64,000 nt of DNA from an uncultured Syntrophobacterales bacterium (lineage in GTDB: Bacteria > Desulfobacterota > Syntrophia > Syntrophales > UBA5619). Below are positions 1-64,000 of this stretch, one piece after another. A program made the position numbers and the translations under genes. The stretch's first letter is position 1, and the number at the start of each line of letters is the position of its first letter. The notes under the pieces are model-generated. The model saw nothing but the letters and a program-made list of their open reading frames with translations, was not told the origin of the DNA and ran no database searches. The DNA lies in NCBI GenBank assembly GCA_903928915.1, contig CAIYSL010000043.1, positions 1 through 64,000 on the forward strand. Reading direction: 5' to 3'.

Positions 1-827
1 ATGTCTTCGAAGAAGTTGAAGTTCCGCCCGCCGATCGGCAGGTGGAACGAAAACAAGGGCGCGATCTGGTCGATCGTGGAGCCGCGCTTCAGCACCTCGC
101 CGATGTACACCTCCGCGATCGCGATCGCCAAGGCCACCGACTGCATCGTGTTGGCCCCGTACTCCATGATGTGCGTCCCCGATACGCTGATCGCGTTGAA
201 CCGCGGGATCTCCCGGTTGCAGTACTCCACCAGGTCCCCGACCAGCTTGATCGACGGGCCGGGCGGGAAGATCCAGGTCCCCCGGGCGATGTACTCCTTC
301 AGGATGTCGTTCTGGATCGTCCCCCGGAGCTTCTTCGGCTCCACCCCCTGCTTCCGGCCGACCAGCACGTACATCGCCAGGATGATCGGCGCCGTTGCGT
401 TGATCGTGAAGGAGGTGGAGATCTGGTCCAGGCCGATCCCGGCGAAGATCCGCTCGAAATCCTCCAGCGAATCGACCGCCACCCCCAGCTTCCCCACATC
501 GTCCTCTGCCAGGGAATCGTCCGAGTCCAGCCCGATCTGCGTGGGCAGGTCGAAGGCCAGGCTGAGTCCCGTCTGGCCGTTCTTCAGCAGGTACTTGAAC
601 CGCTCGTTGGTGCTGTCCGGCGTCGACTGGCCCGAATACTGGCGCATCGTCCAGAGCGCGCTCCGGTACATCGTCGGGTACACCCCCCGCGTGTAGGGGT
701 ACTCGCCGGGGTCGTTCAGCTTTTCCCGGTAGTCGAACTCCCCCAGGTCCTCCGGTCCGTAGGAGACCTTCACCGGCGTCCCCAGGATCGAAACCACCGG
801 GCGGACCTCCGTTTCCTTCTTCGCCAT
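1..827 (-). CDS. Methylmalonyl-CoA mutase-like large subunit, N-terminal part (cut by window edge)
   Basis: The first 275 codons of a B12-dependent acyl-CoA mutase barrel domain; the gene runs off the left edge. Start is the ATG at 827 behind a GGAGGGAG ribosome site. Family motifs are clear: YTRGVYPTMY (45-54), WTMRQY (59-64), QTGLSLAFDLPTQ (85-97), TIQNDILKEYIARGTWIFPP (170-189). Against the Propionibacterium enzyme (numbering from memory), substrate-carboxylate residues Tyr89 and Arg207 are kept as Tyr64 and Arg182, and His244 as His219. Arg82, Tyr243 and Arg283 are replaced by Ala57, Thr218 and Leu258. It may therefore act on a relative of methylmalonyl-CoA. The B12-binding part is outside the window, either as a C-terminal domain or a separate small subunit. 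Last visible gene of the IclR-headed operon, after the 2-oxoacid oxidoreductase that would make an acyl-CoA. Confidence 0.9.
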   Translation of the reverse strand, partial: MAKKETEVRPVVSILGTPVKVSYGPEDLGEFDYREKLNDPGEYPYTRGVYPTMYRSALWTMRQYSGQSTPDSTNERFKYLLKNGQTGLSLAFDLPTQIGLDSDDSLAEDDVGKLGVAVDSLEDFERIFAGIGLDQISTSFTINATAPIILAMYVLVGRKQGVEPKKLRGTIQNDILKEYIARGTWIFPPGPSIKLVGDLVEYCNREIPRFNAISVSGTHIMEYGANTMQSVALAIAIAEVYIGEVLKRGSTIDQIAPLFSFHLPIGGRNFNFFED

Positions 828-899
828 ATCTCCCTCCTTCGCGCCGTACTTCCCGAGCGCTGCGTCAAGCGTGACGGCCTGTCGATCCAAAGAACCGTG

Positions 900-1955
900 T
901 CACTCACCGGTCAGCGGGGCCGCCCCGTACCGGGCCGCGACCCCGTTCAATGAACGAACCACCTCCCCGTCGAGGGGGATTCCCTCCTGCATCCGCTTCG
1001 CCGTGGCGAGGTACTCGATCTCTCCCGGCATGAAGATCTGCCCCCCCTCCACGGGAGGGAGCGATTTGATATGGTCGATCACCGCATCGACGTTCCGTTT
1101 GAACCGCTCCGGATCGACGAACCGCGCCACGTTCAGGGCCGAAAACAGATGCCCGGTGCAGGCGGGTCCGCTGGTGTCCGTGATGTTCTTCACCCCGCCG
1201 GTCAGCACCGTGTCCGTCAGGACCCCGCAGAGGAGATCGATGATCAAGGAGAGGGCCGAGCCCTTGACGCCGCCCACCGGCTCCAGGGTTCCCTTCAGGG
1301 CGGCCTGGGCGTCCTGGGTCGGTTTGCCGTCCTTGTCGCGGGCCCACCCGAGGGGGATCTCCTGCCCCGTGAGCGCCGCGTACCGGATCTTCCCGCGGGC
1401 CACGACCGAGGTGGACATGTCCAGGACGATGGGGAACCGCTCGCCGGCGGGGATGGCGATGGCGATCGGGTTGGTACCGATCAGCGGGGTTGTGGTGCCG
1501 TAGACGGCCATCGCCGGGGAGGCGTTGGTGAACACGCATCCCACCATCCCCTCGGCGAGCGCCAGCATGGCATAGTAGGCCGCGATCCCGAAGTGGTTGG
1601 AGTTCTTGACGGCCACGCAGCCGGTGCCGTAGCGCTTCGCTTTTTCGACGGCCAGCGTCATGGCCCGGTGGCCCGCGATCTGGCCGAAGGTGTTGTTGGC
1701 GTTCAGGAGCGCCACGGCCTCCCCGTCCATTTCGGCAACGATGGGCGCCTCGAGCTTCATCACCCCGGCTTCGACCCGGTTCAGGTAATTCTCGAGCCGA
1801 ACCACCCCGTGCGAATACACGCCGCGTACCTCGGCCAGCAGCAGGGATTCGGCCACGATGGCCGACCGTTCCGGGGAGAGCCCCGCCTTGATCAAACAGT
1901 CCGCACAGAATGCCTGCACCCGCCGGGCGGCAAACAGCGTTTCCTGCGACGTCAT
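900..1955 (-). CDS. Malate/L-lactate dehydrogenase family oxidoreductase (Ldh_2)
   Basis: A 351-residue NAD(P)-dependent 2-hydroxyacid dehydrogenase of the Ldh_2/YlgD family, whose members oxidise malate, lactate, ureidoglycolate or sulfolactate to the 2-oxo acid. RGVYSHGVVRL (44-54) holds the expected catalytic Ser-His pair, and NSNHFG (118-123) is the second family signature. The ATG at 1955 is chosen because the family motif spacing starts there and GAGGGG lies about 9 bases upstream; an in-frame extension to 2039 has no family similarity. The next gene upstream makes a 2-oxoacid oxidoreductase, so this enzyme plausibly supplies its 2-oxo acid. Cytoplasmic. The substrate is not readable. 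Confidence 0.88.
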   Translation of the reverse strand: MTSQETLFAARRVQAFCADCLIKAGLSPERSAIVAESLLLAEVRGVYSHGVVRLENYLNRVEAGVMKLEAPIVAEMDGEAVALLNANNTFGQIAGHRAMTLAVEKAKRYGTGCVAVKNSNHFGIAAYYAMLALAEGMVGCVFTNASPAMAVYGTTTPLIGTNPIAIAIPAGERFPIVLDMSTSVVARGKIRYAALTGQEIPLGWARDKDGKPTQDAQAALKGTLEPVGGVKGSALSLIIDLLCGVLTDTVLTGGVKNITDTSGPACTGHLFSALNVARFVDPERFKRNVDAVIDHIKSLPPVEGGQIFMPGEIEYLATAKRMQEGIPLDGEVVRSLNGVAARYGAAPLTGE

Positions 1956-2090
1956 CTCCTGATCACCCCTCTTTCCTGAAGATTCCTCTGTCCGGCCAGC
2001 CGCCGTCCGAAGATCACGGCCCGCGTGTCCCGTCCCCATTTCGCCTGCCCCGTCCGCGCCGCGGACAGCCGGGGGCGGGGCATCGTGCCG

Positions 2091-2654
2091 TTACCGGGGC
2101 GGCCGGGGCTGTTTCGGCTTATGCGCCTGCCAGTGGGCGTGGCCCGCTTCCAGGGCCTTGATGTTGAGCTCTTCGTACTTCTTGGGGACGCTGGCCGCCA
2201 CGATCTGCTTGAGGACGTCGAGGCTGCCCGGGTTGATCAGTTCGATTGCGGCCCCGAGCATGAAGATGTTGGCCACCATTCGGTTCTTGAACTCCTTCTC
2301 GGCCTGCCCCGTCGCCGGGACCGGGAAGGTCTTGTAGGGGGCCGGGATCGCCTTGATCAGCGTGTCGTCGTACACGATCAGGGTCCGCTTCGGGTCCGCT
2401 TCGGCCAAGAGCCGCTTCACGGCCTCCTCGGACATGAAGACCATCACGTCCGGCCGCGACGACTTGGGGTAGTTGATCTGCTCGTCCGAGATGACCACGT
2501 CGGTCCGGCACGCCCCGCCGCGGGAGGCCGGCCCGTAGGACTGGGCCTGGGTCACCTGCAGCTCGGGAAAATGCTCCATCATCCGGGCGACGATCACGCC
2601 CATCAGGATGATCCCCTGGCCGCCGAATCCTGTGAAGATGATCTCCTTCCTCAT
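2091..2654 (-). CDS. korC: 2-oxoacid:ferredoxin oxidoreductase, gamma subunit
   Basis: A 187-residue gamma subunit of the pyruvate/2-oxoglutarate:ferredoxin oxidoreductase family, beginning with the typical GFGGQG loop (residues 9-14) near the N terminus. The ATG at 2654 overlaps the stop of the ferredoxin gene (ATGA) and has AGGAGA upstream. It completes a four-gene alpha-beta-ferredoxin-gamma set. The family oxidatively decarboxylates a 2-oxo acid to an acyl-CoA and reduces ferredoxin, in the cytoplasm. The four-subunit layout resembles KorABCD rather than the fused pyruvate enzyme, but substrate specificity is inferred only. The symbol follows KGOR usage. Confidence 0.88.
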   Translation of the reverse strand: MRKEIIFTGFGGQGIILMGVIVARMMEHFPELQVTQAQSYGPASRGGACRTDVVISDEQINYPKSSRPDVMVFMSEEAVKRLLAEADPKRTLIVYDDTLIKAIPAPYKTFPVPATGQAEKEFKNRMVANIFMLGAAIELINPGSLDVLKQIVAASVPKKYEELNIKALEAGHAHWQAHKPKQPRPPR

Positions 2655-2887
2655 CGCTTCTCCTTCCTGTTCATTTGCGCGACCACGGTCAGGCACATGT
2701 CGGGGCAGTGCGACTCGCAGAGCCCGCAGACCCGGCAGTTCTCGATCCGCGCCGGTCGGGGCATCAGGTAGTCCAGGGCGCTCCGCTCCTGCCCCTGCTC
2801 ATAGACGTCGAATTGGCAGACGTACTGGCAGAGCATGCAGCCCTTGCAGTACCTGCGGTCGATTTCGATTCTCTCTGCGCCTTTCAC
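2651..2887 (-). CDS. korD: Ferredoxin-like 2x[4Fe-4S] subunit of the 2-oxoacid oxidoreductase
   Basis: A 78-residue polyferredoxin subunit. Two cluster motifs are complete: Cys14-17-20 with Cys24, and Cys51-54-57 with Cys61. Each is CxxCxxCxxxC without the proline that often follows the last cysteine in the first motif. The only sensible start is the GTG at 2887, inside a GTGA overlap with the beta-subunit stop; the stop itself overlaps the gamma start. The tight overlaps on both sides suggest translational coupling and fixed stoichiometry. It should pass electrons from the ThDP/4Fe-4S beta subunit to free ferredoxin. Confidence 0.9.
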   Translation of the reverse strand: MKGAERIEIDRRYCKGCMLCQYVCQFDVYEQGQERSALDYLMPRPARIENCRVCGLCESHCPDMCLTVVAQMNRKEKR

Positions 2888-3720
2888 CGCTCGCCTCCTT
2901 TGGCTTTCGCCTCCTTTACCCGCTCGTTCATCCGCCGGACCTCTTCCATGAATTCGGGCTTCTCCACCTGGAGGAAGTCGCCGAGCGGGATCTTGCCCTG
3001 CGCCTCGACCTCGTCCCGTTGGGAAGTGTCTTTGACGGCGACGCAGTTGTCCTTCAGCCACTGGAAGTTGAACTGCGGGGAACCGGAGCCGAGCAGGTAC
3101 CGTCCGGTCTGGACGGGACACTGGGACATCACCTCGACGAAGGCGAACCCCTTGTGGGTCAGCGCATTCTTGAAGGCCCGGATGAGCTGCCGGGGGTGGG
3201 CCGTGGACCAGCGGCTGACCAGCGTGGCCCCGGCCGCCGCGGCGACCTTGCAGCCGTCCAGGGGCTTCTCCACGTTTCCGTACGGGGTGGTCTGCGTCTT
3301 GGACCCGACCTTGGTGCTGGGGGCGACCTGCCCCCCGGTCATGGCGTACAGCTGGTTGTTGACCACGACGACCGTCATGTCGATGTTGCGGCGGGCGGCG
3401 TGGAGCAGGTGGTTGCCGCCGATGGCCAGGCAGTCGCCGTCGCCGGTGAAGGTGACCACCGTGCGCGACGGCTGGGTGGCCTTCAGGCCGATAGCTGCGG
3501 GGATGGCGCGGCCGTGCAGGACCTTCAGGACGTCGGCGTGGATGTACACGGCGATCCAGGCGCTGCACCCGATCCCGGCGGTCATGGCCAGGTTCTCCCG
3601 GCAGCCCAGGTCTTCCACGGCCTGCAGGAAGGACTGCACGATCATCCCGTCGCCGCAGCCGGGGCAGAAGAGGAAGGGAAGAAAATCCTTCCGCAGATAT
3701 TTTTCACCGAGTGGGTTCAT
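2884..3720 (-). CDS. korB: 2-oxoacid:ferredoxin oxidoreductase, beta (ThDP-binding) subunit
   Basis: A 278-residue beta subunit. CPGCG at 19-23 and Cys52 fit the 4Fe-4S ligands of this family. The ThDP/Mg motif runs from GDGD (93-96) to NN at 121-122, followed by QLYAMTGGQ. The start ATG overlaps the stop of the alpha gene by four bases. With the alpha, ferredoxin and gamma subunits it forms the complete enzyme that turns a 2-oxo acid plus CoA into acyl-CoA, CO2 and reduced ferredoxin. Confidence 0.93.
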   Translation of the reverse strand: MNPLGEKYLRKDFLPFLFCPGCGDGMIVQSFLQAVEDLGCRENLAMTAGIGCSAWIAVYIHADVLKVLHGRAIPAAIGLKATQPSRTVVTFTGDGDCLAIGGNHLLHAARRNIDMTVVVVNNQLYAMTGGQVAPSTKVGSKTQTTPYGNVEKPLDGCKVAAAAGATLVSRWSTAHPRQLIRAFKNALTHKGFAFVEVMSQCPVQTGRYLLGSGSPQFNFQWLKDNCVAVKDTSQRDEVEAQGKIPLGDFLQVEKPEFMEEVRRMNERVKEAKAKGGER

Positions 3721-4853
3721 CGCTTCTCCTCCAAAAACCGCAGGAACTCCTGCGGCTGCGGGTAAATGCCCCCGATTTTCGAGAACAGTTCGATCTTGAT
3801 CTTCGGCTGCCGGATCACCCGTTCAACCTCCCGCTGCAGCATGCCGAGGTTCATCTCCATCACCACGATCCGTTTTGCCCCGGCCAGGGCCTTGCGGACG
3901 AGGGTGTCGGGGAAAGGCCAGACGGTCTTCACCTCCACCGACCGGAGCGCCAGCCCCTGCTCGCGGCCCATGTCCACGGCGCTGCGCGCCGCCCGGCAGA
4001 CGGAGCCGAAGGTCACGAAGGCGGTCTCGGCCTTCGGGTCCCCGTACACCTGGACGTCGGCAAACTCGTCCAGGTGGTCCTCGATCTTGGCGACGATGCG
4101 GCGGATGTTTTCATCGGCCTCCCGGGCGTTTCCCCGGTTGCCGCTGAGACTCTTGGCCTGAGAGATGACGGGGATGCGGTAGCCGGTGTTGAAGGCCGGC
4201 ATGAACGGCACCCCGTCCGCGTCGGGCTTGAAGGGGACGAACTCCTCGGGCGGGACCGTCGGCGCCTTCCGGGGGGCGAAGGCGAGCTGATCCGCGTCGG
4301 GGATGCACACCTTCTCCCGGATGTGGCCCACCACCTCGTCGGACAGGATGATCACCGGGACCCGGAACCGCTCCGACAGGTTAAAGGCCTTGACCGTGTG
4401 GTCGAACATCTCCTGGGCCGTGGACGGGCACAGCACGATGATCGAGTAGTCCCCGTTGGAGCCGTACCGCGCCTGGTAGAAATCCCCCTGGGCGGTGGAG
4501 GTGGACTGGCCTGAGGCGGGCCCGCCGCGCTGCACGTTGACGATCACGCAGGGGGCCTCGACCGCGACCGCCAGGCCGATCCCCTCCTGCATCAGGCAGA
4601 ACCCGGGGCCGCTCGTGGCGGTCATCGATTTCGCCCCGCCCCAGGAGGCCCCGACCATCGCCACCACGGCGGCGATCTCGTCCTCCATCTGCAGGCAGAG
4701 ACCGTCCACCAGGGGGAGGCGGCGGGACATCACCTCCAGGATCTCGGTGGCCGGTGTGATCGGATACCCGGCGAAGAAGCGGCACCCCGCCAGGAGGGCC
4801 GCCTCCGCGCAGGCCTCGTTTCCCATCATTACCTTGACACGACCTTTTTTCAT
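3717..4853 (-). CDS. korA: 2-oxoacid:ferredoxin oxidoreductase, alpha subunit
   Basis: A 378-residue alpha subunit (pyrimidine-binding and transketolase-C-like domains). Family signatures are GYPITPATEI (29-38), MEDEI (56-60), TSGPGF (80-85) and RGGPASGQST (109-118). The length is that of stand-alone KorA proteins without the gamma fusion seen in other lineages. The start is the ATG at 4853 with AAAGGA upstream. It lies 67 bases after the MmgE/PrpD gene in the same direction, so it is probably co-transcribed with the transporter and dehydrogenase genes upstream. Confidence 0.92.
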   Translation of the reverse strand: MKKGRVKVMMGNEACAEAALLAGCRFFAGYPITPATEILEVMSRRLPLVDGLCLQMEDEIAAVVAMVGASWGGAKSMTATSGPGFCLMQEGIGLAVAVEAPCVIVNVQRGGPASGQSTSTAQGDFYQARYGSNGDYSIIVLCPSTAQEMFDHTVKAFNLSERFRVPVIILSDEVVGHIREKVCIPDADQLAFAPRKAPTVPPEEFVPFKPDADGVPFMPAFNTGYRIPVISQAKSLSGNRGNAREADENIRRIVAKIEDHLDEFADVQVYGDPKAETAFVTFGSVCRAARSAVDMGREQGLALRSVEVKTVWPFPDTLVRKALAGAKRIVVMEMNLGMLQREVERVIRQPKIKIELFSKIGGIYPQPQEFLRFLEEKR

Positions 4854-4920
4854 GGCGTCCTTTCTTGAAGCCTTTTTGCACGAAATCTGAAATCCGCGAA
4901 AACCGCCTGTTCCCGCTGCC

Positions 4921-6291
4921 CTACAAAACGAGCAGTTTCATCAAGCCGCCGATGCCCTCCAGGCGGTCGAGGTTGTCCACCGCCTTCAGGATCGCCCGCT
5001 GCCGCGCTGCGGGGAAAAGATCCTCGGCGCAGAAGGCGAGCTTCTGCGCCATGTCCGCGGCGGTGGCGGGCACCTCCGGATCGCCCTTGGGGAGCCGCAC
5101 CTCCTCGGTCAGCGTGGTCCCGTCCTTCAGCACCAGCTCCACCCGGGCCCCCCGGAGGTTGGCCGCCCGGTTTTCCAGCTTCGGGTCGCTCACGATCTCG
5201 AGCTTGGCGATCACCCCCCGTGTTTCCCGGTCCAGCCCCGCGGCGGCGTCGAGGTCCTTCAGGGCGAAGTGCCCCTTGGTCAGGGCCGTCGCCACGGTGT
5301 AGGGGAGGCTGAACTTCGCCTCGTCCTCGTTTCGGGGCTTGAAGATGCTCCCGGTGAGGTTGATCGCCGCCGGATAGACGTGGACCTTCACCGCCCGCAG
5401 GCTGCCGAGCGAGAAACCGCCGGCCTGCCGGAGCTTCAGCGCCGCGTCGATGGCGCCGTGGGTGTGGCGGCAGGCGGGATACAGCTTGATGTAGCACGAC
5501 GATATCCGGAATTTCCTGCCCAGGTCCTTACCGAGCGCGTCCAGGTCTGCCTGGTCGGCGAAGGCCCGGATGAACCCCTTCTTTCCCTCCAGCGGCTCCC
5601 GGGGTCCTTCCGCCCCCTTCTCAGCCAGCCGGGCGGCCAGGACGGCGTTGAAGGCCGCCTTGGCCGGGTGGAACGGTTTTGCCATCTGCCCGCTTTCGGC
5701 GACCTCCAGGAGACCCGCGGCCTGGAGCGCCGCGAGACTGAGGGCGGTGCGGATCTGGGCGGGCGGCAGGTTCAGGATCTTGGCTGCGGCCCCCGCCGAG
5801 GCGAGGGTGCCGACCGTACCGGTGGTGTGGAACCCCCGCAAGAGATGGGAGGGGTTCAGGGCCGTCGCCATCCGGACGAAGATGTCGTACCCCGCCACGA
5901 TGGCGGTGATGACTGCCCGACCGCCGAGGCCGTGGGCCTCGGCCAGCGCGAGGACGGCGGGGATCACCGGGACCCCGGGGTGGCCCTGCGCCGTCCGGTG
6001 CCCGTCGTCGAGGTCCGCGCCGTGGCCGTAGGCGGCGTTCATCAGGGCTGCGTGGGGCGCCGGCAGCCGTGCCCCCTGGAACAGGACACGGCTCTCCTTC
6101 TTCCCGGCCATCTCAGCCATGACGGACCACAGGGCGTCGTTGAAGGTCCGGTTGATCTTGTAGCCGGCCATGGCCGAGGCCAGGTAATCCAGCAGGACGC
6201 GCTTCGCCGCCTCGACAGCCTCCCCGGGGAGGGCCGCGAAGCTGAGCTTGTGCACGTACTCGGTCAGCAGGTCGGTCGGTTTCTTGTCCAT
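4921..6291 (-). CDS. MmgE/PrpD family dehydratase/isomerase-like protein
   Basis: A 456-residue member of the MmgE/PrpD family, which includes 2-methylcitrate dehydratase, cis-aconitate decarboxylase and iminodisuccinate epimerase. It carries the family's helical N-terminal half with NAAYGHGADLDDGHR near residues 94-108, and a later SSCYIKLYPACRHTHGAIDA segment. The start is the ATG at 6291 with GGAGGG upstream; longer frames run into the neighbour. It sits between the DUF1932-type dehydrogenase and the 2-oxoacid oxidoreductase, so a hydration, dehydration or decarboxylation step on the imported polycarboxylate is likely. It is not necessarily methylcitrate dehydratase: no methylcitrate synthase or lyase is nearby. 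Confidence 0.85.
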   Translation of the reverse strand: MDKKPTDLLTEYVHKLSFAALPGEAVEAAKRVLLDYLASAMAGYKINRTFNDALWSVMAEMAGKKESRVLFQGARLPAPHAALMNAAYGHGADLDDGHRTAQGHPGVPVIPAVLALAEAHGLGGRAVITAIVAGYDIFVRMATALNPSHLLRGFHTTGTVGTLASAGAAAKILNLPPAQIRTALSLAALQAAGLLEVAESGQMAKPFHPAKAAFNAVLAARLAEKGAEGPREPLEGKKGFIRAFADQADLDALGKDLGRKFRISSCYIKLYPACRHTHGAIDAALKLRQAGGFSLGSLRAVKVHVYPAAINLTGSIFKPRNEDEAKFSLPYTVATALTKGHFALKDLDAAAGLDRETRGVIAKLEIVSDPKLENRAANLRGARVELVLKDGTTLTEEVRLPKGDPEVPATAADMAQKLAFCAEDLFPAARQRAILKAVDNLDRLEGIGGLMKLLVL

Positions 6292-6311
6292 GGCTTGGGT
6301 CCCTCCTCGGT

Positions 6312-7214
6312 TCAGCGGGTTTGGCCGGTCATTTCGTCGAAGGCGGCCAGGATCTCGTGCAGGTCCTTCGGCGGCACCCCCTTGAAGTACTCCCGGAATT
6401 TCATCTCCGTGCACCAGCGAAGCTTCTGCTTGCTCGCCGTGGACATGATGTGGTCCATCTTGAGGCTCGCGAGGGTGGAGAGGACCTCGTCCATCTCGTG
6501 CTCGCGCCGCTCGGAGTGGATCACGCCCCGGCCCAAAAGCCCGTGGATCATCTCGCGCAGCGAGGTCCCCTCGGTCAGGGTCTCCTCGATCGAGTCGAGC
6601 ACCTGGTCCTCCACGCCGTAGCGGTGCCCGGCGATGACCGACTCCAGCAGGAGCATGACGAACCCCTTCATGAAGATGCTGCGGAACATCTTCAGGGCCG
6701 AGGCGCTCCCCACCTTCTCGCCGATCGGGGTGATGACCATCCCAAACCGGTTGAAGGCCTCGGCAAAGGCCTCGGCCTCGCCGCCGCAGGCCAGGATCGG
6801 GACCTTGTGGCCGTAGTTGGGGACCGGCCCCATCACCGCCACGTCCACGAAGGCGGCGCCGCTTTGGGCGACGATCGCCGCGGCCTCCTCCTTGGTCATC
6901 GGGGAGGCGGCGTTGATGTCCACGTAGCACTGCCCCTTCCGCAGGAAGGGCGTTGCCTCCTTCGCCAGCGGGACGGCCATGTTCGCGCTGACCGCGCTCA
7001 TGACCACGTCGGAGGCCCGGATCATCTCCTCCATGCTCTTGGCCAGGGTGACGCCGGCCTCGGCGGCCCGCTTCGTGATCAGGGCGGCCTGGGGTTCGCT
7101 GTTCCAGAATTTGTCGTAGGCGGTGATCGTGGCGAGCCCCTCCTGTTTCAGCCCCTTGGCGATGTTGAAGGCCGCCTCGCCCATCCCGATGATTCCCAGT
7201 CTTGGTTGTTCCAT
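6312..7214 (-). CDS. NAD(P)-binding beta-hydroxyacid dehydrogenase-like protein with DUF1932-type C-terminal domain
   Basis: A 300-residue protein with an N-terminal Rossmann fold (GIIGMGEAA, residues 7-15) like 6-phosphogluconate and 3-hydroxyisobutyrate dehydrogenases. The C-terminal half is all-helical and of the DUF1932 type (about 185-265). The usual GxGxxG ends in Ala-Ala here, as in several members. It probably oxidises or reduces a hydroxy acid in the operon's pathway. The start is the ATG at 7214. The gene lies 27 bases after tctA and 20 bases before the PrpD-like gene, so the three are almost certainly in one transcript. Confidence 0.82.
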   Translation of the reverse strand: MEQPRLGIIGMGEAAFNIAKGLKQEGLATITAYDKFWNSEPQAALITKRAAEAGVTLAKSMEEMIRASDVVMSAVSANMAVPLAKEATPFLRKGQCYVDINAASPMTKEEAAAIVAQSGAAFVDVAVMGPVPNYGHKVPILACGGEAEAFAEAFNRFGMVITPIGEKVGSASALKMFRSIFMKGFVMLLLESVIAGHRYGVEDQVLDSIEETLTEGTSLREMIHGLLGRGVIHSERREHEMDEVLSTLASLKMDHIMSTASKQKLRWCTEMKFREYFKGVPPKDLHEILAAFDEMTGQTR

Positions 7215-7241
7215 GTGTACACCTCGTTTTTCAGAATAGGA

Positions 7242-8765
7242 TTACAGTACGTCCGGCTCTTCGGAGGCGAAGACATCCTTCTTGCTCCTGCTGCGGAAGT
7301 AGGGGATCAGGAGCGCCACGATCGTAAACCCGATGAGAATCAGGCTGACGGGCCGCTTGAGGATGAACCAGAGCGTGTTCTGACCGTGGGAGATGGAGAG
7401 GGTCCCGTTAAGCCCCTTCTCCGCCATCGGCCCGAGGATCACCCCCAGGACCACGGGGGTGACGTCGAACCCGTGGGACTTGAGGAGGTAGCCGAGGATC
7501 CCGAACCCCAGCATGACGTACACGTCGGTCATGCTCCCCCGGACGGCGAAGGAGCCCACCGTGGTCAGCAGGATGATCGAAATGGCCAGGATGTGGCGGG
7601 GGGTCTGCGTGGCCCAGGAAAACCAGGGGGCGCAGTACAGGCCGAACAGGAGCATCAGGACGTTGGCCAGGTAGAGCGAGAAGATGAAGGTCCAGGTGAC
7701 GTTGGCGTAGGTCGTGAAGAGCTCCGCCCCGGGGTTCAGGCCGTGGATCATCAGCCCCCCCATCATGATCGCCGCGACCGAGTCGCCCGGCACCCCCAGG
7801 GTGAGCATCGGGATGAAGGCCCCGCCGCAGACGGCGTTGTTGGCCGCCTCGGCGGCGGCCACACCCTCGATCATCCCGGTGCCGAACTTCTCCGGGGTCT
7901 GCGAGGCGCGTTTCTCTTCGTTGTAGGCCATGAAGCTGGCGATGCTGGCCCCGGCCCCGGGCAGGATCCCCACGATCAGGCCGATGAGGGAGGAGCGGAG
8001 GTAGGTGGGGGCCAACCTGCGGGTATGGGCCCATGTGGGAAACCCGATCTTGACGTTCTTCAGGCTGGGGATCGGCTCCTCCTGCGAGCCGTGGAGCTGG
8101 ATGATCTCCATCACCTCGGGGATCGAGAACAGCCCGATCAGGGCGGGGACCAGCATCACCCCGTCCACGAGTCCCGTGATCTCGAAGGTGAACCGGGGGA
8201 TCCCCAACAGCGGGTCCATCCCGATCGTGGCGATCAGCATCCCCAGGAACCCCGCCATGTACCCCTTGACGATCATCTTTTCGCTGAGCGAGGCGATGAT
8301 CGTCATCCCGAAGATCGCCAGGAGAAAATACTCCGGCGGCCCGAACATCAGCGAGACCCGGGCCAGGGGAGGGGCGAAGAGCTGCAGGACGATCACCCCC
8401 AGGATGCCCCCCCAGAAGGAGGACATGACCGACTCCCGAAGCGCGTCGGCGGCCCGGCCCTGCTTGGCCATGGGGTAGCCGTCGAGGACCGTGGCCGCGG
8501 CGCCCGGCGTCCCCGGGGTGTTGATCAGGATCGCCGAGACTGACCCGCCCCACATGGCCCCGGCGAACAGCGCCCCCATCATGATCAGCCCGGCCTCGGG
8601 CGTCATCGAGAAGGTGAGGGGCATCAGAATGGCGATCCCCATCGCGGCGGTGAACCCGGGCAGGGCGCCGAAGATGATTCCGATCACGACGCCGAAGACC
8701 GCCATGAACAGGTTGAAGGGGAGAAACACATTTTTCAGAACGTCGAGATAGAAATTGAGATCCAT
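7242..8765 (-). CDS. tctA: Tripartite tricarboxylate transporter, large membrane subunit TctA
   Basis: A 507-residue polytopic membrane protein of the TctA family (about 12 hydrophobic segments). It has the paired family repeats GALPGFTAAMGIAILMP (33-49) and GAMWGGSVSAILINTPGTPG near residues 69-88, echoed later by GILPGAGASIASF. TctA forms the inner-membrane channel of TTT carboxylate importers, driven by ion gradients. tctB is just upstream. No periplasmic TctC receptor lies in this operon, so one of the Bug proteins elsewhere probably serves it. Confidence 0.93.
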   Translation of the reverse strand: MDLNFYLDVLKNVFLPFNLFMAVFGVVIGIIFGALPGFTAAMGIAILMPLTFSMTPEAGLIMMGALFAGAMWGGSVSAILINTPGTPGAAATVLDGYPMAKQGRAADALRESVMSSFWGGILGVIVLQLFAPPLARVSLMFGPPEYFLLAIFGMTIIASLSEKMIVKGYMAGFLGMLIATIGMDPLLGIPRFTFEITGLVDGVMLVPALIGLFSIPEVMEIIQLHGSQEEPIPSLKNVKIGFPTWAHTRRLAPTYLRSSLIGLIVGILPGAGASIASFMAYNEEKRASQTPEKFGTGMIEGVAAAEAANNAVCGGAFIPMLTLGVPGDSVAAIMMGGLMIHGLNPGAELFTTYANVTWTFIFSLYLANVLMLLFGLYCAPWFSWATQTPRHILAISIILLTTVGSFAVRGSMTDVYVMLGFGILGYLLKSHGFDVTPVVLGVILGPMAEKGLNGTLSISHGQNTLWFILKRPVSLILIGFTIVALLIPYFRSRSKKDVFASEEPDVL

Positions 8766-8788
8766 CGGTTATCGCCCACCTTTCTCGA

Positions 8789-9214
8789 TCAGATCAGCAG
8801 TCCTTCGGGAAACCAGATGAACAGGAGGGTCTGGAAGGCCACGTACAGCAGCGCGACCCAGCCCAGGGCGATCAGAAACCCCTTCAGCCGGGCGGTCCGT
8901 TCGAAGACCAGGATGTAGGCGAAGACCGTCAGAAAGGTGGTGACGAAGAACCCGACGAAGGGAAACAGGGCGACGTATCCCACCATGAAGGCGGCGGTGA
9001 TCAGCTTCGGCCGGGTGAGAAAGGCCGTCACCTTGATCTTCCCCAGGTCCCCGGGCCGGATGAACAGCAGGATGCACAGCAGAAACAGCACCGCCAGCAG
9101 GAACCGGGGAAAGGCGACGACCTCCGGCGGGTAGAAGAAGCTGTACCCGAAGAACAGCGCCACCACGGCCATGAATACCAGCGAAACCTTCCGGTTGACG
9201 TTGATAGGGAACAT
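8789..9214 (-). CDS. tctB: Tripartite tricarboxylate transporter, small membrane subunit TctB
   Basis: A 141-residue protein with four hydrophobic segments, the size and layout of TctB small subunits. The start is the ATG at 9214 behind GGAGGTG; a longer in-frame extension to 9334 overlaps the intergenic spacer and lacks a ribosome site. It stands 23 bases before tctA. TctB sequences are poorly conserved, so the call rests on hydrophobicity, size and the invariant partnership with TctA. Confidence 0.87.
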   Translation of the reverse strand: MFPINVNRKVSLVFMAVVALFFGYSFFYPPEVVAFPRFLLAVLFLLCILLFIRPGDLGKIKVTAFLTRPKLITAAFMVGYVALFPFVGFFVTTFLTVFAYILVFERTARLKGFLIALGWVALLYVAFQTLLFIWFPEGLLI

Positions 9215-9287
9215 CCGACTCACCTCCAACGGTTCCGATGAACACTGCGGGGGCTCCCCGAACGATCGGGGGTGCGTACCGTCTGCA

Positions 9288-10262
9288 TTATCCGCGGGCA
9301 AATTTCTGGAAGGTGTGGGTGCCTTCCCGGACACCGAATTTCGCCACGCCGAAGGTCCAGGTCACCTCGCCCACGTACAGGTCCCCGCGGGAGTCGACAC
9401 AGATCGTGTGCGGGGAGACGAAGTTGCCCGGGGCCTCGCGGTCGGCGCTGCACCAGTGCAGGAGCACGTTCCCCGCCAGGTCCAGGACCCGCACGCCGCC
9501 GGGGAGGTCGTACTTGATCTTGCCGTTGGTGAAGGACTCCTGGCCGGGGCGCCACCAGAGCTCCGAGACGTACACCCGCCCCTCCCGGTCAAAGGAGATG
9601 TCCGTGGGTCGCTGGACATGGGTCCACATCTCCAGGGGCTTTCCGTCGCGGCTGTAGATGTGGATCCGGTCGTTCTCACGGTCGGTCACGAACACGCGGT
9701 CGTCCGGCGAGATCCCGATCCCGTGGGGCAGGCGGAACTGCCCGGGCCCCGATCCCGGCTCTCCCCAGGACTGGATCAGCTTGCCGTCGGGGGTGAACCG
9801 GTGCACCCGGGCGTTGCCGTACCCGTCGGAGACGTAGATCTCCCCGTCGGGGGCGACGGCGGCGTCGGTCGGCCGGTGGAAGGGCAACCCGCCGCGCAGG
9901 ACGCTGCCGTGGGTCTTGCCGTCGTACCCCGTATCCGAGGGCTGGCCCGAGACGCCGATCATCATCACCTGTTTCCCCTCGGGGGTAAACTTGCGAACCG
10001 TGTGGTCGCCGTCGTCGACGCAGTACACCATGTCGTCCGGCCCGATGCAGACCCCGTGGGTGCGCTGGGTGAAGATCCCCTCGCCCCAGGAGCGGAGGAA
10101 ATTTCCGTCCCGGTCGTAGACGATCAGCCGGGCGTCCTGCCGGGTCATCAGGTACACATTGTCCTGGGAATCGACCGCGACCCCGTCCACGTCCTTGTGG
10201 ACGTATCCGGCCGGCAGCTTCTCCCACCCTTCAATCACGGTGAACTTCGGTGCGCTTGGCAT
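9288..10262 (-). CDS. NHL-repeat beta-propeller protein
   Basis: A 324-residue six-bladed beta-propeller protein made of NHL-like repeats, each with the pattern GxxVDxxDNVYL or GIxISPDDRVFV. Relatives include peptidyl-alpha-hydroxyglycine amidating-lyase-like and SMP-30-like proteins. I see no signal peptide, so it is probably cytoplasmic, unlike most NHL sensors. The start is the ATG at 10262 with GAGGAGAGG upstream; the frame upstream is not similar to any family. It sits between iclR and tctB in the catabolic operon. It could be a lactonase- or lyase-type enzyme for a pathway intermediate. The function is not assignable. Confidence 0.75.
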   Translation of the reverse strand: MPSAPKFTVIEGWEKLPAGYVHKDVDGVAVDSQDNVYLMTRQDARLIVYDRDGNFLRSWGEGIFTQRTHGVCIGPDDMVYCVDDGDHTVRKFTPEGKQVMMIGVSGQPSDTGYDGKTHGSVLRGGLPFHRPTDAAVAPDGEIYVSDGYGNARVHRFTPDGKLIQSWGEPGSGPGQFRLPHGIGISPDDRVFVTDRENDRIHIYSRDGKPLEMWTHVQRPTDISFDREGRVYVSELWWRPGQESFTNGKIKYDLPGGVRVLDLAGNVLLHWCSADREAPGNFVSPHTICVDSRGDLYVGEVTWTFGVAKFGVREGTHTFQKFARG

Positions 10263-10315
10263 GGTCAACCACCTCTCCTCTTTTCTTTTTTCCGGGGAAG
10301 CCGCCGTGCGGGCGG

Positions 10316-11122
10316 CTATCGCCGGTTCGGTATCCGTTCCTTCCGCCCGGCTGAGCCGCCGTTGTACCGCTCCGAAATCATCCGGGCCGCGTCCCGCACG
10401 GCGATCGACAGCCGTTCGATCTTTCCCCCGGTCATGCGCTCCGTGGCCCCGGCCAGGGACACGGCGGCGACCGTTCTGCCATCGGCGTCGATGACCGGAG
10501 CGGCGACGGCTACGATCCCGAGCATGCGCTCTCCCTGGGAGACGGTGTACCCTTGTCGCCGGATGGCATCGAGCTCGGCGAGGAGCTCCTTGCGGGCCAG
10601 CGGCTTCCCGCTGACCAGGCGCATCTCCCCCAGTTCGTCGAGCATCTGCTTGAGTTCCTGCTCCGGCATCGCCGCCGCCAGGACTTTGCCCGCCCCCACA
10701 TGGAGCGGCAGCCGTTCGCCGATGGGGAGCGAGAACCGCAGGGGGCGGAGCCCCTCGATCCGTTGCACCAAGACCCGTTCGAACCCCATCCGGACGAACA
10801 GCGAGGCCGTCTCTTCCGAGGTTTGGACCAGCTCCTGCAGGACCGGCAAGGCAACCCGGATCAGATCGTTGCCGAATACGTAGGCGTGGGCAAGGGGAAG
10901 CACGGCCGCGCCGAGCAGGTAGCGTCCCTGCCGCTTTTCGGCGAGCCCGTACCGTTCGAGTACCGACAGGATCCTCAGGACCGTCGCCTTCGAGAGCTGG
11001 CTCGACCGGCCGAGATCGGTTACGCTGATCGGGCAGCTCGAATCTTCCAGGATGGAAAGGATGTGAAGCGCCCGTTCCAGCGAGCGCATGGGGCTCGATT
11101 CCCGCTCCGTGATGTCGTGCAT
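10316..11122 (-). CDS. IclR-family transcriptional regulator
   Basis: A 268-residue regulator with an N-terminal winged helix-turn-helix (about 12-70; recognition part near SKATVLRILSVLERYGL, 44-60) and the IclR effector domain (about 80-255), including ASLFVRMGFERVLVQ and the GIVAVAAPVID segment. The start is taken as the ATG at 11122. An in-frame GTG seven codons upstream has no ribosome site and lies inside the putative operator. It is the first gene of the long minus-strand catabolic operon, so autoregulation is likely. IclR proteins bind small acids, so the effector may be the transported substrate or a product. Confidence 0.9.
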   Translation of the reverse strand: MHDITERESSPMRSLERALHILSILEDSSCPISVTDLGRSSQLSKATVLRILSVLERYGLAEKRQGRYLLGAAVLPLAHAYVFGNDLIRVALPVLQELVQTSEETASLFVRMGFERVLVQRIEGLRPLRFSLPIGERLPLHVGAGKVLAAAMPEQELKQMLDELGEMRLVSGKPLARKELLAELDAIRRQGYTVSQGERMLGIVAVAAPVIDADGRTVAAVSLAGATERMTGGKIERLSIAVRDAARMISERYNGGSAGRKERIPNRR

Positions 11123-11137
11123 CGGCGGCCTCGCAAG

Positions 11138-11198
11138 GTTCACTGTATGAAATATTGTTTTGCTCTGTACGATAAAGCAGGATCTCGAGGTTTGTCAA
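11138..11198 (-). promoter_or_regulatory. Minus-strand sigma70-type promoter and IclR-type operator for the iclR operon
   Basis: Read on the minus strand: TTGACA (11193-11198), 17 bases, then TTATCG (11170-11175; TTTATC with 16). Downstream, 11143-11168 holds an AT-rich imperfect palindrome, GCAAAACAATATTTCAT on the minus strand, in the size range of IclR operators. It covers the initiation region, a position suited to repression. Nearly the same block recurs at 31079-31140. Which protein binds is inference from its place beside iclR. Confidence 0.65.
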
Positions 11199-11225
11199 GG
11201 GAAAAGAGACGAATAGCCATTTCCC

Positions 11226-11254
11226 TTGACAGCCCCGCGGTGTTGGGATAAGCG
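11226..11254 (+). promoter_or_regulatory. Possible plus-strand promoter for the enolase-superfamily gene
   Basis: TTGACA at 11226-11231, then a 17-base spacer and TAAGCG (11249-11254). The -35 is perfect and the -10 poor. It lies about 90 bases before the enolase-superfamily start, divergent from the iclR promoter, so both directions could respond to the shared operator. Confidence 0.35.
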
Positions 11255-11344
11255 ACGGCAGAAGGCCGTCTGCCCCACCGAGGCGGCAAGTCCCGCCGGC
11301 GGGGGGCGCAGAATCCGCCGTCCGCTTCAGTGAGGTCCCCCGCC

Positions 11345-12436
11345 ATGAGGATCACCGACATCCGGACCGTCCAGCTCACCCGGCGGTTTTCCCACCCGCA
11401 GCGCAATTCCTGCGACATCCGCACCGAACGCCGCTTCACCTTCGTCCTGGTCGACACCGATGCCGGGTTCACGGGCATCGGCGAGGCATCGGGGAACCAG
11501 AACCTGATCGCGCCGATCATCGCGGCGCATTACCGGAACCGGGCCGTAGGGCTCGACCCGACCGACAGCGAGGGGCTCTGGCGGAAGCTGTATGCCGGCG
11601 GGGCCTTCTGGGAGATCGGCGGATCGCCCGTCTGCGCCCTGAGCGCCATCGAGGTCGCCTGCTGGGACATCCGCGGGAAGGCCGCGGGGGTTCCCGTCTC
11701 GCAGGTGCTCGGCGGGGCGAAGCGCGACTGGATCGACGCCTACGCCAGCGACCTCCACTGGGACGAGCCCGCCTCCATGGCCGATCTGGCCCGGCGGTAC
11801 GTCGATCAGGGATTCCGCTGGATGAAGACCCACATCGGTGCCGAGTACGACCGGGACCTCCTCCGGCTGGAGGCGATCCGCCGGGCGATCGGACCCGACA
11901 TCGGGCTGATGATCGACATCAACACCGTCTACGACCGCCAGACTGCGCGGGAGCAGGGGCTCCGGCAGGCGGCCTTCGATCCCTTCTGGTTCGAGGAGCC
12001 GATCGCCCCGGCCGACTACGCGGGGCACGCCTGGCTGAAGGAGCGGCTGCCGATGCCGATCGCCGCCGGGGAGAACCTCTACACCCTCTCCGGGTTCGAG
12101 CCCCTTCTCGCCTGCGGCGGGTGCGACTACGTCATGCCGGACCTCCTCAGGTGCGGGGGGATCGGGCAGGGCCGGCTGATCTGCGATGCCGCCGAGTCCG
12201 CGGGCGCCACGGCGACCCCCCACAACTACTCCGGCGGGGTGGGGCTGGCGGCCACCCTGCACCTGATGGCGGCGCTCCCCGCGACCCGCCTCCTGGAGTT
12301 CGACCCCACCGGGACCGCAATCTACGAGGAGCTGTTCGTCGAACCGCTCACCGTCAAGGACGGCCGCGTCCGCGTCCCCACCGCCCCCGGGCTCGGCGTG
12401 GCACTCACCGACGAGATCATCGCCCGGTACCGGTAA
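11345..12436 (+). CDS. Mandelate racemase/muconate lactonizing enzyme family protein (KxH type)
   Basis: A 363-residue enolase-superfamily enzyme with an N-terminal capping domain and a TIM barrel. The Mg ligands are visible: Asp191, Glu217 and Glu243. The acid/base groups are Lys161 and His163 on one face (KTH) and His293 (TPHN) on the other, the pattern of mandelate-racemase-subgroup acid-sugar dehydratases. It would abstract the alpha proton of a hydroxy carboxylate and either epimerise or dehydrate it. The start is the ATG at 11345 with GAGG upstream. It diverges from iclR, which often marks a shared regulon. The substrate is unknown. Confidence 0.87.
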   Translation: MRITDIRTVQLTRRFSHPQRNSCDIRTERRFTFVLVDTDAGFTGIGEASGNQNLIAPIIAAHYRNRAVGLDPTDSEGLWRKLYAGGAFWEIGGSPVCALSAIEVACWDIRGKAAGVPVSQVLGGAKRDWIDAYASDLHWDEPASMADLARRYVDQGFRWMKTHIGAEYDRDLLRLEAIRRAIGPDIGLMIDINTVYDRQTAREQGLRQAAFDPFWFEEPIAPADYAGHAWLKERLPMPIAAGENLYTLSGFEPLLACGGCDYVMPDLLRCGGIGQGRLICDAAESAGATATPHNYSGGVGLAATLHLMAALPATRLLEFDPTGTAIYEELFVEPLTVKDGRVRVPTAPGLGVALTDEIIARYR

Positions 12437-12458
12437 CGACTACTGCCGCTCTGCCTTC

Positions 12459-12475
12459 CCGCGGGCATCCCGCGG
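12459..12475 (+). terminator. Strong hairpin between the enolase-like and CLCA-like genes
   Basis: CCGCGGG, a three-base loop, then CCCGCGG: a perfect 7-bp GC stem 22 bases after the enolase-like stop. No T-run follows, so it is at best a weak or Rho-assisted terminator, or an mRNA-stability hairpin. Confidence 0.3.
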
Positions 12476-12506
12476 AGACAGAGAAAAACTTTCACGGAGG
12501 TCCCTC

Positions 12507-15320
12507 ATGAACAGGATCAGCACCGGAATCGGCGTTCTGTTTCTCACCGCGCTCATCATGGCCGGCCTCCCCTCACGGGCGCTGTCGGGCAGCGGGATCA
12601 TCATCGACAAGGGAAACGGCCGCGCGGTGAACCTCACCGTCTACTTCGACGACAAGGGCCAGGACCAGCAGCAGTGGATAGCCAACTTCCAGGAGACCCA
12701 CAAGATGCTCTGGACCGCCACCCGCGGCCTGCTCAGGCTCGGCGAGGTCCGTCTGGGCACCGACCCGAGCGTCAAGGGGCGGGCGGACATCCGGATCGAC
12801 AAGGTCGGACACGCCGCCGTCTCCCAGCCCGATGATCGGGAGCGCACCTCGCTGGGAACGGGTGACGTTCTTTACCTCTTCGAAGAGGACTTGAAGCACC
12901 CCATCATCACTGTCCATGAACTGGGGCATTACCTCTTCTGCCTTTCCGACGAATACAAGAGCGACGTCTGGGCGATCCAAAACGGCGCCGCCCAGGTTGT
13001 GGTCAAGGGAGACGAGCAGAGTTCCTGGTGCTCGGTGGAGCGGGCCTCGCCCCGCGAATCGACGGTAAACGCCCATCATTCGTGCGTCATGTATGACAAC
13101 GACACCCCGAAGGTCTATTACCTGTTCTGCGCCGAAGAGCACCTCAAACGGAACGACCTGGCCGACGGCCGTTGGGCGGTCACCCGCCAACAGCGCGACA
13201 ACAAGATGTCCTGCCTGAACACGATCGCCACCTCCCTGGGAATCAAGACGCTCCCGCCGCTGCAGACCGGCAACCCGCCGGATGAACCCGCGATCATCAC
13301 GCTGAAGCCCGAAAAAAGAGTAGGGATGCTCATCCAGGCCGGCCTGCCGGGGACAGCGTTGCAGAAGGCCAAGAATGTTGCCGCAGAGACGGTGAAGCGG
13401 CTGCGCCTGCCCGGTGCCGGGCGCAATGGGGATTCGGTAGGGGTGGCGACGTTCGCCGCGACCGTCGGGGTGATCCAGGAATGGAAGACACTGGGAACCC
13501 AGGCCGACATCGACGACACGGTGAGCCGCATCAACGGCATCACGGCGACCGCCGGTCCTGCAGACGTGGAAGCAGCGCTTCGTGCGGAGATGAACTCGAT
13601 CATCGGCGGGGGTTATCCCTATGCCACGAAATCCATCCTGCTGTTCACCAACACCTCCGGAACGGTCAGTCAAACGTTGATCAACGAGCTGCGCCGGAAT
13701 GACGTCGTGGTCGACGTCGTCTCCGATAACAGCGCCCTGAAGGGGCTGACCGTCCAGACAGGGGGCGACTTCACGTTGCTGAACGGTCCAGGCGAACCCG
13801 ACAGGGTTACCCTCGCATTGCGGGATGCGGATGACGACGAGGACGATGAGGAGAGCGACGGTACGGCGGCAACGGCGATCACGGGCGGGTACCTGATCGC
13901 CCGCTTCGCAGGGACGCTCCAGCCCGGCCAGCCCGTAAGTCACTCGCTTCCGGTGGATACGCTCAATGATGGGATAACCGTCGACTTCAGCAGCAGCGGC
14001 GGCGGCCCCCTCACGTTGGTCCTGAGAAACCCCGCAGGGGCCGCCATCGACCTCGACAACCCGCCCGCCGACGTACAGGTGCAGCGGACCGCTGCGCAGG
14101 TGCTGGTGCGCGTCGAGGAGCCGGATCCGGGAGCGTGGACGGCGCAGGTGGGCGGAGCGGCGGCCGCCGCATACACGCTCCTGCTGAGCGGGACCGGGGA
14201 CGCGATGGGCGAGGCCGACCTCCCCGGCCTGCCCGTGAAATTTCCGGCGGCGACACGGCTGTATCTGACGGTGGAGAACGGAATGGTCGTGACGGGCTGC
14301 CAGGTGCAGGCCGTCGTCACCCGCCCCGACGCAACGAAAGTCACCGTCCCTCTCTACGACGACGGCAACCTCGCGTTCCACGGCGACGCGCAGGCGGATG
14401 ACGGCGTCTACACCACCTTCTTCACCCAGTATGCGGGCTCCGGCGTCTACCGGGTCGCCTTTCGCATCAACAATGCGACCGGTCAGTACAGCACCGCCCT
14501 CGCCGGGGCCGATCTCCTCCCGGGCGATCCCCGGCCGGGTCCGGTCGGCCCCGCCCCGCCCTTCCAGCGCATCGTGTACGACTCATTTTCCCTGGAAGGC
14601 GCCCCCGCCGGAGGGGGCATGGCTCTGCTCGCACCGGGCGATCTGACCCTCCGGAGCGCCACCCCCGGTCAGGTCACGCTCTCCTGGACCGACACCAACG
14701 CGGGCCGGTCACAGACCGTCGTCCAGCGCGATTCGGGAACCCCGGAGGGTTACCGGGAAATCGCCGTGGTCGGCACCGAGCGGACTCAGTACCTCGACAT
14801 CCAGGCCGGGACGGCCGGCCAAGTCTCCTATCGGCTTCTGGCGCGCACGGCGGCCGGTGATTCGGAGACCGGCCGCCCCGAGGAGATCGACGCCGAAAAG
14901 GTCGCCTCTGCATTGACGGCCGGCGGTTCAAATTCCCGCTGCTTTATCGCTACGGCGGCCTACGGCTCCTCCCTGGAGCCCCACGTTCAGATACTGCGCG
15001 AATTCCGGGATCGAACGCTGACGCGCTCCATCCTGGGACGCTGGTTTATCGGCTTCTACGACCGCACCTCTCCGCCTGTTGCCGACTACCTTATCGGCCA
15101 CCCGTGGGCGCGGCTGCCGATCCGGATGGTGCTGACCCCGATCGTGTATCTGATCGAGTACCCGGCACTGGTTACCCCGGGCGTTGCGGTTCTGGTCGTT
15201 CTGGCCTGCTGGCTGATCCAGCGCCGCAGGCTTCGGAACGGCGACGAAGGATGCTGCGGCGAGGCGCCACGGGGACAGATCCCAAACGGCACGCCGGAAA
15301 TACCGGGCAAAGGACGGTAA
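12507..15320 (+). CDS. CLCA-like exported protein: HExxH metalloprotease motif, degenerate VWA domain, CFI-box C terminus
   Basis: 937 residues. N-terminal signal peptide (about 1-28). A zinc-protease motif HELGH starts at His137 and is followed by YLFCLSDEY, which aligns with the HExxHxxxGxxDEY arrangement of animal and bacterial CLCA proteins. Residues about 270-430 form a von Willebrand A fold, but the metal-binding DxSxS is missing (IQAGLPG stands in its place). An acidic linker (about 440-452) leads to beta-sandwich domains and an FN3-like domain near 700-790. The C terminus begins CFIATAAYGSS at Cys812 (CFI-box type), with a hydrophobic segment near 880-900 and then Arg-rich residues. 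It is probably anchored and faces outward. GGAGG precedes the ATG. The M28 peptidase gene follows after 2 bases. Confidence 0.8.
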   Translation: MNRISTGIGVLFLTALIMAGLPSRALSGSGIIIDKGNGRAVNLTVYFDDKGQDQQQWIANFQETHKMLWTATRGLLRLGEVRLGTDPSVKGRADIRIDKVGHAAVSQPDDRERTSLGTGDVLYLFEEDLKHPIITVHELGHYLFCLSDEYKSDVWAIQNGAAQVVVKGDEQSSWCSVERASPRESTVNAHHSCVMYDNDTPKVYYLFCAEEHLKRNDLADGRWAVTRQQRDNKMSCLNTIATSLGIKTLPPLQTGNPPDEPAIITLKPEKRVGMLIQAGLPGTALQKAKNVAAETVKRLRLPGAGRNGDSVGVATFAATVGVIQEWKTLGTQADIDDTVSRINGITATAGPADVEAALRAEMNSIIGGGYPYATKSILLFTNTSGTVSQTLINELRRNDVVVDVVSDNSALKGLTVQTGGDFTLLNGPGEPDRVTLALRDADDDEDDEESDGTAATAITGGYLIARFAGTLQPGQPVSHSLPVDTLNDGITVDFSSSGGGPLTLVLRNPAGAAIDLDNPPADVQVQRTAAQVLVRVEEPDPGAWTAQVGGAAAAAYTLLLSGTGDAMGEADLPGLPVKFPAATRLYLTVENGMVVTGCQVQAVVTRPDATKVTVPLYDDGNLAFHGDAQADDGVYTTFFTQYAGSGVYRVAFRINNATGQYSTALAGADLLPGDPRPGPVGPAPPFQRIVYDSFSLEGAPAGGGMALLAPGDLTLRSATPGQVTLSWTDTNAGRSQTVVQRDSGTPEGYREIAVVGTERTQYLDIQAGTAGQVSYRLLARTAAGDSETGRPEEIDAEKVASALTAGGSNSRCFIATAAYGSSLEPHVQILREFRDRTLTRSILGRWFIGFYDRTSPPVADYLIGHPWARLPIRMVLTPIVYLIEYPALVTPGVAVLVVLACWLIQRRRLRNGDEGCCGEAPRGQIPNGTPEIPGKGR

Positions 15321-15322
15321 CC

Positions 15323-16879
15323 ATGAATGCTCTGAAACGAACCGATCTGCTGAAATCGAACGTTCGGATGGAACTCGGACTCGCGCTACTGCTCATCCTG
15401 TCGTGCCTGTCGGTTATCTCTTCCGTGGGCTGCAGCACTGGTTCCGCAGCGGGAGAACCAAAGGTCCTTGCCCGGGTGGAGGTTCCGGGGTATCTCGAGG
15501 AGCTGAACCTGCCCGTCTATGCGGACATTGAAGATGCAGAAGAAACGTACTACGCCCTCGTCATTGCCACCAAGACGCAGTTGGACAACGCCGGAGTGGC
15601 CTACCGCATCATCGATGAATACGTACCGGGGACGCGCTACCTCATCGCCCGGGAGGAGGTCGAAGGCGCCCGCACGGAGGCCGCCGGATTGGTCAATGTC
15701 CTGTACGATGACGGAGAGCATATCGTCGTGCGGTACAAAGTTGAGTTGTCTGAACTTCTCCCCGAAATCGGGTTTGACATCAACTTTATGAGTCAATACC
15801 CGATATGGTCCGGTGCGCCCAATCCCCGTACGATGGACAAAGCGAGCCGTTCCGCTGCGGCCGTTTCCTTCGTAAAAAACAGTAAGGTGGAGGCAATGCT
15901 CAAGGCCGTGGCCCAGGAGGATGTCGAGTTGGCCACGCAATATCTGAGCGGTGAGAAGGATGTACAGGTCGATAGGAAGATGGTTACGATCTCCTCCCGC
16001 CATACCTACCGAGAGGGCACGAAGGTAAAGGAGGCCACGCAATACGTCTACGACCAGCTGGACGCCATGAAACTCTCCCCCTCCTTTGCTGAATGGACCG
16101 TCGAGTACGGGGAGGGGACCCTCAGCAACCGCAATGTGATCGGCGAGATCAAGGGGCAGACAACCCCGGAGGAGATCGTCATCCTCATCGCGCACCTCGA
16201 CACCGTCTCGAGCATGAAGGACGGGAATGAGCCGGGCGCTGACGACAATGCGAGCGGCTGCGTGGGCCTGTTGACCGCTGCCAGGATCATGTCGTCGCTG
16301 ACCGACGAACCACAGCCCAAGAGGGTCTACAATTTCAAACGCACCATCAGGTTTGTGTTCACCACCGGCGAGGAACAGTCGCTCTACGGCGGTACGGCAT
16401 ACGCAAAGGCCGTGTATGAAGCGGGGCAGAAGATCGTCGCCGTGTTGAACCTCGACATGATCGGCTTCAGCGAGATAAAGGATCCTCCCGTCAAACCGAA
16501 GCAACAGATAAAGATCAGGAATAAGAAATTTAAGACGGCCTACGAGAAGGACTTGCCCGTCGCCCAGACTTACCTCGATGTGGTTACTGCCTATGGGATG
16601 GATCAGGTCTTCGAGGCCGTGCTCACTCCTGACGGCGAGGCGTGCAGCGACCATGCGCCATTCTGGACAGTCTGCAAGGAAGCAGACCCGACCTCGCAGT
16701 GCTATTCCGCCGCCTGGGCCATAGAATACGCGGAGGACGGATTCATCAACCCCAAGATGCACAGTGCGGACGACAGGCTCAAGCTCAACAACAAGTACCA
16801 TATGAACCTGCCCTATTACACGGCGGTCGTGAAGGCCGCCCTGGGCACTGCGGCACACCTGGCCCAGCCCGTGAATTGA
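15323..16879 (+). CDS. M28-family zinc metallopeptidase, probable lipoprotein
   Basis: 518 residues. A long hydrophobic N-terminal segment (about 18-34) ends at VGCS, so a lipid-anchored cysteine near residue 35 is possible although the lipobox is imperfect. The C-terminal 240 residues are an M28 aminopeptidase domain with all expected zinc and catalytic groups: His291 and Asp293 (AHLDT), Asp in GADDNASG, the Glu pair in TGEEQSLYGG, Asp in LNLDMIG and His in SDHAPFW. The first 200 residues have no clear family. It starts 2 bases after the CLCA-like gene, so the two are surely co-expressed and may act together outside the cell. A terminator follows. Confidence 0.85.
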   Translation: MNALKRTDLLKSNVRMELGLALLLILSCLSVISSVGCSTGSAAGEPKVLARVEVPGYLEELNLPVYADIEDAEETYYALVIATKTQLDNAGVAYRIIDEYVPGTRYLIAREEVEGARTEAAGLVNVLYDDGEHIVVRYKVELSELLPEIGFDINFMSQYPIWSGAPNPRTMDKASRSAAAVSFVKNSKVEAMLKAVAQEDVELATQYLSGEKDVQVDRKMVTISSRHTYREGTKVKEATQYVYDQLDAMKLSPSFAEWTVEYGEGTLSNRNVIGEIKGQTTPEEIVILIAHLDTVSSMKDGNEPGADDNASGCVGLLTAARIMSSLTDEPQPKRVYNFKRTIRFVFTTGEEQSLYGGTAYAKAVYEAGQKIVAVLNLDMIGFSEIKDPPVKPKQQIKIRNKKFKTAYEKDLPVAQTYLDVVTAYGMDQVFEAVLTPDGEACSDHAPFWTVCKEADPTSQCYSAAWAIEYAEDGFINPKMHSADDRLKLNNKYHMNLPYYTAVVKAALGTAAHLAQPVN

Positions 16880-16903
16880 TCCTGTCCCGGGATGGTCGAA
16901 GGA

Positions 16904-16944
16904 GAAAACGGGGGGCAACGCATCGGCGTCGCACCCCCGTTTTC
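16904..16944. terminator. Bidirectional intrinsic terminator
   Basis: GAAAACGGGGG (from 16904) pairs with CCCCCGTTTTC (16934-16944) around an 18-19-base loop. The flanking A and T runs lie within the stem, so it works in both directions. It separates the plus-strand M28 gene from the convergent minus-strand Bug receptor gene. Confidence 0.8.
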
Positions 16945-16963
16945 GGAGTATCGGACGATGAAT

Positions 16964-17935
16964 CTATTCCACCTTCAGCTTGGCCGCCTTCACCACCTTG
17001 CCCCAGCGGTCGATCTCCTCGAGCAAGAACTTCTGGAAAAACTCCGGCGACTCGGCGATCGGGTCGGCGCCGAGCTGCGCAAACCGTTTGCGGAGGTCTT
17101 CTTTCTGCACGGCTTTGACTATGACGGCATTGAGCGCATTGACCACGGGGAGCGGGGTCCCCGCCGGCGCCAGGAGCCCATACCAGGTTGCGGTGGCGAA
17201 TCCCGCCAGCCCGCTTTCGATCATGGTCGGCAATTCGGGAAACAGCGCCGATCGCTTGGCGGATGTGATGGCGAGCGCCTTGATCTTGCCCGAGGCGAGC
17301 ATCGGCTGGGCCGCCGGGATGTTGCTGAAGGAGAAATTGACCTCTCCGCTCGCCAGCGCGGTCATCGACGGCGCCGTGCCCTTATAGGGGACATGGGTGA
17401 TCGGCGTGGCCAGCATCAGCTGGAGCATCTCCCCGGAGAGGTGCTGGGTGCTGCCGGTGCCGGAGGAAGAATAGTTGAATTTACCGGGGTTCTTCTTTAT
17501 CGCCTCGATGAATTCCGCGGCGTTTTTGGCGGGGAAGGACGGGTGCACCAGCAGCAGGTTCGGGCTGCTGGCGAACACCGCCACCGGCGCGAAGTCCTTG
17601 ACCGGGTCGTAGTTGAGCTTGGCGTACAGGCTGATGTTGACGCCCAGCGCCGCTGAGCTCATGAACAGCGTGTAGCCGTCGGCCGGCGATTTGGCGACGA
17701 CCACCGCGGCCACGTTCTGCGCCGCCCCGGCGCGGTTTTCCACGATGATCGGCTGTCCCATCGCCTCGGTGATGGACGGGGCGATCAGCCTCCCCATGAT
17801 GTCGCTCCCCCCGCCCGGTGCGTAGCCGACGATCATCCGGATGGGTTTGGTCGGGAACTTCGGCTCCTGCGCGAAGGCAAACCCGTTCAGGCACGCCAGT
17901 ACGCCGACTGCACAAACGATCAGCTTTCTTGTCAT
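16964..17935 (-). CDS. Bug/TctC-family periplasmic carboxylate-binding receptor (1)
   Basis: 323 residues with a Sec signal peptide ending near AFA-QE (about 1-22). The Bug/TctC fold follows at once: FPTKPIRMIVGYAPGGGSD (27-45), then NRAGA and DGYTLFMS. The family binds small di/tricarboxylates or amides in the periplasm and hands them to TctAB. It is the last gene of the 17-27 kb minus-strand run and ends at the bidirectional terminator. The nearest upstream genes code for an acyl-CoA dehydrogenase and an ADP-forming acyl-CoA ligase. No TctAB partner adjoins. Confidence 0.92.
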   Translation of the reverse strand: MTRKLIVCAVGVLACLNGFAFAQEPKFPTKPIRMIVGYAPGGGSDIMGRLIAPSITEAMGQPIIVENRAGAAQNVAAVVVAKSPADGYTLFMSSAALGVNISLYAKLNYDPVKDFAPVAVFASSPNLLLVHPSFPAKNAAEFIEAIKKNPGKFNYSSSGTGSTQHLSGEMLQLMLATPITHVPYKGTAPSMTALASGEVNFSFSNIPAAQPMLASGKIKALAITSAKRSALFPELPTMIESGLAGFATATWYGLLAPAGTPLPVVNALNAVIVKAVQKEDLRKRFAQLGADPIAESPEFFQKFLLEEIDRWGKVVKAAKLKVE

Positions 17936-18103
17936 CTCTCTTCCCCCCTTCTTGTCTTACCTCCCGCTATCCGTACCTCCCGTACTATGCTGAGCGGCGT
18001 CGCCAGCGACGCACGCGGACATGGCCGTTCTGCGGCACCCTCCCGCCGCGCGGGCATTCCCGGTTCCGACTTCGGTCAGTGCCTCCGGTTGCGGTTCGTC
18101 ATC

Positions 18104-19279
18104 CTATTGTTTTACGGCAACGGGCTTCGGCGGCCGCTGGTCGAAGTTTCTCCCCAGGACCTCGACGGCGATCCGGTTCCGGAGCATCTCCACGGTACCG
18201 CCCGCGATCACCCACCCGCGCGCCCGGGCATACAGATAGGCGAAGGGGTACTCCCGGGAGAGGCCGTAGCCGCCGTGGATCTGGATCGCCTCCCGGCAGA
18301 CGAACTCCGCGGCCTCGTTGCAGGCGAGCTTCGCCAGGGAGCTGTCCAGGGCCGTGGGGACGCCCCGGTCGGCGTCGACGACCGCCTTGTACAGAAGCCA
18401 GCGCGCCTGCTCGATCCGGAGCTTCATGTCGGCCAGTTTCCACTGGATCCCCTGGAATTCGCACAGCGGCCGGTCGAACTGCCTGCGCTCCTTGACGTAC
18501 TGCAACGACCGCTCGTAGGCCAGCTCGGCCACGGCCAGCGACCGGCTCGAGTTTCCCATCCGCTCCACGTTGAACACGGGCATCATCTTCTTGAACCCCT
18601 GCTCCGCCATCAGGACGTACTCCTTCGGGACCCGGCATTCGTCGAAGTACAGCATGCAGTGGTGCTCCCCCGACAGGTGGTGCTCCGTCTTCCCGCGGGA
18701 AAACCCCGGGGCGTCGGCGGGGACGATGACCGCACCCGACGAGGCGACGCCCTGGCCGAAGCGGCACCAGACGCAGAAGTATCCCGCGCTGTCGCCGTTG
18801 GAGTTGAAGATCTTGCTGCCGTTGAGGACCACGTCACCGCCGTCGAACCGGGCGGTCGTCCTGAGGTCGGTGACCGCCGACCCGGCGTTCGGTTCGGACA
18901 TGGCCGCCGTGATGATCGTCTCGCCCGCCAGGAGCTTCGGCAGGACCTTCTTCTTCAGCGTCTCGGTGCCGAGGAAGGCGACCTGTTGGATGGCGCCGAA
19001 GTTCCCTGCCTGGAAGACGTCCCCGGTGTGGGGGCAGACCTTCGTGATCTCCATGATGGCGATCACGCAGTCCATCAGCGTGGCCCCCTGTCCCCCCTCC
19101 TCCTCGGGGAGGCGCATCCCCATCAGTCCGTTTTCCGCCAGGATCTTGGCGTTCTCCCAGGGATAGGAGCCCCCCGATCCCGTCTCCCAGGTAAAGGCCT
19201 TGGGGGCGAAATGCTTCAATGCCAGTCTCCGCACGCTCTCCTGGAACATCCGCTGTTCGTCGCTGAATTGGAAATCCAT
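18104..19279 (-). CDS. Acyl-CoA dehydrogenase family protein with altered EGT motif
   Basis: 391 residues in the usual three-part acyl-CoA dehydrogenase layout, with MSEPNAGSAVTDL in the FAD-binding middle domain and IQIHGGYGLSREYPFAYLYA near the C terminus. The position that holds the catalytic Glu in the EGT motif of short/medium-chain enzymes reads IAGGTVEM, so the base must come from elsewhere or the activity differs. Several CaiA-like enzymes share a GGT form. The enzyme probably works on the CoA ester made by the ligase encoded 38 bases upstream. FAD-dependent, cytoplasmic. Confidence 0.88.
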   Translation of the reverse strand: MDFQFSDEQRMFQESVRRLALKHFAPKAFTWETGSGGSYPWENAKILAENGLMGMRLPEEEGGQGATLMDCVIAIMEITKVCPHTGDVFQAGNFGAIQQVAFLGTETLKKKVLPKLLAGETIITAAMSEPNAGSAVTDLRTTARFDGGDVVLNGSKIFNSNGDSAGYFCVWCRFGQGVASSGAVIVPADAPGFSRGKTEHHLSGEHHCMLYFDECRVPKEYVLMAEQGFKKMMPVFNVERMGNSSRSLAVAELAYERSLQYVKERRQFDRPLCEFQGIQWKLADMKLRIEQARWLLYKAVVDADRGVPTALDSSLAKLACNEAAEFVCREAIQIHGGYGLSREYPFAYLYARARGWVIAGGTVEMLRNRIAVEVLGRNFDQRPPKPVAVKQ

Positions 19280-19317
19280 CGCTCCTTCTCACCTCTGCAT
19301 TCGTTGAGATCTTGAAT

Positions 19318-21441
19318 CTATCGGCAGATCAGGGCGTCGACCACCCTGATCCCCTTGCCCGCGGGGTAGACGACCAGGGGGTTGATGTCCAGCTCCCGGA
19401 TCTCCTCGCCCAAATCCAGGGCCAGACCCGCCACGGCCAGCAGCACCTCCGCGATCGCCGCTGAGTCCAGCGCCGGCGAGCCCCGGAACCCCCGGAGGAG
19501 CTTCGCCCCCCTGATCTCCCCGATCATCTCCCGGGCGTCCTCGGCGGAGAGGGGCGGGATCCGCAGCGCCACGTCCTGGAATACCTCGACGAAGATCCCC
19601 CCGAGTCCGACCAGGACGACCGGGCCGAACCCGGGGTCGCGCTTCATCCCCACGATCATCTCCACCCCGGGGGGCGCCATCTCCTGGATCAGGACCCCGT
19701 CGATTGCCGCATCGGCCTTGAACTTGCGCGCCCGCTCGCGGAGCTCGCCGTAGGCGCGGACGAGCTCCTCCTCCGCGGCGACCCCCAGTCTGACCACGCC
19801 CGCTTCGGTCTTGTGGGGGATCTGCGCCGCCATGACCTTCATCGCCACCGGATAGCCGATCTCCCGGGCCGCCGCGCGGGCCTCCTCCGGATCGCGGGCC
19901 AGCCGTTCCCGGGTGACCGGGATGCCGTAGGCGGCCAGGATCCGTTTGCTCGTGTACTCGGTGAGGACGCCTCCCGCCTGCGCCAGGACCCTGCGGGCCT
20001 CGGCGGCGGCGGGGGCGGCCGGGTCGGCCGTCCGGCGCTGCCGGTTGTTGCGGCTGAAGCCGTCGGCTGCCTCGCCGTACTGCACCAGATAGCCCAGCGC
20101 CCGCCCGCAGGCCTCGGGGGTCCGGAAGGAGGGGATGGCATTCGCCTCGAACAGTCGAAGCGCGTCGGCGGCGTTGGGGTTGCAGAAGGCCGCGACCGGC
20201 TTTCGCGCTTCCCGGCACACCTCCACGATCGGCTCCACGCCGAGCCGGGGTTCGAACTGGCTCGACGTCCCCACGACGCCCACGACCATGTCGAAGGCGT
20301 CGTCCCGGACGAGGAGCTCGAGCCCCCTCTTGAACCCGCCCCCGGTCCCGGACATGGTGACGTCCATGGGGTTCGCCTTGGCCGCGAAGGAGGGGAGGAA
20401 GGCAGTCGCCTCCCGAATCGTCGCGTCGGAGGGCGGGGGAAACCGGAGCCCGGCCTGGGCGGCCGCCTCCAGCACGATAGTCGCCCCGCCGCCGGTGGTG
20501 GTGATGATCCCCACGTTCCTCCCGGCAGGCGGCTTCGCCTTGCAGAACAGCGCCGGGACCTCGAACAGGTCCTCCAGCGTCTCCACCCGCACGATCCCCT
20601 CCTGCCGGAAGAAGGCGTCGTACACCGCGTCGGCCCCGGTGAGGGCGCCTGTGTGCGACGCGGCGGCGCGGGCGCCGACCTCGGTGCGGCCCACCTTGAG
20701 GACCACGATCGGTTTGCGCCGGGCCAGGGCCTCGCGGGCCACTGCGCGGAACAGCTCGACGTCGCGGAGCGCCTCGAGGAAGACGGCGATGGCGTCCGTA
20801 TGCGGGTCCGCCAGGAGGGCGCGCGCAAACTCGCTCACCCCCAGGTCCATCTCGTTTCCCGTCGAGATGACGTAGCTGAACCCGATCCCGCGCTCCGCCG
20901 CCCGGGACACGTAGGCCCCGGTCAGCCCGCCACTCTGCGAGATCAGCCCGATCCTCCCCACGGGGATCGCGTCGAGTTCGTAGCAGGCGATCGGGGAGAG
21001 GATCATCGGCTGGGTCATGTTCACGATCCCCGCGCAGTTGGGGCCGACGACGCGGACCCCTGCCTCGCGGATCTGCGCCTTGATCCGCTCCTGGGTCCGC
21101 TGCCCCTCGGCCCCGCTCTCCCCGAGGCCGGCGGTGTGGATGATGATGCTCTTGATCCCCCGGGCGATGCACTGCTCGATCACTCCGGGGACCGCCTTCG
21201 CGGCGATCTGGAGGAAGGCCGTATCCACGGCCTCGGGGAGGTCCGCCACCGAGGGGAAGGAGGGGATGCCGGAGATGTCGGTACGCCCGGGGTTTACCGC
21301 GTAGATCCTTCCGGGGTAGCGGTGCTTCAGGATGAACTTGACCGTCCGGCCGGTGAATTTGGTGTAGTCCGCCGAAGCCCCCACGATGACGAGGGATTTC
21401 GGCGCGAGAAGCGAGGTCAACGGGTCGGTGTCTGCGTGCAT
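19318..21441 (-). CDS. Acyl-CoA synthetase (ADP-forming), fused alpha-beta type
   Basis: 707 residues. A CoA-binding Rossmann domain comes first (LVIVGAS, 17-23; about 10-110), followed by succinyl-CoA-ligase-like domains with the phosphohistidine loop SHTGALTG (His263). A linker leads to a C-terminal ATP-grasp domain from about residue 480, including AMKVMAAQIPHKTEAGG-like sequence. The family couples thioester formation to ADP rather than AMP, and can run backwards to make ATP from acyl-CoA, typical of anaerobes. Between a Bug receptor and an acyl-CoA dehydrogenase, it most likely activates the imported acid. Confidence 0.92.
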   Translation of the reverse strand: MHADTDPLTSLLAPKSLVIVGASADYTKFTGRTVKFILKHRYPGRIYAVNPGRTDISGIPSFPSVADLPEAVDTAFLQIAAKAVPGVIEQCIARGIKSIIIHTAGLGESGAEGQRTQERIKAQIREAGVRVVGPNCAGIVNMTQPMILSPIACYELDAIPVGRIGLISQSGGLTGAYVSRAAERGIGFSYVISTGNEMDLGVSEFARALLADPHTDAIAVFLEALRDVELFRAVAREALARRKPIVVLKVGRTEVGARAAASHTGALTGADAVYDAFFRQEGIVRVETLEDLFEVPALFCKAKPPAGRNVGIITTTGGGATIVLEAAAQAGLRFPPPSDATIREATAFLPSFAAKANPMDVTMSGTGGGFKRGLELLVRDDAFDMVVGVVGTSSQFEPRLGVEPIVEVCREARKPVAAFCNPNAADALRLFEANAIPSFRTPEACGRALGYLVQYGEAADGFSRNNRQRRTADPAAPAAAEARRVLAQAGGVLTEYTSKRILAAYGIPVTRERLARDPEEARAAAREIGYPVAMKVMAAQIPHKTEAGVVRLGVAAEEELVRAYGELRERARKFKADAAIDGVLIQEMAPPGVEMIVGMKRDPGFGPVVLVGLGGIFVEVFQDVALRIPPLSAEDAREMIGEIRGAKLLRGFRGSPALDSAAIAEVLLAVAGLALDLGEEIRELDINPLVVYPAGKGIRVVDALICR

Positions 21442-21546
21442 GGCGGTGCGCCTCGTCCTTTTCTGGCTCTGCCGGGTCCGGCGACCGGCGGGAGGTGCGC
21501 GTCGGCTGGGGCCCCTCCCGCAGTGTCATGATCGGCCTGCCGGCCG

Positions 21547-22518
21547 TTACTGCATCTTCACCCCGGCGGCCTTGATCACCTCCGCCCACTGCGCCGTCTC
21601 GTCGCGGAGGAACTTGTTGAACTCGTCGGGCCCGTTGCCGACGGGCTCGGCCCCCAGGTCGGCCAGCCGTTTCTTCATCTCCGGGGTGTGCGGGATCTTC
21701 TTCAGTGCTCCCGCGAGCTTGTCGATGACCGGGCGCGGCGTCGCCGCCGGGGCCATGATGCTGTACCAGACGATCGTGCTCACGTCGATTCCGGCTTCCT
21801 TCAGCGTCGGCACCTCGGGCATCAGTTCGGCGCGCCTGTCGCTGGTGTTGGCAATGATTCGCAGCCGTCCCGACTTGATGTGCGGCAGCGCCGACGGGAT
21901 GTTGGTGAAGCTCATGTCCACTTCGCCGCTGATCAAGGCGGTGAGCGCGGGGGCTGTCCCCTTGTAAGCCACGTGCAGCGAGCTGACCTTCGCCCGCAGG
22001 TTGAACAACTCGCCCGTCAGGTGCTGGCTCGACCCGGCCCCTGACGATGAAAAGGTGAGCTTGCCCGGCTTGCTCTGGGCAAGGGCGATCAGCTCCTTGA
22101 TGCTCTTCGCCGGGATGTTCGGATTCACCGCCAGGATGTTGGGGCTGTACGCGAACATGGAAACGCCCGTCAGGTCGCGGAGCGCGTCGAAGGAGAGATT
22201 CTTGTACAGCGACTTGTTGATCGTTATGGCGGGCGAGCCCAGCAGGAGGGTATAGCCGTCCGGCGCCGACCGCGCAACGTACTCCTGGCCGATGTTCGTC
22301 CCTGCTCCGGGCTTGTTCTCCACGATCACCGGCTGCCCCAGTGCCTCGGACAGTTTCGGGGCCATCAGCCGCGCGGCGATGTCGTTGCCGCCGCCCGGCG
22401 TGTAGGCGACGATGATCCGGATCGGCTTTTCCGGGTAGGTTTGCGCCGGGGCCGGCGCCGCTAAGGCCAGGACCAGGATCAGGATCAGTATCGCCGCTCG
22501 TGCCATGACTCGTTTCAT
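21547..22518 (-). CDS. Bug/TctC-family periplasmic carboxylate-binding receptor (2)
   Basis: 323 residues. The signal peptide is long and strongly hydrophobic, ending near APAQT (about 24). The mature start YPEKPIRIIVAYTPGGGND and later NKPGAGTN are typical of Bug receptors. The ATG at 22518 is chosen for its GGAGAGGAG site; the frame continues upstream without family similarity. It is the middle receptor of three in this minus-strand run, flanked by the LeuA-like gene and the ADP-forming ligase. Confidence 0.92.
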   Translation of the reverse strand: MKRVMARAAILILILVLALAAPAPAQTYPEKPIRIIVAYTPGGGNDIAARLMAPKLSEALGQPVIVENKPGAGTNIGQEYVARSAPDGYTLLLGSPAITINKSLYKNLSFDALRDLTGVSMFAYSPNILAVNPNIPAKSIKELIALAQSKPGKLTFSSSGAGSSQHLTGELFNLRAKVSSLHVAYKGTAPALTALISGEVDMSFTNIPSALPHIKSGRLRIIANTSDRRAELMPEVPTLKEAGIDVSTIVWYSIMAPAATPRPVIDKLAGALKKIPHTPEMKKRLADLGAEPVGNGPDEFNKFLRDETAQWAEVIKAAGVKMQ

Positions 22519-22647
22519 GCGTGTTCTCCTCTCCCTTTTTGGGTTATGTTGCCGGTTGCGGATCACGAGTCCGCATCCGATTACCGCTGAGCCGCGGCCC
22601 GGGCCCTCGCTCCTTCTCCGCTGCCGGGGCGGGGCTCCCTACCGCGC

Positions 22648-23901
22648 TCACCGGGCGGGTGCCCTGTCCGCGACTGAGCGGATGATCGCCTCGACCTCCC
22701 CTTCCGCGAGGGCGTCGACCCGCGTGAGCCGCTCGGTCATCGCCTCCACCACGGCCCGTACCTGGTCGTCGCCGAGCGCGACGCCCAGCTCCTCGGCCTT
22801 GAGTTCGATGCTCTTGCCGCCCAGCGCCGAGGGGCCGAACAGGAGGCTCATCCGCTGGCCGATGGTCCCGGGCTCGATGAACCCCCGGGTCTTCTCCCCC
22901 CTGAGGCGCGCCCGCAGGATCCCCTCGATGTGGGTGTCGGGCGTCTCCAGGAATACCGACGCACCGACGAGGGGCTTGTGCGGCTGCACCGCGACCCCGC
23001 TTATCTCCTGCACCAGCCGGGAAAGCTCGGTGATCCGTTCGAGTGTGATCCCGAGGTCCATCCCGTACATCACGGTCAGGGCCATCACCACCTCTTCGAA
23101 GGCGGCCAGCCCCGCCCCGTCCGCCAGGCCGTTGACCGAAGTCTCTACGTTGGAGGCCCCCGCTTCGACCGCCGCCAGCGTGCACGCCGTTGCGGTCCCG
23201 TAGTTGTTGTGGGCGTGGACCCCCACCTCGGCTTCTCCGGCGATCCCCTTCAGCAGCCGCACCAGCCGTTTGTAGGCGGGCACCGTCAGGACGCCGCCGC
23301 CGGCGGTCTTGATGCGGTCCGCCCCGGCGTCGACGGCTGCGCGGTAGAGGTCGAGGGTGTAGCGCTCGTCCCAGCGGGTGCAGGTGAACCAGAAGGAAGT
23401 CGAAACGCCGCTCGCCGTGCAGTGGCGGATCGCCTCCTGCACCCGGCGGCAGTAGTCCGGCCAGTCGTACCCGGGCAGGGGAGTGGGGTACAGGGCGCAC
23501 AGGACGATGTCGGCGCCGGCCGCGAGTATCCGGTCGATCCCCGCCCGGTAGTCGGGCAGGTCGATCCGGGCGATGGCGCTCTTCTTGATCCGCAGTCCTT
23601 CCCCGGCGAGGGCCGTGAGGAAATCGAGATGCCCCTGGTTGCTGGAGCAGAACCCGCAGTCGACCTCGTGGACGTTCATCTCGTCCAGGAGCCGCGCGAT
23701 GCGGAGCTTCTCCTCCAGGGTGTACACCACGTGGGGCGCCTCTTCGCCTTCGCGGATCGTGCTGTCGGTGATGGTGACCCGTTTCGGCAGGGCGTACTGG
23801 GCCAGCACCTCGGGGTGAAGGTTCCAGCGGCTGTTCCAGAACCTCCCGCCGGGGTCCTGTTCGACCGCGAAGGCGGCAGCGGAGATCTTGAAGTCGGCCA
23901 T
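22648..23901 (-). CDS. DRE-TIM (LeuA/homocitrate synthase/HMGL-like) family enzyme
   Basis: 417 residues with a TIM barrel of the HMGL-like superfamily. The DRE signature is DSTIREGEEAP (46-56), compared with DTTLRDGEQAP in isopropylmalate synthase, and the metal-binding HAHNN motif has His229 and His231. There is no LeuA regulatory domain; the C-terminal 130 residues resemble homocitrate-synthase-type extensions. It joins or splits a carbon-carbon bond next to a carboxylate or CoA group. As it sits with enoyl-CoA hydratase and acyl-CoA ligase genes, a catabolic aldol or Claisen step is at least as likely as leucine biosynthesis. It starts with ATG at 23901. Confidence 0.8.
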   Translation of the reverse strand: MADFKISAAAFAVEQDPGGRFWNSRWNLHPEVLAQYALPKRVTITDSTIREGEEAPHVVYTLEEKLRIARLLDEMNVHEVDCGFCSSNQGHLDFLTALAGEGLRIKKSAIARIDLPDYRAGIDRILAAGADIVLCALYPTPLPGYDWPDYCRRVQEAIRHCTASGVSTSFWFTCTRWDERYTLDLYRAAVDAGADRIKTAGGGVLTVPAYKRLVRLLKGIAGEAEVGVHAHNNYGTATACTLAAVEAGASNVETSVNGLADGAGLAAFEEVVMALTVMYGMDLGITLERITELSRLVQEISGVAVQPHKPLVGASVFLETPDTHIEGILRARLRGEKTRGFIEPGTIGQRMSLLFGPSALGGKSIELKAEELGVALGDDQVRAVVEAMTERLTRVDALAEGEVEAIIRSVADRAPAR

Positions 23902-23980
23902 GCGATACACTCCTGTCGATCGGCTCCTGCGCCGCAGCCGCATCGCGGAGACACGGGTCTATCCGCGGTGCGGGGGGCTT

Positions 23981-24841
23981 TCATCCCTCTTCGTACGGCG
24001 GCTCGGTGTGCCAGGGGTAAAAGTCCGGCATGTGGACGGACGGGCGCATCGTAAAGCGGGGCGGTCGCTTCTCCCGGAAGGCCCCGACACCTTCCGCCAG
24101 GTCGGCGGAGCGGAACATGTAGTGAAAGCAGCGCGATTCGATTCGGTGGGCCTCCATCGGATGGCCGGCCCCCAGCATGTCCCAGAGCAGCCGCCGGGAG
24201 AGCGCCGTGGAAACCGCCGAGGTGTGGTCGGCGATCTCCCGGGCGAGCCGGTGCGCGGCCGGCAGCAGCTCCTCCGCGGACACCACGCGGCTGACCAGGC
24301 GCCCCGCCAGCGCCTCCGCGGCGGAAAAGACCCTCCCGGTGTAGATCCATTCGGCCGCCTGGCCGAACCCCACCAGGTGCGGCAGAAACCAGGTGCTGCA
24401 CCCCTCCGGAACCATCCCGCGGCGGTTGAACACGAACCCGAAGCGGGCCTGCTCCGCGGCCAGCCGGATATCCATCGCCAGGGTCATGGTGGCCCCGATC
24501 CCCACGGCGGGGCCGTTGATGGCGGCGATGATCGGTTTCCTGATCCCGTACAATTTCAGGGTCAGCTGCCCGGCCCTGTCCCGGGGAGCCCGCGGGGAGG
24601 CCTGCGCCTCGGCCCGCCGGCGGGCGAAGGTCTCCGGATCGAGGTCGGCGCCGGCGCAGAAGGCGCGTCCGGCGCCGGTGACGACCAGCACGCGCACGCC
24701 GTCGTCGGCGTCGGCCATGTCGGCGGCGGCGATCATCTCGTCCTTCATCTGCTCCGTCCAGGCGTTCAGCCGCTCGGGCCGGTTCAGGGTCAGCAGGGCG
24801 ACGGCGTCGTTCACCTCGTAGCGGATCTGGGTAAAGTCCAT
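23981..24841 (-). CDS. Enoyl-CoA hydratase/isomerase (crotonase) family protein
   Basis: 286 residues with the crotonase fold: the first oxyanion loop AFCAGADL (60-67) and the second around NGPAVGIGATMTLAMD. The GAGRAFCAGADLD spacing is standard. It is longer than classic hydratases (about 260) because of a C-terminal tail rich in Pro and aromatic residues. The start ATG abuts the stop of the muconate-cycloisomerase-like gene, so the pair is translationally linked. Hydration, isomerisation or C-C hydrolysis of a CoA ester is possible. Confidence 0.87.
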   Translation of the reverse strand: MDFTQIRYEVNDAVALLTLNRPERLNAWTEQMKDEMIAAADMADADDGVRVLVVTGAGRAFCAGADLDPETFARRRAEAQASPRAPRDRAGQLTLKLYGIRKPIIAAINGPAVGIGATMTLAMDIRLAAEQARFGFVFNRRGMVPEGCSTWFLPHLVGFGQAAEWIYTGRVFSAAEALAGRLVSRVVSAEELLPAAHRLAREIADHTSAVSTALSRRLLWDMLGAGHPMEAHRIESRCFHYMFRSADLAEGVGAFREKRPPRFTMRPSVHMPDFYPWHTEPPYEEG

Positions 24842-25933
24842 TTATAGTCCGTATTGCCTGAGCTTCGCCTCGTCGATCCGGATCCCCAGACCGGGCCGGT
24901 CGGCGAGGGTGATCATCCCCTGCTCGATCCGCGGCGCCTCCACCAGGAGGTCGTCCACCATGTCCAGGAAGCCGGTCAGTTCGCTGGCGAGCGTGACGTT
25001 GCGGCAGGAGGCCGCGAAATGGGCCCCACAGACGACTCCGATGCCGCTGTCGGCCTGGGTGCCGCAGAGGTTGGCGACGCTCTCCGCCTCACAGAGGTGG
25101 GCGATGCGCTGGGAGAGGGCGAAGCCGGTCCGGGCGACCTTGATGCTGACCACCCCGACCGCCCCCAGGGACAGCTGGCGCCGGACCTCGGGGACGGTGG
25201 TGCAGCTCTCGTCGCCCATCAGCGGGATCGTGGTGGATGCGGCCACGAGCCTGCGGCCGCGGTCGTTGTCGATCCGGCAGGGCTCCTCGAGGAGCGTGAT
25301 GTCCAGCTCTTCGATGGCCTTCAGCACCCGGACGGCGGTCTGGGGGTCGTATCCCTGATTGGCGTCCGGGCAGAGCCTGACCTCCGCCCCCAGCGCCTCC
25401 CGGACGGTGCGGAGGGTCGCCACGTCCCGCCGGTGGTCCATCCCCACCTTGATCTTGAAGGTCGTAATCCCGTACCGCTCGCGCAGCGCCGCGCAGGACC
25501 GGGCGACCGCTTCGCCGTCGCCCGTGGGAACCCGGGCGCAGACCGGGATGCGGTCTTGCCAGCCACCGAGCAGTTTGTAGACGGGGACCCCGGCGGCCTG
25601 GGCCTTGATGTCGGCGAGCGCCATCTCCAGAGCGGCCCGGGGGGTGGGGTTACCGACCCACCGTTCGAAGCGCTCCAGTACCTGTTCCGTGGCGAACGGA
25701 TCGATCCCCAGGACCGCCGGTCCGAACCAGTCCTCCAGGGCGGCGATGATCGAACGGAGCGACTCGCCGTAGATGGTGGGACGGGGCGGGGCCTCGGCGA
25801 TTCCGGTGAGCCCGGCATCGGTCCTGACCCGGACCAGGACGTGCTCCGCCGCGTCCATGGTCCCGCGCGCCCAGACCTTCTTCTCGGCAAAGGGGATGCG
25901 AAACGGTATCGCTTCGACAGCGGTTACTCGCAT
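24842..25933 (-). CDS. Muconate cycloisomerase-like enolase-superfamily enzyme (KxK type)
   Basis: 363 residues. Unlike the two mandelate-racemase-type relatives in this window, it has the MLE-subgroup KxK at the end of the second barrel strand (FKIKVG) and an opposing lysine (SIKVARTG). Metal ligands come from PDANQG, LEEPC and GDESC. Members are muconate cycloisomerases, o-succinylbenzoate synthases, N-succinylamino-acid racemases and dipeptide epimerases. The context (crotonase, CoA ligase, Bug receptors) suggests a catabolic role. It lies 61 bases behind a Bug receptor gene in the same operon. Confidence 0.87.
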   Translation of the reverse strand: MRVTAVEAIPFRIPFAEKKVWARGTMDAAEHVLVRVRTDAGLTGIAEAPPRPTIYGESLRSIIAALEDWFGPAVLGIDPFATEQVLERFERWVGNPTPRAALEMALADIKAQAAGVPVYKLLGGWQDRIPVCARVPTGDGEAVARSCAALRERYGITTFKIKVGMDHRRDVATLRTVREALGAEVRLCPDANQGYDPQTAVRVLKAIEELDITLLEEPCRIDNDRGRRLVAASTTIPLMGDESCTTVPEVRRQLSLGAVGVVSIKVARTGFALSQRIAHLCEAESVANLCGTQADSGIGVVCGAHFAASCRNVTLASELTGFLDMVDDLLVEAPRIEQGMITLADRPGLGIRIDEAKLRQYGL

Positions 25934-25994
25934 TTCACCACTCTTTCTTCCGCGCGAGATCCGCGGCGAGCCCGCATCCCGCAGCCTGTTCGCT

Positions 25995-26999
25995 CTACTC
26001 CTTCTTCATGTTGCCGGCTTTGACGACCTTCTCCCATTTGACCGTCTCCGCCTCCATGAACCTGGCGAAACCGGCGGAGTCCAGCACGTCGATTTCGGAG
26101 CCCTGCTTTTCGAATGTCTGCTTCATATCGTCCGAGTTCATGACCGCCGCGATCTCCCTGTGCAGCCTGTCGACGATCTCCTTCGGCGTGCCGGCCGGTG
26201 CGTAGATGCCCCACCAGATGGCTGCTTCATACCCGGGCAGGCCGGATTCGGCAACGGTCGGCAGCTCGGGCATCAGGTTGGTCCGGCTGGCGGCCGCGTA
26301 CCCCAAGGCCTTGAGCTTCCCGCTCTTTATGTTCGGCATCGTCATCGTCAGTGTACCGGTCAGGATCTGCGAGTGGCCCCCCATCACGTCGATCATCGCC
26401 GGCCCGCCGCCTTTGAACTGCACGATCTTGAAATCGATCCCGGCCATCATCTTGAACAGTTCGCTGCTCATGTGCACGAAGCTGCCGACGCCGGCGGCCC
26501 CACAGACCAGTTTGCCGGGCTGCTTCTTGGCCAGGTCGATGAGTTCCCGCACCGAGTTGGCCGGAACGCCCGGATGGACGGCGAGGACCGCCGGCCCGCT
26601 GCCGATCTTGGCAACGGGGATGAAGGACTTCGCCGGATCGTACGGCACCTTGAACAGCAGGGGGTTGGTCGCGATTGCCGAGGAGGTAAACAGCAGCGTG
26701 TAGCCGTCGGGGTCGGATTTTGCGACCAATTCCGCGCCGATCGTGCCCCCGCCCCCGCCGCGGTTATCCGGGACGACCTGCTTGCCCAGGCGTTCGGAGA
26801 GCTTCGTGGCGATCAGGCGGCCGACGATGTCGGTGCTCCCGCCCGGGGCGAAGGAGATGATCAAGCGGATCGGTTTTGCGGGATAGGAGTCGGCCGCGAC
26901 GGCCGACAAGGGGATAAGCACGACGGAAAGGGCGAGCAGCAGTCCGGCGGCCGTCCACAGTCCTTCTCTGATGCTTGATACCAGTCTCGTGTTGCGCAT
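25995..26999 (-). CDS. Bug/TctC-family periplasmic carboxylate-binding receptor (3)
   Basis: 334 residues. The signal peptide has a twin-basic start and a long hydrophobic core ending near AVAAD (about 37). The Bug signature follows as YPAKPIRLIISFAPGGSTD. It has an unusual run of five glycines after NRGG, where most receptors have GAGG. The ATG at 26999 has AAGGAGGG upstream; the open frame to 27122 is leader. It is the first gene of the minus-strand run that ends at 16964, driven by the promoter at 27107-27135. Confidence 0.92.
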   Translation of the reverse strand: MRNTRLVSSIREGLWTAAGLLLALSVVLIPLSAVAADSYPAKPIRLIISFAPGGSTDIVGRLIATKLSERLGKQVVPDNRGGGGGTIGAELVAKSDPDGYTLLFTSSAIATNPLLFKVPYDPAKSFIPVAKIGSGPAVLAVHPGVPANSVRELIDLAKKQPGKLVCGAAGVGSFVHMSSELFKMMAGIDFKIVQFKGGGPAMIDVMGGHSQILTGTLTMTMPNIKSGKLKALGYAAASRTNLMPELPTVAESGLPGYEAAIWWGIYAPAGTPKEIVDRLHREIAAVMNSDDMKQTFEKQGSEIDVLDSAGFARFMEAETVKWEKVVKAGNMKKE

Positions 27000-27106
27000 T
27001 GGTTCCCTCCTTTGCGTGACCTGCTGGGTGGGGTATGGGGATGGGATTCTCCTCGGGTGTCTCCTCCGAATGCCGATGGGGCGAAGCGGTGACCGCGTGT
27101 GGGGTG

Positions 27107-27135
27107 AGGATAAGAAATGCACCCCCCCCTGTCAA
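27107..27135 (-). promoter_or_regulatory. Promoter for the 27-17 kb minus-strand operon
   Basis: On the minus strand: TTGACA (27130-27135), 17 bases including a run of eight G, then TATCCT (27107-27112), about 105 bases before the receptor gene start. The rest of the 27000-27337 gap holds the leader and, near 27265-27283, a GC hairpin without a T-run that may weakly end the amidohydrolase transcript. No gene is seen there. Confidence 0.7.
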
Positions 27136-27337
27136 GGGGATTTTGCCCGGCCCGCGCCGGCCGCTTCTCCTTCCGGACTTCCCCCCGTTGCTGCCCGCCT
27201 CGACGACCCTGTCGCCCGGGCTCGTTTGGGCTCGCCGCAGCGTGAACCCGCCCCCACGGCTGCGCCGCCTTCCGGGGAGGCGGGGTTTGTCCGTTCGCGC
27301 CCTCCCGCCGCCCCGCCCTCTCCGGCCAGGGAGGCCG

Positions 27338-28504
27338 TTACGGCTGGGGCTGCTCGGCGATCGGGACCAGGTCGGGGGCGATCGGCACGCCGGCCTTGAT
27401 CGTCAGATGGGGGCGCAGCAGGCGCGTGATGCTCAACAACTCCCCCGGCGAGTCCGGGAGGGACCAGCGTCCGGTCCGGATCTCCAGGATGGATACGTCG
27501 GCGGCCCTGCCGGGTTCGAGGGACCCGGCGCGGTCGCCGATACCGGCCGCCCGCGCCGGGTTGAGGGTCGTCATGGCGATCAGCTCCGCGAGGGGCAGCC
27601 CCAGGGCGAGAAATTTCGACAGGGTGACGGTGAGCCCGTAGGCGGGTCCCGCCACGGAAGACTTTGTGATGTCCGTGCTGAGCGTGGTGGGCGCCAATCC
27701 GTGCGCGAGCATTATCCGGCTGACGGCGTAGGAGAAGTTGTTGATGCCGTTGGCCACGTCGAGCACGACGCCGCGGTCGCGGGCGGCGACGAGCTCGGGG
27801 AGCGGTTTGCCGTCGTCTCCCAGGGCGCCGCCGAACTGGCCGGTGCAGAAATGGCTCAGGATGTCGCCCTGCTCCAACAGCGGGAGCATCTCCCGGGTGA
27901 GGCCCGGCGGCACTTCCCGGTTCCGGTCCCCGATGTGGACCATCAGCGGCAGGCCGAGACGCTTCGCCGTATCCTTGGCAGTCCTGACGACGGCGACCCC
28001 CGCGCGGGAGATCAGCTTTCCCACGAGCCGGATCTTGACCCCGCGGATCAGCTCCGGATACTGCTTGATCAGGGCCTCGGTCGCGGCGGTGTTGATCTCC
28101 TCGGCGCAGGCGAGTTCGGGCATCACCGCCAGGCCGAACGAGCCGATGTGGAGGAAGCAGTAGAGCGTCGTTCGCACGCCGGGGATCACGTACCGCGGAA
28201 AACCGGTGAAGAGCGCGCAGCCGGCGCTGCCGCCGTCCACCACCGTGGTCACCCCCTGGTTGACCCCGATGACGTCGGGGGGGGCCCCGTTGTTCAGGAA
28301 TCCGTCATAGGCATGGGTGTGCAGGTCGATCAGCCCCGGGGTGACGATCCTGCCGTCGGCAGCGATGACCCTCCCGGCCTCCCCCGGGGGGATGTCCGGC
28401 AGGAGGGCGACGATCTTGCCTCCGCTCACGGCCACGTCCCGGGGCCCGTCGATCCGCTGCGCCGGGTCGATCACCCGTCCGCCCTTGATCACCAGATCGT
28501 ACAT
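27338..28504 (-). CDS. Amidohydrolase/deacetylase-type metallohydrolase
   Basis: 388 residues of the amidohydrolase superfamily (dihydroorotase/D-aminoacylase-like; closest in feel to the EF_0837/AHA_3915 amidohydrolases). It has the HxH metal pair His62 and His64 (LHTHAYDG), the probable carbamylated lysine in GVKIRLVG, a third histidine in LMVHIGD and the late Asp in STDITKSS. A two-piece beta-sandwich surrounds the barrel (start MYDLVIKGGRVID). It should hydrolyse an amide or cyclic amide. It is the third gene after the Bug receptor and mandelate-racemase-like gene, so it may release the acid that feeds the pathway. Confidence 0.83.
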   Translation of the reverse strand: MYDLVIKGGRVIDPAQRIDGPRDVAVSGGKIVALLPDIPPGEAGRVIAADGRIVTPGLIDLHTHAYDGFLNNGAPPDVIGVNQGVTTVVDGGSAGCALFTGFPRYVIPGVRTTLYCFLHIGSFGLAVMPELACAEEINTAATEALIKQYPELIRGVKIRLVGKLISRAGVAVVRTAKDTAKRLGLPLMVHIGDRNREVPPGLTREMLPLLEQGDILSHFCTGQFGGALGDDGKPLPELVAARDRGVVLDVANGINNFSYAVSRIMLAHGLAPTTLSTDITKSSVAGPAYGLTVTLSKFLALGLPLAELIAMTTLNPARAAGIGDRAGSLEPGRAADVSILEIRTGRWSLPDSPGELLSITRLLRPHLTIKAGVPIAPDLVPIAEQPQP

Positions 28505-28535
28505 CTGTGCTCCTTTCCCTCTGCCGAGCGAAGAA

Positions 28536-29627
28536 TCACGCGACGCGCAAGCGGTCGATCACCTGCGGGTCGGGATCGATTCCGAGGCCCGGGCCCTGGG
28601 GGACCGCGATGCGCCCCCCCTGCGGGTCGATGGCTGCATGGTAGGGGGTGACGTCGAAATCGCAGTAGAAGCGCTCCACCGGCACCTCCCGCGGCAGTGT
28701 CGCGATCAGGTGGAGCGACGCCAGGAACCCGGGGCCGAAATAGGCGGAGTGCGGGACCACCTCGACGCCGAAGGATTCGGCCAGGGCGATCACGGCGAGC
28801 ATCTCGCCGATGCCGCCCACCTTGGTCACGCTCGGCTGCGCGTACGTGACGGCCCGGGCCTCGAACAGCGCCTTGAAATCGGCGGCCATGGCGTTCTCGC
28901 CGGCCGCGACGGCGATGCGGCCCCGCCTGCGGACGGCGGCCAATCCCGCGAAGTTTTCCGGCGGCCACACCGGCTCTTCGAGCCAGCGCAGGTCATACGG
29001 AGCCAGCGCCCGCGCCATGGCAACGGCCTGCTCGACCGTCCAGGGGCAGTTGCAGTCCACCATCAGCTCCGCGCCGGGGCCCGCGGCCTCCCGCGCCGCC
29101 TTGACCTGCGCCGGTTCGATCTCATGGACCTTGAGCGCGCGATAGCCGCGGGAGAGCGCCTCCGCGGCATGGTGCGCGACCGCCCGGGGGGCGCCGTAGC
29201 GCAGGAGGCTCGCGTAGGCGGGCAGGTCGCTCCGCGCGCTGCCGCCGAGCAGGCGGTACAGCGGCAGGCCGGCGAGCTTGCCGGCGATGTCCCACAGCGC
29301 GATGTCGATCGCCGAGAGGGCATACATTGCCGGGCCGTTGCGTCCCACGCCGTGGAGGTTCCGTTTCAGGTCGTTCGTGAGCGCGCCGATCGCCGTCGGG
29401 TCGCGGCCGATGCACTGCGGCCCCACCAGGGTATCGATGGCCGCGCGCGTCGCGGGCCAGATCCGGTGGCCGAAGCCCTCGCCCCAGCCGCTGACCCCGG
29501 CGTCGGTGTCGACGCGGACCAGGAGGGTGTCGATGCTGGTCCGCGCCGTTCCCCCCAGCAGCGGCGCATACCCGCCACTCTTCAGCGGCATGGTGACGAC
29601 GATGGTCTCGACTGCGGTGATCTTCAT
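28536..29627 (-). CDS. Mandelate racemase/muconate lactonizing enzyme family protein (KxH type)
   Basis: 363 residues, the third enolase-superfamily enzyme in the window and similar in layout to the one at 11345. Its barrel shows LKVHE (KxH), metal-binding VDCN, LEEPVW and AGENA, and the opposite catalytic histidine in VVPHSAY. That pattern fits acid-sugar dehydratases or racemases of the mandelate racemase subgroup. It lies between a Bug receptor and an amidohydrolase. Both this cluster and the one at 11345 sit beside the duplicated IclR-type operator, so the two paralogs may belong to one regulon. Confidence 0.87.
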   Translation of the reverse strand: MKITAVETIVVTMPLKSGGYAPLLGGTARTSIDTLLVRVDTDAGVSGWGEGFGHRIWPATRAAIDTLVGPQCIGRDPTAIGALTNDLKRNLHGVGRNGPAMYALSAIDIALWDIAGKLAGLPLYRLLGGSARSDLPAYASLLRYGAPRAVAHHAAEALSRGYRALKVHEIEPAQVKAAREAAGPGAELMVDCNCPWTVEQAVAMARALAPYDLRWLEEPVWPPENFAGLAAVRRRGRIAVAAGENAMAADFKALFEARAVTYAQPSVTKVGGIGEMLAVIALAESFGVEVVPHSAYFGPGFLASLHLIATLPREVPVERFYCDFDVTPYHAAIDPQGGRIAVPQGPGLGIDPDPQVIDRLRVA

Positions 29628-29782
29628 TGCCGGTTCTCCTTACCCCGCCCGGCGGTTCAGGGGACGGTGCGCGGTGTTCCGAATTCCGGGGCGGCGCCCC
29701 TTCCCGGCCCGGCGGGCGGCCGAGCGGAGCGGCGGAAAAAGACGGCCGGAGCGGGCGGGAACCCGATCCGGCCGGCAGGACG

Positions 29783-30772
29783 TTACTTCTTGATGCCCAG
29801 CTCCTTGACGACTTCCGTGTACTCCTCGTACTCCCGTTTGATCAGCTTCCCGAACTCTTCGGGTCCCAGATATTTCATCGGCAGGCCCATCTTCTCCATC
29901 TGCTGGATGTACTCGGGGTCGGCGGCGGCCTTCTTGAAGGCGTCGGCGAGCTTGGCGATGACCTCCTTGGGGGTTGCCTTGGGGGCGGCGAAGCCGCGGT
30001 TCGAGTTGATCACCAGGTCGATCCCCGCCTCCTTGAAGGTGGGGACGTTCGGCAGCTCCTTCATCCGCTCATCCGTTGCCGCGGCGATGATCTTGACCTT
30101 CCCGTCCTTGAGCATCCCCTTCACCTCGCCGTAGGTCTGGGTTACCGAGTCGATGTGGCCGCCCAGGAAGGCCGCCTTGGACTCTCCGGCCCCGCCGAAC
30201 CCCACGTGCTTGGCCTTGATAGCGGCCGCCTTGTTCAGGAACAGCAGGGCGAGGTGGCCCGACGTCCCGGCGCCCGAGGTGCCGATGGTCAGCTTCTCCG
30301 GGTTGTCCTTGGCGTACTTGATGTACTCCGCGGTGGTGTTGAACCGCTTGTCGTCCGCCCGGACGACGAACAGACGGGGGTCGGAGACCACCAGGCAGAT
30401 CGGCGCCACGTCGCTGACGGGGTGGTAGGAGGCCTTCCGCATGGTGGTGAGGATGACCGATGCCGAGTTGAACCCGGCGAGGGTGTAGCCGTCGGGCCGC
30501 GAGCGGACCATCTGCGATACCCCGACTTCGCTCCCGCCGCCGTCGACGTTCTGGATGACGAAGGGCCTGCCGAGGAACTTTTCCGCTGCCTTGGTCGCGA
30601 TGCGCGTGCCGATGTCGGTGCCGCCGCCCGCGGCGAAGGGGACGATCAGCGTGACCGGTTTCGCCGGATAATCCCTTGCCGCTCCCCAGGCCGTTCCCGT
30701 TCCCATAAACGACGCAACGGCCAGGAGCGCAACGAGCGATTTCATCATGCCCACGAGATATCTCTTCTGCAT
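29783..30772 (-). CDS. Bug/TctC-family periplasmic carboxylate-binding receptor (4)
   Basis: 329 residues. Signal peptide about 1-30, ending TAWGAA. The mature part starts YPAKPVTLIVPFAAGGGTD, and DGGGSEVGVS replaces the more usual GAGG loop. The C terminus has ILGPEEFGKLI-like sequence typical of Bug proteins. The ATG at 30772 follows an AGGAGG site. It is the first gene of a three-gene minus-strand unit, separated by about 340 bases from its likely promoter at 31111-31140. Confidence 0.92.
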   Translation of the reverse strand: MQKRYLVGMMKSLVALLAVASFMGTGTAWGAARDYPAKPVTLIVPFAAGGGTDIGTRIATKAAEKFLGRPFVIQNVDGGGSEVGVSQMVRSRPDGYTLAGFNSASVILTTMRKASYHPVSDVAPICLVVSDPRLFVVRADDKRFNTTAEYIKYAKDNPEKLTIGTSGAGTSGHLALLFLNKAAAIKAKHVGFGGAGESKAAFLGGHIDSVTQTYGEVKGMLKDGKVKIIAAATDERMKELPNVPTFKEAGIDLVINSNRGFAAPKATPKEVIAKLADAFKKAAADPEYIQQMEKMGLPMKYLGPEEFGKLIKREYEEYTEVVKELGIKK

Positions 30773-31078
30773 TCGACCTTACCTCCTCCTCCGTAGTGGT
30801 ATGCGACAGAACGAATTCGTGATCGCGGTCACCCCGTTACCCCCTCCGGCGCGGTATCGGTGCCGGCACAGCGTACGACGGCACGCCTGCGTTCGGGGCG
30901 GTGCCAGAGGGGGCGCGGGGCGCCGACCGGTGCGGGTGCGGCGTGCGGTGCCCGTGCGCGCGAAGGTTTTCCGGTGCTGACGGTGGATGAAGGCTCACGT
31001 GTTGAAGGCCCCGAAGGTGTCGGTTGGTTGGTTGACCAAGGCCCTGCCCGGTGCACGCAGGCCGCGGCGCGGACGAAC

Positions 31079-31140
31079 GGTTCACTGTATGGAACATAAT
31101 TTTGCACCGTAGATTAGAACAAGGCCGCGTTCGTTGTCAA
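31079..31140 (-). promoter_or_regulatory. Minus-strand promoter and IclR-type operator, near-copy of the iclR control region
   Basis: On the minus strand: TTGACA (31135-31140), 18 bases, TAATCT (31111-31116), then an imperfect palindrome TGCAAAATTATGTTCCA (about 31089-31105) in which 12 of 17 positions are symmetric. The plus strand starts GGTTCACTGTATG, exactly as at 11138, and the resemblance continues through the -35 box and the flanking CCC. This marks a second target of the regulator encoded at 10316, or of a close relative. Confidence 0.65.
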
Positions 31141-31260
31141 GGGAATTTTCCCCGCGCCGCCGGAAGGGGCGGGCGACGGGTCAGCATAGCGGAACGCGTC
31201 CCGGGCGTTTCAGCCCGTGGACGGCGGAGCGGGCGGCTTTCCGGGCCATTCCGAAAGAAC

Positions 31261-31288
31261 TTGACAGCCGCAGGGCGGACTGTTACGA
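31261..31288 (+). promoter_or_regulatory. Possible plus-strand promoter for the cupin/HMGL operon
   Basis: TTGACA (31261-31266), 16 bases, TTACGA (31283-31288), about 120 bases before the first cupin gene. The -35 is perfect and the -10 moderate. Confidence 0.45.
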
Positions 31289-31407
31289 GCGGAAGACGGC
31301 GGCGATCACCGAGCGCGACCTCTTGATCGACCTGCTCGGCAGGCACGGAGGCGGAGGCCAGGCAGGCCATGAAGGCGCATATTCTGAAGAACGCAAGGAG
31401 GATGCAG

Positions 31408-31812
31408 ATGGAGAAGTTGATCTTGGATGTGGTGGCCAGAAGCGCGTCGGAACTGATCAAACACACCCATGGTCCGGGGACGCGGTACGTCTTTTCGGAT
31501 CACAACAACAATCCCGACGGCAACATCTACGTCATCATGCGCACGGTGGAGAACGTGGACAATCCGGAGATGCACATCGAGGCGCACACCCATGAATTCG
31601 AGAGCCTGTTCATCTTCAAAGGGAGCAACCCGGACTTTTCGGGGCTCACCGTGGAGGTCCTCTTGGGCGATGCCTGGCATCTGGTCGAATCGCCCAAGAC
31701 CATCCGCATCCCCGCGGGGTTGAGCCACAACTACCGGTTCATCAAGGGTTCGGGGGAGTACTGGAACATCGTCCTCACCCCGGGGGCGAACTACAACAAG
31801 ACGGTGAAGTAG
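31408..31812 (+). CDS. Small cupin-fold protein (paralog A)
   Basis: A 134-residue single-domain protein. A cupin metal site is visible: His60, His62 and Glu66 (AHTHEFESLF), with His107 in IPAGLSHNYR. His56 is also conserved in the paralog. The start is the ATG at 31408, six bases after AAGGAGG; earlier in-frame ATGs are worse placed. It is about two-thirds identical by eye to the gene at 34020. Both lie in one operon with HMG-CoA-lyase-like and CoA-transferase genes. It could be an isomerase, lyase or metal-dependent binding protein. The precise family is not recognised. Confidence 0.75.
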   Translation: MEKLILDVVARSASELIKHTHGPGTRYVFSDHNNNPDGNIYVIMRTVENVDNPEMHIEAHTHEFESLFIFKGSNPDFSGLTVEVLLGDAWHLVESPKTIRIPAGLSHNYRFIKGSGEYWNIVLTPGANYNKTVK

Positions 31813-31843
31813 CGGACGCCCGCGCGGCGCCGGGGAGGAAGGC

Positions 31844-32770
31844 ATGGCGGAAGATCCGGGGAAGAACGCAGTGCTGTTCGAGGACGAGGTGCTCCGCGAC
31901 GGATTGCAGATGGAAGCACGGCTGTTTTCCTTCGCCGAGAAGGTGAAGATCTTTCAGCTGCTCGCCGCGGCGCAGGTGAAGCGGGTGCAGATCGGCTCCT
32001 TCGTCCACCCGAAGCTCGTCCCGCAGATGGCCGACACCGACGCCCTGGTCCGCCGGCTGGCCGGTACGCCGGGCATCGCGCTGAGCGGCCTGATCCTGAA
32101 CGACAAGGGGCTGGAGCGGGCCCTGGCCTGCGGGCTCGGCCATCTGAGCATGTCGGTCTCCGTGAGCGACACCCACAGCCGGAAGAACGCCAACCGCCCC
32201 GCGCAGGAGGCGCTCGCGGCGATGACGCTCTTGATCGCCGAGGCAAAACGGGCCGGGGTCCAGGTACGGGCCGGGATCCAGTGCGCCTTCGGCTGCGTGT
32301 ACGAAGGGGCAATCCCCCCTGCCGCGGTGTTCGCCGCGGCGGAGGAGATGGTCCGCGCCGGGGCCGACGAGATCAACCTCGCCGACACCACCGGGATGGG
32401 AAACCCCCGCCAGGTCCGTTTGCTCCTGGAGGAGATGGGGAGGCGCTTCCCCGGGATCGACCTTTCGCTCCACCTCCACGATACCCGCGGGTTGGGGCTG
32501 GCGAACATGTTCGCCGGGTACGAACAGGGGGTGCGGATCTTCGACGTCTGCGCCGGGGGGCTCGGCGGGTGTCCCTTCGTCAAGGGGGCCGCGGGAAACG
32601 TCCCGACCGAGGATGCGGTCAACATGTTCGCAGCGATGGGGGTCGAGACGGGCGTCGACCTCCGGGGGCTGGTCCGTGTCGTCGACGAGCTGGAGGCCCT
32701 GCTGGGCCGGCCGCTTCCGGGGCGGATGACGCGGGTGCTGAAGGCGCAGCCGCCCTGCGGCGCGGCCTGA
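31844..32770 (+). CDS. Hydroxymethylglutaryl-CoA lyase-like enzyme
   Basis: 308 residues of the HMG-CoA lyase branch of DRE-TIM enzymes. The N-terminal motif is DEVLRDGLQ (14-22; Arg18, Asp19). The metal histidines His210 and His212 sit in LHLHDTRGLGLAN, and the signature loop GLGGCPFVKGAAGN carries the catalytic cysteine Cys243. These are the diagnostic residues of true HMG-CoA lyases, which also include citramalyl-CoA- and hydroxyglutaryl-CoA-type lyases. It probably cleaves a branched hydroxyacyl-CoA to acetyl-CoA plus a keto acid. The next gene codes for a class III CoA-transferase that could supply the thioester. Confidence 0.9.
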   Translation: MAEDPGKNAVLFEDEVLRDGLQMEARLFSFAEKVKIFQLLAAAQVKRVQIGSFVHPKLVPQMADTDALVRRLAGTPGIALSGLILNDKGLERALACGLGHLSMSVSVSDTHSRKNANRPAQEALAAMTLLIAEAKRAGVQVRAGIQCAFGCVYEGAIPPAAVFAAAEEMVRAGADEINLADTTGMGNPRQVRLLLEEMGRRFPGIDLSLHLHDTRGLGLANMFAGYEQGVRIFDVCAGGLGGCPFVKGAAGNVPTEDAVNMFAAMGVETGVDLRGLVRVVDELEALLGRPLPGRMTRVLKAQPPCGAA

Positions 32771-32802
32771 GGCGCCCGAACCGGACGAACGGGGGGGGAA
32801 AG

Positions 32803-34020
32803 ATGACGATGAACGGAGAGAAGCGGGCGCTGCCGCTGAGCGGAATCAGGGTCCTGGAGCTGTCGCTGGCGGTGATGGGGCCGACCTGCGGGCTCTTGCT
32901 GGCGGACATGGGGGCGGAGGTGATCCGGGTGGAGCGGGCCCCCGACGGGGACGAGACCCGCCGGTTGAAGGGGTTCGGGACCGGGTTTTTCCCCTTCCTG
33001 AACCGGAACAAGAAGAGCATCGCCATCGACCTGAAAGCGGAGCGGGGCAGGGAGGTCCTGGAGAAGCTGATCCGTTCGGCCGACGTCCTCGTGGAGAATT
33101 TCGCCCCCGGCACGATCGAGCGGCTGGGGTTCGGGTACGACCGGATGGCGGCCCTGAACCCGCGGCTGATCTACTGCGCCCTGAAGGGGTTCATGCCCGG
33201 GCCGTACGAAAAACGGCCGGCCCTGGACGAGGTGGTGCAGATGATGTCGGGGCTCGCCTACATGACCGGGCCCCTGGGACAGCCGCTTAGGGCCGGGGCT
33301 TCCGTGGTGGACATCCTGGGCGGCACCTACGGGGTGATCGCGATCCTGGCCGCCCTCCACGAGCGGGAGCGGACCGGGAAGGGGCAGGCGGTGATCGCCA
33401 CCCTGTTCGAAGCGGCGGCCTTTCTGATGGGCCAGCATATGGCGGTTTCCGCGCTCACGGGAAAACCCTCCCCGCCGATGCCCAACCGGCAGAGCGCCTG
33501 GTCGATCTACGACAAGTTCGAGACCCGGGAGGGGGACCTGGTGTTCGTGGGGATCACCAGCGACCGCCACTGGAAGCGGTTCTGCGAGACCTTCGGGCTC
33601 GTCGAGCTGGGGGCCGACCAGCGGCTGGCGGGGAATAACGAACGGGTCAGCCAGCGGTCATGGCTGATCCCGCGGATCCAGGAACACTTCAAGACCCTGA
33701 CCAAGACCGAACTGTTCCGGCTGTGCGAAGAGGCGGGGATCCCTTTTTCCCCGATCGCCAAGCCGGAGGAGCTGTTGGACGATCCGCAGCTCAACGAGGG
33801 GGGAGGCCTCCTGGAGACGACCCTGCCGGGGGGCGTCCGGACCAAGCTGCCCCGCATCCCGCTGCGCATCGGGACGTACGATTTCGGGCTCCGGAACGAT
33901 CCTCCCGAGGTGGGGCAGGACGGCCGCGAGCTCTTGGCGTCGCTCGGCCTGTCGGACGGGGAGATCGACCGTCTGCGGCAGGACGGGATCGTTGTCGCGC
34001 CGGCGGCGAAGGAGGGGTGA
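32803..34020 (+). CDS. Class III (CaiB/BaiF-type) CoA-transferase
   Basis: 405 residues. The N-terminal half starts GIRVLELSLAVMGPTCGLLLADMGAEVIRVE-like (each part standard for the family). NKKSIAIDLK follows, and the catalytic aspartate is Asp142 in PALDEVVQMMSG. The C-terminal part has the usual small domain (about 200-330) and returns to the interlocked fold. It would move CoA from a donor such as succinyl- or acetyl-CoA to the imported acid. The stop overlaps the second cupin start (TGATG). The ATG at 32803 is weakly preceded by a G-rich site; the ATG at 32809 is an alternative. Confidence 0.9.
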   Translation: MTMNGEKRALPLSGIRVLELSLAVMGPTCGLLLADMGAEVIRVERAPDGDETRRLKGFGTGFFPFLNRNKKSIAIDLKAERGREVLEKLIRSADVLVENFAPGTIERLGFGYDRMAALNPRLIYCALKGFMPGPYEKRPALDEVVQMMSGLAYMTGPLGQPLRAGASVVDILGGTYGVIAILAALHERERTGKGQAVIATLFEAAAFLMGQHMAVSALTGKPSPPMPNRQSAWSIYDKFETREGDLVFVGITSDRHWKRFCETFGLVELGADQRLAGNNERVSQRSWLIPRIQEHFKTLTKTELFRLCEEAGIPFSPIAKPEELLDDPQLNEGGGLLETTLPGGVRTKLPRIPLRIGTYDFGLRNDPPEVGQDGRELLASLGLSDGEIDRLRQDGIVVAPAAKEG

Positions 34021-34424
34021 TGGAAGAGCTGATCCTGGCCGTGGAGGCCCGCAGCGCCGAGGAGATCACCAAGCACGGCAAAGGTCCGGGGACGCGCTGG
34101 GTCTTCTCGGACAACCGGAACAACCCGGGCGGCAACATCTACGTGGCGGCGCGCGGGGTCGACAATGTCGATCGCCCGGAGACGCACGTGGAGGCGCACC
34201 GGCACGCATTCGAGAGCCTGTTCCTGTTCAAAGGGGACGGCCCGGACCTGACCGGACTCGTGGCGGAGGTCCAGCTGGACGACCGGTGGGAGCGGATCGA
34301 GTCCCCCCGGGCGGTGCGGATCCCCGCCGGGATGAGCCACAGCTACCGGTTCGTCAGCGGCTCCGGGGAGATGTGGAACATCGTCCTGACCCCCGGCGCG
34401 GATTACAACAAGACCGCCCGCTAG
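34020..34424 (+). CDS. Small cupin-fold protein (paralog B)
   Basis: 134 residues, the same length as the gene at 31408 and colinear with it without a gap. About 89 of 134 residues match by eye. The cupin ligands His60, His62, Glu66 and His107 are kept, as are the TRWVFSD and IVLTPGADYN blocks. It is translationally coupled to the CoA-transferase gene by a TGATG overlap. Retention of two copies in one operon suggests a hetero-oligomer or two substrates rather than a recent duplication, as a third of the positions differ. The function is unknown. Confidence 0.75.
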   Translation: MEELILAVEARSAEEITKHGKGPGTRWVFSDNRNNPGGNIYVAARGVDNVDRPETHVEAHRHAFESLFLFKGDGPDLTGLVAEVQLDDRWERIESPRAVRIPAGMSHSYRFVSGSGEMWNIVLTPGADYNKTAR

Positions 34425-34486
34425 GCACGGGTGACACGGCGGGGCTCGCGGGCGAAGCCCCGGCCACAGAAAAAGGAGGAAGGGAA

Positions 34487-35464
34487 ATGAAGAAATCGCT
34501 CCTGGCGTTCATCGTCCTGGCCGTGGTTGCGGGTGTCGCTGTCGGGCCCCTGTTCGCCGCCGAGGAATATCCGACCCGGCCGATCCGGATGATCGTGCCG
34601 TTTCCGCCCGGCGGCGGCAACGACCTGTTGGCGCGGTCGATCAGCCAGCCGCTCTCGCAGGCCATCGGCCAGCAGGTCGTCGTGGACAACCGCGGCGGCG
34701 CCGGCGGACAGATCGGCGCCACCCTCGCGGCCGCGGCGGCGCCGGACGGGTACACGATCTTTCTCGGCAGCATCGGCAACCTCACCTTCCTGCCGGTGCT
34801 GCAGTCCAAGCTGCAGTACGAGCCGGTCCGCGATTTCGCACCGGTGACGCTCCTGGCCACGTCTCCGTTCATCCTGGTGGTGAATCCGGCCGTCCCGGCC
34901 AAATCGGTGAAGGAGCTGATCGCGCTGGCCAAGGCCCAGCCCGGGAAACTCAACTACGGCTCGGCCGGGCCGGGATCGTCGCTGCACATGACCGGCGAGC
35001 TGTTCAAGCTCGATGCCGGCGCGGACATCACCCACATCCCCTACAAGGGGACCGCGCCGGCGCTGGTCGACCTGCTGGCGGGCCAGGTGCAGATGCTCTT
35101 CAGCACCATGCCGTCGGTGGTTCCGCACGTCAAGTCGGGGAAACTGCGGGCGCTCGGGGTCTCGAGCGCGAAGCGCACGGCCGTGGTTCCCGACGTCCCG
35201 ACGATCGCCGAGGCGGGGGTACCGGGGTTCGAGGTGCTCAACTGGCAGGGGATCGTCGTGCCGAAGAAGACCCCCGAGGCGATCGTGCAGAGGCTCAATA
35301 GCGCCCTGCGGGAGGCGCTCAAGTCGCCCGAAACGATCGCCGCGCTGGCCAAGCAGGGGCTCGACGCCGCCGGCGGAACGCCCGGAGAGTTCGGGGCGCT
35401 GATCAAGTCCGAGATCGAAAAATACGCCAAAGTGGCGAAGGCGGCGAACCTGCGGCTGGAATAG
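34487..35464 (+). CDS. Bug/TctC-family periplasmic carboxylate-binding receptor (5)
   Basis: 325 residues with signal peptide about 1-24 (LFAAEE junction). The mature N terminus is YPTRPIRMIVPFPPGGGND, followed by DNRGGAGGQIG and DGYTIFLGS. It starts 62 bases after the second cupin gene behind AAGGAGG, and closes the cupin/HMGL/CoA-transferase operon before a strong terminator. It probably captures the acid which those enzymes convert. Confidence 0.93.
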   Translation: MKKSLLAFIVLAVVAGVAVGPLFAAEEYPTRPIRMIVPFPPGGGNDLLARSISQPLSQAIGQQVVVDNRGGAGGQIGATLAAAAAPDGYTIFLGSIGNLTFLPVLQSKLQYEPVRDFAPVTLLATSPFILVVNPAVPAKSVKELIALAKAQPGKLNYGSAGPGSSLHMTGELFKLDAGADITHIPYKGTAPALVDLLAGQVQMLFSTMPSVVPHVKSGKLRALGVSSAKRTAVVPDVPTIAEAGVPGFEVLNWQGIVVPKKTPEAIVQRLNSALREALKSPETIAALAKQGLDAAGGTPGEFGALIKSEIEKYAKVAKAANLRLE

Positions 35465-35573
35465 TGCGGCGCATCGTCCCGGCCGGCTGGGAGAGCTCGA
35501 TCGGCGACGATTCCTCCGGCGGTCGCAGAGGTCGATAATCATCCTGCCGATCGGAGATACGCGGCGGAGCAAG

Positions 35574-35606
35574 AACGCCCCGCGGGCATGGGCCCGCGGG
35601 GCGTTT
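35574..35606 (+). terminator. Intrinsic terminator of the cupin/HMGL/CoA-transferase operon
   Basis: AACGCCCCGCGGGC (35574-35587) pairs with GCCCGCGGGGCGTT (35592-35605) around ATGG, a 14-bp near-perfect stem, followed by a short T-rich stretch. It lies between the plus-strand operon and the convergent metK, so it may work in both directions. Confidence 0.85.
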
Positions 35607-35637
35607 CGGTTTCTCCCGGCCGGGAAAAAACGGCGGG

Positions 35638-36834
35638 TTATTTCTGTTTTGCCTCTTTCCGCAGCGCGGCGACCATGTCCGTCTTTTCCCAGGGGTAATC
35701 GTCCATGAACAGGGTCCGGGGGATGCGGCGGTAGATTGCGCTGTTGAGGAGGTCGAATCTTTCGATCATCCCCTTCGGGGTGAGGTCGAACAGCTTCGCG
35801 ACGACCTTCTCCAGTTTCTTGTCGGGGATCTTGCCGGTTCCGAAGGTGTCCACGTAGATCGAGAAGGGGCAGGCGATCCCGATCGCATAGGCCAGCTGCA
35901 CCGAACACTTCTTCGCCAGCCCCGCGGCGACGATGTTCTTGGCCACGTACCGCGAACCGAAAGCGGCGGAGCAGTCCACCTTCTCGGGCGATTTGTTGAC
36001 CACGGCGCCGCCCCCCATCTGGGCGCCGGGGAAGCCGCCGTAGCACTGCACGACCAGCTTCCGGCCGGTGACGCCGGAATCGGCGGCGCTGCAGGAGTTG
36101 ACGGCCTTCCACTCGCCGGTCGGGTTGAACAGGAATTCGGTCTTTTTGTCCACGCACCCCTTCAGGCTGGCGAAGGCGATCTTCCGGGCCCGCTCCTCCA
36201 GGGCGCAATGCTCCTTTTCCCTCCCCTTGGCGTACCGGTAGTCGATGGCGTTCGACATCAGGACTTTGACCAGCCGGAGCGGCTTGCGCGTCCGGTCGTC
36301 GTATTCCACCGACACCTGCCCCTTGCCGTCCGGGGCGAACACCGGGTCGCCGCAGTTCTCGAAGGCGCGCATCATCCGGTTGACCAGGACGTAGGTGAGC
36401 GGAAGGAGCTCCGGGGTGTCGTCGCAGGCGTAGCCGTACATGATCCCCTGGTCGCCGGCCCCGATCTCCTTGTATTTGCCGGCATCGGCCCGCGTGCCCA
36501 TGTTGATGTCGGGCGACTGGGGGATGATGGCGTTGAGGACCCCCAGCGAGTTGCCGTTCAGGCCGACCGCCGAGTCGTTGTAGCCCAGGGAGAGGACCGT
36601 CTCCCGGACGCACTTGTCCAGGTCGATCCAGGCCCGCGTGCTCACCTCGCCGCCGACGACGCAGAGCCCCTTGCCGAGGAAGACCTCGATGCCGCAATGG
36701 GGCATGGTGTCCAGGGTCATGCCTTTTTTATGTTCCCGATCCAGGATGGCGGCGATGATGTTGGCGGCGATCATGTCCGCGACGATGTCCGGATGTCCGA
36801 CTTTGACGCTTTCCGATGAAATCTGCATGTACAC
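35638..36834 (-). CDS. metK: S-adenosylmethionine synthetase, divergent form
   Basis: 398 residues. It makes SAM from methionine and ATP. Three-domain MetK signatures are present: GHPDIVAD (13-20), GGEVSTRAWID, GAGDQGIMYGYA, FNPTGEW, TGRKLVVQCYGG and GGGAVVNKSPEKVD. With E. coli numbering from memory, His14, Asp16, Arg244, Lys245, Lys265, Lys269 and Asp271 are kept. Lys17 is Ile, and the loop usually written GGGAFSGKDPTKVDRSA is changed at several places. About 15-20 residues are unusual for bacterial MetK, but the catalytic set argues for an active enzyme. The ATG at 36834 has GAGGAGAG upstream; a second ATG two codons on is possible. Expression is under two riboswitch-terminator units. Confidence 0.9.
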   Translation of the reverse strand: MYMQISSESVKVGHPDIVADMIAANIIAAILDREHKKGMTLDTMPHCGIEVFLGKGLCVVGGEVSTRAWIDLDKCVRETVLSLGYNDSAVGLNGNSLGVLNAIIPQSPDINMGTRADAGKYKEIGAGDQGIMYGYACDDTPELLPLTYVLVNRMMRAFENCGDPVFAPDGKGQVSVEYDDRTRKPLRLVKVLMSNAIDYRYAKGREKEHCALEERARKIAFASLKGCVDKKTEFLFNPTGEWKAVNSCSAADSGVTGRKLVVQCYGGFPGAQMGGGAVVNKSPEKVDCSAAFGSRYVAKNIVAAGLAKKCSVQLAYAIGIACPFSIYVDTFGTGKIPDKKLEKVVAKLFDLTPKGMIERFDLLNSAIYRRIPRTLFMDDYPWEKTDMVAALRKEAKQK

Positions 36835-36891
36835 TCTCCTCTGGATATGGTGTGGTGAGCGGGGGGAGCCCGTCCTCCCGCCTCAGTCGAC

Positions 36892-36925
36892 AAAAAAACC
36901 CCATGGGCTAAAACGCGCCATGGGG
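36892..36925 (-). terminator. Terminator 2 of the metK leader (riboswitch expression platform)
   Basis: On the minus strand: CCCCATGG, an 11-base loop, CCATGGGG, then seven T. The loop contains TTTTAGC (36907-36913), the exact complement of GCTAAAA (36934-36940) in the aptamer core just upstream. Pairing of those two would enclose the left terminator arm, a ready-made antiterminator. Confidence 0.85.
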
Positions 36926-36927
36926 CC

Positions 36928-36981
36928 TGGGATTTTTAGCACCTTGTTTCGGCGGCTGCAATTGACCTAAATCGACCCGCT
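36928..36981 (-). promoter_or_regulatory. SAM-II-class riboswitch aptamer, copy 2 (metK-proximal)
   Basis: In RNA sense: P1 GCGG (36980-36977) pairs with CCGC (36955-36952). The loop reads GAUUUAGGUCAAUUGC and the 3' part GGUGCUAAAAAUCCC. The SAM-II reference (from memory) has GAUUUAACCGUAUUGC and AUGUAGCUAAAAAGGG. The core U-run and GCUAAAA are kept, while the pseudoknot pair CC/GG of the reference is GG/CC here, a compensatory change. The SAM-V class shares this core and cannot be excluded. Confidence 0.75.
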
Positions 36982-37005
36982 CATAGGGACTGCCTGTCCA
37001 TAACG

Positions 37006-37030
37006 AAAAACCCGCGCTCGAGCGCGGGTT
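37006..37030 (-). terminator. Terminator 1 of the metK leader
   Basis: On the minus strand: a perfect palindrome AACCCGCGCTC/GAGCGCGGGTT (37030-37009) followed by TTTTT. It lies directly after aptamer copy 1. Just upstream, CUAAAGC of the aptamer can pair with GCUUUGG, giving a competing hairpin. Confidence 0.85.
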
Positions 37031-37041
37031 CCAAAGCTTTA

Positions 37042-37094
37042 CCGGCGCTTTAGCACATTTATATAGCGGAGCAATTGACCTCTAAATTCCCGCT
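37042..37094 (-). promoter_or_regulatory. SAM-II-class riboswitch aptamer, copy 1 (promoter-proximal)
   Basis: In RNA sense: P1 AGCGG (37094-37090) pairs with CCGCU (37069-37065). The loop is GAAUUUAGAGGUCAAUUGCU and the 3' part AUAAAUGUGCUAAAGCGCC. AUAAAUGU-GCUAAA is nearly identical to the SAM-II reference, and GG in the loop can pair with CC after GCUAAAG, as in copy 2. The loop is two bases longer than in copy 2. The transcript reaches this element first. Confidence 0.75.
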
Positions 37095-37102
37095 TTGCCG
37101 CT

Positions 37103-37131
37103 TTATTAGTGTACGGCGAAGGAAAAGTCAA
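37103..37131 (-). promoter_or_regulatory. metK promoter
   Basis: On the minus strand: TTGACT (37126-37131), 17 bases, TAATAA (37103-37108). It is one of the two strongest sigma70-type sites in the window and lies just upstream of aptamer copy 1, about 270 bases before the metK start. Confidence 0.8.
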
Positions 37132-37265
37132 GAAAAATATCCCCGGCTGCATCGCCCTTGCCGCGGCCGGGGAAAAACGGTACACTGCCGACACCCGGGC
37201 GCGCGCGCCCCGGCGGCGGGCGAACCGCCGCCGGGGCCGGCGACAGGACGAACGAGGAGGAGACG

Positions 37266-38339
37266 ATGAACGAAACCGACCCGCTCCACAATCCCACGCA
37301 ACTGACCCGCCAGATCGTCGGGCGCCTCGGGCAGGGGGAGTCCGTCGCCCTGGCCACGGTCATCGGCCGCTCCGGCTCGGGCCCGCGCGAGGCCGGGGCG
37401 ACCATGCTCGTGACCGCGGACGGCCGCACCCTGGGGACCGTGGGCGGCGGCCTCCTGGAAGGACAGGCGATTGCCCTTGCCCGCGACGTCCTGGCCTGCC
37501 GCCGGCCCGCCTGCCGCTCCTTTTCACTCGCCGAGACCAGGCTGGAGGCGGGCGGCATGATCTGCGGGGGCGAGATGGAGCTCCTGGTGGATTTTCTGGG
37601 TGCAACGGATGCCGCCTGCTGCGCGGTCTTCGCGGGGGTCCTGGAGCGGCAGGAGGCGGGCCGCCCCTGCTGGCTGGTGCGGTCGGTCCCGGCCGCCGGC
37701 GGGCCCGGGGCAACGGGGATCGGCCTGCTGGACGAGCAGGGGTTCGTCCCCGGCACGCTGCCGCCGCCCCTCCCCGGGGCTGACCTGCTCGCGGGGGCGC
37801 GCCGCCCGGCGGAGACCGTGGTGATCGAGGCGGGCGGTCTCCGGTATGTGATCCAGCCGGCCGGGCTTGCGGCGGCGGTCTACATCTTCGGCGCCGGCCA
37901 CGTGGGCCGCGAACTCGCCCCGATCTGCGGCGCCCTCGGGTACCGGACGATCGTGATCGACGACCGTGCCGAGTTCGCCACTGCGGAGCGGTTCCCGTCG
38001 GCGGCGCAGATCGTGGTCGCGGATTCCTACGCCGAGTGCTTCCGCAGGTTTTCCTTCGCCGCTGCGAGCGCCGTGGTCATCGTCACCCACGGCCACAGCC
38101 ACGACCGGGAGGTGCTGTCGTACGCCCTGCGGACGAAGGCCGGGTACGTGGGGATGATCTCGTCCCGCCGGAAGCGCGAGCTGATCCTGGCCTCCCTCCG
38201 GGAAGAGGGGGTGGCTGAAGCCGACCTGGCGCGGGTGCACAGCCCGATCGGCCTGGCGATCGGCGCCCAGACCCCCGCCGAGATCGCCGTGAGCATCGCG
38301 GCCGAGCTGGTCGCCGTACGGACGGGGAAACTCCGATGA
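37266..38339 (+). CDS. XdhC/CoxI family molybdoenzyme maturation protein
   Basis: 357 residues. The N-terminal XdhC/CoxI domain has VIGRSGSGPREAGATMLV near residues 34-51 and GTVGGGLLEG, plus GGMICGGEMELL. A C-terminal Rossmann domain follows, with IFGAGHVGRELAP and late VGMISSRRKRE and HSPIGLAIGAQTPAEIAVSI. XdhC binds and sulfurates molybdenum cofactor for xanthine-dehydrogenase-type enzymes. The ATG at 37266 has GAGGAGGAG upstream. Its four-base overlap with the MocA-like gene fits a shared task, though no molybdoenzyme gene lies in the window. Confidence 0.9.
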   Translation: MNETDPLHNPTQLTRQIVGRLGQGESVALATVIGRSGSGPREAGATMLVTADGRTLGTVGGGLLEGQAIALARDVLACRRPACRSFSLAETRLEAGGMICGGEMELLVDFLGATDAACCAVFAGVLERQEAGRPCWLVRSVPAAGGPGATGIGLLDEQGFVPGTLPPPLPGADLLAGARRPAETVVIEAGGLRYVIQPAGLAAAVYIFGAGHVGRELAPICGALGYRTIVIDDRAEFATAERFPSAAQIVVADSYAECFRRFSFAAASAVVIVTHGHSHDREVLSYALRTKAGYVGMISSRRKRELILASLREEGVAEADLARVHSPIGLAIGAQTPAEIAVSIAAELVAVRTGKLR

Positions 38340-38971
38340 CCCCCGCCCCGCGGGAGATTGCGCCTGCCGCCTTTTCCGCCCTGATCCTCGCGGCCGGCCG
38401 CTCGACGCGCCTGGAGGAGTTCAAGCCGCTCCTTCCGCTGGGCGGGGAGACGCTGTTCGAGCGGGCGATCAGGCTGTTTCGCGAAGCCGGCATCGCCGAC
38501 GTGACGGCGGTCCTGGGCCATCGGGCCGAGAGCCTCATCCCCCTCGCCGAGCGCGGCGGGGTCCGTCCGGTCGTCAACGCGCGATACGACGAGGGGATGT
38601 TCTCCTCGCTCAGGACGGGCGTCCTGGCGCTCGAGCAGGGCCGCCGCGGTTTCTTTCTCCTGCCCGTGGACATCCCGCTGGTCCGGCCGGAAACCCTGCG
38701 GGCCCTGATGGCCGCCTTTCGCGAGGGCACGACCGACGTCTGCCGCCCCTGCTTCCGGGGACGGTACGGCCACCCCCCGCTGATCGCCGCGGAGCTGATC
38801 CCGGCCATCGCGGGGTTCGACGGGGCGGGCGGGTTGCGGGCGCTCCTGGGGCGCTGGCAGGGACGGACGGCCGCGGTGGACGTGGCAGACCCGGGCATCC
38901 TGCTCGACGTGGATACGCGCGACGATTACGAACGGTTGCGGATGACCCTGGCGGGAGACAGCGAGGGGTAA
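38336..38971 (+). CDS. MobA/MocA-like nucleotidyltransferase (molybdenum cofactor cytidylyltransferase type)
   Basis: 211 residues with the NTP-transferase start LILAAGRSTRLEEFKPLLPL (16-35), in which GRSTR replaces the more common GxSxRMG, and the metal-binding PVDIPLV. MocA-type enzymes add CMP to molybdopterin to make MCD for xanthine-dehydrogenase-family enzymes. The ATGA overlap with xdhC supports this role. A sugar-nucleotide transferase role is less likely given the partner. Confidence 0.85.
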   Translation: MTPAPREIAPAAFSALILAAGRSTRLEEFKPLLPLGGETLFERAIRLFREAGIADVTAVLGHRAESLIPLAERGGVRPVVNARYDEGMFSSLRTGVLALEQGRRGFFLLPVDIPLVRPETLRALMAAFREGTTDVCRPCFRGRYGHPPLIAAELIPAIAGFDGAGGLRALLGRWQGRTAAVDVADPGILLDVDTRDDYERLRMTLAGDSEG

Positions 38972-39066
38972 TCCCCGGAGGTGCCGCCCCGGGAGGGCGT
39001 CGCGATCGCCGCCTCCCGCCGGCGGGCCTGTGCGGGCCGTTGCCGGGAGAGCGGTGCCCGGGGCGC

Positions 39067-39621
39067 TCAGCCCACCAGTGCGCCCGGCAGCCGGAGCTTC
39101 TCCCGCAGCTTGCCTGCGACGAAGGCGGCGGCCAGGATCTTCAGGATCGCCCCGGGCAAGGTGGGGATGACGCCGACGGCGACGGCCTTCGCGAAGGAGA
39201 GCTTCGCCACGACCATCAGCTGTGCGACCCCCAGGGCGTACAGGGCCACGTGGCCGACGAGCATCGCCGCTACCATCCAGAGGAAGCCCGGCCGCTCCCG
39301 GAGCTCGATCAGCTTGCCGATGATGTAGGCGCCGATGATGAACCCGGCCAGGTATCCGCCGGTCGGGCCGATCAGCACGCCGAATCCGGCCTTCCCCCCC
39401 GCGAACACCGGCAGTCCGATCAGACCCAACAGGACGTAGACGACCTGACTCATCGCCCCGAGCGCCCCACCGAGCACGGCAGGGGCGAGGCTGACGAAAA
39501 AGGTCTGCATCGTGATCGGGACCAGCGGCAGGGGGATGGCGATGTACGCACCGACCGCGGTGACCGCCCCGAACAGGGCGGCATAGACCATGCCCCTGAG
39601 CGACAGGATCTCCTGCTTCAT
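39067..39621 (-). CDS. bioY: Biotin transporter S-component
   Basis: 184 residues with six hydrophobic segments and the BioY signatures PLPLVPITMQTFFVSLA (about 30-46) and GPTGGYLAGF (about 84-93). BioY is the substrate-binding membrane subunit of ECF biotin importers and can work alone. No EcfA or EcfT genes are near. The ATG at 39621 has GGAGG upstream; the longer frame to 39753 crosses the promoter. Confidence 0.93.
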   Translation of the reverse strand: MKQEILSLRGMVYAALFGAVTAVGAYIAIPLPLVPITMQTFFVSLAPAVLGGALGAMSQVVYVLLGLIGLPVFAGGKAGFGVLIGPTGGYLAGFIIGAYIIGKLIELRERPGFLWMVAAMLVGHVALYALGVAQLMVVAKLSFAKAVAVGVIPTLPGAILKILAAAFVAGKLREKLRLPGALVG

Positions 39622-39724
39622 TTTCCTCCTTTGCCGCGACCGCCCGGCAAACCTCCCGGGAGGCGGCCACCGTCGCCGAGTCAGCCGGCGAGCTTCAATA
39701 AGACGGTCGGTAAACGGCTGCGTG

Positions 39725-39753
39725 AGTCTACGGAACGGAGCCTGCGATGTCAA
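39725..39753 (-). promoter_or_regulatory. bioY promoter
   Basis: On the minus strand: TTGACA (39748-39753), 17 bases, TAGACT (39725-39730), about 105 bases before the bioY start. I do not see a BirA-type operator. The wider gap 39622-40024 holds this site, a plus-strand promoter candidate and no gene. Confidence 0.65.
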
Positions 39754-39795
39754 CCCCCTTCGTGGGCCCGGTCCGGGCGAGAAAAAGGACCTTTC

Positions 39796-39824
39796 TTGAC
39801 AGGCGCGATCGTGTTACTTACGTT
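39796..39824 (+). promoter_or_regulatory. Possible promoter for tamA-tamB-lipA
   Basis: TTGACA (39796-39801), 17 bases, TACGTT (39819-39824). It is divergent from the bioY promoter and about 200 bases before tamA. The -10 is weak. Confidence 0.45.
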
Positions 39825-40024
39825 AGTCGTGCCCGGCAGCGCGTCAGCGCCGGTGCGGGACCAGTGGGGATTTCTCGGGCGGTTATCGGGGACGGGTGCA
39901 GCCGGATCGACTGCTGGGCGGAGCGATGCAGCGGCGGCCGGGCGGTGTCGGCGCGGCAGGGGAAATCCCCTGCGGCGACGGTGATGCCCGAGGCTGCGGC
40001 CGGTGGGAAGGGACGGACGGGGTG

Positions 40025-41839
40025 ATGAACTCGGGAGAGGCACCGGTGAACAGGCGCGGGCGGGTCCGGCTGCGGGAGGGCCGGTGCCGCAGGGCCATCG
40101 CCGCCGCAGTCGCAGCGATCGTGCTGACGATTGCCCTCCCCGCTGTTGCCGCCGAACCGGTTTCGGTCGTCGTGGAGGGGCTGGAGGGAGAGGTCCTGAA
40201 CAATGTGCAGGAGGCACTCGTGCTCCCCCCGGGTCTGGTCCGCGGCGGAAAGGTGGACCGGCTCTGGCTCGACCGGTTCGGCCGGCAGGCTGAGGATGCG
40301 GTCCGGACGGCGATGGAGCCCTACGGCTATTACTACGCCCGGATTGCCGTCACGGTCGAGGAGGCCCCCCCCGGGGTGTACCGCCTGCGGGTCAGGGTGG
40401 CGCCGGGCGAGCCGGTGCGCGTTGCCGGGGTGACGCTGGCCCTGCACGGTCCCGGCGCCGGGGAGGCGCCGCTCAGAGAGCTGGCCGCCGGCTTCCCGCT
40501 GAAGGAGGGCGACGAGCTTCTCCAGGAGCGCTACGAGCAGTACAAGGGGGCGCTGCTCGCCCGGGCGCAGGAGCTGGGGTACCTGGACGCCGCTTTTTCG
40601 GTGCACGAGATCCGCATCGCCCGGGCCACGGCCGCGGCCCGCATCCGGCTAGAGATGGAAACGGGCAGCCGCTATTTCTTCGGCGCCGTGCGGGTCGAGG
40701 GGGCGGCCGATTATCCCGAGCGGTTCCTGCGGCGGTATCTGGCATTCAAGCCGGGGGAGCCCTTCACCTACACCCTGATCGGCGAGACGCAGCTCAATTT
40801 TGCGAACTCCGAGCGGTTCCGGGAGGTCAATGTGACGCCCGAAAAAGCGGAGGCCGCTGGATTTCATGTGCCGGTCCTTGTCCGGTTGCAGCCCGCGCCC
40901 AGCAAGAGCCTCCGCCAAGGAATCGGGTACGGCACGGACACGGGGGGCAGATTCAACGTCCGGTACCGTGACCTCAACGTGCTGCGACGCGGCCACGAAT
41001 TCACCGCGAACCTGTACATCTCGGAGCGTCTCCAGGGGATCGCGGCCGGGTACATCCTGCCGGACGATGCGGACGTCCGGGGGGCGACGGCGCTGCAGTT
41101 GAGTCTCCAGCGGGAGGAGGTGACCACCTACACGAGCCGGCTGGTCGCACTGGAACTGGACAGGAGCCGGAGTTTCGGCAAACGGGAGATGGGCACGGCC
41201 TATGTCAGGCTGCAGCGGGAAGAGTACACCGTCGGCGCCCAGGACTCGAGTGCGCGTCTGGTCCTGCCCGGGGTGCGCCTGTCCGGGGATCATTACGACA
41301 ACCCGATCCGGCCCTCCCGCGGGTTCCGGTACGCCTTCGACCTCCGGGGGACGCACGGGCTTTTCGGCTCGGACACGGAGGTGCTCCAGCTCGTCTCCGG
41401 GGGGGGGATCATCGTCCCGCTGCCCTGGCAGCTCTCCTTCCAGATGCGGGCCAGGGCGGGGCTCACGCTGCTGAGCGATCCGCTCAGCAACCTGTCCCCG
41501 TCGCTGCGCTTCTTTGCCGGCGGGGACCAGAGCGTGCGCGGCTACTCCTACCAGTCGCTCGGCCCGACCGATGCCAGCGGTCAGGTGGTGGGGGGGAAGC
41601 ACCTCCTCGCCGGGAGCGTCGAGGTCGAGCGGGCGTTGTTCAGCGACTGGGGGATCTCGGTGTTCTACGACGCGGGCAACGCCTTCGATTCTTTCTCCCA
41701 CGTGCGCCTGTTCGAGGGGGCCGGGGTCGGCGTTCACTACTACACCCCGGTGGGGGCCCTGAATCTCTCGGTGGCCCGGCAGATCGGCGTGGACGACCCG
41801 GGGTTTCACCTCCACTTCACCGTGGGGTTCGAGTTTTGA
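40025..41839 (+). CDS. tamA: TamA-like Omp85 outer-membrane protein
   Basis: 604 residues from the ATG at 40025. A GTG seven codons on, behind GGGAGAGG, is an equally good start. Signal peptide (hydrophobic core then AVAAEP), three POTRA-type repeats over about 45-290, and a 16-strand-type beta barrel from about 300 with the late Omp85 motif RFFAGGDQSVRGY (VRGY box) and a C-terminal GFEF ending in aromatic Phe. TamA works with TamB in moving proteins or phospholipids to the outer membrane. The overlap with tamB fixes the pairing. Confidence 0.9.
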   Translation: MNSGEAPVNRRGRVRLREGRCRRAIAAAVAAIVLTIALPAVAAEPVSVVVEGLEGEVLNNVQEALVLPPGLVRGGKVDRLWLDRFGRQAEDAVRTAMEPYGYYYARIAVTVEEAPPGVYRLRVRVAPGEPVRVAGVTLALHGPGAGEAPLRELAAGFPLKEGDELLQERYEQYKGALLARAQELGYLDAAFSVHEIRIARATAAARIRLEMETGSRYFFGAVRVEGAADYPERFLRRYLAFKPGEPFTYTLIGETQLNFANSERFREVNVTPEKAEAAGFHVPVLVRLQPAPSKSLRQGIGYGTDTGGRFNVRYRDLNVLRRGHEFTANLYISERLQGIAAGYILPDDADVRGATALQLSLQREEVTTYTSRLVALELDRSRSFGKREMGTAYVRLQREEYTVGAQDSSARLVLPGVRLSGDHYDNPIRPSRGFRYAFDLRGTHGLFGSDTEVLQLVSGGGIIVPLPWQLSFQMRARAGLTLLSDPLSNLSPSLRFFAGGDQSVRGYSYQSLGPTDASGQVVGGKHLLAGSVEVERALFSDWGISVFYDAGNAFDSFSHVRLFEGAGVGVHYYTPVGALNLSVARQIGVDDPGFHLHFTVGFEF

Positions 41840-44800
41840 GGCGGCCGGCAACATCCGGGCTGATCGCGGCGCTGGCGGCGGTGCTGATCGGTGCGGCGGC
41901 GCTGGGCGGGGCCTGGCTCGTCGGCACGACGGACGGCGCCCGCTGGCTGCTGGGGGCGGTTTCCCGCGTTAGTGCGCTTGCGATCTCCGCCCGGACCGTC
42001 GAGGGGAGGCTCCTCGACCGTCTGCACCTGGAGGGTGTGCGCCTGGCCCTGGCGCCGCTGGAGGTGGCGATCGAGCGCGTCGAGCTGCGCTGGCAGCCGC
42101 TGCGCCTCCTCGCCGGGAGTATCGCCGCGAAGGAGCTGACCCTGACCGGGGTGGCGATCGACGACAGCACCCCCGCGGACAGGCCGCCGGACCTGGACTG
42201 GCCCCGGGTTGCGGGGATTGCGGGATTTCTCGACGGGCGGATCGAACGGCTGCGGGTGAACGGTCTGCTCTATCGCTTCCGCGACGGGCAGTCGGTGCGC
42301 GTCGCGGCCCTGTCCACCTCGGCGGTCTGGGAGAACAAGTTTCTGTCCCTCCCCGATCTTGCCGTCGTTGCCCCTTCCGGTAGTATCGCCGGGAGCATCG
42401 TGGCCGGGTTCTTCCGGCCCCTGCTCCGGCTCGACCTTGCCCTGACCCCCGCCTCGCCCGTTGCCGGGATGGAGCGGTTCACCCTGCGGGCGCGGCTGCT
42501 TCCCGGGCGGATGCCCGAGCAGCTCGCCGGGGGCTTCACCGCCGCTGGCCTGTCGGGCAAGGGGAAGCGCTGGGAGCTGGCGGGAGAGGCGGGGATGACC
42601 CGGCAGACCTTTAACCTGAGGCGGCTGAGCCTGAGCAGGCCGGAGCGCCGCGGCCTGGTTTCGGGCGAGGGGACCGTGACGCTGACCGCCGGAGAGCCGC
42701 TGGTGCAGCTGCGGATGATGGCCGACCGGGTCGACCTGGCCCGCGATGCCGGGGTCGCAGCCGACCTCTCCGGGACGCTGACCCTGGCGGGGACCCCGGG
42801 GCAGTACGGCGGCCAGTTCGCGCTCCACATCCGGGGACAGGGCTGGCGGACGGCGCGTCTCTCCGGGGCGTACGCCGGGGACGGCGCAGGGGTGAAGCTC
42901 GCCCCGGTGGAGGGCACCCTGCTCGACGGCGCCCTGGAGGGGATGCTGGATATCCGCTGGGGCCGGGAGGTTTCCCTGGCGGGAACTCTCCGCGGGAGGA
43001 AGCTCAACCCGGCGGTGATCTCCCCCGGCTGGAAGGGGGTGGCCAACTTCGACCTCGCCGGAGAGGCCCGGTGGCCGGAGCAGGCCCCGTTTACAGGGGA
43101 GGTGAGCGCGACGCTGCGGGAGAGCCGCCTGCACGGGCAGACCCTGACCGGCGAACTCCGGGCGACCCGCGAGGACGGCACCCTCCGGGTGGGACGCCTG
43201 CTCCTGCAGGGGAAGGGGATCGCCGTCACCGCGGCGGGGGAGCTCGACAAACGGCTGGCCGTCGACGCCCGGGTCGCCGACCTGGGGCTGCTGATCCCCC
43301 GCGCCAGCGGCGAACTGCTGGCCGCCGGGTGGGTGCGCTGGCAGGAGGGGAGGCTGGAGGGCTCGCTGACCGGCAGGGGCAGGAACCTTGCCGCCGGCGG
43401 GATCCGGGCCGCCGCCGCGGACCTGACCGCGCGGCTCGGGGAAGGGAAGGGATACCCGCTGCACCTCAGCGCGACGCTCCGCACGGCGGCCTACGAACGG
43501 CTCCGTGCCGATACGGTGACCCTGGAGGCGGACGGGACCGCGCTCCGGCATCGGGCGGAGGCATGGGTCAGCGCGGCAGGGGCCGAGGCGCGGATCACCC
43601 TTTCCGGGGCGTACCGCCAGGGAACCTGGCAGGGTGAGATCGTCCGGTTCTCCGGCCGGGACCGGGTCGGACCGTGGAGCCTTGCCGCTCCCGTCGCACT
43701 GAGCGTCGCTGCCGGTCGCGTCACCCTTGCCCCGCTCGTCGTTGCGGGTGCGACAACGGGCGCGGCAGCGGAGCGGATCGAAATCGCCGGCGAGCTGACC
43801 GGGGAGCCGCTCGGCGGCCCGATCCGGGTGGCGTGGAGCGGGGTGAACCTGGTCCGGGTGAATCCCTGGCTTACGGGGGTGCAGGTCACCGGAGCCAGCG
43901 CCGGAACGGTCCGCCTGCATCTTGCGGCTGGGGAGCGGCCTGCCTTCGCGGGGACCATCGGCGCGCAGGGAACGGTGACGCTGGAGCGGGAGGGGGTCAC
44001 CGTGGAGCAGGGTTCGCTCAGCCTCGCCGGGGGGGACCAGGGGATGCGCGCCGGGGTGGAGTTCCGCCTGGCCGGCGGGGGGGTGCTGAAGGGGGCGCTG
44101 TCCTCTCCCGCCCCTGCCCGGCTGGCCATCCCGGAGACTGCGGAAGGAACGGTTGAATGGGCGGGGATCGACCTGGCGCTGCTCGGCCGCTGGCTGCCCG
44201 GCGCTGTCCGCCTCGGGGGGCGCCTCGCAGGACGGGCCGCAGGGAAACTCCTCTTTGGGCAGCGGCTCGACCTTACGGGCAGGATCTCCCTTCCCCGGGG
44301 AAGCGTCCGCTGGAACGGGGGTCGCGAGGCGCTCGCCGCCGACCTCCAGGGGCTGGAGCTCGCCTGGGGCTGGCAGGGGGCGCTCCCCGCCCCGGGGGCG
44401 GAGATCGGCGCCGGACGGCTGGTCGCGGCGGGAAGGGCCGGGGTCTCGGGCTCGCTGATCCTGGACGGCCGCCCGATCGCCGTGGAGCGGGGATCGCTCG
44501 CCGTCGAAGGGAACGAACGCGGCCTGCACGCGGACGTCGCGCTCTCCTCCGCCGGCGGGGGAAGCCTGAAGGGGCGCTTCTCCTCGGCAACGCCTGCCGG
44601 ACTTACCATCCCCGCCGAGGGGGAGGTGAATGTCGAATGGGACGGCATCGACCTGGCGCTTTTGGGCCCCTGGCTGCCGCGCACCCTGACCCTGGAGGGA
44701 CGTCTCAGCGGCCGGGCCACGGGGAACCTGCTTGCGGAACGGCGGTTCGCGCTGAAGGGCGATGCCGCCCTTGCCGAGGGGAAAGCCGGCTGGCGGAGGC

Positions 44801-46317
44801 CCGCTGGGGAGATGAGCGCCGCTCTGCGCTCCGCTTCGCTCTCCTGGGAGTGGCGGGGAGAAGGGCTGCGCGGCACCGCCGGCCTGGTCTTGGCGGAGCA
44901 CGGGCAGATCCGGGGGAGTTTTCACCTGCCGCTCGCGGCGCGTCTCCCGGTCTCCCTCGACCGCAGGGGGGCTCTCCGGGCATCGTTCACCGGACAGATG
45001 CGGGAGCAGGGGCTTCTTGCCTCGCTGTTTCCGGGATTGATTCAGGAGAGCCGCGGAGAGATCGACGCCGAAGCGCGCATCGGCGGGACGTGGGAAGCCC
45101 CACAGGTCGAGGGGGGGCTGACCCTGGCCGGGGCGGGCGCCTATCTGCCCACGGCGGGCATCCATGTCCGGGACATCCGGCTTGCGCTGCGGCTGGAAAA
45201 GGACCTCATCCGCATCGATTCCTTCCGGGCCCTCTCCGGAGACGGCCATGTCGAGGGGACGGCGCTCCTCCGGCTCGATCGGTGGCAGGTGGCCGACTAC
45301 CGGGGGAGCATCACCGGCGAGCGGTTCCGGACCGTGTACCTTCCCGAGCTGCAAATCCTGAGTACGCCGCGGCTCACCTTTACCGGCACACCGGAAAGGC
45401 TGGCCGTGCGCGGCGAGGTGCTCCTGCCGGAACTGATCATCCTGGGCCCGCCGGGCCGGACGGTAGTCCTGCCCAGCGGTGACGTGATCCTCGAGGGGAC
45501 GCCGAAGCCCGCCGAAAAAGCCTTTCCCCGTGCCCTGGATGTCCGGGTCCGCCTGGTGGTCGGCGAACGGGTCCTGGTCCGGGCGGAAGGGATCGACGCC
45601 CGACTGGGCGGTAGTGTGGACCTGGCGTTCCAGCGGCCGGACAGGATCACGAGCACCGGCGAGATCCGGGTGGTTCAGGGGCGGTACCGGGCCTTCGGCG
45701 CGGAGATGGAGATCGTCCGCGGGCGCCTGTCGTACGCCGGGGGGCCGATCGACCAGCCGACCCTGGATATCCTGGCGCTGCGCACCGCCGGCGGCGTGCG
45801 GGCCGGCATCACTGTCGGGGGGCTTCTCCGGGCGCCGGTGATCAAGCTGTACTCCGAGCCCGCCATGCCGGATGTGGATATCCTGGCGTACATCCTGTTC
45901 GGCCATGCGCTCGGAGCGAGCAGCAGCCTCGAACAGGCGGGGATGATGGCGCAGGTGGCCGGTTCGCTCCTCTCGCGGGGGCAATCGGCCGCCCTGCAGG
46001 AACAGATCAGGGACCGCCTGGGACTCAGCACCCTGGAGATTCAAGCGGGCGAAACCCCGGGCCGTATGGGGTACAGGCCGATCCCGGCCGCGCCCCCCGG
46101 CATGACCCCCGCGCGGCCGGCGGAGGGCGTCTCCCGGACGATCCTGACCGTGGGGAAGTATCTGACCCCCCAGCTGTACTTCAGCTACGGGCGGTCGCTG
46201 TTCACCGGCGGCAACCTGTTCCGGCTCCGGTACGACATCTTCACGCAGTGGCAGATCGAAACGCAGACGGGCAGCGCCAGCGGCGTGGATATCTACTACA
46301 AAGTCGAGTTCGACTGA
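41836..46317 (+). CDS. tamB: TamB-like translocation/assembly (DUF490) protein
   Basis: 1493 residues. One N-terminal membrane anchor (about 8-30), a long beta-helical/AsmA-like groove, and a C-terminal DUF490 domain (about 1200-1490) containing YILFGHALG and SYGRSLFTGGNLFRLRYDI-type sequence. The start is a TTG in a TTGA overlap with the tamA stop; no ATG is near, and the anchor begins right after it. A tandem duplication of 160 codons lies at 43981-44940. TamB spans the periplasm as a lipid or protein conduit between membranes. Confidence 0.9.
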   Translation: MRRPATSGLIAALAAVLIGAAALGGAWLVGTTDGARWLLGAVSRVSALAISARTVEGRLLDRLHLEGVRLALAPLEVAIERVELRWQPLRLLAGSIAAKELTLTGVAIDDSTPADRPPDLDWPRVAGIAGFLDGRIERLRVNGLLYRFRDGQSVRVAALSTSAVWENKFLSLPDLAVVAPSGSIAGSIVAGFFRPLLRLDLALTPASPVAGMERFTLRARLLPGRMPEQLAGGFTAAGLSGKGKRWELAGEAGMTRQTFNLRRLSLSRPERRGLVSGEGTVTLTAGEPLVQLRMMADRVDLARDAGVAADLSGTLTLAGTPGQYGGQFALHIRGQGWRTARLSGAYAGDGAGVKLAPVEGTLLDGALEGMLDIRWGREVSLAGTLRGRKLNPAVISPGWKGVANFDLAGEARWPEQAPFTGEVSATLRESRLHGQTLTGELRATREDGTLRVGRLLLQGKGIAVTAAGELDKRLAVDARVADLGLLIPRASGELLAAGWVRWQEGRLEGSLTGRGRNLAAGGIRAAAADLTARLGEGKGYPLHLSATLRTAAYERLRADTVTLEADGTALRHRAEAWVSAAGAEARITLSGAYRQGTWQGEIVRFSGRDRVGPWSLAAPVALSVAAGRVTLAPLVVAGATTGAAAERIEIAGELTGEPLGGPIRVAWSGVNLVRVNPWLTGVQVTGASAGTVRLHLAAGERPAFAGTIGAQGTVTLEREGVTVEQGSLSLAGGDQGMRAGVEFRLAGGGVLKGALSSPAPARLAIPETAEGTVEWAGIDLALLGRWLPGAVRLGGRLAGRAAGKLLFGQRLDLTGRISLPRGSVRWNGGREALAADLQGLELAWGWQGALPAPGAEIGAGRLVAAGRAGVSGSLILDGRPIAVERGSLAVEGNERGLHADVALSSAGGGSLKGRFSSATPAGLTIPAEGEVNVEWDGIDLALLGPWLPRTLTLEGRLSGRATGNLLAERRFALKGDAALAEGKAGWRRPAGEMSAALRSASLSWEWRGEGLRGTAGLVLAEHGQIRGSFHLPLAARLPVSLDRRGALRASFTGQMREQGLLASLFPGLIQESRGEIDAEARIGGTWEAPQVEGGLTLAGAGAYLPTAGIHVRDIRLALRLEKDLIRIDSFRALSGDGHVEGTALLRLDRWQVADYRGSITGERFRTVYLPELQILSTPRLTFTGTPERLAVRGEVLLPELIILGPPGRTVVLPSGDVILEGTPKPAEKAFPRALDVRVRLVVGERVLVRAEGIDARLGGSVDLAFQRPDRITSTGEIRVVQGRYRAFGAEMEIVRGRLSYAGGPIDQPTLDILALRTAGGVRAGITVGGLLRAPVIKLYSEPAMPDVDILAYILFGHALGASSSLEQAGMMAQVAGSLLSRGQSAALQEQIRDRLGLSTLEIQAGETPGRMGYRPIPAAPPGMTPARPAEGVSRTILTVGKYLTPQLYFSYGRSLFTGGNLFRLRYDIFTQWQIETQTGSASGVDIYYKVEFD
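43981..44940 (+). repeat. tamB: In-frame tandem duplication of 480 bp within tamB
   Basis: Two units of exactly 480 bases (43981-44460 and 44461-44940). Both begin CTGGA and then share CGTGGAGC and GGATCGCT-like sequence, a GGGGS-type turn, and the peptide block GIDLALLG-WLP at matching positions (about codons 775 and 935). Divergence shows an old duplication that adds one groove segment. Confidence 0.75.
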
Positions 46318-46318
46318 G

Positions 46319-47194
46319 ATGAAGCCATCGTGGATCCGTTCCCCCCTCCCCGATCCGGCGATGCACCTCAAGACGCGCAGGCTGCTGCGGGACCACGGGC
46401 TGAACACGGTCTGCGAGGAGGCGCTCTGCCCGAACCAGAGCGAGTGCTTCAGCCGCAGGACCGCCGCCTTCCTGATCATGGGACGCACCTGCACGCGCGC
46501 CTGCAGATTCTGCGCGATCCCCGGGTCGGCGCACCCGCCGGCCCCGGACCCGCAGGAGCCGGAGCGGGTTGCCGCGGCCGCGGCCGGTCTCGGACTCCGG
46601 CATGCGGTGATCACCTCGGTGACCCGCGACGACCTCGGCGACGGCGGCGCCGGCTGCTTCGCCGCGACGGTTTTAGCCCTCCGCCGGCAGGACCCGTCGC
46701 TCACCGTGGAGGTGCTCATCCCCGACCTCAGGGGCGACGGCCGGGCGCTGGAGGTTGTGCTCGCGAGCCGCCCCGACGTGGTCAACCACAACCTGGAGAC
46801 CGTTTCCCGCCTGTACAACGCGGTGCGGCCCCAGGCGGACTACGGCCGCTCGCTCGGCCTGCTTGCGGCGGCCAAGGCGCTCGACCCGCGGATGGTCACC
46901 AAGTCCGGCCTGATGCTGGGGCTGGGCGAAGAGCGGGGAGAGGTCCTGGCGGCGATGGCCGGCCTGCGGGAGGCCGGCTGCGAGCTGCTGACCCTGGGGC
47001 AGTACCTCCAGCCGTCGCCGCAGCACCATCCGGTGGTGCGGTACGTGCCCCCCGCGGAGTTCGCCGAGTACGGGCGGCTGGGCGCGGGGATGGGATTCCG
47101 GGCGGTCTTCTCCGCGCCGCTGGTGCGCAGCTCCTTCCACGCCGCCGAGCTGTACGCCGGAGGGCTGGACGGCCCTCCCCGAGGACCCGGATGA
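46319..47194 (+). CDS. lipA: Lipoyl synthase
   Basis: 291 residues. Radical-SAM lipoyl synthase with both clusters: the auxiliary CxxxxCxxxxxC (Cys32, Cys37, Cys43 in CEEALCPNQSEC) and the radical-SAM CxxxCxxC (Cys58, Cys62, Cys65). VNHNLETV, GLGE and the C-terminal RSSF (normally RSSY) are also present. It inserts two sulfurs into octanoyl groups on lipoyl domains. The ATG at 46319 is one base after the tamB stop. No lipB or lipoylated enzyme gene is near, so the link to tamAB is probably only transcriptional. Confidence 0.93.
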   Translation: MKPSWIRSPLPDPAMHLKTRRLLRDHGLNTVCEEALCPNQSECFSRRTAAFLIMGRTCTRACRFCAIPGSAHPPAPDPQEPERVAAAAAGLGLRHAVITSVTRDDLGDGGAGCFAATVLALRRQDPSLTVEVLIPDLRGDGRALEVVLASRPDVVNHNLETVSRLYNAVRPQADYGRSLGLLAAAKALDPRMVTKSGLMLGLGEERGEVLAAMAGLREAGCELLTLGQYLQPSPQHHPVVRYVPPAEFAEYGRLGAGMGFRAVFSAPLVRSSFHAAELYAGGLDGPPRGPG

Positions 47195-47359
47195 GCCGCC
47201 GCCCCTCCCGGGCCGGAGCGCCCGCGGGGCGGCCGCAGCCGGAAGCGCGATACCCTGCCCCGTACCGGTCCGCGCACCTTCAGCGGCGGGCTGTGCCGGG
47301 GTGCCGCCGGCCTTCCGGCCCCCGGGGTGGGCGGAGGGCCGCGCCGGCACAGATTCCGC

Positions 47360-47388
47360 TTGACAGGGAGGCCCCGCCTCCGTATCGT
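47360..47388 (+). promoter_or_regulatory. Promoter for the Bug receptor/hydratase pair
   Basis: TTGACA (47360-47365), 17 bases, TATCGT (47383-47388), about 155 bases before the receptor start. The gap 47195-47544 otherwise holds only GC-rich sequence with small hairpins (no T-runs) and no gene. Confidence 0.6.
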
Positions 47389-47544
47389 TCCCCCAGGTCA
47401 ACGGGAGGTTTTGTTGTTCCCGGGCGGGCCGCCGGGCAGCGGCGGGTCGCGGTTGACCGGAGCAGAAGGGGTGTCGCGCAGGGATGCGGAACCCACGGGA
47501 GAGCGGGTACCGCGAACGCGGGAGAACGTGCGCAGGAGGATGCG

Positions 47545-48528
47545 ATGAAAAAAGGAACGACCGGGCTTGTCGTCATAACGTTGATCGTCTCACTGGGCTT
47601 GTTTACGGGCATGCTCGGGGCAGGCGAACCCTATCCGACCCGTCCGATCCAGGTCATCGTGCCCTTCCCGCCCGGCGGCGTGGCCGACCTGTCCGCCCGT
47701 CCCCTGGCCATGGCCCTGGAGGGGATTCTGAAGCAGCCGGTGGTTGTGGTCAACAAGGCGGGAGCCGGCGGCACGGTGGGGATCCAATCCGCGGCGATCA
47801 GCAAGCCCGACGGCTACACCCTGCTGGTCTCCCTTTCGAGCCTGCCCTATCTGCACGAAGTGGACCGCCTGTTCAATCGGCCCCCCGCCTATAAGCCCGA
47901 CAATTTCATCCCCCTGGCGATGCTGACCGGGGATCCCCTGGTGATCGCCGTGCACAGCGACTCCCCCTGGAAAAAGATCGAGGATTTCGTCGCCGACGCC
48001 AAGAAACGGCCGGGCAGCCTCAAGTTCGGCTCCGGCGGGATCTACAGCGTCATGCACGTGGGGGCGGAGCTCTTCTTCAAGAAATCGGGCATCCAACTGG
48101 CCCACATCCCCTATAACGGGGGCGGGCCGAGCCTGAACGCCCTCTTGGGAAAGCACATCGACTGCGCGGCCTTCGGGCCGAGTGTGTTCGCCGGCCAGAT
48201 GAAGGCGGGACTCGTGCGTCCCCTGGTGGTGCTGGGGGACAGGCGCCTCGATTCCATGCCCGATACGCCGACCGCCAAAGAGAAGGGGGTCGACGCGGAA
48301 TTCTACATCTGGTCCGGCGCCTTTGCCGTACGGGGGACCCCCGATCCCGTCGTGAAGATCCTGCGGGACGGCATCCGGGAGGCCGTCAGGAAGCCGCAGT
48401 TCGCCACTGCGATGGAGAAACTGCAGACGCCGATCATGTACATGGACCAGCCCGACTTCAAGAAATTTCTCGACGCGGATGAAAAGCGGTCCGTCCAGGT
48501 AGTTCGCGAAATCGGCAAGGTTCAGTAA
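47545..48528 (+). CDS. Bug/TctC-family periplasmic carboxylate-binding receptor (6)
   Basis: 327 residues. Signal peptide about 1-26 (GMLGAGE junction), then YPTRPIQVIVPFPPGGVAD and NKAGAGGTVG. This one differs from the others in the binding loop after PFPPGG (VAD, without the second Gly-Gly). The ATG at 47545 follows AGGAGG. It is paired with a 2-keto-4-pentenoate-hydratase-like gene 15 bases downstream, so the ligand may be a meta-cleavage-type or other enol acid. Confidence 0.92.
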   Translation: MKKGTTGLVVITLIVSLGLFTGMLGAGEPYPTRPIQVIVPFPPGGVADLSARPLAMALEGILKQPVVVVNKAGAGGTVGIQSAAISKPDGYTLLVSLSSLPYLHEVDRLFNRPPAYKPDNFIPLAMLTGDPLVIAVHSDSPWKKIEDFVADAKKRPGSLKFGSGGIYSVMHVGAELFFKKSGIQLAHIPYNGGGPSLNALLGKHIDCAAFGPSVFAGQMKAGLVRPLVVLGDRRLDSMPDTPTAKEKGVDAEFYIWSGAFAVRGTPDPVVKILRDGIREAVRKPQFATAMEKLQTPIMYMDQPDFKKFLDADEKRSVQVVREIGKVQ

Positions 48529-48543
48529 GCGAAAGGAAGGACG

Positions 48544-49335
48544 ATGCCCATCTCTGAAAAGGACCTGATGCAGATCGTTCGTGAATTGCTCGAGGCGGAA
48601 GCGACCTGCCGTCCCATCGACGAAATTTCGCAGCGGTACCCCGGGATGACGATCGACGATGCCTACGCCGTGCAGATCAAGACGATCGACGAGAAGGTCA
48701 AGGCCGGTTCCGTCGTCGTCGGTCGGAAGATAGGCTTGACCAGCAAGGCCATGCAGGCCCTGATCGGAATCGACGAGCCCGATTTCGGCATCATCGTGGA
48801 CAGCAAGGTCTATCGGGAGGGCGAGGCGATTCCGGCCGGCAGCATGCGGGTTCCCCGGATCGAGGCGGAGATCGGCTTTCTCCTGAAGGAGGATCTCCAG
48901 GGCCCCGGGGTGAACGTCGTCGACGTCCTGGCGGCCACGGCCGGGGTGATGCCCCTGCTCGAAGTGAAGGACACCCGCCTCAAGACCCTCAAACCGAATA
49001 TCATCGACGCCATCGCGGACAACGCGACGAGCGGAATCGTCATCCTCGGGGGCAAGCTGACCCCCCTGACGGCCGACATCGACCTGCGGCTCGTGGGAAT
49101 GATCTTCGAGCAAAACGGCGAGATCATCTCTACCGCGACCGGGGCCGAGGCCCTGGGCAATCCGGCAGAACCGGTGGCCTGGCTGGCAAACAAAATGGGC
49201 CGCTACGGGATTACCCTGAAGAAGGGGGAGTTCGTCATGTCCGGCGGTCTGACGAAGGCCCTGGAGGTGAAGCCGGGGTCGAGCTTCAAGGCCACCTTCG
49301 ACCGTCTGGGATCCGTCTCGGCCCTGTTCAAATAG
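48544..49335 (+). CDS. 2-keto-4-pentenoate hydratase/oxalocrotonate decarboxylase family enzyme
   Basis: 263 residues of the MhpD/DmpE/DmpH family. It begins with a helical arm and holds the metal-binding RIEAEIGFLL (about 105-114) and the late GNPAEPVAWLANKMG block typical of the family. Members hydrate 2-hydroxypenta-2,4-dienoate or decarboxylate 4-oxalocrotonate. The remaining genes of an aromatic meta-cleavage pathway are absent here, so it more likely works on another unsaturated keto acid imported by the linked Bug receptor. Confidence 0.87.
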   Translation: MPISEKDLMQIVRELLEAEATCRPIDEISQRYPGMTIDDAYAVQIKTIDEKVKAGSVVVGRKIGLTSKAMQALIGIDEPDFGIIVDSKVYREGEAIPAGSMRVPRIEAEIGFLLKEDLQGPGVNVVDVLAATAGVMPLLEVKDTRLKTLKPNIIDAIADNATSGIVILGGKLTPLTADIDLRLVGMIFEQNGEIISTATGAEALGNPAEPVAWLANKMGRYGITLKKGEFVMSGGLTKALEVKPGSSFKATFDRLGSVSALFK

Positions 49336-49412
49336 GAAGCAGCCGAGGTTTTCCCGGCTTACGTAACCGGGGCGGCGATCGCGGTCCGCGGCACGGCCGG
49401 CAGAGTGTCGAG

Positions 49413-50684
49413 CTATCGTTTGCCCCCCGCCATCTTCCGGCTCTCGGGCAGGGCGCGGAGTTTGAACATCATCCAGGGTCCGCTCAGCGCCACCAGCCCC
49501 AGCATGCTGAACGCCCACCCCCAGTGCGGGAGATACCCGGCGGCGTCCGCCCGGCCGGGGTTGGTGAGGTCCAGGATCAGGCCGAAAACCGTGGGGGAGA
49601 GGGCGCCGGCACCGAATCCGATCAGCGACCTGAGCCCGTAGGCGCTCCCCAGGTACGCGGGGGAGACCACCTCGGTCAGCCCCGAAGAGAAGACCGGGGA
49701 TTCGGCGATGACCGAGAATCCGTAGCACAGCCCCACGGCCATCACCAGCACGAGGGAGCCGCCGATCAGCCATCCGAAGGCGAACGAGCAGGCGATGCTG
49801 ATCGCCATCATGGCGATGATGACGGCCGTCCGGCCCCAGCGGTCCGACAGGGCGCCGGCGATTGCCGTGGAGAAGACCCCCATGATGTACATCGCCGAGG
49901 TGAAGGTGGCCCCGAACTGGAGGGCGGCGTCCTGCGTCGCCCCCAGCGCCAGGACGCAGGCGATCAGGAATGCCGGGGTCCAGGTCCGCTGCGCCTCCAG
50001 TTCCCAGGTATGGGCGCTGTACCCGGCGATCATCAGCATCGCCGGCCGGTTGGCGAAGAGCTCCTGCTTCAGCGCCCGCACCTCGGGCTGGGAGGTCCGC
50101 TCCGCCAGCCCCCGCAGGACAACGAAGGGAATCGCGGCCCCCACAAGCGGGATCAGGGAGGTGACGACGAAGGCGGCCCGCCAGTCGTACGCCGCGGCGA
50201 TCCAGCCGGTGACGGCCAGCGACGCGGCGTGGCCCAGCGATCCCGCCGCGATGAACAGCCCCATGGCCCGCCCCCTGAGGGTGCTGGAGAAGGCCTCCGA
50301 GATCAGCTTCAACGCCGGGGTGTAGGTGCCGCCGACCGCGATCCCCATCAGGAAGCGCAGCAGGAGCGCCGAGGGATAGCTCCGGGCAAACAGGGCGAAC
50401 AGCAACGAGGCGACGGCAAAGGCGACGGCCGAGGCAAGGTACACCTTCTTCGGGCTTATCCAGTCGGTCAGCGCGGAGAGCCCCACCAGCGAGATCAGGA
50501 ACCCCAGGTGGTACACCGACATGATCGATCCCGCGGCGGTGTTGGACATCTGCCATTCCTGCTGGAGGATCGGGATCAGAGCGGCGTAGCTCTGCAGGCT
50601 CAGGTACAAAAACAGCCGGGACGCGCAGAGGCCCGTCAGCATGGCATGCGGTGCGAGACCCGGCCCGGAGCGGTTGCGGTTCAT
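49413..50684 (-). CDS. MFS transporter
   Basis: 423 residues with 12 hydrophobic segments. The loop between helices 2 and 3 has ALTDWISPKKVYL (the DxxxxR/K-type motif A), and a matching ALSDRWGRTAVII follows in the second half. It resembles organic-acid/sugar MFS permeases, but the substrate is not clear. The ATG at 50684 is preceded by a G-rich site; an ATG five codons upstream has none. It lies 74 bases downstream of the sensor kinase in the same direction, so the kinase may control it. Confidence 0.87.
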   Translation of the reverse strand: MNRNRSGPGLAPHAMLTGLCASRLFLYLSLQSYAALIPILQQEWQMSNTAAGSIMSVYHLGFLISLVGLSALTDWISPKKVYLASAVAFAVASLLFALFARSYPSALLLRFLMGIAVGGTYTPALKLISEAFSSTLRGRAMGLFIAAGSLGHAASLAVTGWIAAAYDWRAAFVVTSLIPLVGAAIPFVVLRGLAERTSQPEVRALKQELFANRPAMLMIAGYSAHTWELEAQRTWTPAFLIACVLALGATQDAALQFGATFTSAMYIMGVFSTAIAGALSDRWGRTAVIIAMMAISIACSFAFGWLIGGSLVLVMAVGLCYGFSVIAESPVFSSGLTEVVSPAYLGSAYGLRSLIGFGAGALSPTVFGLILDLTNPGRADAAGYLPHWGWAFSMLGLVALSGPWMMFKLRALPESRKMAGGKR

Positions 50685-50758
50685 CGCTGATCCCCCCATC
50701 CGGCCGATCCTGTCGCTGCCCGTCTCAGCCCCAGCCCTGCGCCGGCATCGTCGCTCAT

Positions 50759-52804
50759 CTATACCCTGTTCAACTCCCGCCGTACGGCAATACCCAATGT
50801 TTCCATCATATAGGGCTTGCGCACATAGGCGCCCACCCCGAGAGACTGGGCGGCGCGCACCCGCTCGGTGTCGGAGAAGCCGCTCACGATGATCGCCCGT
50901 TGCCCCGGGACGATCTCGAGGATGCTCCGGTACGTGTCCAGCCCGTCCATACCGCGATCCATGATCATGTCGAGCAACACCAGGTCCGCCTTGTGCTCCC
51001 TGAGGTATGCCACCGCCTCCTCGCCGCTGGAGACGCAGGCGACGCGGTAATTCAGCTTCCCGAGCATATCGGCCGCCAGGTCCCGCTGCCCCTGGACGTC
51101 GTCCACCACGAGAATCGATTCGCCGCTTCCCCGGTACGCGGAGATCGCCAGCGGAACGGACAGGGCGGAGAGCTCTTCTCGCGTGACGGGAAAATACAGG
51201 GTAAAGATGCTCCCGTTTCCCTCCTCGCTTTTGACGTTGATGTACCCGTCATGATCCTGGACGGTGCCCCAGACTACGGCCAGCCCCAGGCCCGTCCCGC
51301 TTCTCCCCATGACCTTCTTCGTGTAGAACGGTTCGAAGATGCGTTTCAGGTCAGCCGCGGGTATGCCTTCCCCGGTATCGGAAACCGTGAGAACCGCATA
51401 ATTCCCCGGCCGAACCTGGTCGTAGCCCTGAAGCGGCTCGGAGAGGCGCCGATTGGCCGTTGCGATCGTCACAACGCCGCCCTGTTTCATCGCCTCGCTT
51501 GCATTGGCGATCAGGTTATACAGAGACTTGGCCAGGTGCACCGATGAGCCGGAGACGTTCGGCAGGTCGGCCGCAAGATCGGTCCTGATCGTCACGCCGG
51601 GATGGTAGGAGCGGAGCTTGGCGAGCTCCGGTGAACGCAGACACTCCGCGACGACCTGATTCAGGTTGAGGACGTCCTTGGTCGGCACCCCCCGTCGGGC
51701 CAGGGTCAGCAGATCCTGCACGATTGCGGCGGCCCGCTGCCCTCCTTCCATGATCGTGGTGAGGCTGGGCCGGATCGGATTCGCCTCGTCCATTTCCACC
51801 AGGAGCAATTCCGCAAACCCGACGACGGTGCCCAGCACGTTATTGAGGTCGTGGGCGACGCCGCCCGCAAGGGTCCCGAGCGCCTCCATCTTCTCCGCAC
51901 GGTTCAAGCGCTCCACCAGCCTGCGATTTTCCTCCTCCGCATGGGTGCGCGCAGTCACGTCGCGGATGTTCATCGCAAACCCCGCGATTATCCCGTCGTC
52001 GAGGAGATTCCTGCCGATGCCCTCCATGACGACGATGGCCCCGTTCTTGTGCCTGATGCGGAAGCTGTTATGGATGGGGCGTTCCTTCGTGAGCAAGGCG
52101 ATGCCGAAGTCCTCGACGGCCCTCGGCAAATCCTCCGGGATGATGAAATCGAAGGCGTTCTTTCCCCGCAGCTCCTCCGGGGCATAGCCGAGAATGCGCT
52201 CGACGGAGGGGGTCGTGTATTTGATCACGCCCTGTTCATCCACGATGATGAGGACGTCGGACGAGCTTTCCGTGATTGCCTTGAAGTACTGCTCGCTCTT
52301 TCTGAGCAGCCCCTCCATGCGCTTCCGGTCGGTGATCTCATGCGCGACAACGTCGGCGCCTATCGCCGTGCCGTCCGCAGCGTAGATGTTGTGACTGTTC
52401 AACTGGATCCATCTGCGGTTTCCGTCCTTATCGACGATCTCGTATTCGGGATTTGCCGATACTTCCTCCCCGGCCGCAATTTTCATCTGGCGTTCCAGAA
52501 ACAGCTGTCTGCTCTCCTCGGTCAGGACGTCGAATGCCGATATCGAAGGTATCTCCTCCTGGCCGCAGCCGAGAAATTCGCACATGATATCGTTTCCCTT
52601 CAACAACTTTCCCGTTCGGAAGTCGATCTGGTAGATCGCCGAAGGCAAGTTGTCGAAGAGGCGACGATAATCCTCTTCGCTCTTCCGCAGGGCTTCCTCG
52701 ACCCGCCTGAGTTCCGCAGCCGAGTGTTCCAGCTCGCGGATCCTCTGCGTCAAGGCGGAATTCTCTTCGCGGAGCTCTTGTTCTGTTCGCGGCGGACTGG
52801 TCAT
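50759..52804 (-). CDS. PAS sensor histidine kinase with C-terminal receiver domain
   Basis: 681 residues. A coiled coil (about 8-50), a PAS domain (about 50-175; REF-like DYRRLFDNLPSAIYQID), a second PAS (about 180-300; EQYFKAITESSSDVLIIVDE), a HisKA box with AGGVAHDLNNVLG (His318), an HATPase domain with NLIANASEA, DTGEGIP and GTGLGLAVV, and a receiver domain whose phosphate-accepting Asp is Asp612 (LVLLDMIMD). No transmembrane segment and no output domain are seen, so it is a soluble hybrid kinase that must pass phosphate to another protein. The ATG at 52804 has AGGAG upstream. Confidence 0.9.
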   Translation of the reverse strand: MTSPPRTEQELREENSALTQRIRELEHSAAELRRVEEALRKSEEDYRRLFDNLPSAIYQIDFRTGKLLKGNDIMCEFLGCGQEEIPSISAFDVLTEESRQLFLERQMKIAAGEEVSANPEYEIVDKDGNRRWIQLNSHNIYAADGTAIGADVVAHEITDRKRMEGLLRKSEQYFKAITESSSDVLIIVDEQGVIKYTTPSVERILGYAPEELRGKNAFDFIIPEDLPRAVEDFGIALLTKERPIHNSFRIRHKNGAIVVMEGIGRNLLDDGIIAGFAMNIRDVTARTHAEEENRRLVERLNRAEKMEALGTLAGGVAHDLNNVLGTVVGFAELLLVEMDEANPIRPSLTTIMEGGQRAAAIVQDLLTLARRGVPTKDVLNLNQVVAECLRSPELAKLRSYHPGVTIRTDLAADLPNVSGSSVHLAKSLYNLIANASEAMKQGGVVTIATANRRLSEPLQGYDQVRPGNYAVLTVSDTGEGIPAADLKRIFEPFYTKKVMGRSGTGLGLAVVWGTVQDHDGYINVKSEEGNGSIFTLYFPVTREELSALSVPLAISAYRGSGESILVVDDVQGQRDLAADMLGKLNYRVACVSSGEEAVAYLREHKADLVLLDMIMDRGMDGLDTYRSILEIVPGQRAIIVSGFSDTERVRAAQSLGVGAYVRKPYMMETLGIAVRRELNRV

Positions 52805-53025
52805 GGAGTGATCTCCTGCGGCAGCCACAACGGTAGTCTCTGGAGATGAAGCCGGGCAGTACGCCCGTAGGGACGGTGCAAGCGTGCAACACCTATCGGA
52901 TACGCAGCGAGATGTCAATGGAAATGTTGACCCGTGCCGCGGCACGACAGCGGGCCTGACGGCCATGTCGAGACGTGCGCATGGCCCTCCCGGTCCGGGC
53001 TGTTCTCGACGGACGATAAGACCTC

Positions 53026-53077
53026 TTTACAAAACGGAAGGATACTCTATAATCGGTCGCGCGTTCAGTGTGCGACC
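53026..53077 (+). promoter_or_regulatory. Strong promoter with start-site inverted repeat for the SDR/acyl-CoA operon
   Basis: TTTACA (53026-53031), 16 bases, TATAAT (53048-53053): the best -10 in the window. An inverted repeat follows immediately, GGTCGC (53055-53060), 11 bases, GCGACC (53072-53077), covering the expected start of transcription, so a repressor site is likely. The gap 52805-53247 has no gene; the leader before the SDR is about 180 bases. Confidence 0.75.
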
Positions 53078-53247
53078 TCTAGCGATAACTCGCGGCCGTT
53101 CAAGGGCAATCAATGGACGGAGCGCTCCGCATGCTCGATTCCGGCGGATAGTCCGCCCCCCGGGGAGCCCGGCGGAGGGAGGCGACGGCGTGCCGCCGCT
53201 GGGCATGACCGCGAATCGGCACCGCGGAATGAAGAGGAGGAAACGGC

Positions 53248-54021
53248 GTGTACACCTACCCGACATACGATCTGCGGGGCAACGTGGCGGTTGTGACCGG
53301 AGCCGGCCGGGGGCTGGGAAAATGGATCGCCCTCGCGCTCGCCAATGCGGGCGCCGATGTTCTGGTGGTTGCGCTCCACAGGGAAACGGCGGAACAAACC
53401 TGCGCCGAGATCAGAGCGCTGGGGCGCCGTTCGCGAGCCCTGGCCGCCGATGTCTCCGACGAGAAGGCAGTGGAGGCGATGATGGCGGCTGCCGAGGCGG
53501 ACCTGGGCAGGCTCGACATCCTGGTCAACAACGCAGGGGTGAATGTGCATAAGACGGCCCTCGACGTCACGCCCGCAGACTTCGCCCGGGTCGTCGACGT
53601 GAACCAGAAAGGGGTCTTTTTCTGCAGCCAGGCCGCTGCCAAACGGATGATCCCGAGAGGCGGGGGGAAGATCATCAACATCGCCTCCAGCGTCGCGTTT
53701 CTGGTGCGGGCGGGCATCCCCAACTCGGTATACGCCATGACCAAGGCGGGCATCGTCATGCTGACCAAGGCGCTGGCCGAGGAGTGGGCCCGCTTCAATA
53801 TCAACGTCAACGCCGTGGCCCCGGGCTATTTTTCCACCCCGCTCGTCGAAGACAGGATCAAAGACGAGCAGATGTACCGCACCATCGTTTCATCCACGCC
53901 CCTCGGGCGGGTGGGCAGGCCCGAAGACATCATGGGGGGCGTCGTTTTTCTTGCCTCCGCGGCATCTTCCTACATCACCGGCCAGACCATCTGCATCGAC
54001 GGCGGACGCACCGTTCTGTGA
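53248..54021 (+). CDS. Short-chain dehydrogenase/reductase (FabG-like)
   Basis: 257 residues, classical [11 protein letters not shown] (17-24) for cofactor binding, NNAG, a catalytic Ser in NIASSVAF, and YxxxK at Tyr162 and Lys166, ending with DGGRTVL. It starts with GTG at 53248 behind GAGGAGG. It is the first gene after a strong promoter, followed by acyl-CoA synthetase, acyl-CoA dehydrogenase and cyclase genes. It should oxidise or reduce a hydroxy/keto group in that pathway, possibly on the CoA ester. Confidence 0.9.
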
Positions 54022-54037
54022 TGCAAAGGAGAAGGCG

Positions 54038-55543
54038 ATGGATCTCGTGCAGTTCCTCAAAGAGCGGGTTCACCGGTACGGCAGCCGGGCCCTGATTCAC
54101 GGAGAAGAGGGGACGATAACGTACCGGGAATTCGATGCCGTCACGGACAGGATCGCTCGGGGCCTCGAACGTCTCGGCGTACACCCCGGGGACCCTGTGG
54201 CGGTTCTCCATCCGAACAGCGCCCAGACCCTCATTGCCTTCTTCGCCATCATCAAGGCGGGGGGCGTGGTCGTGCCCATCAACCCGCTGTACACGCCGCG
54301 GGAGGCGACGTACCTCCTCACCGATTCGGAAGCGGCAGTGCTGATCACCCACGAAGACTTTTCGCCTCTCGTGGACGAGATCACAAGGAATACGCCCCGC
54401 CTGAAGCGGGTAGTCCTGAGGCGCAGGACCGAGACCGTGGAATCGGAGATTGCGTCCCTGGCAGGGGGGGACCTCGCGCCGGCAGGGGAGCGGGGGCTGC
54501 ATTCCCACGACCCGGCCCTCATGTTCTACACCTCCGGCACGACGGGCAACCCCAAGGGCGTCGTCCTGACCCACGGCAATTTCTGTTTCGGCGGGCCGAA
54601 CATTGCCCAGAGTTATGGTTTGCGCGAGGATGACGTCTCGATCGTCGCCCTGCCCATGAACCATGTCTTCTCGATCGCCAGCCCCTTTTTCGGCAGTCTG
54701 AGCTCGGGCGGCGCCGTCGCGGTGGTCGAACGGTTCAAGCCCCGCACCGTCTTCGCGGCGATAGAGAAGTACCGGGTGACCTGGTTCCCCGGCGTTCCGA
54801 CCATGTTCATCATGCTGCTCAACTCCCTTCCTGAGAACACGCACGACATCTCGTCGCTGCGGATGGGTCTTTCCGGAGGCGCTTCCCTCCCGGTCGAGGT
54901 CCTGAGGATGTGGGAGGAGGCCTTCCGGGCGGAGGTGATCGAAGTGTACGGCCTGACCGAATCGACGGGCCTGGTCACCGCCAACCCCGTCTACGGGGTG
55001 CGCAAGCCCGGTTCGGTCGGCGTGACCGTCGCGGGCGTGACCGCCAAGGTGGTGAACAAGGACGGGGACGAATGCCCGCCCGCTGAAGTAGGGCATCTCC
55101 TCTTCCGGGGACCGAACGCCACCCGGGGATACTTCAAACTGCCCGACGAGACGCGGGAGAGAATACGGGACGGCTGGGTCCGTACGGGGGATCACGCGTA
55201 CCGAGATGAAGAGGGATATTTTTTCCTGGTCGGCCGTGAACAGGAGCTGATCATCTCGGGGGGCTACAACATCTACCCCCGCGAGATAGAGGAGGTCCTC
55301 CATACGCATCCGGCCGTCAGTGAAACGGCGGTCATCGGTGCGGCGGATCCGGTCAAGGGCGAGGTCCCGAAGGCCTTTGTCACCCTGAAACAGGGTGAAA
55401 CGGCGACGGAAGAGGAATTGCGGGAGCACTGCAGGAGGAACCTCGCCCCGTACAAGGTTCCGAGAATCGCCTTCGTCGCGGAGCTGCCGAAGAACGCGAC
55501 GGGAAAGATCATGAAAAAGGAACTCCCGCGACAAGAGAGGTAA
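54038..55543 (+). CDS. AMP-forming acyl-CoA synthetase
   Basis: 501 residues of the ANL superfamily. P-loop-like YTSGTTGNPKG (164-174), the A5 block VYGLTESTG, and WVRTGDHAYRDEEGYFFLVGR-type hinge residues in separate parts. The C-terminal ATGKIMKK holds the adenylation lysine. It is similar to medium-chain/aryl acid CoA ligases. Unlike the ADP-forming ligase at 19318, it would spend two high-energy bonds. It starts 17 bases after the SDR and ends 4 bases before the acyl-CoA dehydrogenase. Confidence 0.92.
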   Translation: MDLVQFLKERVHRYGSRALIHGEEGTITYREFDAVTDRIARGLERLGVHPGDPVAVLHPNSAQTLIAFFAIIKAGGVVVPINPLYTPREATYLLTDSEAAVLITHEDFSPLVDEITRNTPRLKRVVLRRRTETVESEIASLAGGDLAPAGERGLHSHDPALMFYTSGTTGNPKGVVLTHGNFCFGGPNIAQSYGLREDDVSIVALPMNHVFSIASPFFGSLSSGGAVAVVERFKPRTVFAAIEKYRVTWFPGVPTMFIMLLNSLPENTHDISSLRMGLSGGASLPVEVLRMWEEAFRAEVIEVYGLTESTGLVTANPVYGVRKPGSVGVTVAGVTAKVVNKDGDECPPAEVGHLLFRGPNATRGYFKLPDETRERIRDGWVRTGDHAYRDEEGYFFLVGREQELIISGGYNIYPREIEEVLHTHPAVSETAVIGAADPVKGEVPKAFVTLKQGETATEEELREHCRRNLAPYKVPRIAFVAELPKNATGKIMKKELPRQER

Positions 55544-55547
55544 ACCC

Positions 55548-56684
55548 ATGGATATCATGCTTTCCGCCGACCAGAAGAGATTCAAGGAGGAGTGCCGCAT
55601 TTTTGCGGAGAAGAAGATCGCTCCGCTCGCGGAGAAGTATGGGGAGACGGATGAGATTCCGGCCGATCTGGTTCGGGCCATGGCCGATCATGGGCTCTTC
55701 CAGCTCCTGGCGCCGGAGGCGCTGGGCGGAAAGGCCGTGAAGTCGCTGCCGCTGTGCCTGGTCAGGGAGCAGCTGGCCGGGGTCTACTGCCCTGCCGATG
55801 TCACCTTTGCGATGCAGGGGCTGGGCAGTTACCCGCTCGTCCTGGCGGGCAACGAGGAGCAGCGGGCGCGGTTCCTGACGAAACTCGGCGCGGGCAAGCT
55901 CCTTGCGACCTACGCCCTTACCGAACCGGAGGCGGGAAGCGATGTCGGCGCCATCGCGACCGAGGCGCGGGAGGCGGCCGGCGGATTCATCCTCAACGGG
56001 ATGAAACGGTTCATCTCGAACGGACAGGCAGCCGATATGGCGGTGACGTTCGCCAAGACCCCGCTGCCGGGAAAGCCCAAGGCCCTCTCCGCCTTCATCG
56101 TGGAAAAGGGGAGGGAGGGGTTCGGCGTGCACAAGCGGCTCAAGATGATCGCCCCTCACGACCTGGCAGAGCTGAAGTTCGAGGATTGCTTCCTCCCCCG
56201 CGAAAACCTCCTGGGGAATCCGGGCGACGGCCTGCGGATCGCTCTGGGGACGCTCGACCTGTTCCGGGTCTCCGTCGGCGCTGCTGCGCTGGGCATCGCC
56301 CAGACGGCCTTCGACGCGGCTCTGGCCTACGCGAAGACGAGGGTGCAGTTCGGCCGTCCGATCGCCGGCTTCCAGGGGATCCAGTTCAAGCTCGCCGACA
56401 TGGCCACCGAGCTGGACGCGACCCGGGCGCTCGTCTACCGGGCCGCGCTCCGGCAGGATGCGAAAGGCGAGCACATCACCCGGGTGGCCTCCATGGCCAA
56501 GCTGTACGCCACCGAAGCCGCCTTCCGCATCGTCGATCAGAGCGTGCAGATCCACGGCGGAATCGGGGTCATGGCCGGCACGACCGTCGAGCGGCTGTAC
56601 CGCGAGATCAGGGCGCTGCGGATTTACGAAGGCACTACCGAGATCCAGAAGCTCGTCATCGCCAGAAGTTTGATCGACCGATAA
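55548..56684 (+). CDS. Acyl-CoA dehydrogenase
   Basis: 378 residues. Standard layout with ALTEPEAGSDVGAI in the FAD domain, QFGRPIAGFQGIQFKLADM and IQIHGG-type helix. The catalytic region reads LRIYEGTTEIQ, so the base Glu of short/medium-chain enzymes is intact, in contrast to the paralog at 18104. FAD-dependent alpha,beta-dehydrogenation of the CoA ester formed by the preceding ligase is the simple reading. Confidence 0.93.
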   Translation: MDIMLSADQKRFKEECRIFAEKKIAPLAEKYGETDEIPADLVRAMADHGLFQLLAPEALGGKAVKSLPLCLVREQLAGVYCPADVTFAMQGLGSYPLVLAGNEEQRARFLTKLGAGKLLATYALTEPEAGSDVGAIATEAREAAGGFILNGMKRFISNGQAADMAVTFAKTPLPGKPKALSAFIVEKGREGFGVHKRLKMIAPHDLAELKFEDCFLPRENLLGNPGDGLRIALGTLDLFRVSVGAAALGIAQTAFDAALAYAKTRVQFGRPIAGFQGIQFKLADMATELDATRALVYRAALRQDAKGEHITRVASMAKLYATEAAFRIVDQSVQIHGGIGVMAGTTVERLYREIRALRIYEGTTEIQKLVIARSLIDR

Positions 56685-56698
56685 CCGAGGAGGGGAAG

Positions 56699-57496
56699 AT
56701 GGAGCAGTACCTGAACGACCTGCTTGCCAAGGCACGCGTGTACGACCTCGGCATGCCCTACTTCGCCGGCATGCCGCACCACCCCAACCAGCCCCCCTTC
56801 GCCTACACCCTGACCAAGAAGCACGGCGACGTCACGCTCACGGAGGAGAAGATAAGCTTCTGCAACGACCTGTTCGTCATGGGGGGCCATACGGGGACGC
56901 ACCTGGATGCCAAGGCCCACGTGGCGTGCCGTTCGATCGTCTGCGACGATTTGGACATCACGGACCTCCAGGATTATCGGGACGGCCTGCGGGTACTGGG
57001 CATCGACACGACGCCGCCCATCGTCAGGCGGGGCGTGCTCCTCGACATCCCCCGGTCGGTCGGGTGCGAGGTGCTGCCCCTCGACTTCGGCATCGGAAAG
57101 GAGGAGATGGAGCGGGCCGCCGGGGCCGAAGGGGTGGAGATTGCCGCGGGGGACGTGGTCCTGGTGCGGACGGGATGGATCCGATACTGGGGGGACCGGC
57201 AGAAGTACGTCTCCGCGGAGAAGGGGGCGCCGGGCGTCGTCGAGAGCGGTGCACGCTATCTTGCCCAGCGGAAGGTCGCCTTTACCGGCTCCGACACGAC
57301 GGCCTACGACCGCATTCCCCCCCACCACTTGCCCTGCCACGTCATCCTGCTGGCGCAGAACGGAATCCAGATCATGGAGATGCTCAATCTCGAAGAACTT
57401 GCGCGGGAAGAGGCGTTCACCTTCCTGTTCATCGCCCTTCCGCTGAAAATCAAGGGGGGGGCGGGTTCCCCCATACGGCCGATCGCCATCGTGTAA
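56699..57496 (+). CDS. Cyclase-family (kynurenine-formamidase-like) metal-dependent hydrolase
   Basis: 265 residues. The family motif HxGTHxDxxxH is complete: His64, Thr67-His68, Asp70 and His74 in GGHTGTHLDAKAH, the Zn/Mn site of kynurenine formamidase and isatin-hydrolase-type enzymes. A late HHLPCHVILL block is also typical. It hydrolyses a cyclic amide, lactone or formamide, or less often acts as a cyclase. It ends the first half of the plus-strand operon, before a 277-base spacer with a palindrome and the TctCBA genes. Confidence 0.88.
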   Translation: MEQYLNDLLAKARVYDLGMPYFAGMPHHPNQPPFAYTLTKKHGDVTLTEEKISFCNDLFVMGGHTGTHLDAKAHVACRSIVCDDLDITDLQDYRDGLRVLGIDTTPPIVRRGVLLDIPRSVGCEVLPLDFGIGKEEMERAAGAEGVEIAAGDVVLVRTGWIRYWGDRQKYVSAEKGAPGVVESGARYLAQRKVAFTGSDTTAYDRIPPHHLPCHVILLAQNGIQIMEMLNLEELAREEAFTFLFIALPLKIKGGAGSPIRPIAIV

Positions 57497-57520
57497 GGTT
57501 GACCGCTGCGGAGAAAAGTT

Positions 57521-57540
57521 CTTACGCCTTTTTGCGTAAG
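57521..57540. repeat. Perfect 7-bp inverted repeat in the spacer before tctCBA
   Basis: CTTACGC, a six-base loop, GCGTAAG. It sits 25 bases after the cyclase-family stop, overlapping a weak TTGACC-17-TTACGC promoter-like pair. The right side lacks a T-run, so a protein-binding site or mRNA hairpin is more likely than a terminator. Confidence 0.5.
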
Positions 57541-57773
57541 TGTGATATGGATACCGCTCCCTCACGAGCTTTCTCACAGGCTCGGGCCGATGGATGCCTG
57601 GCCGACGCCCTGCGGCATCCGGCAAATCAGATCACCTTGACCGGGAGTACTCCCGCAATCCCCGCCGCTCAGGCGAGGGTGCGGGACGCAGCAAGCACTG
57701 GGTTCTTCCCTGCCGGGAAGCCCCGTCTGCGGGCGGGGAGATTCACGCAATCATCAATCAAGGAGGTTTTGGG

Positions 57774-58775
57774 ATGAAAATCGCAATGCGCCAGTGGTTG
57801 ACGAGGGGAATGGGGATGGTCGGCGGAGTGTGCTGCTTCCTGCTGGTGTTCATGCTCGCACTGCCCGGTGTTGCCCCGGCCCAGGAAAAGTATCCGGCCA
57901 AGCCGATCAATTTCATCATCGGCTATCCGGCCGGGGGGACCACGGATATCTGCGCCCGGCCCCTTGTGAGCGCCGCCGCCAAGATCCTGGGGCAACCGGT
58001 CGTGGTGGTGAACAAGCCCGGGGGCGGTTCGGCGGTGGCCGTTGCCCTCCTGAAGACCGAGAAGTCCGACGGATACACGATCGGCATCCTGCCCAGCGGC
58101 GCGGTCCTGAGCCAGCACATGCGCAAGGTTCCCTACGACTCGGCCAAGGATTTCACCCCGATCATGCAGTATGCCGTCTACCTGTACGGGATGGTCGTCC
58201 AGACCGATTCTCCCTGGAAGACCTTCAAGGAGTTCATCGACTACGCCAAGGCCAACCCGGGGAAGATCCGCTACGCCACGGCCGGACCCGGGACCCCGCA
58301 GCATCTGGTCATGGAGCGGCTGGCCATCCAGGAGAAGATCAAATGGACGCACGTCCCCTTCGAGGGCGGCGGCCCGGCGGTCTCGGCCCTGCTGGGCGGC
58401 CATGTGGAGGTGATCTCCCAGACCACGGAGTGGAAGAAGCACGTGGAGTCGGGGCGGCTGCGGCTGCTGGCGGTGTACGGCGAAAAGCGGATGCCGGATT
58501 TTCCGAATGCGCCGACCCTGCTCGAGTTGGGCTATAACATCACCGCCCCGAGCCTCATCTCCATCATCGGCCCCAAGGGGCTTTCCCCCCAGGTCGTCGA
58601 CACGCTGCACGGGGCCTTCAAAAAGGCGATGGACGATCCGGATTTCATCAAGGCCGGCAACCAGATGGACCAGCCCTTCCTGTACCGCGGTCCCAAGGAC
58701 CTGGAGAAGCACCTGGTCCAGATGAACGACGAGGTCGGGACCCTGATCCGCAACCTGGGTCTCCGGAAAGAGTAG
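57774..58775 (+). CDS. tctC: Tripartite tricarboxylate transporter periplasmic receptor TctC (Bug 7)
   Basis: 333 residues. Signal peptide with a long hydrophobic core ending near APAQE (about 37), then YPAKPINFIIGYPAGGTTD and NKPGGGSAV. The binding loop after the second strand carries SDGYTIGIL. The ATG at 57774 has AAGGAGG upstream. It is the only receptor in the window directly followed by tctB and tctA (13 and then 8 bases apart), so the three form one complete importer. Confidence 0.95.
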   Translation: MKIAMRQWLTRGMGMVGGVCCFLLVFMLALPGVAPAQEKYPAKPINFIIGYPAGGTTDICARPLVSAAAKILGQPVVVVNKPGGGSAVAVALLKTEKSDGYTIGILPSGAVLSQHMRKVPYDSAKDFTPIMQYAVYLYGMVVQTDSPWKTFKEFIDYAKANPGKIRYATAGPGTPQHLVMERLAIQEKIKWTHVPFEGGGPAVSALLGGHVEVISQTTEWKKHVESGRLRLLAVYGEKRMPDFPNAPTLLELGYNITAPSLISIIGPKGLSPQVVDTLHGAFKKAMDDPDFIKAGNQMDQPFLYRGPKDLEKHLVQMNDEVGTLIRNLGLRKE

Positions 58776-58788
58776 CGGTTCCGGTCCC

Positions 58789-59253
58789 ATGGCCAAGTTC
58801 AACAACGACCAAATCAGCGCAGCGGTCTGGCTCGCCGTGGGCGTCGCCGTCGCCCTCGGCTCGCTCAACTACGGTCTCGGGCCGCTCGCCGCACCCGGCA
58901 CCGGGTTTTTGCCGTTTTTGGCCGGCTGCGCCATCGCGCTTTTGGCCTCGATCGGACTGATCCTCGCGACGCTCAAGCGGCACGCCGGGGTCGGGTGGAC
59001 GCCTATCCTGCGCGGCGTCCGCTGGCAAAAACCGCTGCTCGTGCTGGCAGCCCTTTTTGCCTATGCCCTGTTGATGAAGCCCCTGGGCTTTGTCCTGTGC
59101 ACGGTCCTGTTCATCGGGTTTCTGCTGCGGGCCGTGGAGCCGCAGCGCTGGCCCGTGGTGATCGGCGGGGCCGTTGCTGCGGCCTGCGGTGCGTACGCGG
59201 TTTTCAACCTCTGGCTGAAGACGCAGCTTCCCCGGGGCCCCTGGGGCTTTTAG
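58789..59253 (+). CDS. tctB: Tripartite tricarboxylate transporter small membrane subunit TctB
   Basis: 154 residues with four hydrophobic segments, starting AVWLAVGVAVALGSLNYG and containing PGTGFLPFLAGCAI, a TctB-type signature. The ATG at 58789 is 13 bases after tctC. No strong ribosome site is seen, so it may depend on coupling to tctC. It is more similar in layout than in sequence to the TctB at 8789. Confidence 0.92.
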   Translation: MAKFNNDQISAAVWLAVGVAVALGSLNYGLGPLAAPGTGFLPFLAGCAIALLASIGLILATLKRHAGVGWTPILRGVRWQKPLLVLAALFAYALLMKPLGFVLCTVLFIGFLLRAVEPQRWPVVIGGAVAAACGAYAVFNLWLKTQLPRGPWGF

Positions 59254-59261
59254 GAGCGGCC

Positions 59262-60773
59262 ATGGACTATTGGCAGAGCATCATCCTCGGGTTCCAGGTC
59301 GCCTTGCAGTGGAACAACCTGCTGTTCTGCTTCATCGGGGTGTTGATCGGCACCCTGGTCGGGGTGCTGCCGGGGCTGGGGCCGGTGGCGGCCATCTCGC
59401 TGCTGCTGCCCACGACCTTCCACGTGACCCCGGTCTCGGCGATCATCATGCTCGCCGGGATCTACTACGGAGCGATGTACGGCGGCTCCACCACCTCCAT
59501 CCTGGTCAACATTCCCGGGGAGGCCGCTTCGGTGGTCACCTGCCTGGACGGCTACCAGATGGCCCGGAGGGGAAGGGCCGGCCCGGCGCTCGGCATCTCC
59601 GCCTTCGCCTCGTTCATCGCCGGCACGATCGGGGTCGTGGGGCTGATGCTGATCGCCCCGCCGCTCGCCGAGATGGCCCTCAAGTTCGGGCCGCCGGAAT
59701 ATTTTTCGCTGATGATCATGGGGCTGACGATCCTCACGTTCCTGGCCAGCGGGCCGATGTGGAAGGCCCTGCTGATGGCGGCGTTCGGCCTTTTTCTCGG
59801 CTCCATCGGGCTGGACAACATGACCGCGTCGGCGCGCTTCACGCTGGACATCGTCGAGCTCTCCGACGGCGTCGGCATGGTGCCGGCGGTGATGGGACTC
59901 TTCGGTATCGCCGAGGTCCTGCTCAACGTGGAGCATTCGATCAAGCGGTCGGTGTTCGAAACCAGGATCCATCACCTCCTGCCCACCCTGCGGGACTGGC
60001 GGGATTCGCTCGGATCGATCCTGCGCGGGACCTTTATCGGCTTCTTTCTGGGGGTCCTGCCGGGCGGGGGGGCGGTCATCTCCTCCTTCGTGTCCTATGC
60101 CGTGGAGAAGAAGGTCTCCCGGACGCCCGGGCAGTTCGGCACCGGCGTCATCCAGGGGGTGGCCGGCCCGGAGGCCGCCAACAACGCCGCCACGGGGGGG
60201 GCGTTCATTCCCTTGCTGACGCTGGGGATTCCGGCCAACTCGGTGATGGCCATCCTCTTGGGGGCCATGATGGTCCACGGCATGCAGCCCGGGCCGATGC
60301 TGGTCCAGGAGCAGCCGGGTCTCTTCTGGGGGGCGGTGACCTCGATGTACATCGGGAACGTCATGCTCCTGATCCTGAACCTACCCCTGATCGGGCTGTG
60401 GGTCCGGATCCTCAAGGTTCCGTATCCGATCCTGTTCCCGCTGATCCTGCTGTTCTGCCTGATCGGCGCGTACAGTCTCAACAACAGCGTCGTCGGAGTC
60501 CTGATCATGGTCGGCTTCGGGCTGCTGGGGTATCTCTTCAAGAAATTCGAATATGAGGCGGCCCCGCTGATTCTGGCCTTGGTCCTGGGGCCCATGCTGG
60601 AGGCGGCGCTGCGCCGCTCGCTGCTGCTGTCGGCGGGGAGCCCCCTGATCTTCATCACCCGCCCGATTTCCGGCCTCTTGATGCTGATTTCGTTCTTCCT
60701 CCTGGCCTATCCATTGGTGCCCTGGCTGCGCCGGAAGCGGGCCATTTTGCCCCAGGCAACGGATGAGGAGTGA
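59262..60773 (+). CDS. tctA: Tripartite tricarboxylate transporter large membrane subunit TctA
   Basis: 503 residues with the TctA repeats GVLPGLGPVAAISLLLP and GAMYGGSTTSILVNIPGE, later GVLPGGGAVISSF and GPEAANNAATGGAFIPLLTL. The first-repeat loop NIPGEAASVVT differs from NTPGTPGAAAT in the TctA at 7242, so the two systems probably carry different carboxylates. The ATG at 59262 is 8 bases after tctB, with TAGGAG just before. Confidence 0.95.
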   Translation: MDYWQSIILGFQVALQWNNLLFCFIGVLIGTLVGVLPGLGPVAAISLLLPTTFHVTPVSAIIMLAGIYYGAMYGGSTTSILVNIPGEAASVVTCLDGYQMARRGRAGPALGISAFASFIAGTIGVVGLMLIAPPLAEMALKFGPPEYFSLMIMGLTILTFLASGPMWKALLMAAFGLFLGSIGLDNMTASARFTLDIVELSDGVGMVPAVMGLFGIAEVLLNVEHSIKRSVFETRIHHLLPTLRDWRDSLGSILRGTFIGFFLGVLPGGGAVISSFVSYAVEKKVSRTPGQFGTGVIQGVAGPEAANNAATGGAFIPLLTLGIPANSVMAILLGAMMVHGMQPGPMLVQEQPGLFWGAVTSMYIGNVMLLILNLPLIGLWVRILKVPYPILFPLILLFCLIGAYSLNNSVVGVLIMVGFGLLGYLFKKFEYEAAPLILALVLGPMLEAALRRSLLLSAGSPLIFITRPISGLLMLISFFLLAYPLVPWLRRKRAILPQATDEE

Positions 60774-60777
60774 TCGA

Positions 60778-61923
60778 ATGGGGCGGAAGGATGCGGACAT
60801 GTCCCTGTACGTTGATCACCTACTGAAACAGCAGGCGGTCATGCTCGCGATGCTGCGCGCAATGGTGGAGAGGGAAACCCCCTCGGCCGACGGACCGGCG
60901 GTGCACGGGCTGGTCGAGTATATGGCGGAGCGGTTCGCCGAAATCGGCGCCGCTGTTGAATCATTACCGCCGAGCGCCGGCGGCCAACTGCGGGCCTCCT
61001 GGGGCGACGGCGCAGGCCAGGTCCTGGTCCTGTGTCATCTGGATACGGTCTGGCCGATAGGGGAGCTGGCGCGGCGCCCGTTTCGCGTCGAGGACGGCAG
61101 GGCGTACGGTCCGGGCGTCTATGACATGAAGGGGGGGATCGTCCAGGCCTTTTTCGCGCTGAAGGCGCTCATCGACCTCAACGTCCGGCCGGCGAGCAAA
61201 ATCCTGTTCCTGTGCACGACCGATGAGGAAACCGGCAGTGCCGGCTCGCGGGCGCTGATCGAGCAGGAGGCGCGGCGCAGCCGCTTCGTGCTGGTACCGG
61301 AACCTGCGTCCGGTCCTGCCGGCGCCGTAAAGCTGACCCGCAAGGGATGGGGCATCTATCACCTGACCGTGGCCGGACGGACGGCCCACGCCGGCAACGA
61401 CCACGAAGCGGGGATCAGCGCGATAACCGAGCTCGCCCACCAGATCCTGAAGCTGCACGCGCTCACCGATTATTCGGCCGGCACCACCGTCAACGTCGGG
61501 GTGGTCAGCGGCGGCAGGGTGTTCAACATGGTGGCGGACAGGGCCGAAGCCGGCATCGACCTCCGGGCCGCCAGCAACGAGGAGCTGCGGAGGGCCGAAC
61601 AGGCGATACGGGGGCTTGCCCCGGTGACGCCGGGTACGAGCCTCGCAGTGACCGGCCGGATCAACCGACCGCCGCTGGAGGCGACGGAAGCGAATGTCCG
61701 GTTGTACCGCAGGGCGCAGCAGATCGCGGCCGGGATGGGATTTGAACTTCCGGCGGCCAATGTCGGCGGCGTCAGCGACGGCAATTTCACCTCCTCCGTC
61801 GGCGCGGCCACCCTGGACGGTATCGGCGCCGTGGGCGGCGGCGCCCATGCCGTGAGCGAATACATCGAGCTCAAGGCCATGGCGCCGCGCGCGGCCCTCG
61901 TCGCCTGCCTGCTGGCGGAATAG
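60778..61923 (+). CDS. M20-family metallopeptidase (glutamate carboxypeptidase-like)
   Basis: 381 residues. Di-zinc hydrolase with CHLDTVWP (His87, Asp89), YDMKGG (bridging Asp116), DEETG (general base Glu150 and zinc Glu151), PEPAS and the late GGAHAVSEYI. A dimerisation lid lies at about 185-295. The family cleaves N-acyl amino acids, folate-type glutamates or carbamoyl groups. The ATG at 60778 follows GAGGAG and lies just after the tctA stop, so it shares that operon. The imported compound may be an N-acyl or N-carbamoyl amino acid. Cytoplasmic: no signal peptide. Confidence 0.88.
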   Translation: MGRKDADMSLYVDHLLKQQAVMLAMLRAMVERETPSADGPAVHGLVEYMAERFAEIGAAVESLPPSAGGQLRASWGDGAGQVLVLCHLDTVWPIGELARRPFRVEDGRAYGPGVYDMKGGIVQAFFALKALIDLNVRPASKILFLCTTDEETGSAGSRALIEQEARRSRFVLVPEPASGPAGAVKLTRKGWGIYHLTVAGRTAHAGNDHEAGISAITELAHQILKLHALTDYSAGTTVNVGVVSGGRVFNMVADRAEAGIDLRAASNEELRRAEQAIRGLAPVTPGTSLAVTGRINRPPLEATEANVRLYRRAQQIAAGMGFELPAANVGGVSDGNFTSSVGAATLDGIGAVGGGAHAVSEYIELKAMAPRAALVACLLAE

Positions 61924-61977
61924 GGTGGATCGATCGGCGCTGCGAACGTGCGTCGCGAAAGCCACCGTGGGAGCCGC

Positions 61978-63518
<1,541 letters not shown>

Positions 63519-63522
<4 letters not shown>

Positions 63523-63836
63523 GGTCGTTCCAACATCTCCGTATCCAGCAGTCGCGCCCCATGGATCACCCTGAGGATGATCACCCGGGCGCCGATTATC
63601 TTGAAGATCGTCCGGTAGCGGCCGAACAGCAGATGCCGGTATGCGGCGCCAAGGAGTTCATTCTCCGGCACGAGGGGACAGCGCTCGGGAAAGTATTCAA
63701 GCGTGCCGATCTGCTGTTCCATGCGCAGGATAAAGGCGGCGGCCGCATCGGGGTTCTCCTGAGCGATGTAATCCCATAACTCGGCGATATCCGCTTCGGC
63801 CGATGCGGTGATGTCAACGCGGTACTCTTTTGGCAC
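63519..63836 (-). CDS. ParE/RelE-family type II toxin
   Basis: 105 residues with the ParE fold signature: VDITASAEADIAELWDYIA at the N terminus, then a helical middle, a GRYRTIF-type beta strand and a VIHGARLLD end, where family members have V-H-xRD/E. ParE toxins poison gyrase; RelE relatives cut mRNA. It starts with ATG at 63836, inside the antitoxin gene, and its stop overlaps the ThDP-enzyme start. Confidence 0.85.
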
Positions 63837-64000
63837 GTTTGAATTCTTTCAGGAAAGTACGAGCGGAACGGGTCCGACCGGCTGCCACGTCCTTCTCGGC
63901 CGGAGCGATCAACTTTCTCAGGTTTAACGCCTGGAGATGCTTTTCATACACCCGGACGTCGAGCAGGACGGAATCGGCACGGCCGTTCACCGTCACGATG
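63814..64000 (-). CDS. Probable antitoxin of the ParE-type toxin (cut by window edge)
   Basis: At least 61 residues; the frame stays open to the right edge and the true start may lie outside. A GTG at 63996 is possible. The C-terminal 25 residues are rich in Lys/Arg with a FLKEFKR block, like toxin-wrapping tails of small antitoxins. It overlaps the toxin by 23 bases in the usual antitoxin-first order. The N-terminal DNA-binding part is too short to classify. Confidence 0.65.
   Translation of the reverse strand, partial: IVTVNGRADSVLLDVRVYEKHLQALNLRKLIAPAEKDVAAGRTRSARTFLKEFKRAKRVPR

Follow-up and report, generated by a model that had tools for sequence, protein, structure and literature searches.

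The window analysed here (64,000 nucleotides of DNA from an uncultured Syntrophobacterales bacterium) contains a reading frame that raises the question of whether a bacterial protein is related to the animal CLCA proteins, whether it would act as a protease, and whether the peptidase gene beside it belongs to the same system. CLCAs with the domain order of the animal proteins were reported from bacteria in 2013 (PMC3650047), so a bacterial relative is not in itself new. The features first read from this frame, namely a zinc-protease motif, a VWA fold without its metal site (MIDAS), an acidic linker and a CFI-box C terminus, were all found (Table 1), and on the sequence features we predict an envelope-anchored protease of a rare and very diverged bacterial CLCA-like branch.

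Table 1. Features of the CLCA-like gene and of the gene downstream, with the evidence for each.
Feature	Residues	Position in window	Strand	Basis
CLCA-like protein, open reading frame	937 aa	12507..15320	+	strong ribosome-binding site, family profiles
Putative signal peptide, ends ALS	~1-28	12507..12590	+	sequence reading, AF2 helix 2-19
Metzincin-like protease domain	~36-250	12612..13256	+	relatives' profile E 5e-21; motif-masked 8e-13
HELGHYLFCLSDEY	137-150	12915..12956	+	invariant HExxH and DE, 13 members
Cys-rich lobe with Met-turn	C175, C193-V-M195, C208, H212, Q228, C236	13029..13214	+	alignment, 13 members
VWA domain, MIDAS motifs lost (QAGLP, GPAD, TNTSG)	~268-432	13308..13802	+	Pfam, structure model, alignment, profile
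Acidic linker ADDDEDDEESDG	~443-454	13833..13868	+	sequence
Beta domain like hemicentin galactose-binding-like domain	~464-556	13896..14175	+	PF23560, relatives' profile, AF2
Beta domain with choice-of-anchor X	~569-660	14211..14486	+	NCBIfam, relatives' profile
Fibronectin III (FN3)-like domain	~705-798	14619..14902	+	matches to FN3 regions of relatives' CFI-box proteins
CFI-box C-terminal domain	812-880	14940..15146	+	NF041770 2.8e-25, above cut-off
TM helix, then basic tail	886-911	15162..15239	+	sequence, AF2 helix 886-911
M28-family zinc aminopeptidase-like protein	518 aa	15323..16879	+	PF04389 5.9e-30; spacing

The frame starts with ATG just behind GGAGG, its third-position GC (0.82) matches the expectation for coding DNA in this window, and the putative signal peptide has a basic start and a hydrophobic core. 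In the Pfam search the VWA domain fell just short of the cut-off, a hemicentin-type beta domain matched, M64 left a trace and CLCA was absent; the NCBIfam matches above cut-off were the CFI box and choice-of-anchor X (614-654), and the animal CLCA model TIGR00868 matched at 1.6e-11, far under its full-length cut-off. Profiles built from relatives only, with the window protein excluded, matched the zincin (5e-21), the VWA (3e-8) and the two beta domains (5e-14 and 8e-23), and neither the 561 reading frames of the window nor 200 shuffles gave any comparable match to these four profiles.

The predicted secondary structure of the protease domain runs strand-helix-strand-strand-strand-active-site helix. 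The original prediction read the motif as HExxHxxxGxxDEY and placed the catalytic Glu at position 138; all catalytic positions, E138 included, are present, but the Gly is Cys145, so the layout is HExxHxxxCxxDEY. Conservation of the motif in homologues, on which that reading depended, was confirmed: HExxH, D148 and E149 are invariant across 13 members (the window protein and 12 full-length relatives), Tyr150 and Met195 each occur in 12 of the 13, all four lobe Cys after the active site in 9, and C-[IV]-M in most. By transfer from M64 structures (PMC12237041, PMC12402451), H137, E138, H141 and D148 are the predicted catalytic zinc site and E149 possibly belongs to a second one. When the motif was masked in the profile, and either masked or left intact in the protein, the zincin still matched at ~3e-13 to 8e-13; with the motif as X in both, E was 8e-13 overall and 8e-9 for residues 39-100. 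Therefore, the N-terminal domain is homologous to that of the relatives beyond the motif, and a chance HExxH is ruled out. The AF2 model of residues 26-265 (alignment of at most six sequences) had a mean pLDDT of 55 and a pTM of 0.60, and this low-confidence model gave no significant match in fold searches of PDB and BFVD; the full-length model, from an alignment of the same depth, was of low confidence as well, and PDB sequence searches with the family profiles surfaced no structure of a CLCA catalytic domain.

The motif layout, taken at first as specific to CLCA, is shared by the M64 igalysins (IgA proteases, BF3526, PDB 3P1V and 9EKK), in which two His and the Asp of HExxHxxxGxxDEY bind the catalytic zinc, the Glu of DEY and three Cys hold a second zinc, and C-I-M is the Met-turn (PMC12237041, PMC12402451). 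The likeness between M64 and CLCA motifs had been remarked earlier (PMC3650047), and the motif alone is therefore no proof of CLCA. The N-terminal domain might then be an igalysin-type peptidase independently joined to a VWA domain, the likeness to CLCA being convergent domain shuffling; besides the layout, it shares with M64 the C-[IV]-M turn and perhaps a second zinc held by the Glu of DEY and by Cys residues, its nearest weak Pfam match is M64 (E 0.012; PF09471 on the zincin fragment 15.2 bits, cut-off 26), and the zincin profile met an M64 IgA protease of the PDB on the motif (0.012). However, the similarity ends at the motif: the match is confined to 20-30 residues around it, and the igalysins have no VWA and other flanking domains. 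The family profile aligned over only 26 columns with L069, an M64 protein that exceeds the Pfam cut-off, and over none once the motif was masked, whereas same-family zincins under masking stayed below 1e-4; this comparison is only suggestive of a separation from M64 because one M64 sequence was used. Moreover, the domains C-terminal to the zincin match TIGR00868, and we regard an M64 origin as unlikely.

For CLCA itself, PF08434 (CLCA_N) does not match the window protein, which therefore falls outside the CLCA family as formally defined. Among the first eight members this model gave weak matches only, in three (best 0.0042); a further, N-terminal-half match (0.012) was to L081, where PDZ domains flank a zincin of the same family. 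No match rose above cut-off across the 297 and 194 genomes of the phyla searched. TIGR00868 matched seven of the eight members (best 8.8e-27), over stretches of ~390-490 residues in L025 and L022, and its positions 606-682 match the second beta domain of the window protein. Because TIGR00868 spans VWA and beta domains in the relatives and reaches the second beta domain here, and because sub-threshold PF08434 matches exist, the window protein is likely a distant homologue of CLCA. Of the original reading, the CLCA-like architecture, the active-site motif in every relative and the MIDAS loss are borne out, while PF08434 is unmatched and the motif is not specific.

Animal CLCAs (PF08434 plus VWA; human CLCA1, CLCA2 and CLCA4) have the order CAT-Cys-VWA-BSR-FnIII with cleavage near residue 700 (PMC10669480, PMC6851300). 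The window protein has the same order (zincin, Cys-rich lobe, VWA, beta-rich domain, FN3, the last being its weakest element), and also shares the signal peptide, HExxHxxxxxxDEY, a C-terminal anchor (TM in CLCA2) and the length (937 aa against 943 in CLCA2). It differs in a zincin short of PF08434, in Cys for the motif Gly, in the absent MIDAS, and in having a choice-of-anchor X signature and a CFI-box tail. Lenart et al. (2013, PMC3650047) described CLCAs from bacteria and archaea that are likewise prokaryotic, patchily distributed and CLCA-like in architecture, but their set was defined by PF08434, to which our branch is invisible, and unlike it our branch lies in Planctomycetota, Verrucomicrobiota and the window's own phylum.

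The VWA domain scored 23.6 bits with PF00092 (cut-off 23.8), and its structure, predicted with moderate confidence, resembled crystal structures of the CLCA1 VWA at 20-21% identity and a TM of 0.70-0.72 by target, human CLCA1 being among the closest solved VWA structures. The family profile found the CLCA1 VWA in the PDB at 4.7e-18, where only a mussel thread protein ranked higher. DxSxS is missing, as had been claimed, and the Thr and Asp positions are substituted too, so the domain is not a CLCA-type VWA with MIDAS. The first and third motifs are retained in 11 of 13 members and lost in the window protein and in L097 (6613-9051, genome G156), a second CLCA-like protein without MIDAS motifs on another branch, apparently independent of the window. 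The loss, seen in only two of 13 members, is therefore derived and, provided that the tree is correct, arose on two occasions; the program that built the tree warns of long branches. In this unrooted tree the window protein is fast-evolving and falls in a long-branched group whose order the tree does not resolve, its own branch being 2.44. Because the loss is derived, this copy is a poor guide to the older function of CLCA that it had been hoped to show. The loss of all MIDAS motifs and of the motif Gly, together with the long branch, could also mark a pseudoprotease that is decaying and about to be lost, but the full-length open frame, the strong ribosome-binding site, the coding-like third-position GC, and the intact HExxH, D148, E149, Met195 and four conserved Cys make this very improbable.

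Further along the chain, the expected acidic linker is present, and the first beta domain matched PF23560 at 8e-6 on the fragment, just under cut-off, with a pLDDT of ~80. The C-terminal third is of another kind. All matches to the window protein in the 60 nearest relatives are confined to the FN3-CFI part (residues 701 onward). The FN3-like region, itself without a Pfam fn3 call, matched CFI-box proteins of relatives in their FN3 regions (1.7e-4 and 7.8e-4), one of these regions being a Pfam fn3 domain; the second E value is that of residues 705-786 with a same-genus protein of the order subtilase-FN3-FN3-CFI. The predicted CFI box was borne out by NF041770 (87.9 bits, cut-off 40). In relatives this box follows a Gly-rich linker, often behind FN3 domains, and leads through an amphipathic stretch into a TM helix and then Arg residues; across L002-L020 the module reads Gly run, CFIATAAYGS, amphipathic stretch, SPP, LTPVVY, TM helix and Arg-rich end. 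It terminates many other, unrelated exported proteins of the lineage, subtilase among them, and resembles a signal for sorting or anchoring. The window protein likewise carries CFIATAAYGS, a TM helix and a basic tail, whereas the N-terminal parts of the relatives' CFI-box proteins (subtilase-FN3 and others) are unrelated to its own. Because the C-terminal third is lineage-native and the CLCA-like part was not seen in those relatives, the simplest reading is a fusion of a CLCA-like part with a native FN3/CFI/membrane tail.

Relatives were gathered with a three-row profile and then with a zincin-only profile. With the N-terminal part as query, a search of 395 genomes from the phylum gave matches in 6, the window's own counted. 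The twelve full-length relatives come from the window's own phylum, Planctomycetota and Verrucomicrobiota, share ~20-30% identity, and all have the same zincin-VWA-beta-beta order. Zincin-profile matches occurred in 30 of 246 sampled Planctomycetota genomes, many of these matches being weak and in proteins of different architecture; in L081, L082, L085, L086 and L087 the zincin stands between PDZ domains or C-terminal to a squalene-cyclase/TED-like domain. The family, present in at least three phyla, includes secreted, tandem, signal-peptide-less and sensor-linked forms. A tandem pair of genes was seen in L099 (7251-13820, G694), and a ~300-residue insert between active-site helix and Met-turn in L100 (7727-11815, G549). 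Carriage by viruses or plasmids was rejected, no relatives being found among viral contigs or plasmids, and the search for an empty site in relatives gave no clean site because the genes on either side are members of paralogue groups.

The original prediction also paired the protein with an M28 peptidase. The M28 gene does start 2 bp past the stop codon, and its product belongs to M28 (PF04389, 104.9 bits, cut-off 21.3), has a lipoprotein-like N terminus and keeps the metal-ligand motifs HLD, DDNASG, GEE, LDM and a late His. No M28 relative occurred in the 12 other loci searched, and the pairing is therefore recent or private. In the 60 nearest relatives we found generic M28 matches and no close homologue, and GC at the gene is ~0.58 against 0.66 around it. 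The window also holds at least seven matches to Bug/TctC-type solute receptors (16964-17935, 21553-22479, 26001-26900, 29789-30733, 34517-35461, 47572-48504 and 57852-58763); the whole genome has 63 such matches, against 17-29 in five of the six genomes of the same genus.

With a little better than even confidence, we propose a secreted, C-terminally membrane-anchored, metzincin-type zinc endopeptidase, a distant bacterial CLCA homologue working with the M28 aminopeptidase. The protein would be exported by its signal peptide and kept in the envelope by the FN3-CFI-box-TM tail, with the type I topology of human CLCA2; the zincin (H137/H141/D148, E138) would cut proteins at or near the cell surface, the MIDAS-less VWA may be a structural or metal-independent binding module, and the M28 enzyme, presumably cotranscribed, would trim the peptides produced. 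A Pro-rich linker (~665-700) joins the beta domains to the FN3-like domain at a place corresponding to the CLCA2 cleavage site (708 of 943), and the zincin may also cut there, in the same chain or in that of a neighbouring molecule; self-cleavage is speculative. A conserved F-x-R segment before the FN3-like domain may resemble the cleavage region of animal CLCAs, a likeness given no weight here. Against the anchored endopeptidase stand the unmatched PF08434, Cys145, the long branch, an M28 pairing seen at none of the 12 other loci, the zincin pLDDT of 55 and the lack of a signal peptide in L094 and L096.

Alternatively, the protein could be a CLCA-type adhesin or regulator whose protease is self-directed (maturation in trans), the freed N-terminal part binding a partner and the M28 gene being incidental. 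Animal CLCAs self-cleave through their HExxH-type motif, and it is the VWA set free in this way through which they act (PMC11231702, PMC10669480), the M28 pairing is not conserved, and the relatives in G292 and G407 adjoin PDZ-GAF signalling proteins. But the animal mechanism needs the VWA MIDAS (PMC11231702), which is lost here, and CLCA1 also cleaves MUC2, so that even in animals the protease is not self-restricted (PMC6851300); we give this alternative clearly less than an even chance, though a real one. In the two neighbourhoods concerned (L094 3223-9609 and L096 1814-8254) the CLCA-like gene stands with an apolipoprotein N-acyltransferase and a PDZ-GAF membrane sensor; the first 600 residues of the two sensors are 30% identical, but as output one has a histidine kinase and the other an adenylate/guanylate cyclase. 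These sensor-linked relatives suggest a signalling role in some bacteria.

What is new here is the branch undetected by PF08434, its spread in Planctomycetota, the MIDAS losses, the CFI-box anchoring and the sensor-linked relatives. That such proteins represent an old, diversified bacterial family from which animal CLCA descends is rather doubtful in our estimate; if true, a bacterial origin of animal CLCA would reverse the direction of transfer proposed in 2013. The finding extends CLCA-like proteases to a bacterial branch missed by current family models, indicates that the MIDAS site can vanish while the protease residues stay invariant, and offers small bacterial systems for assaying what the protease domain of CLCA primarily does.
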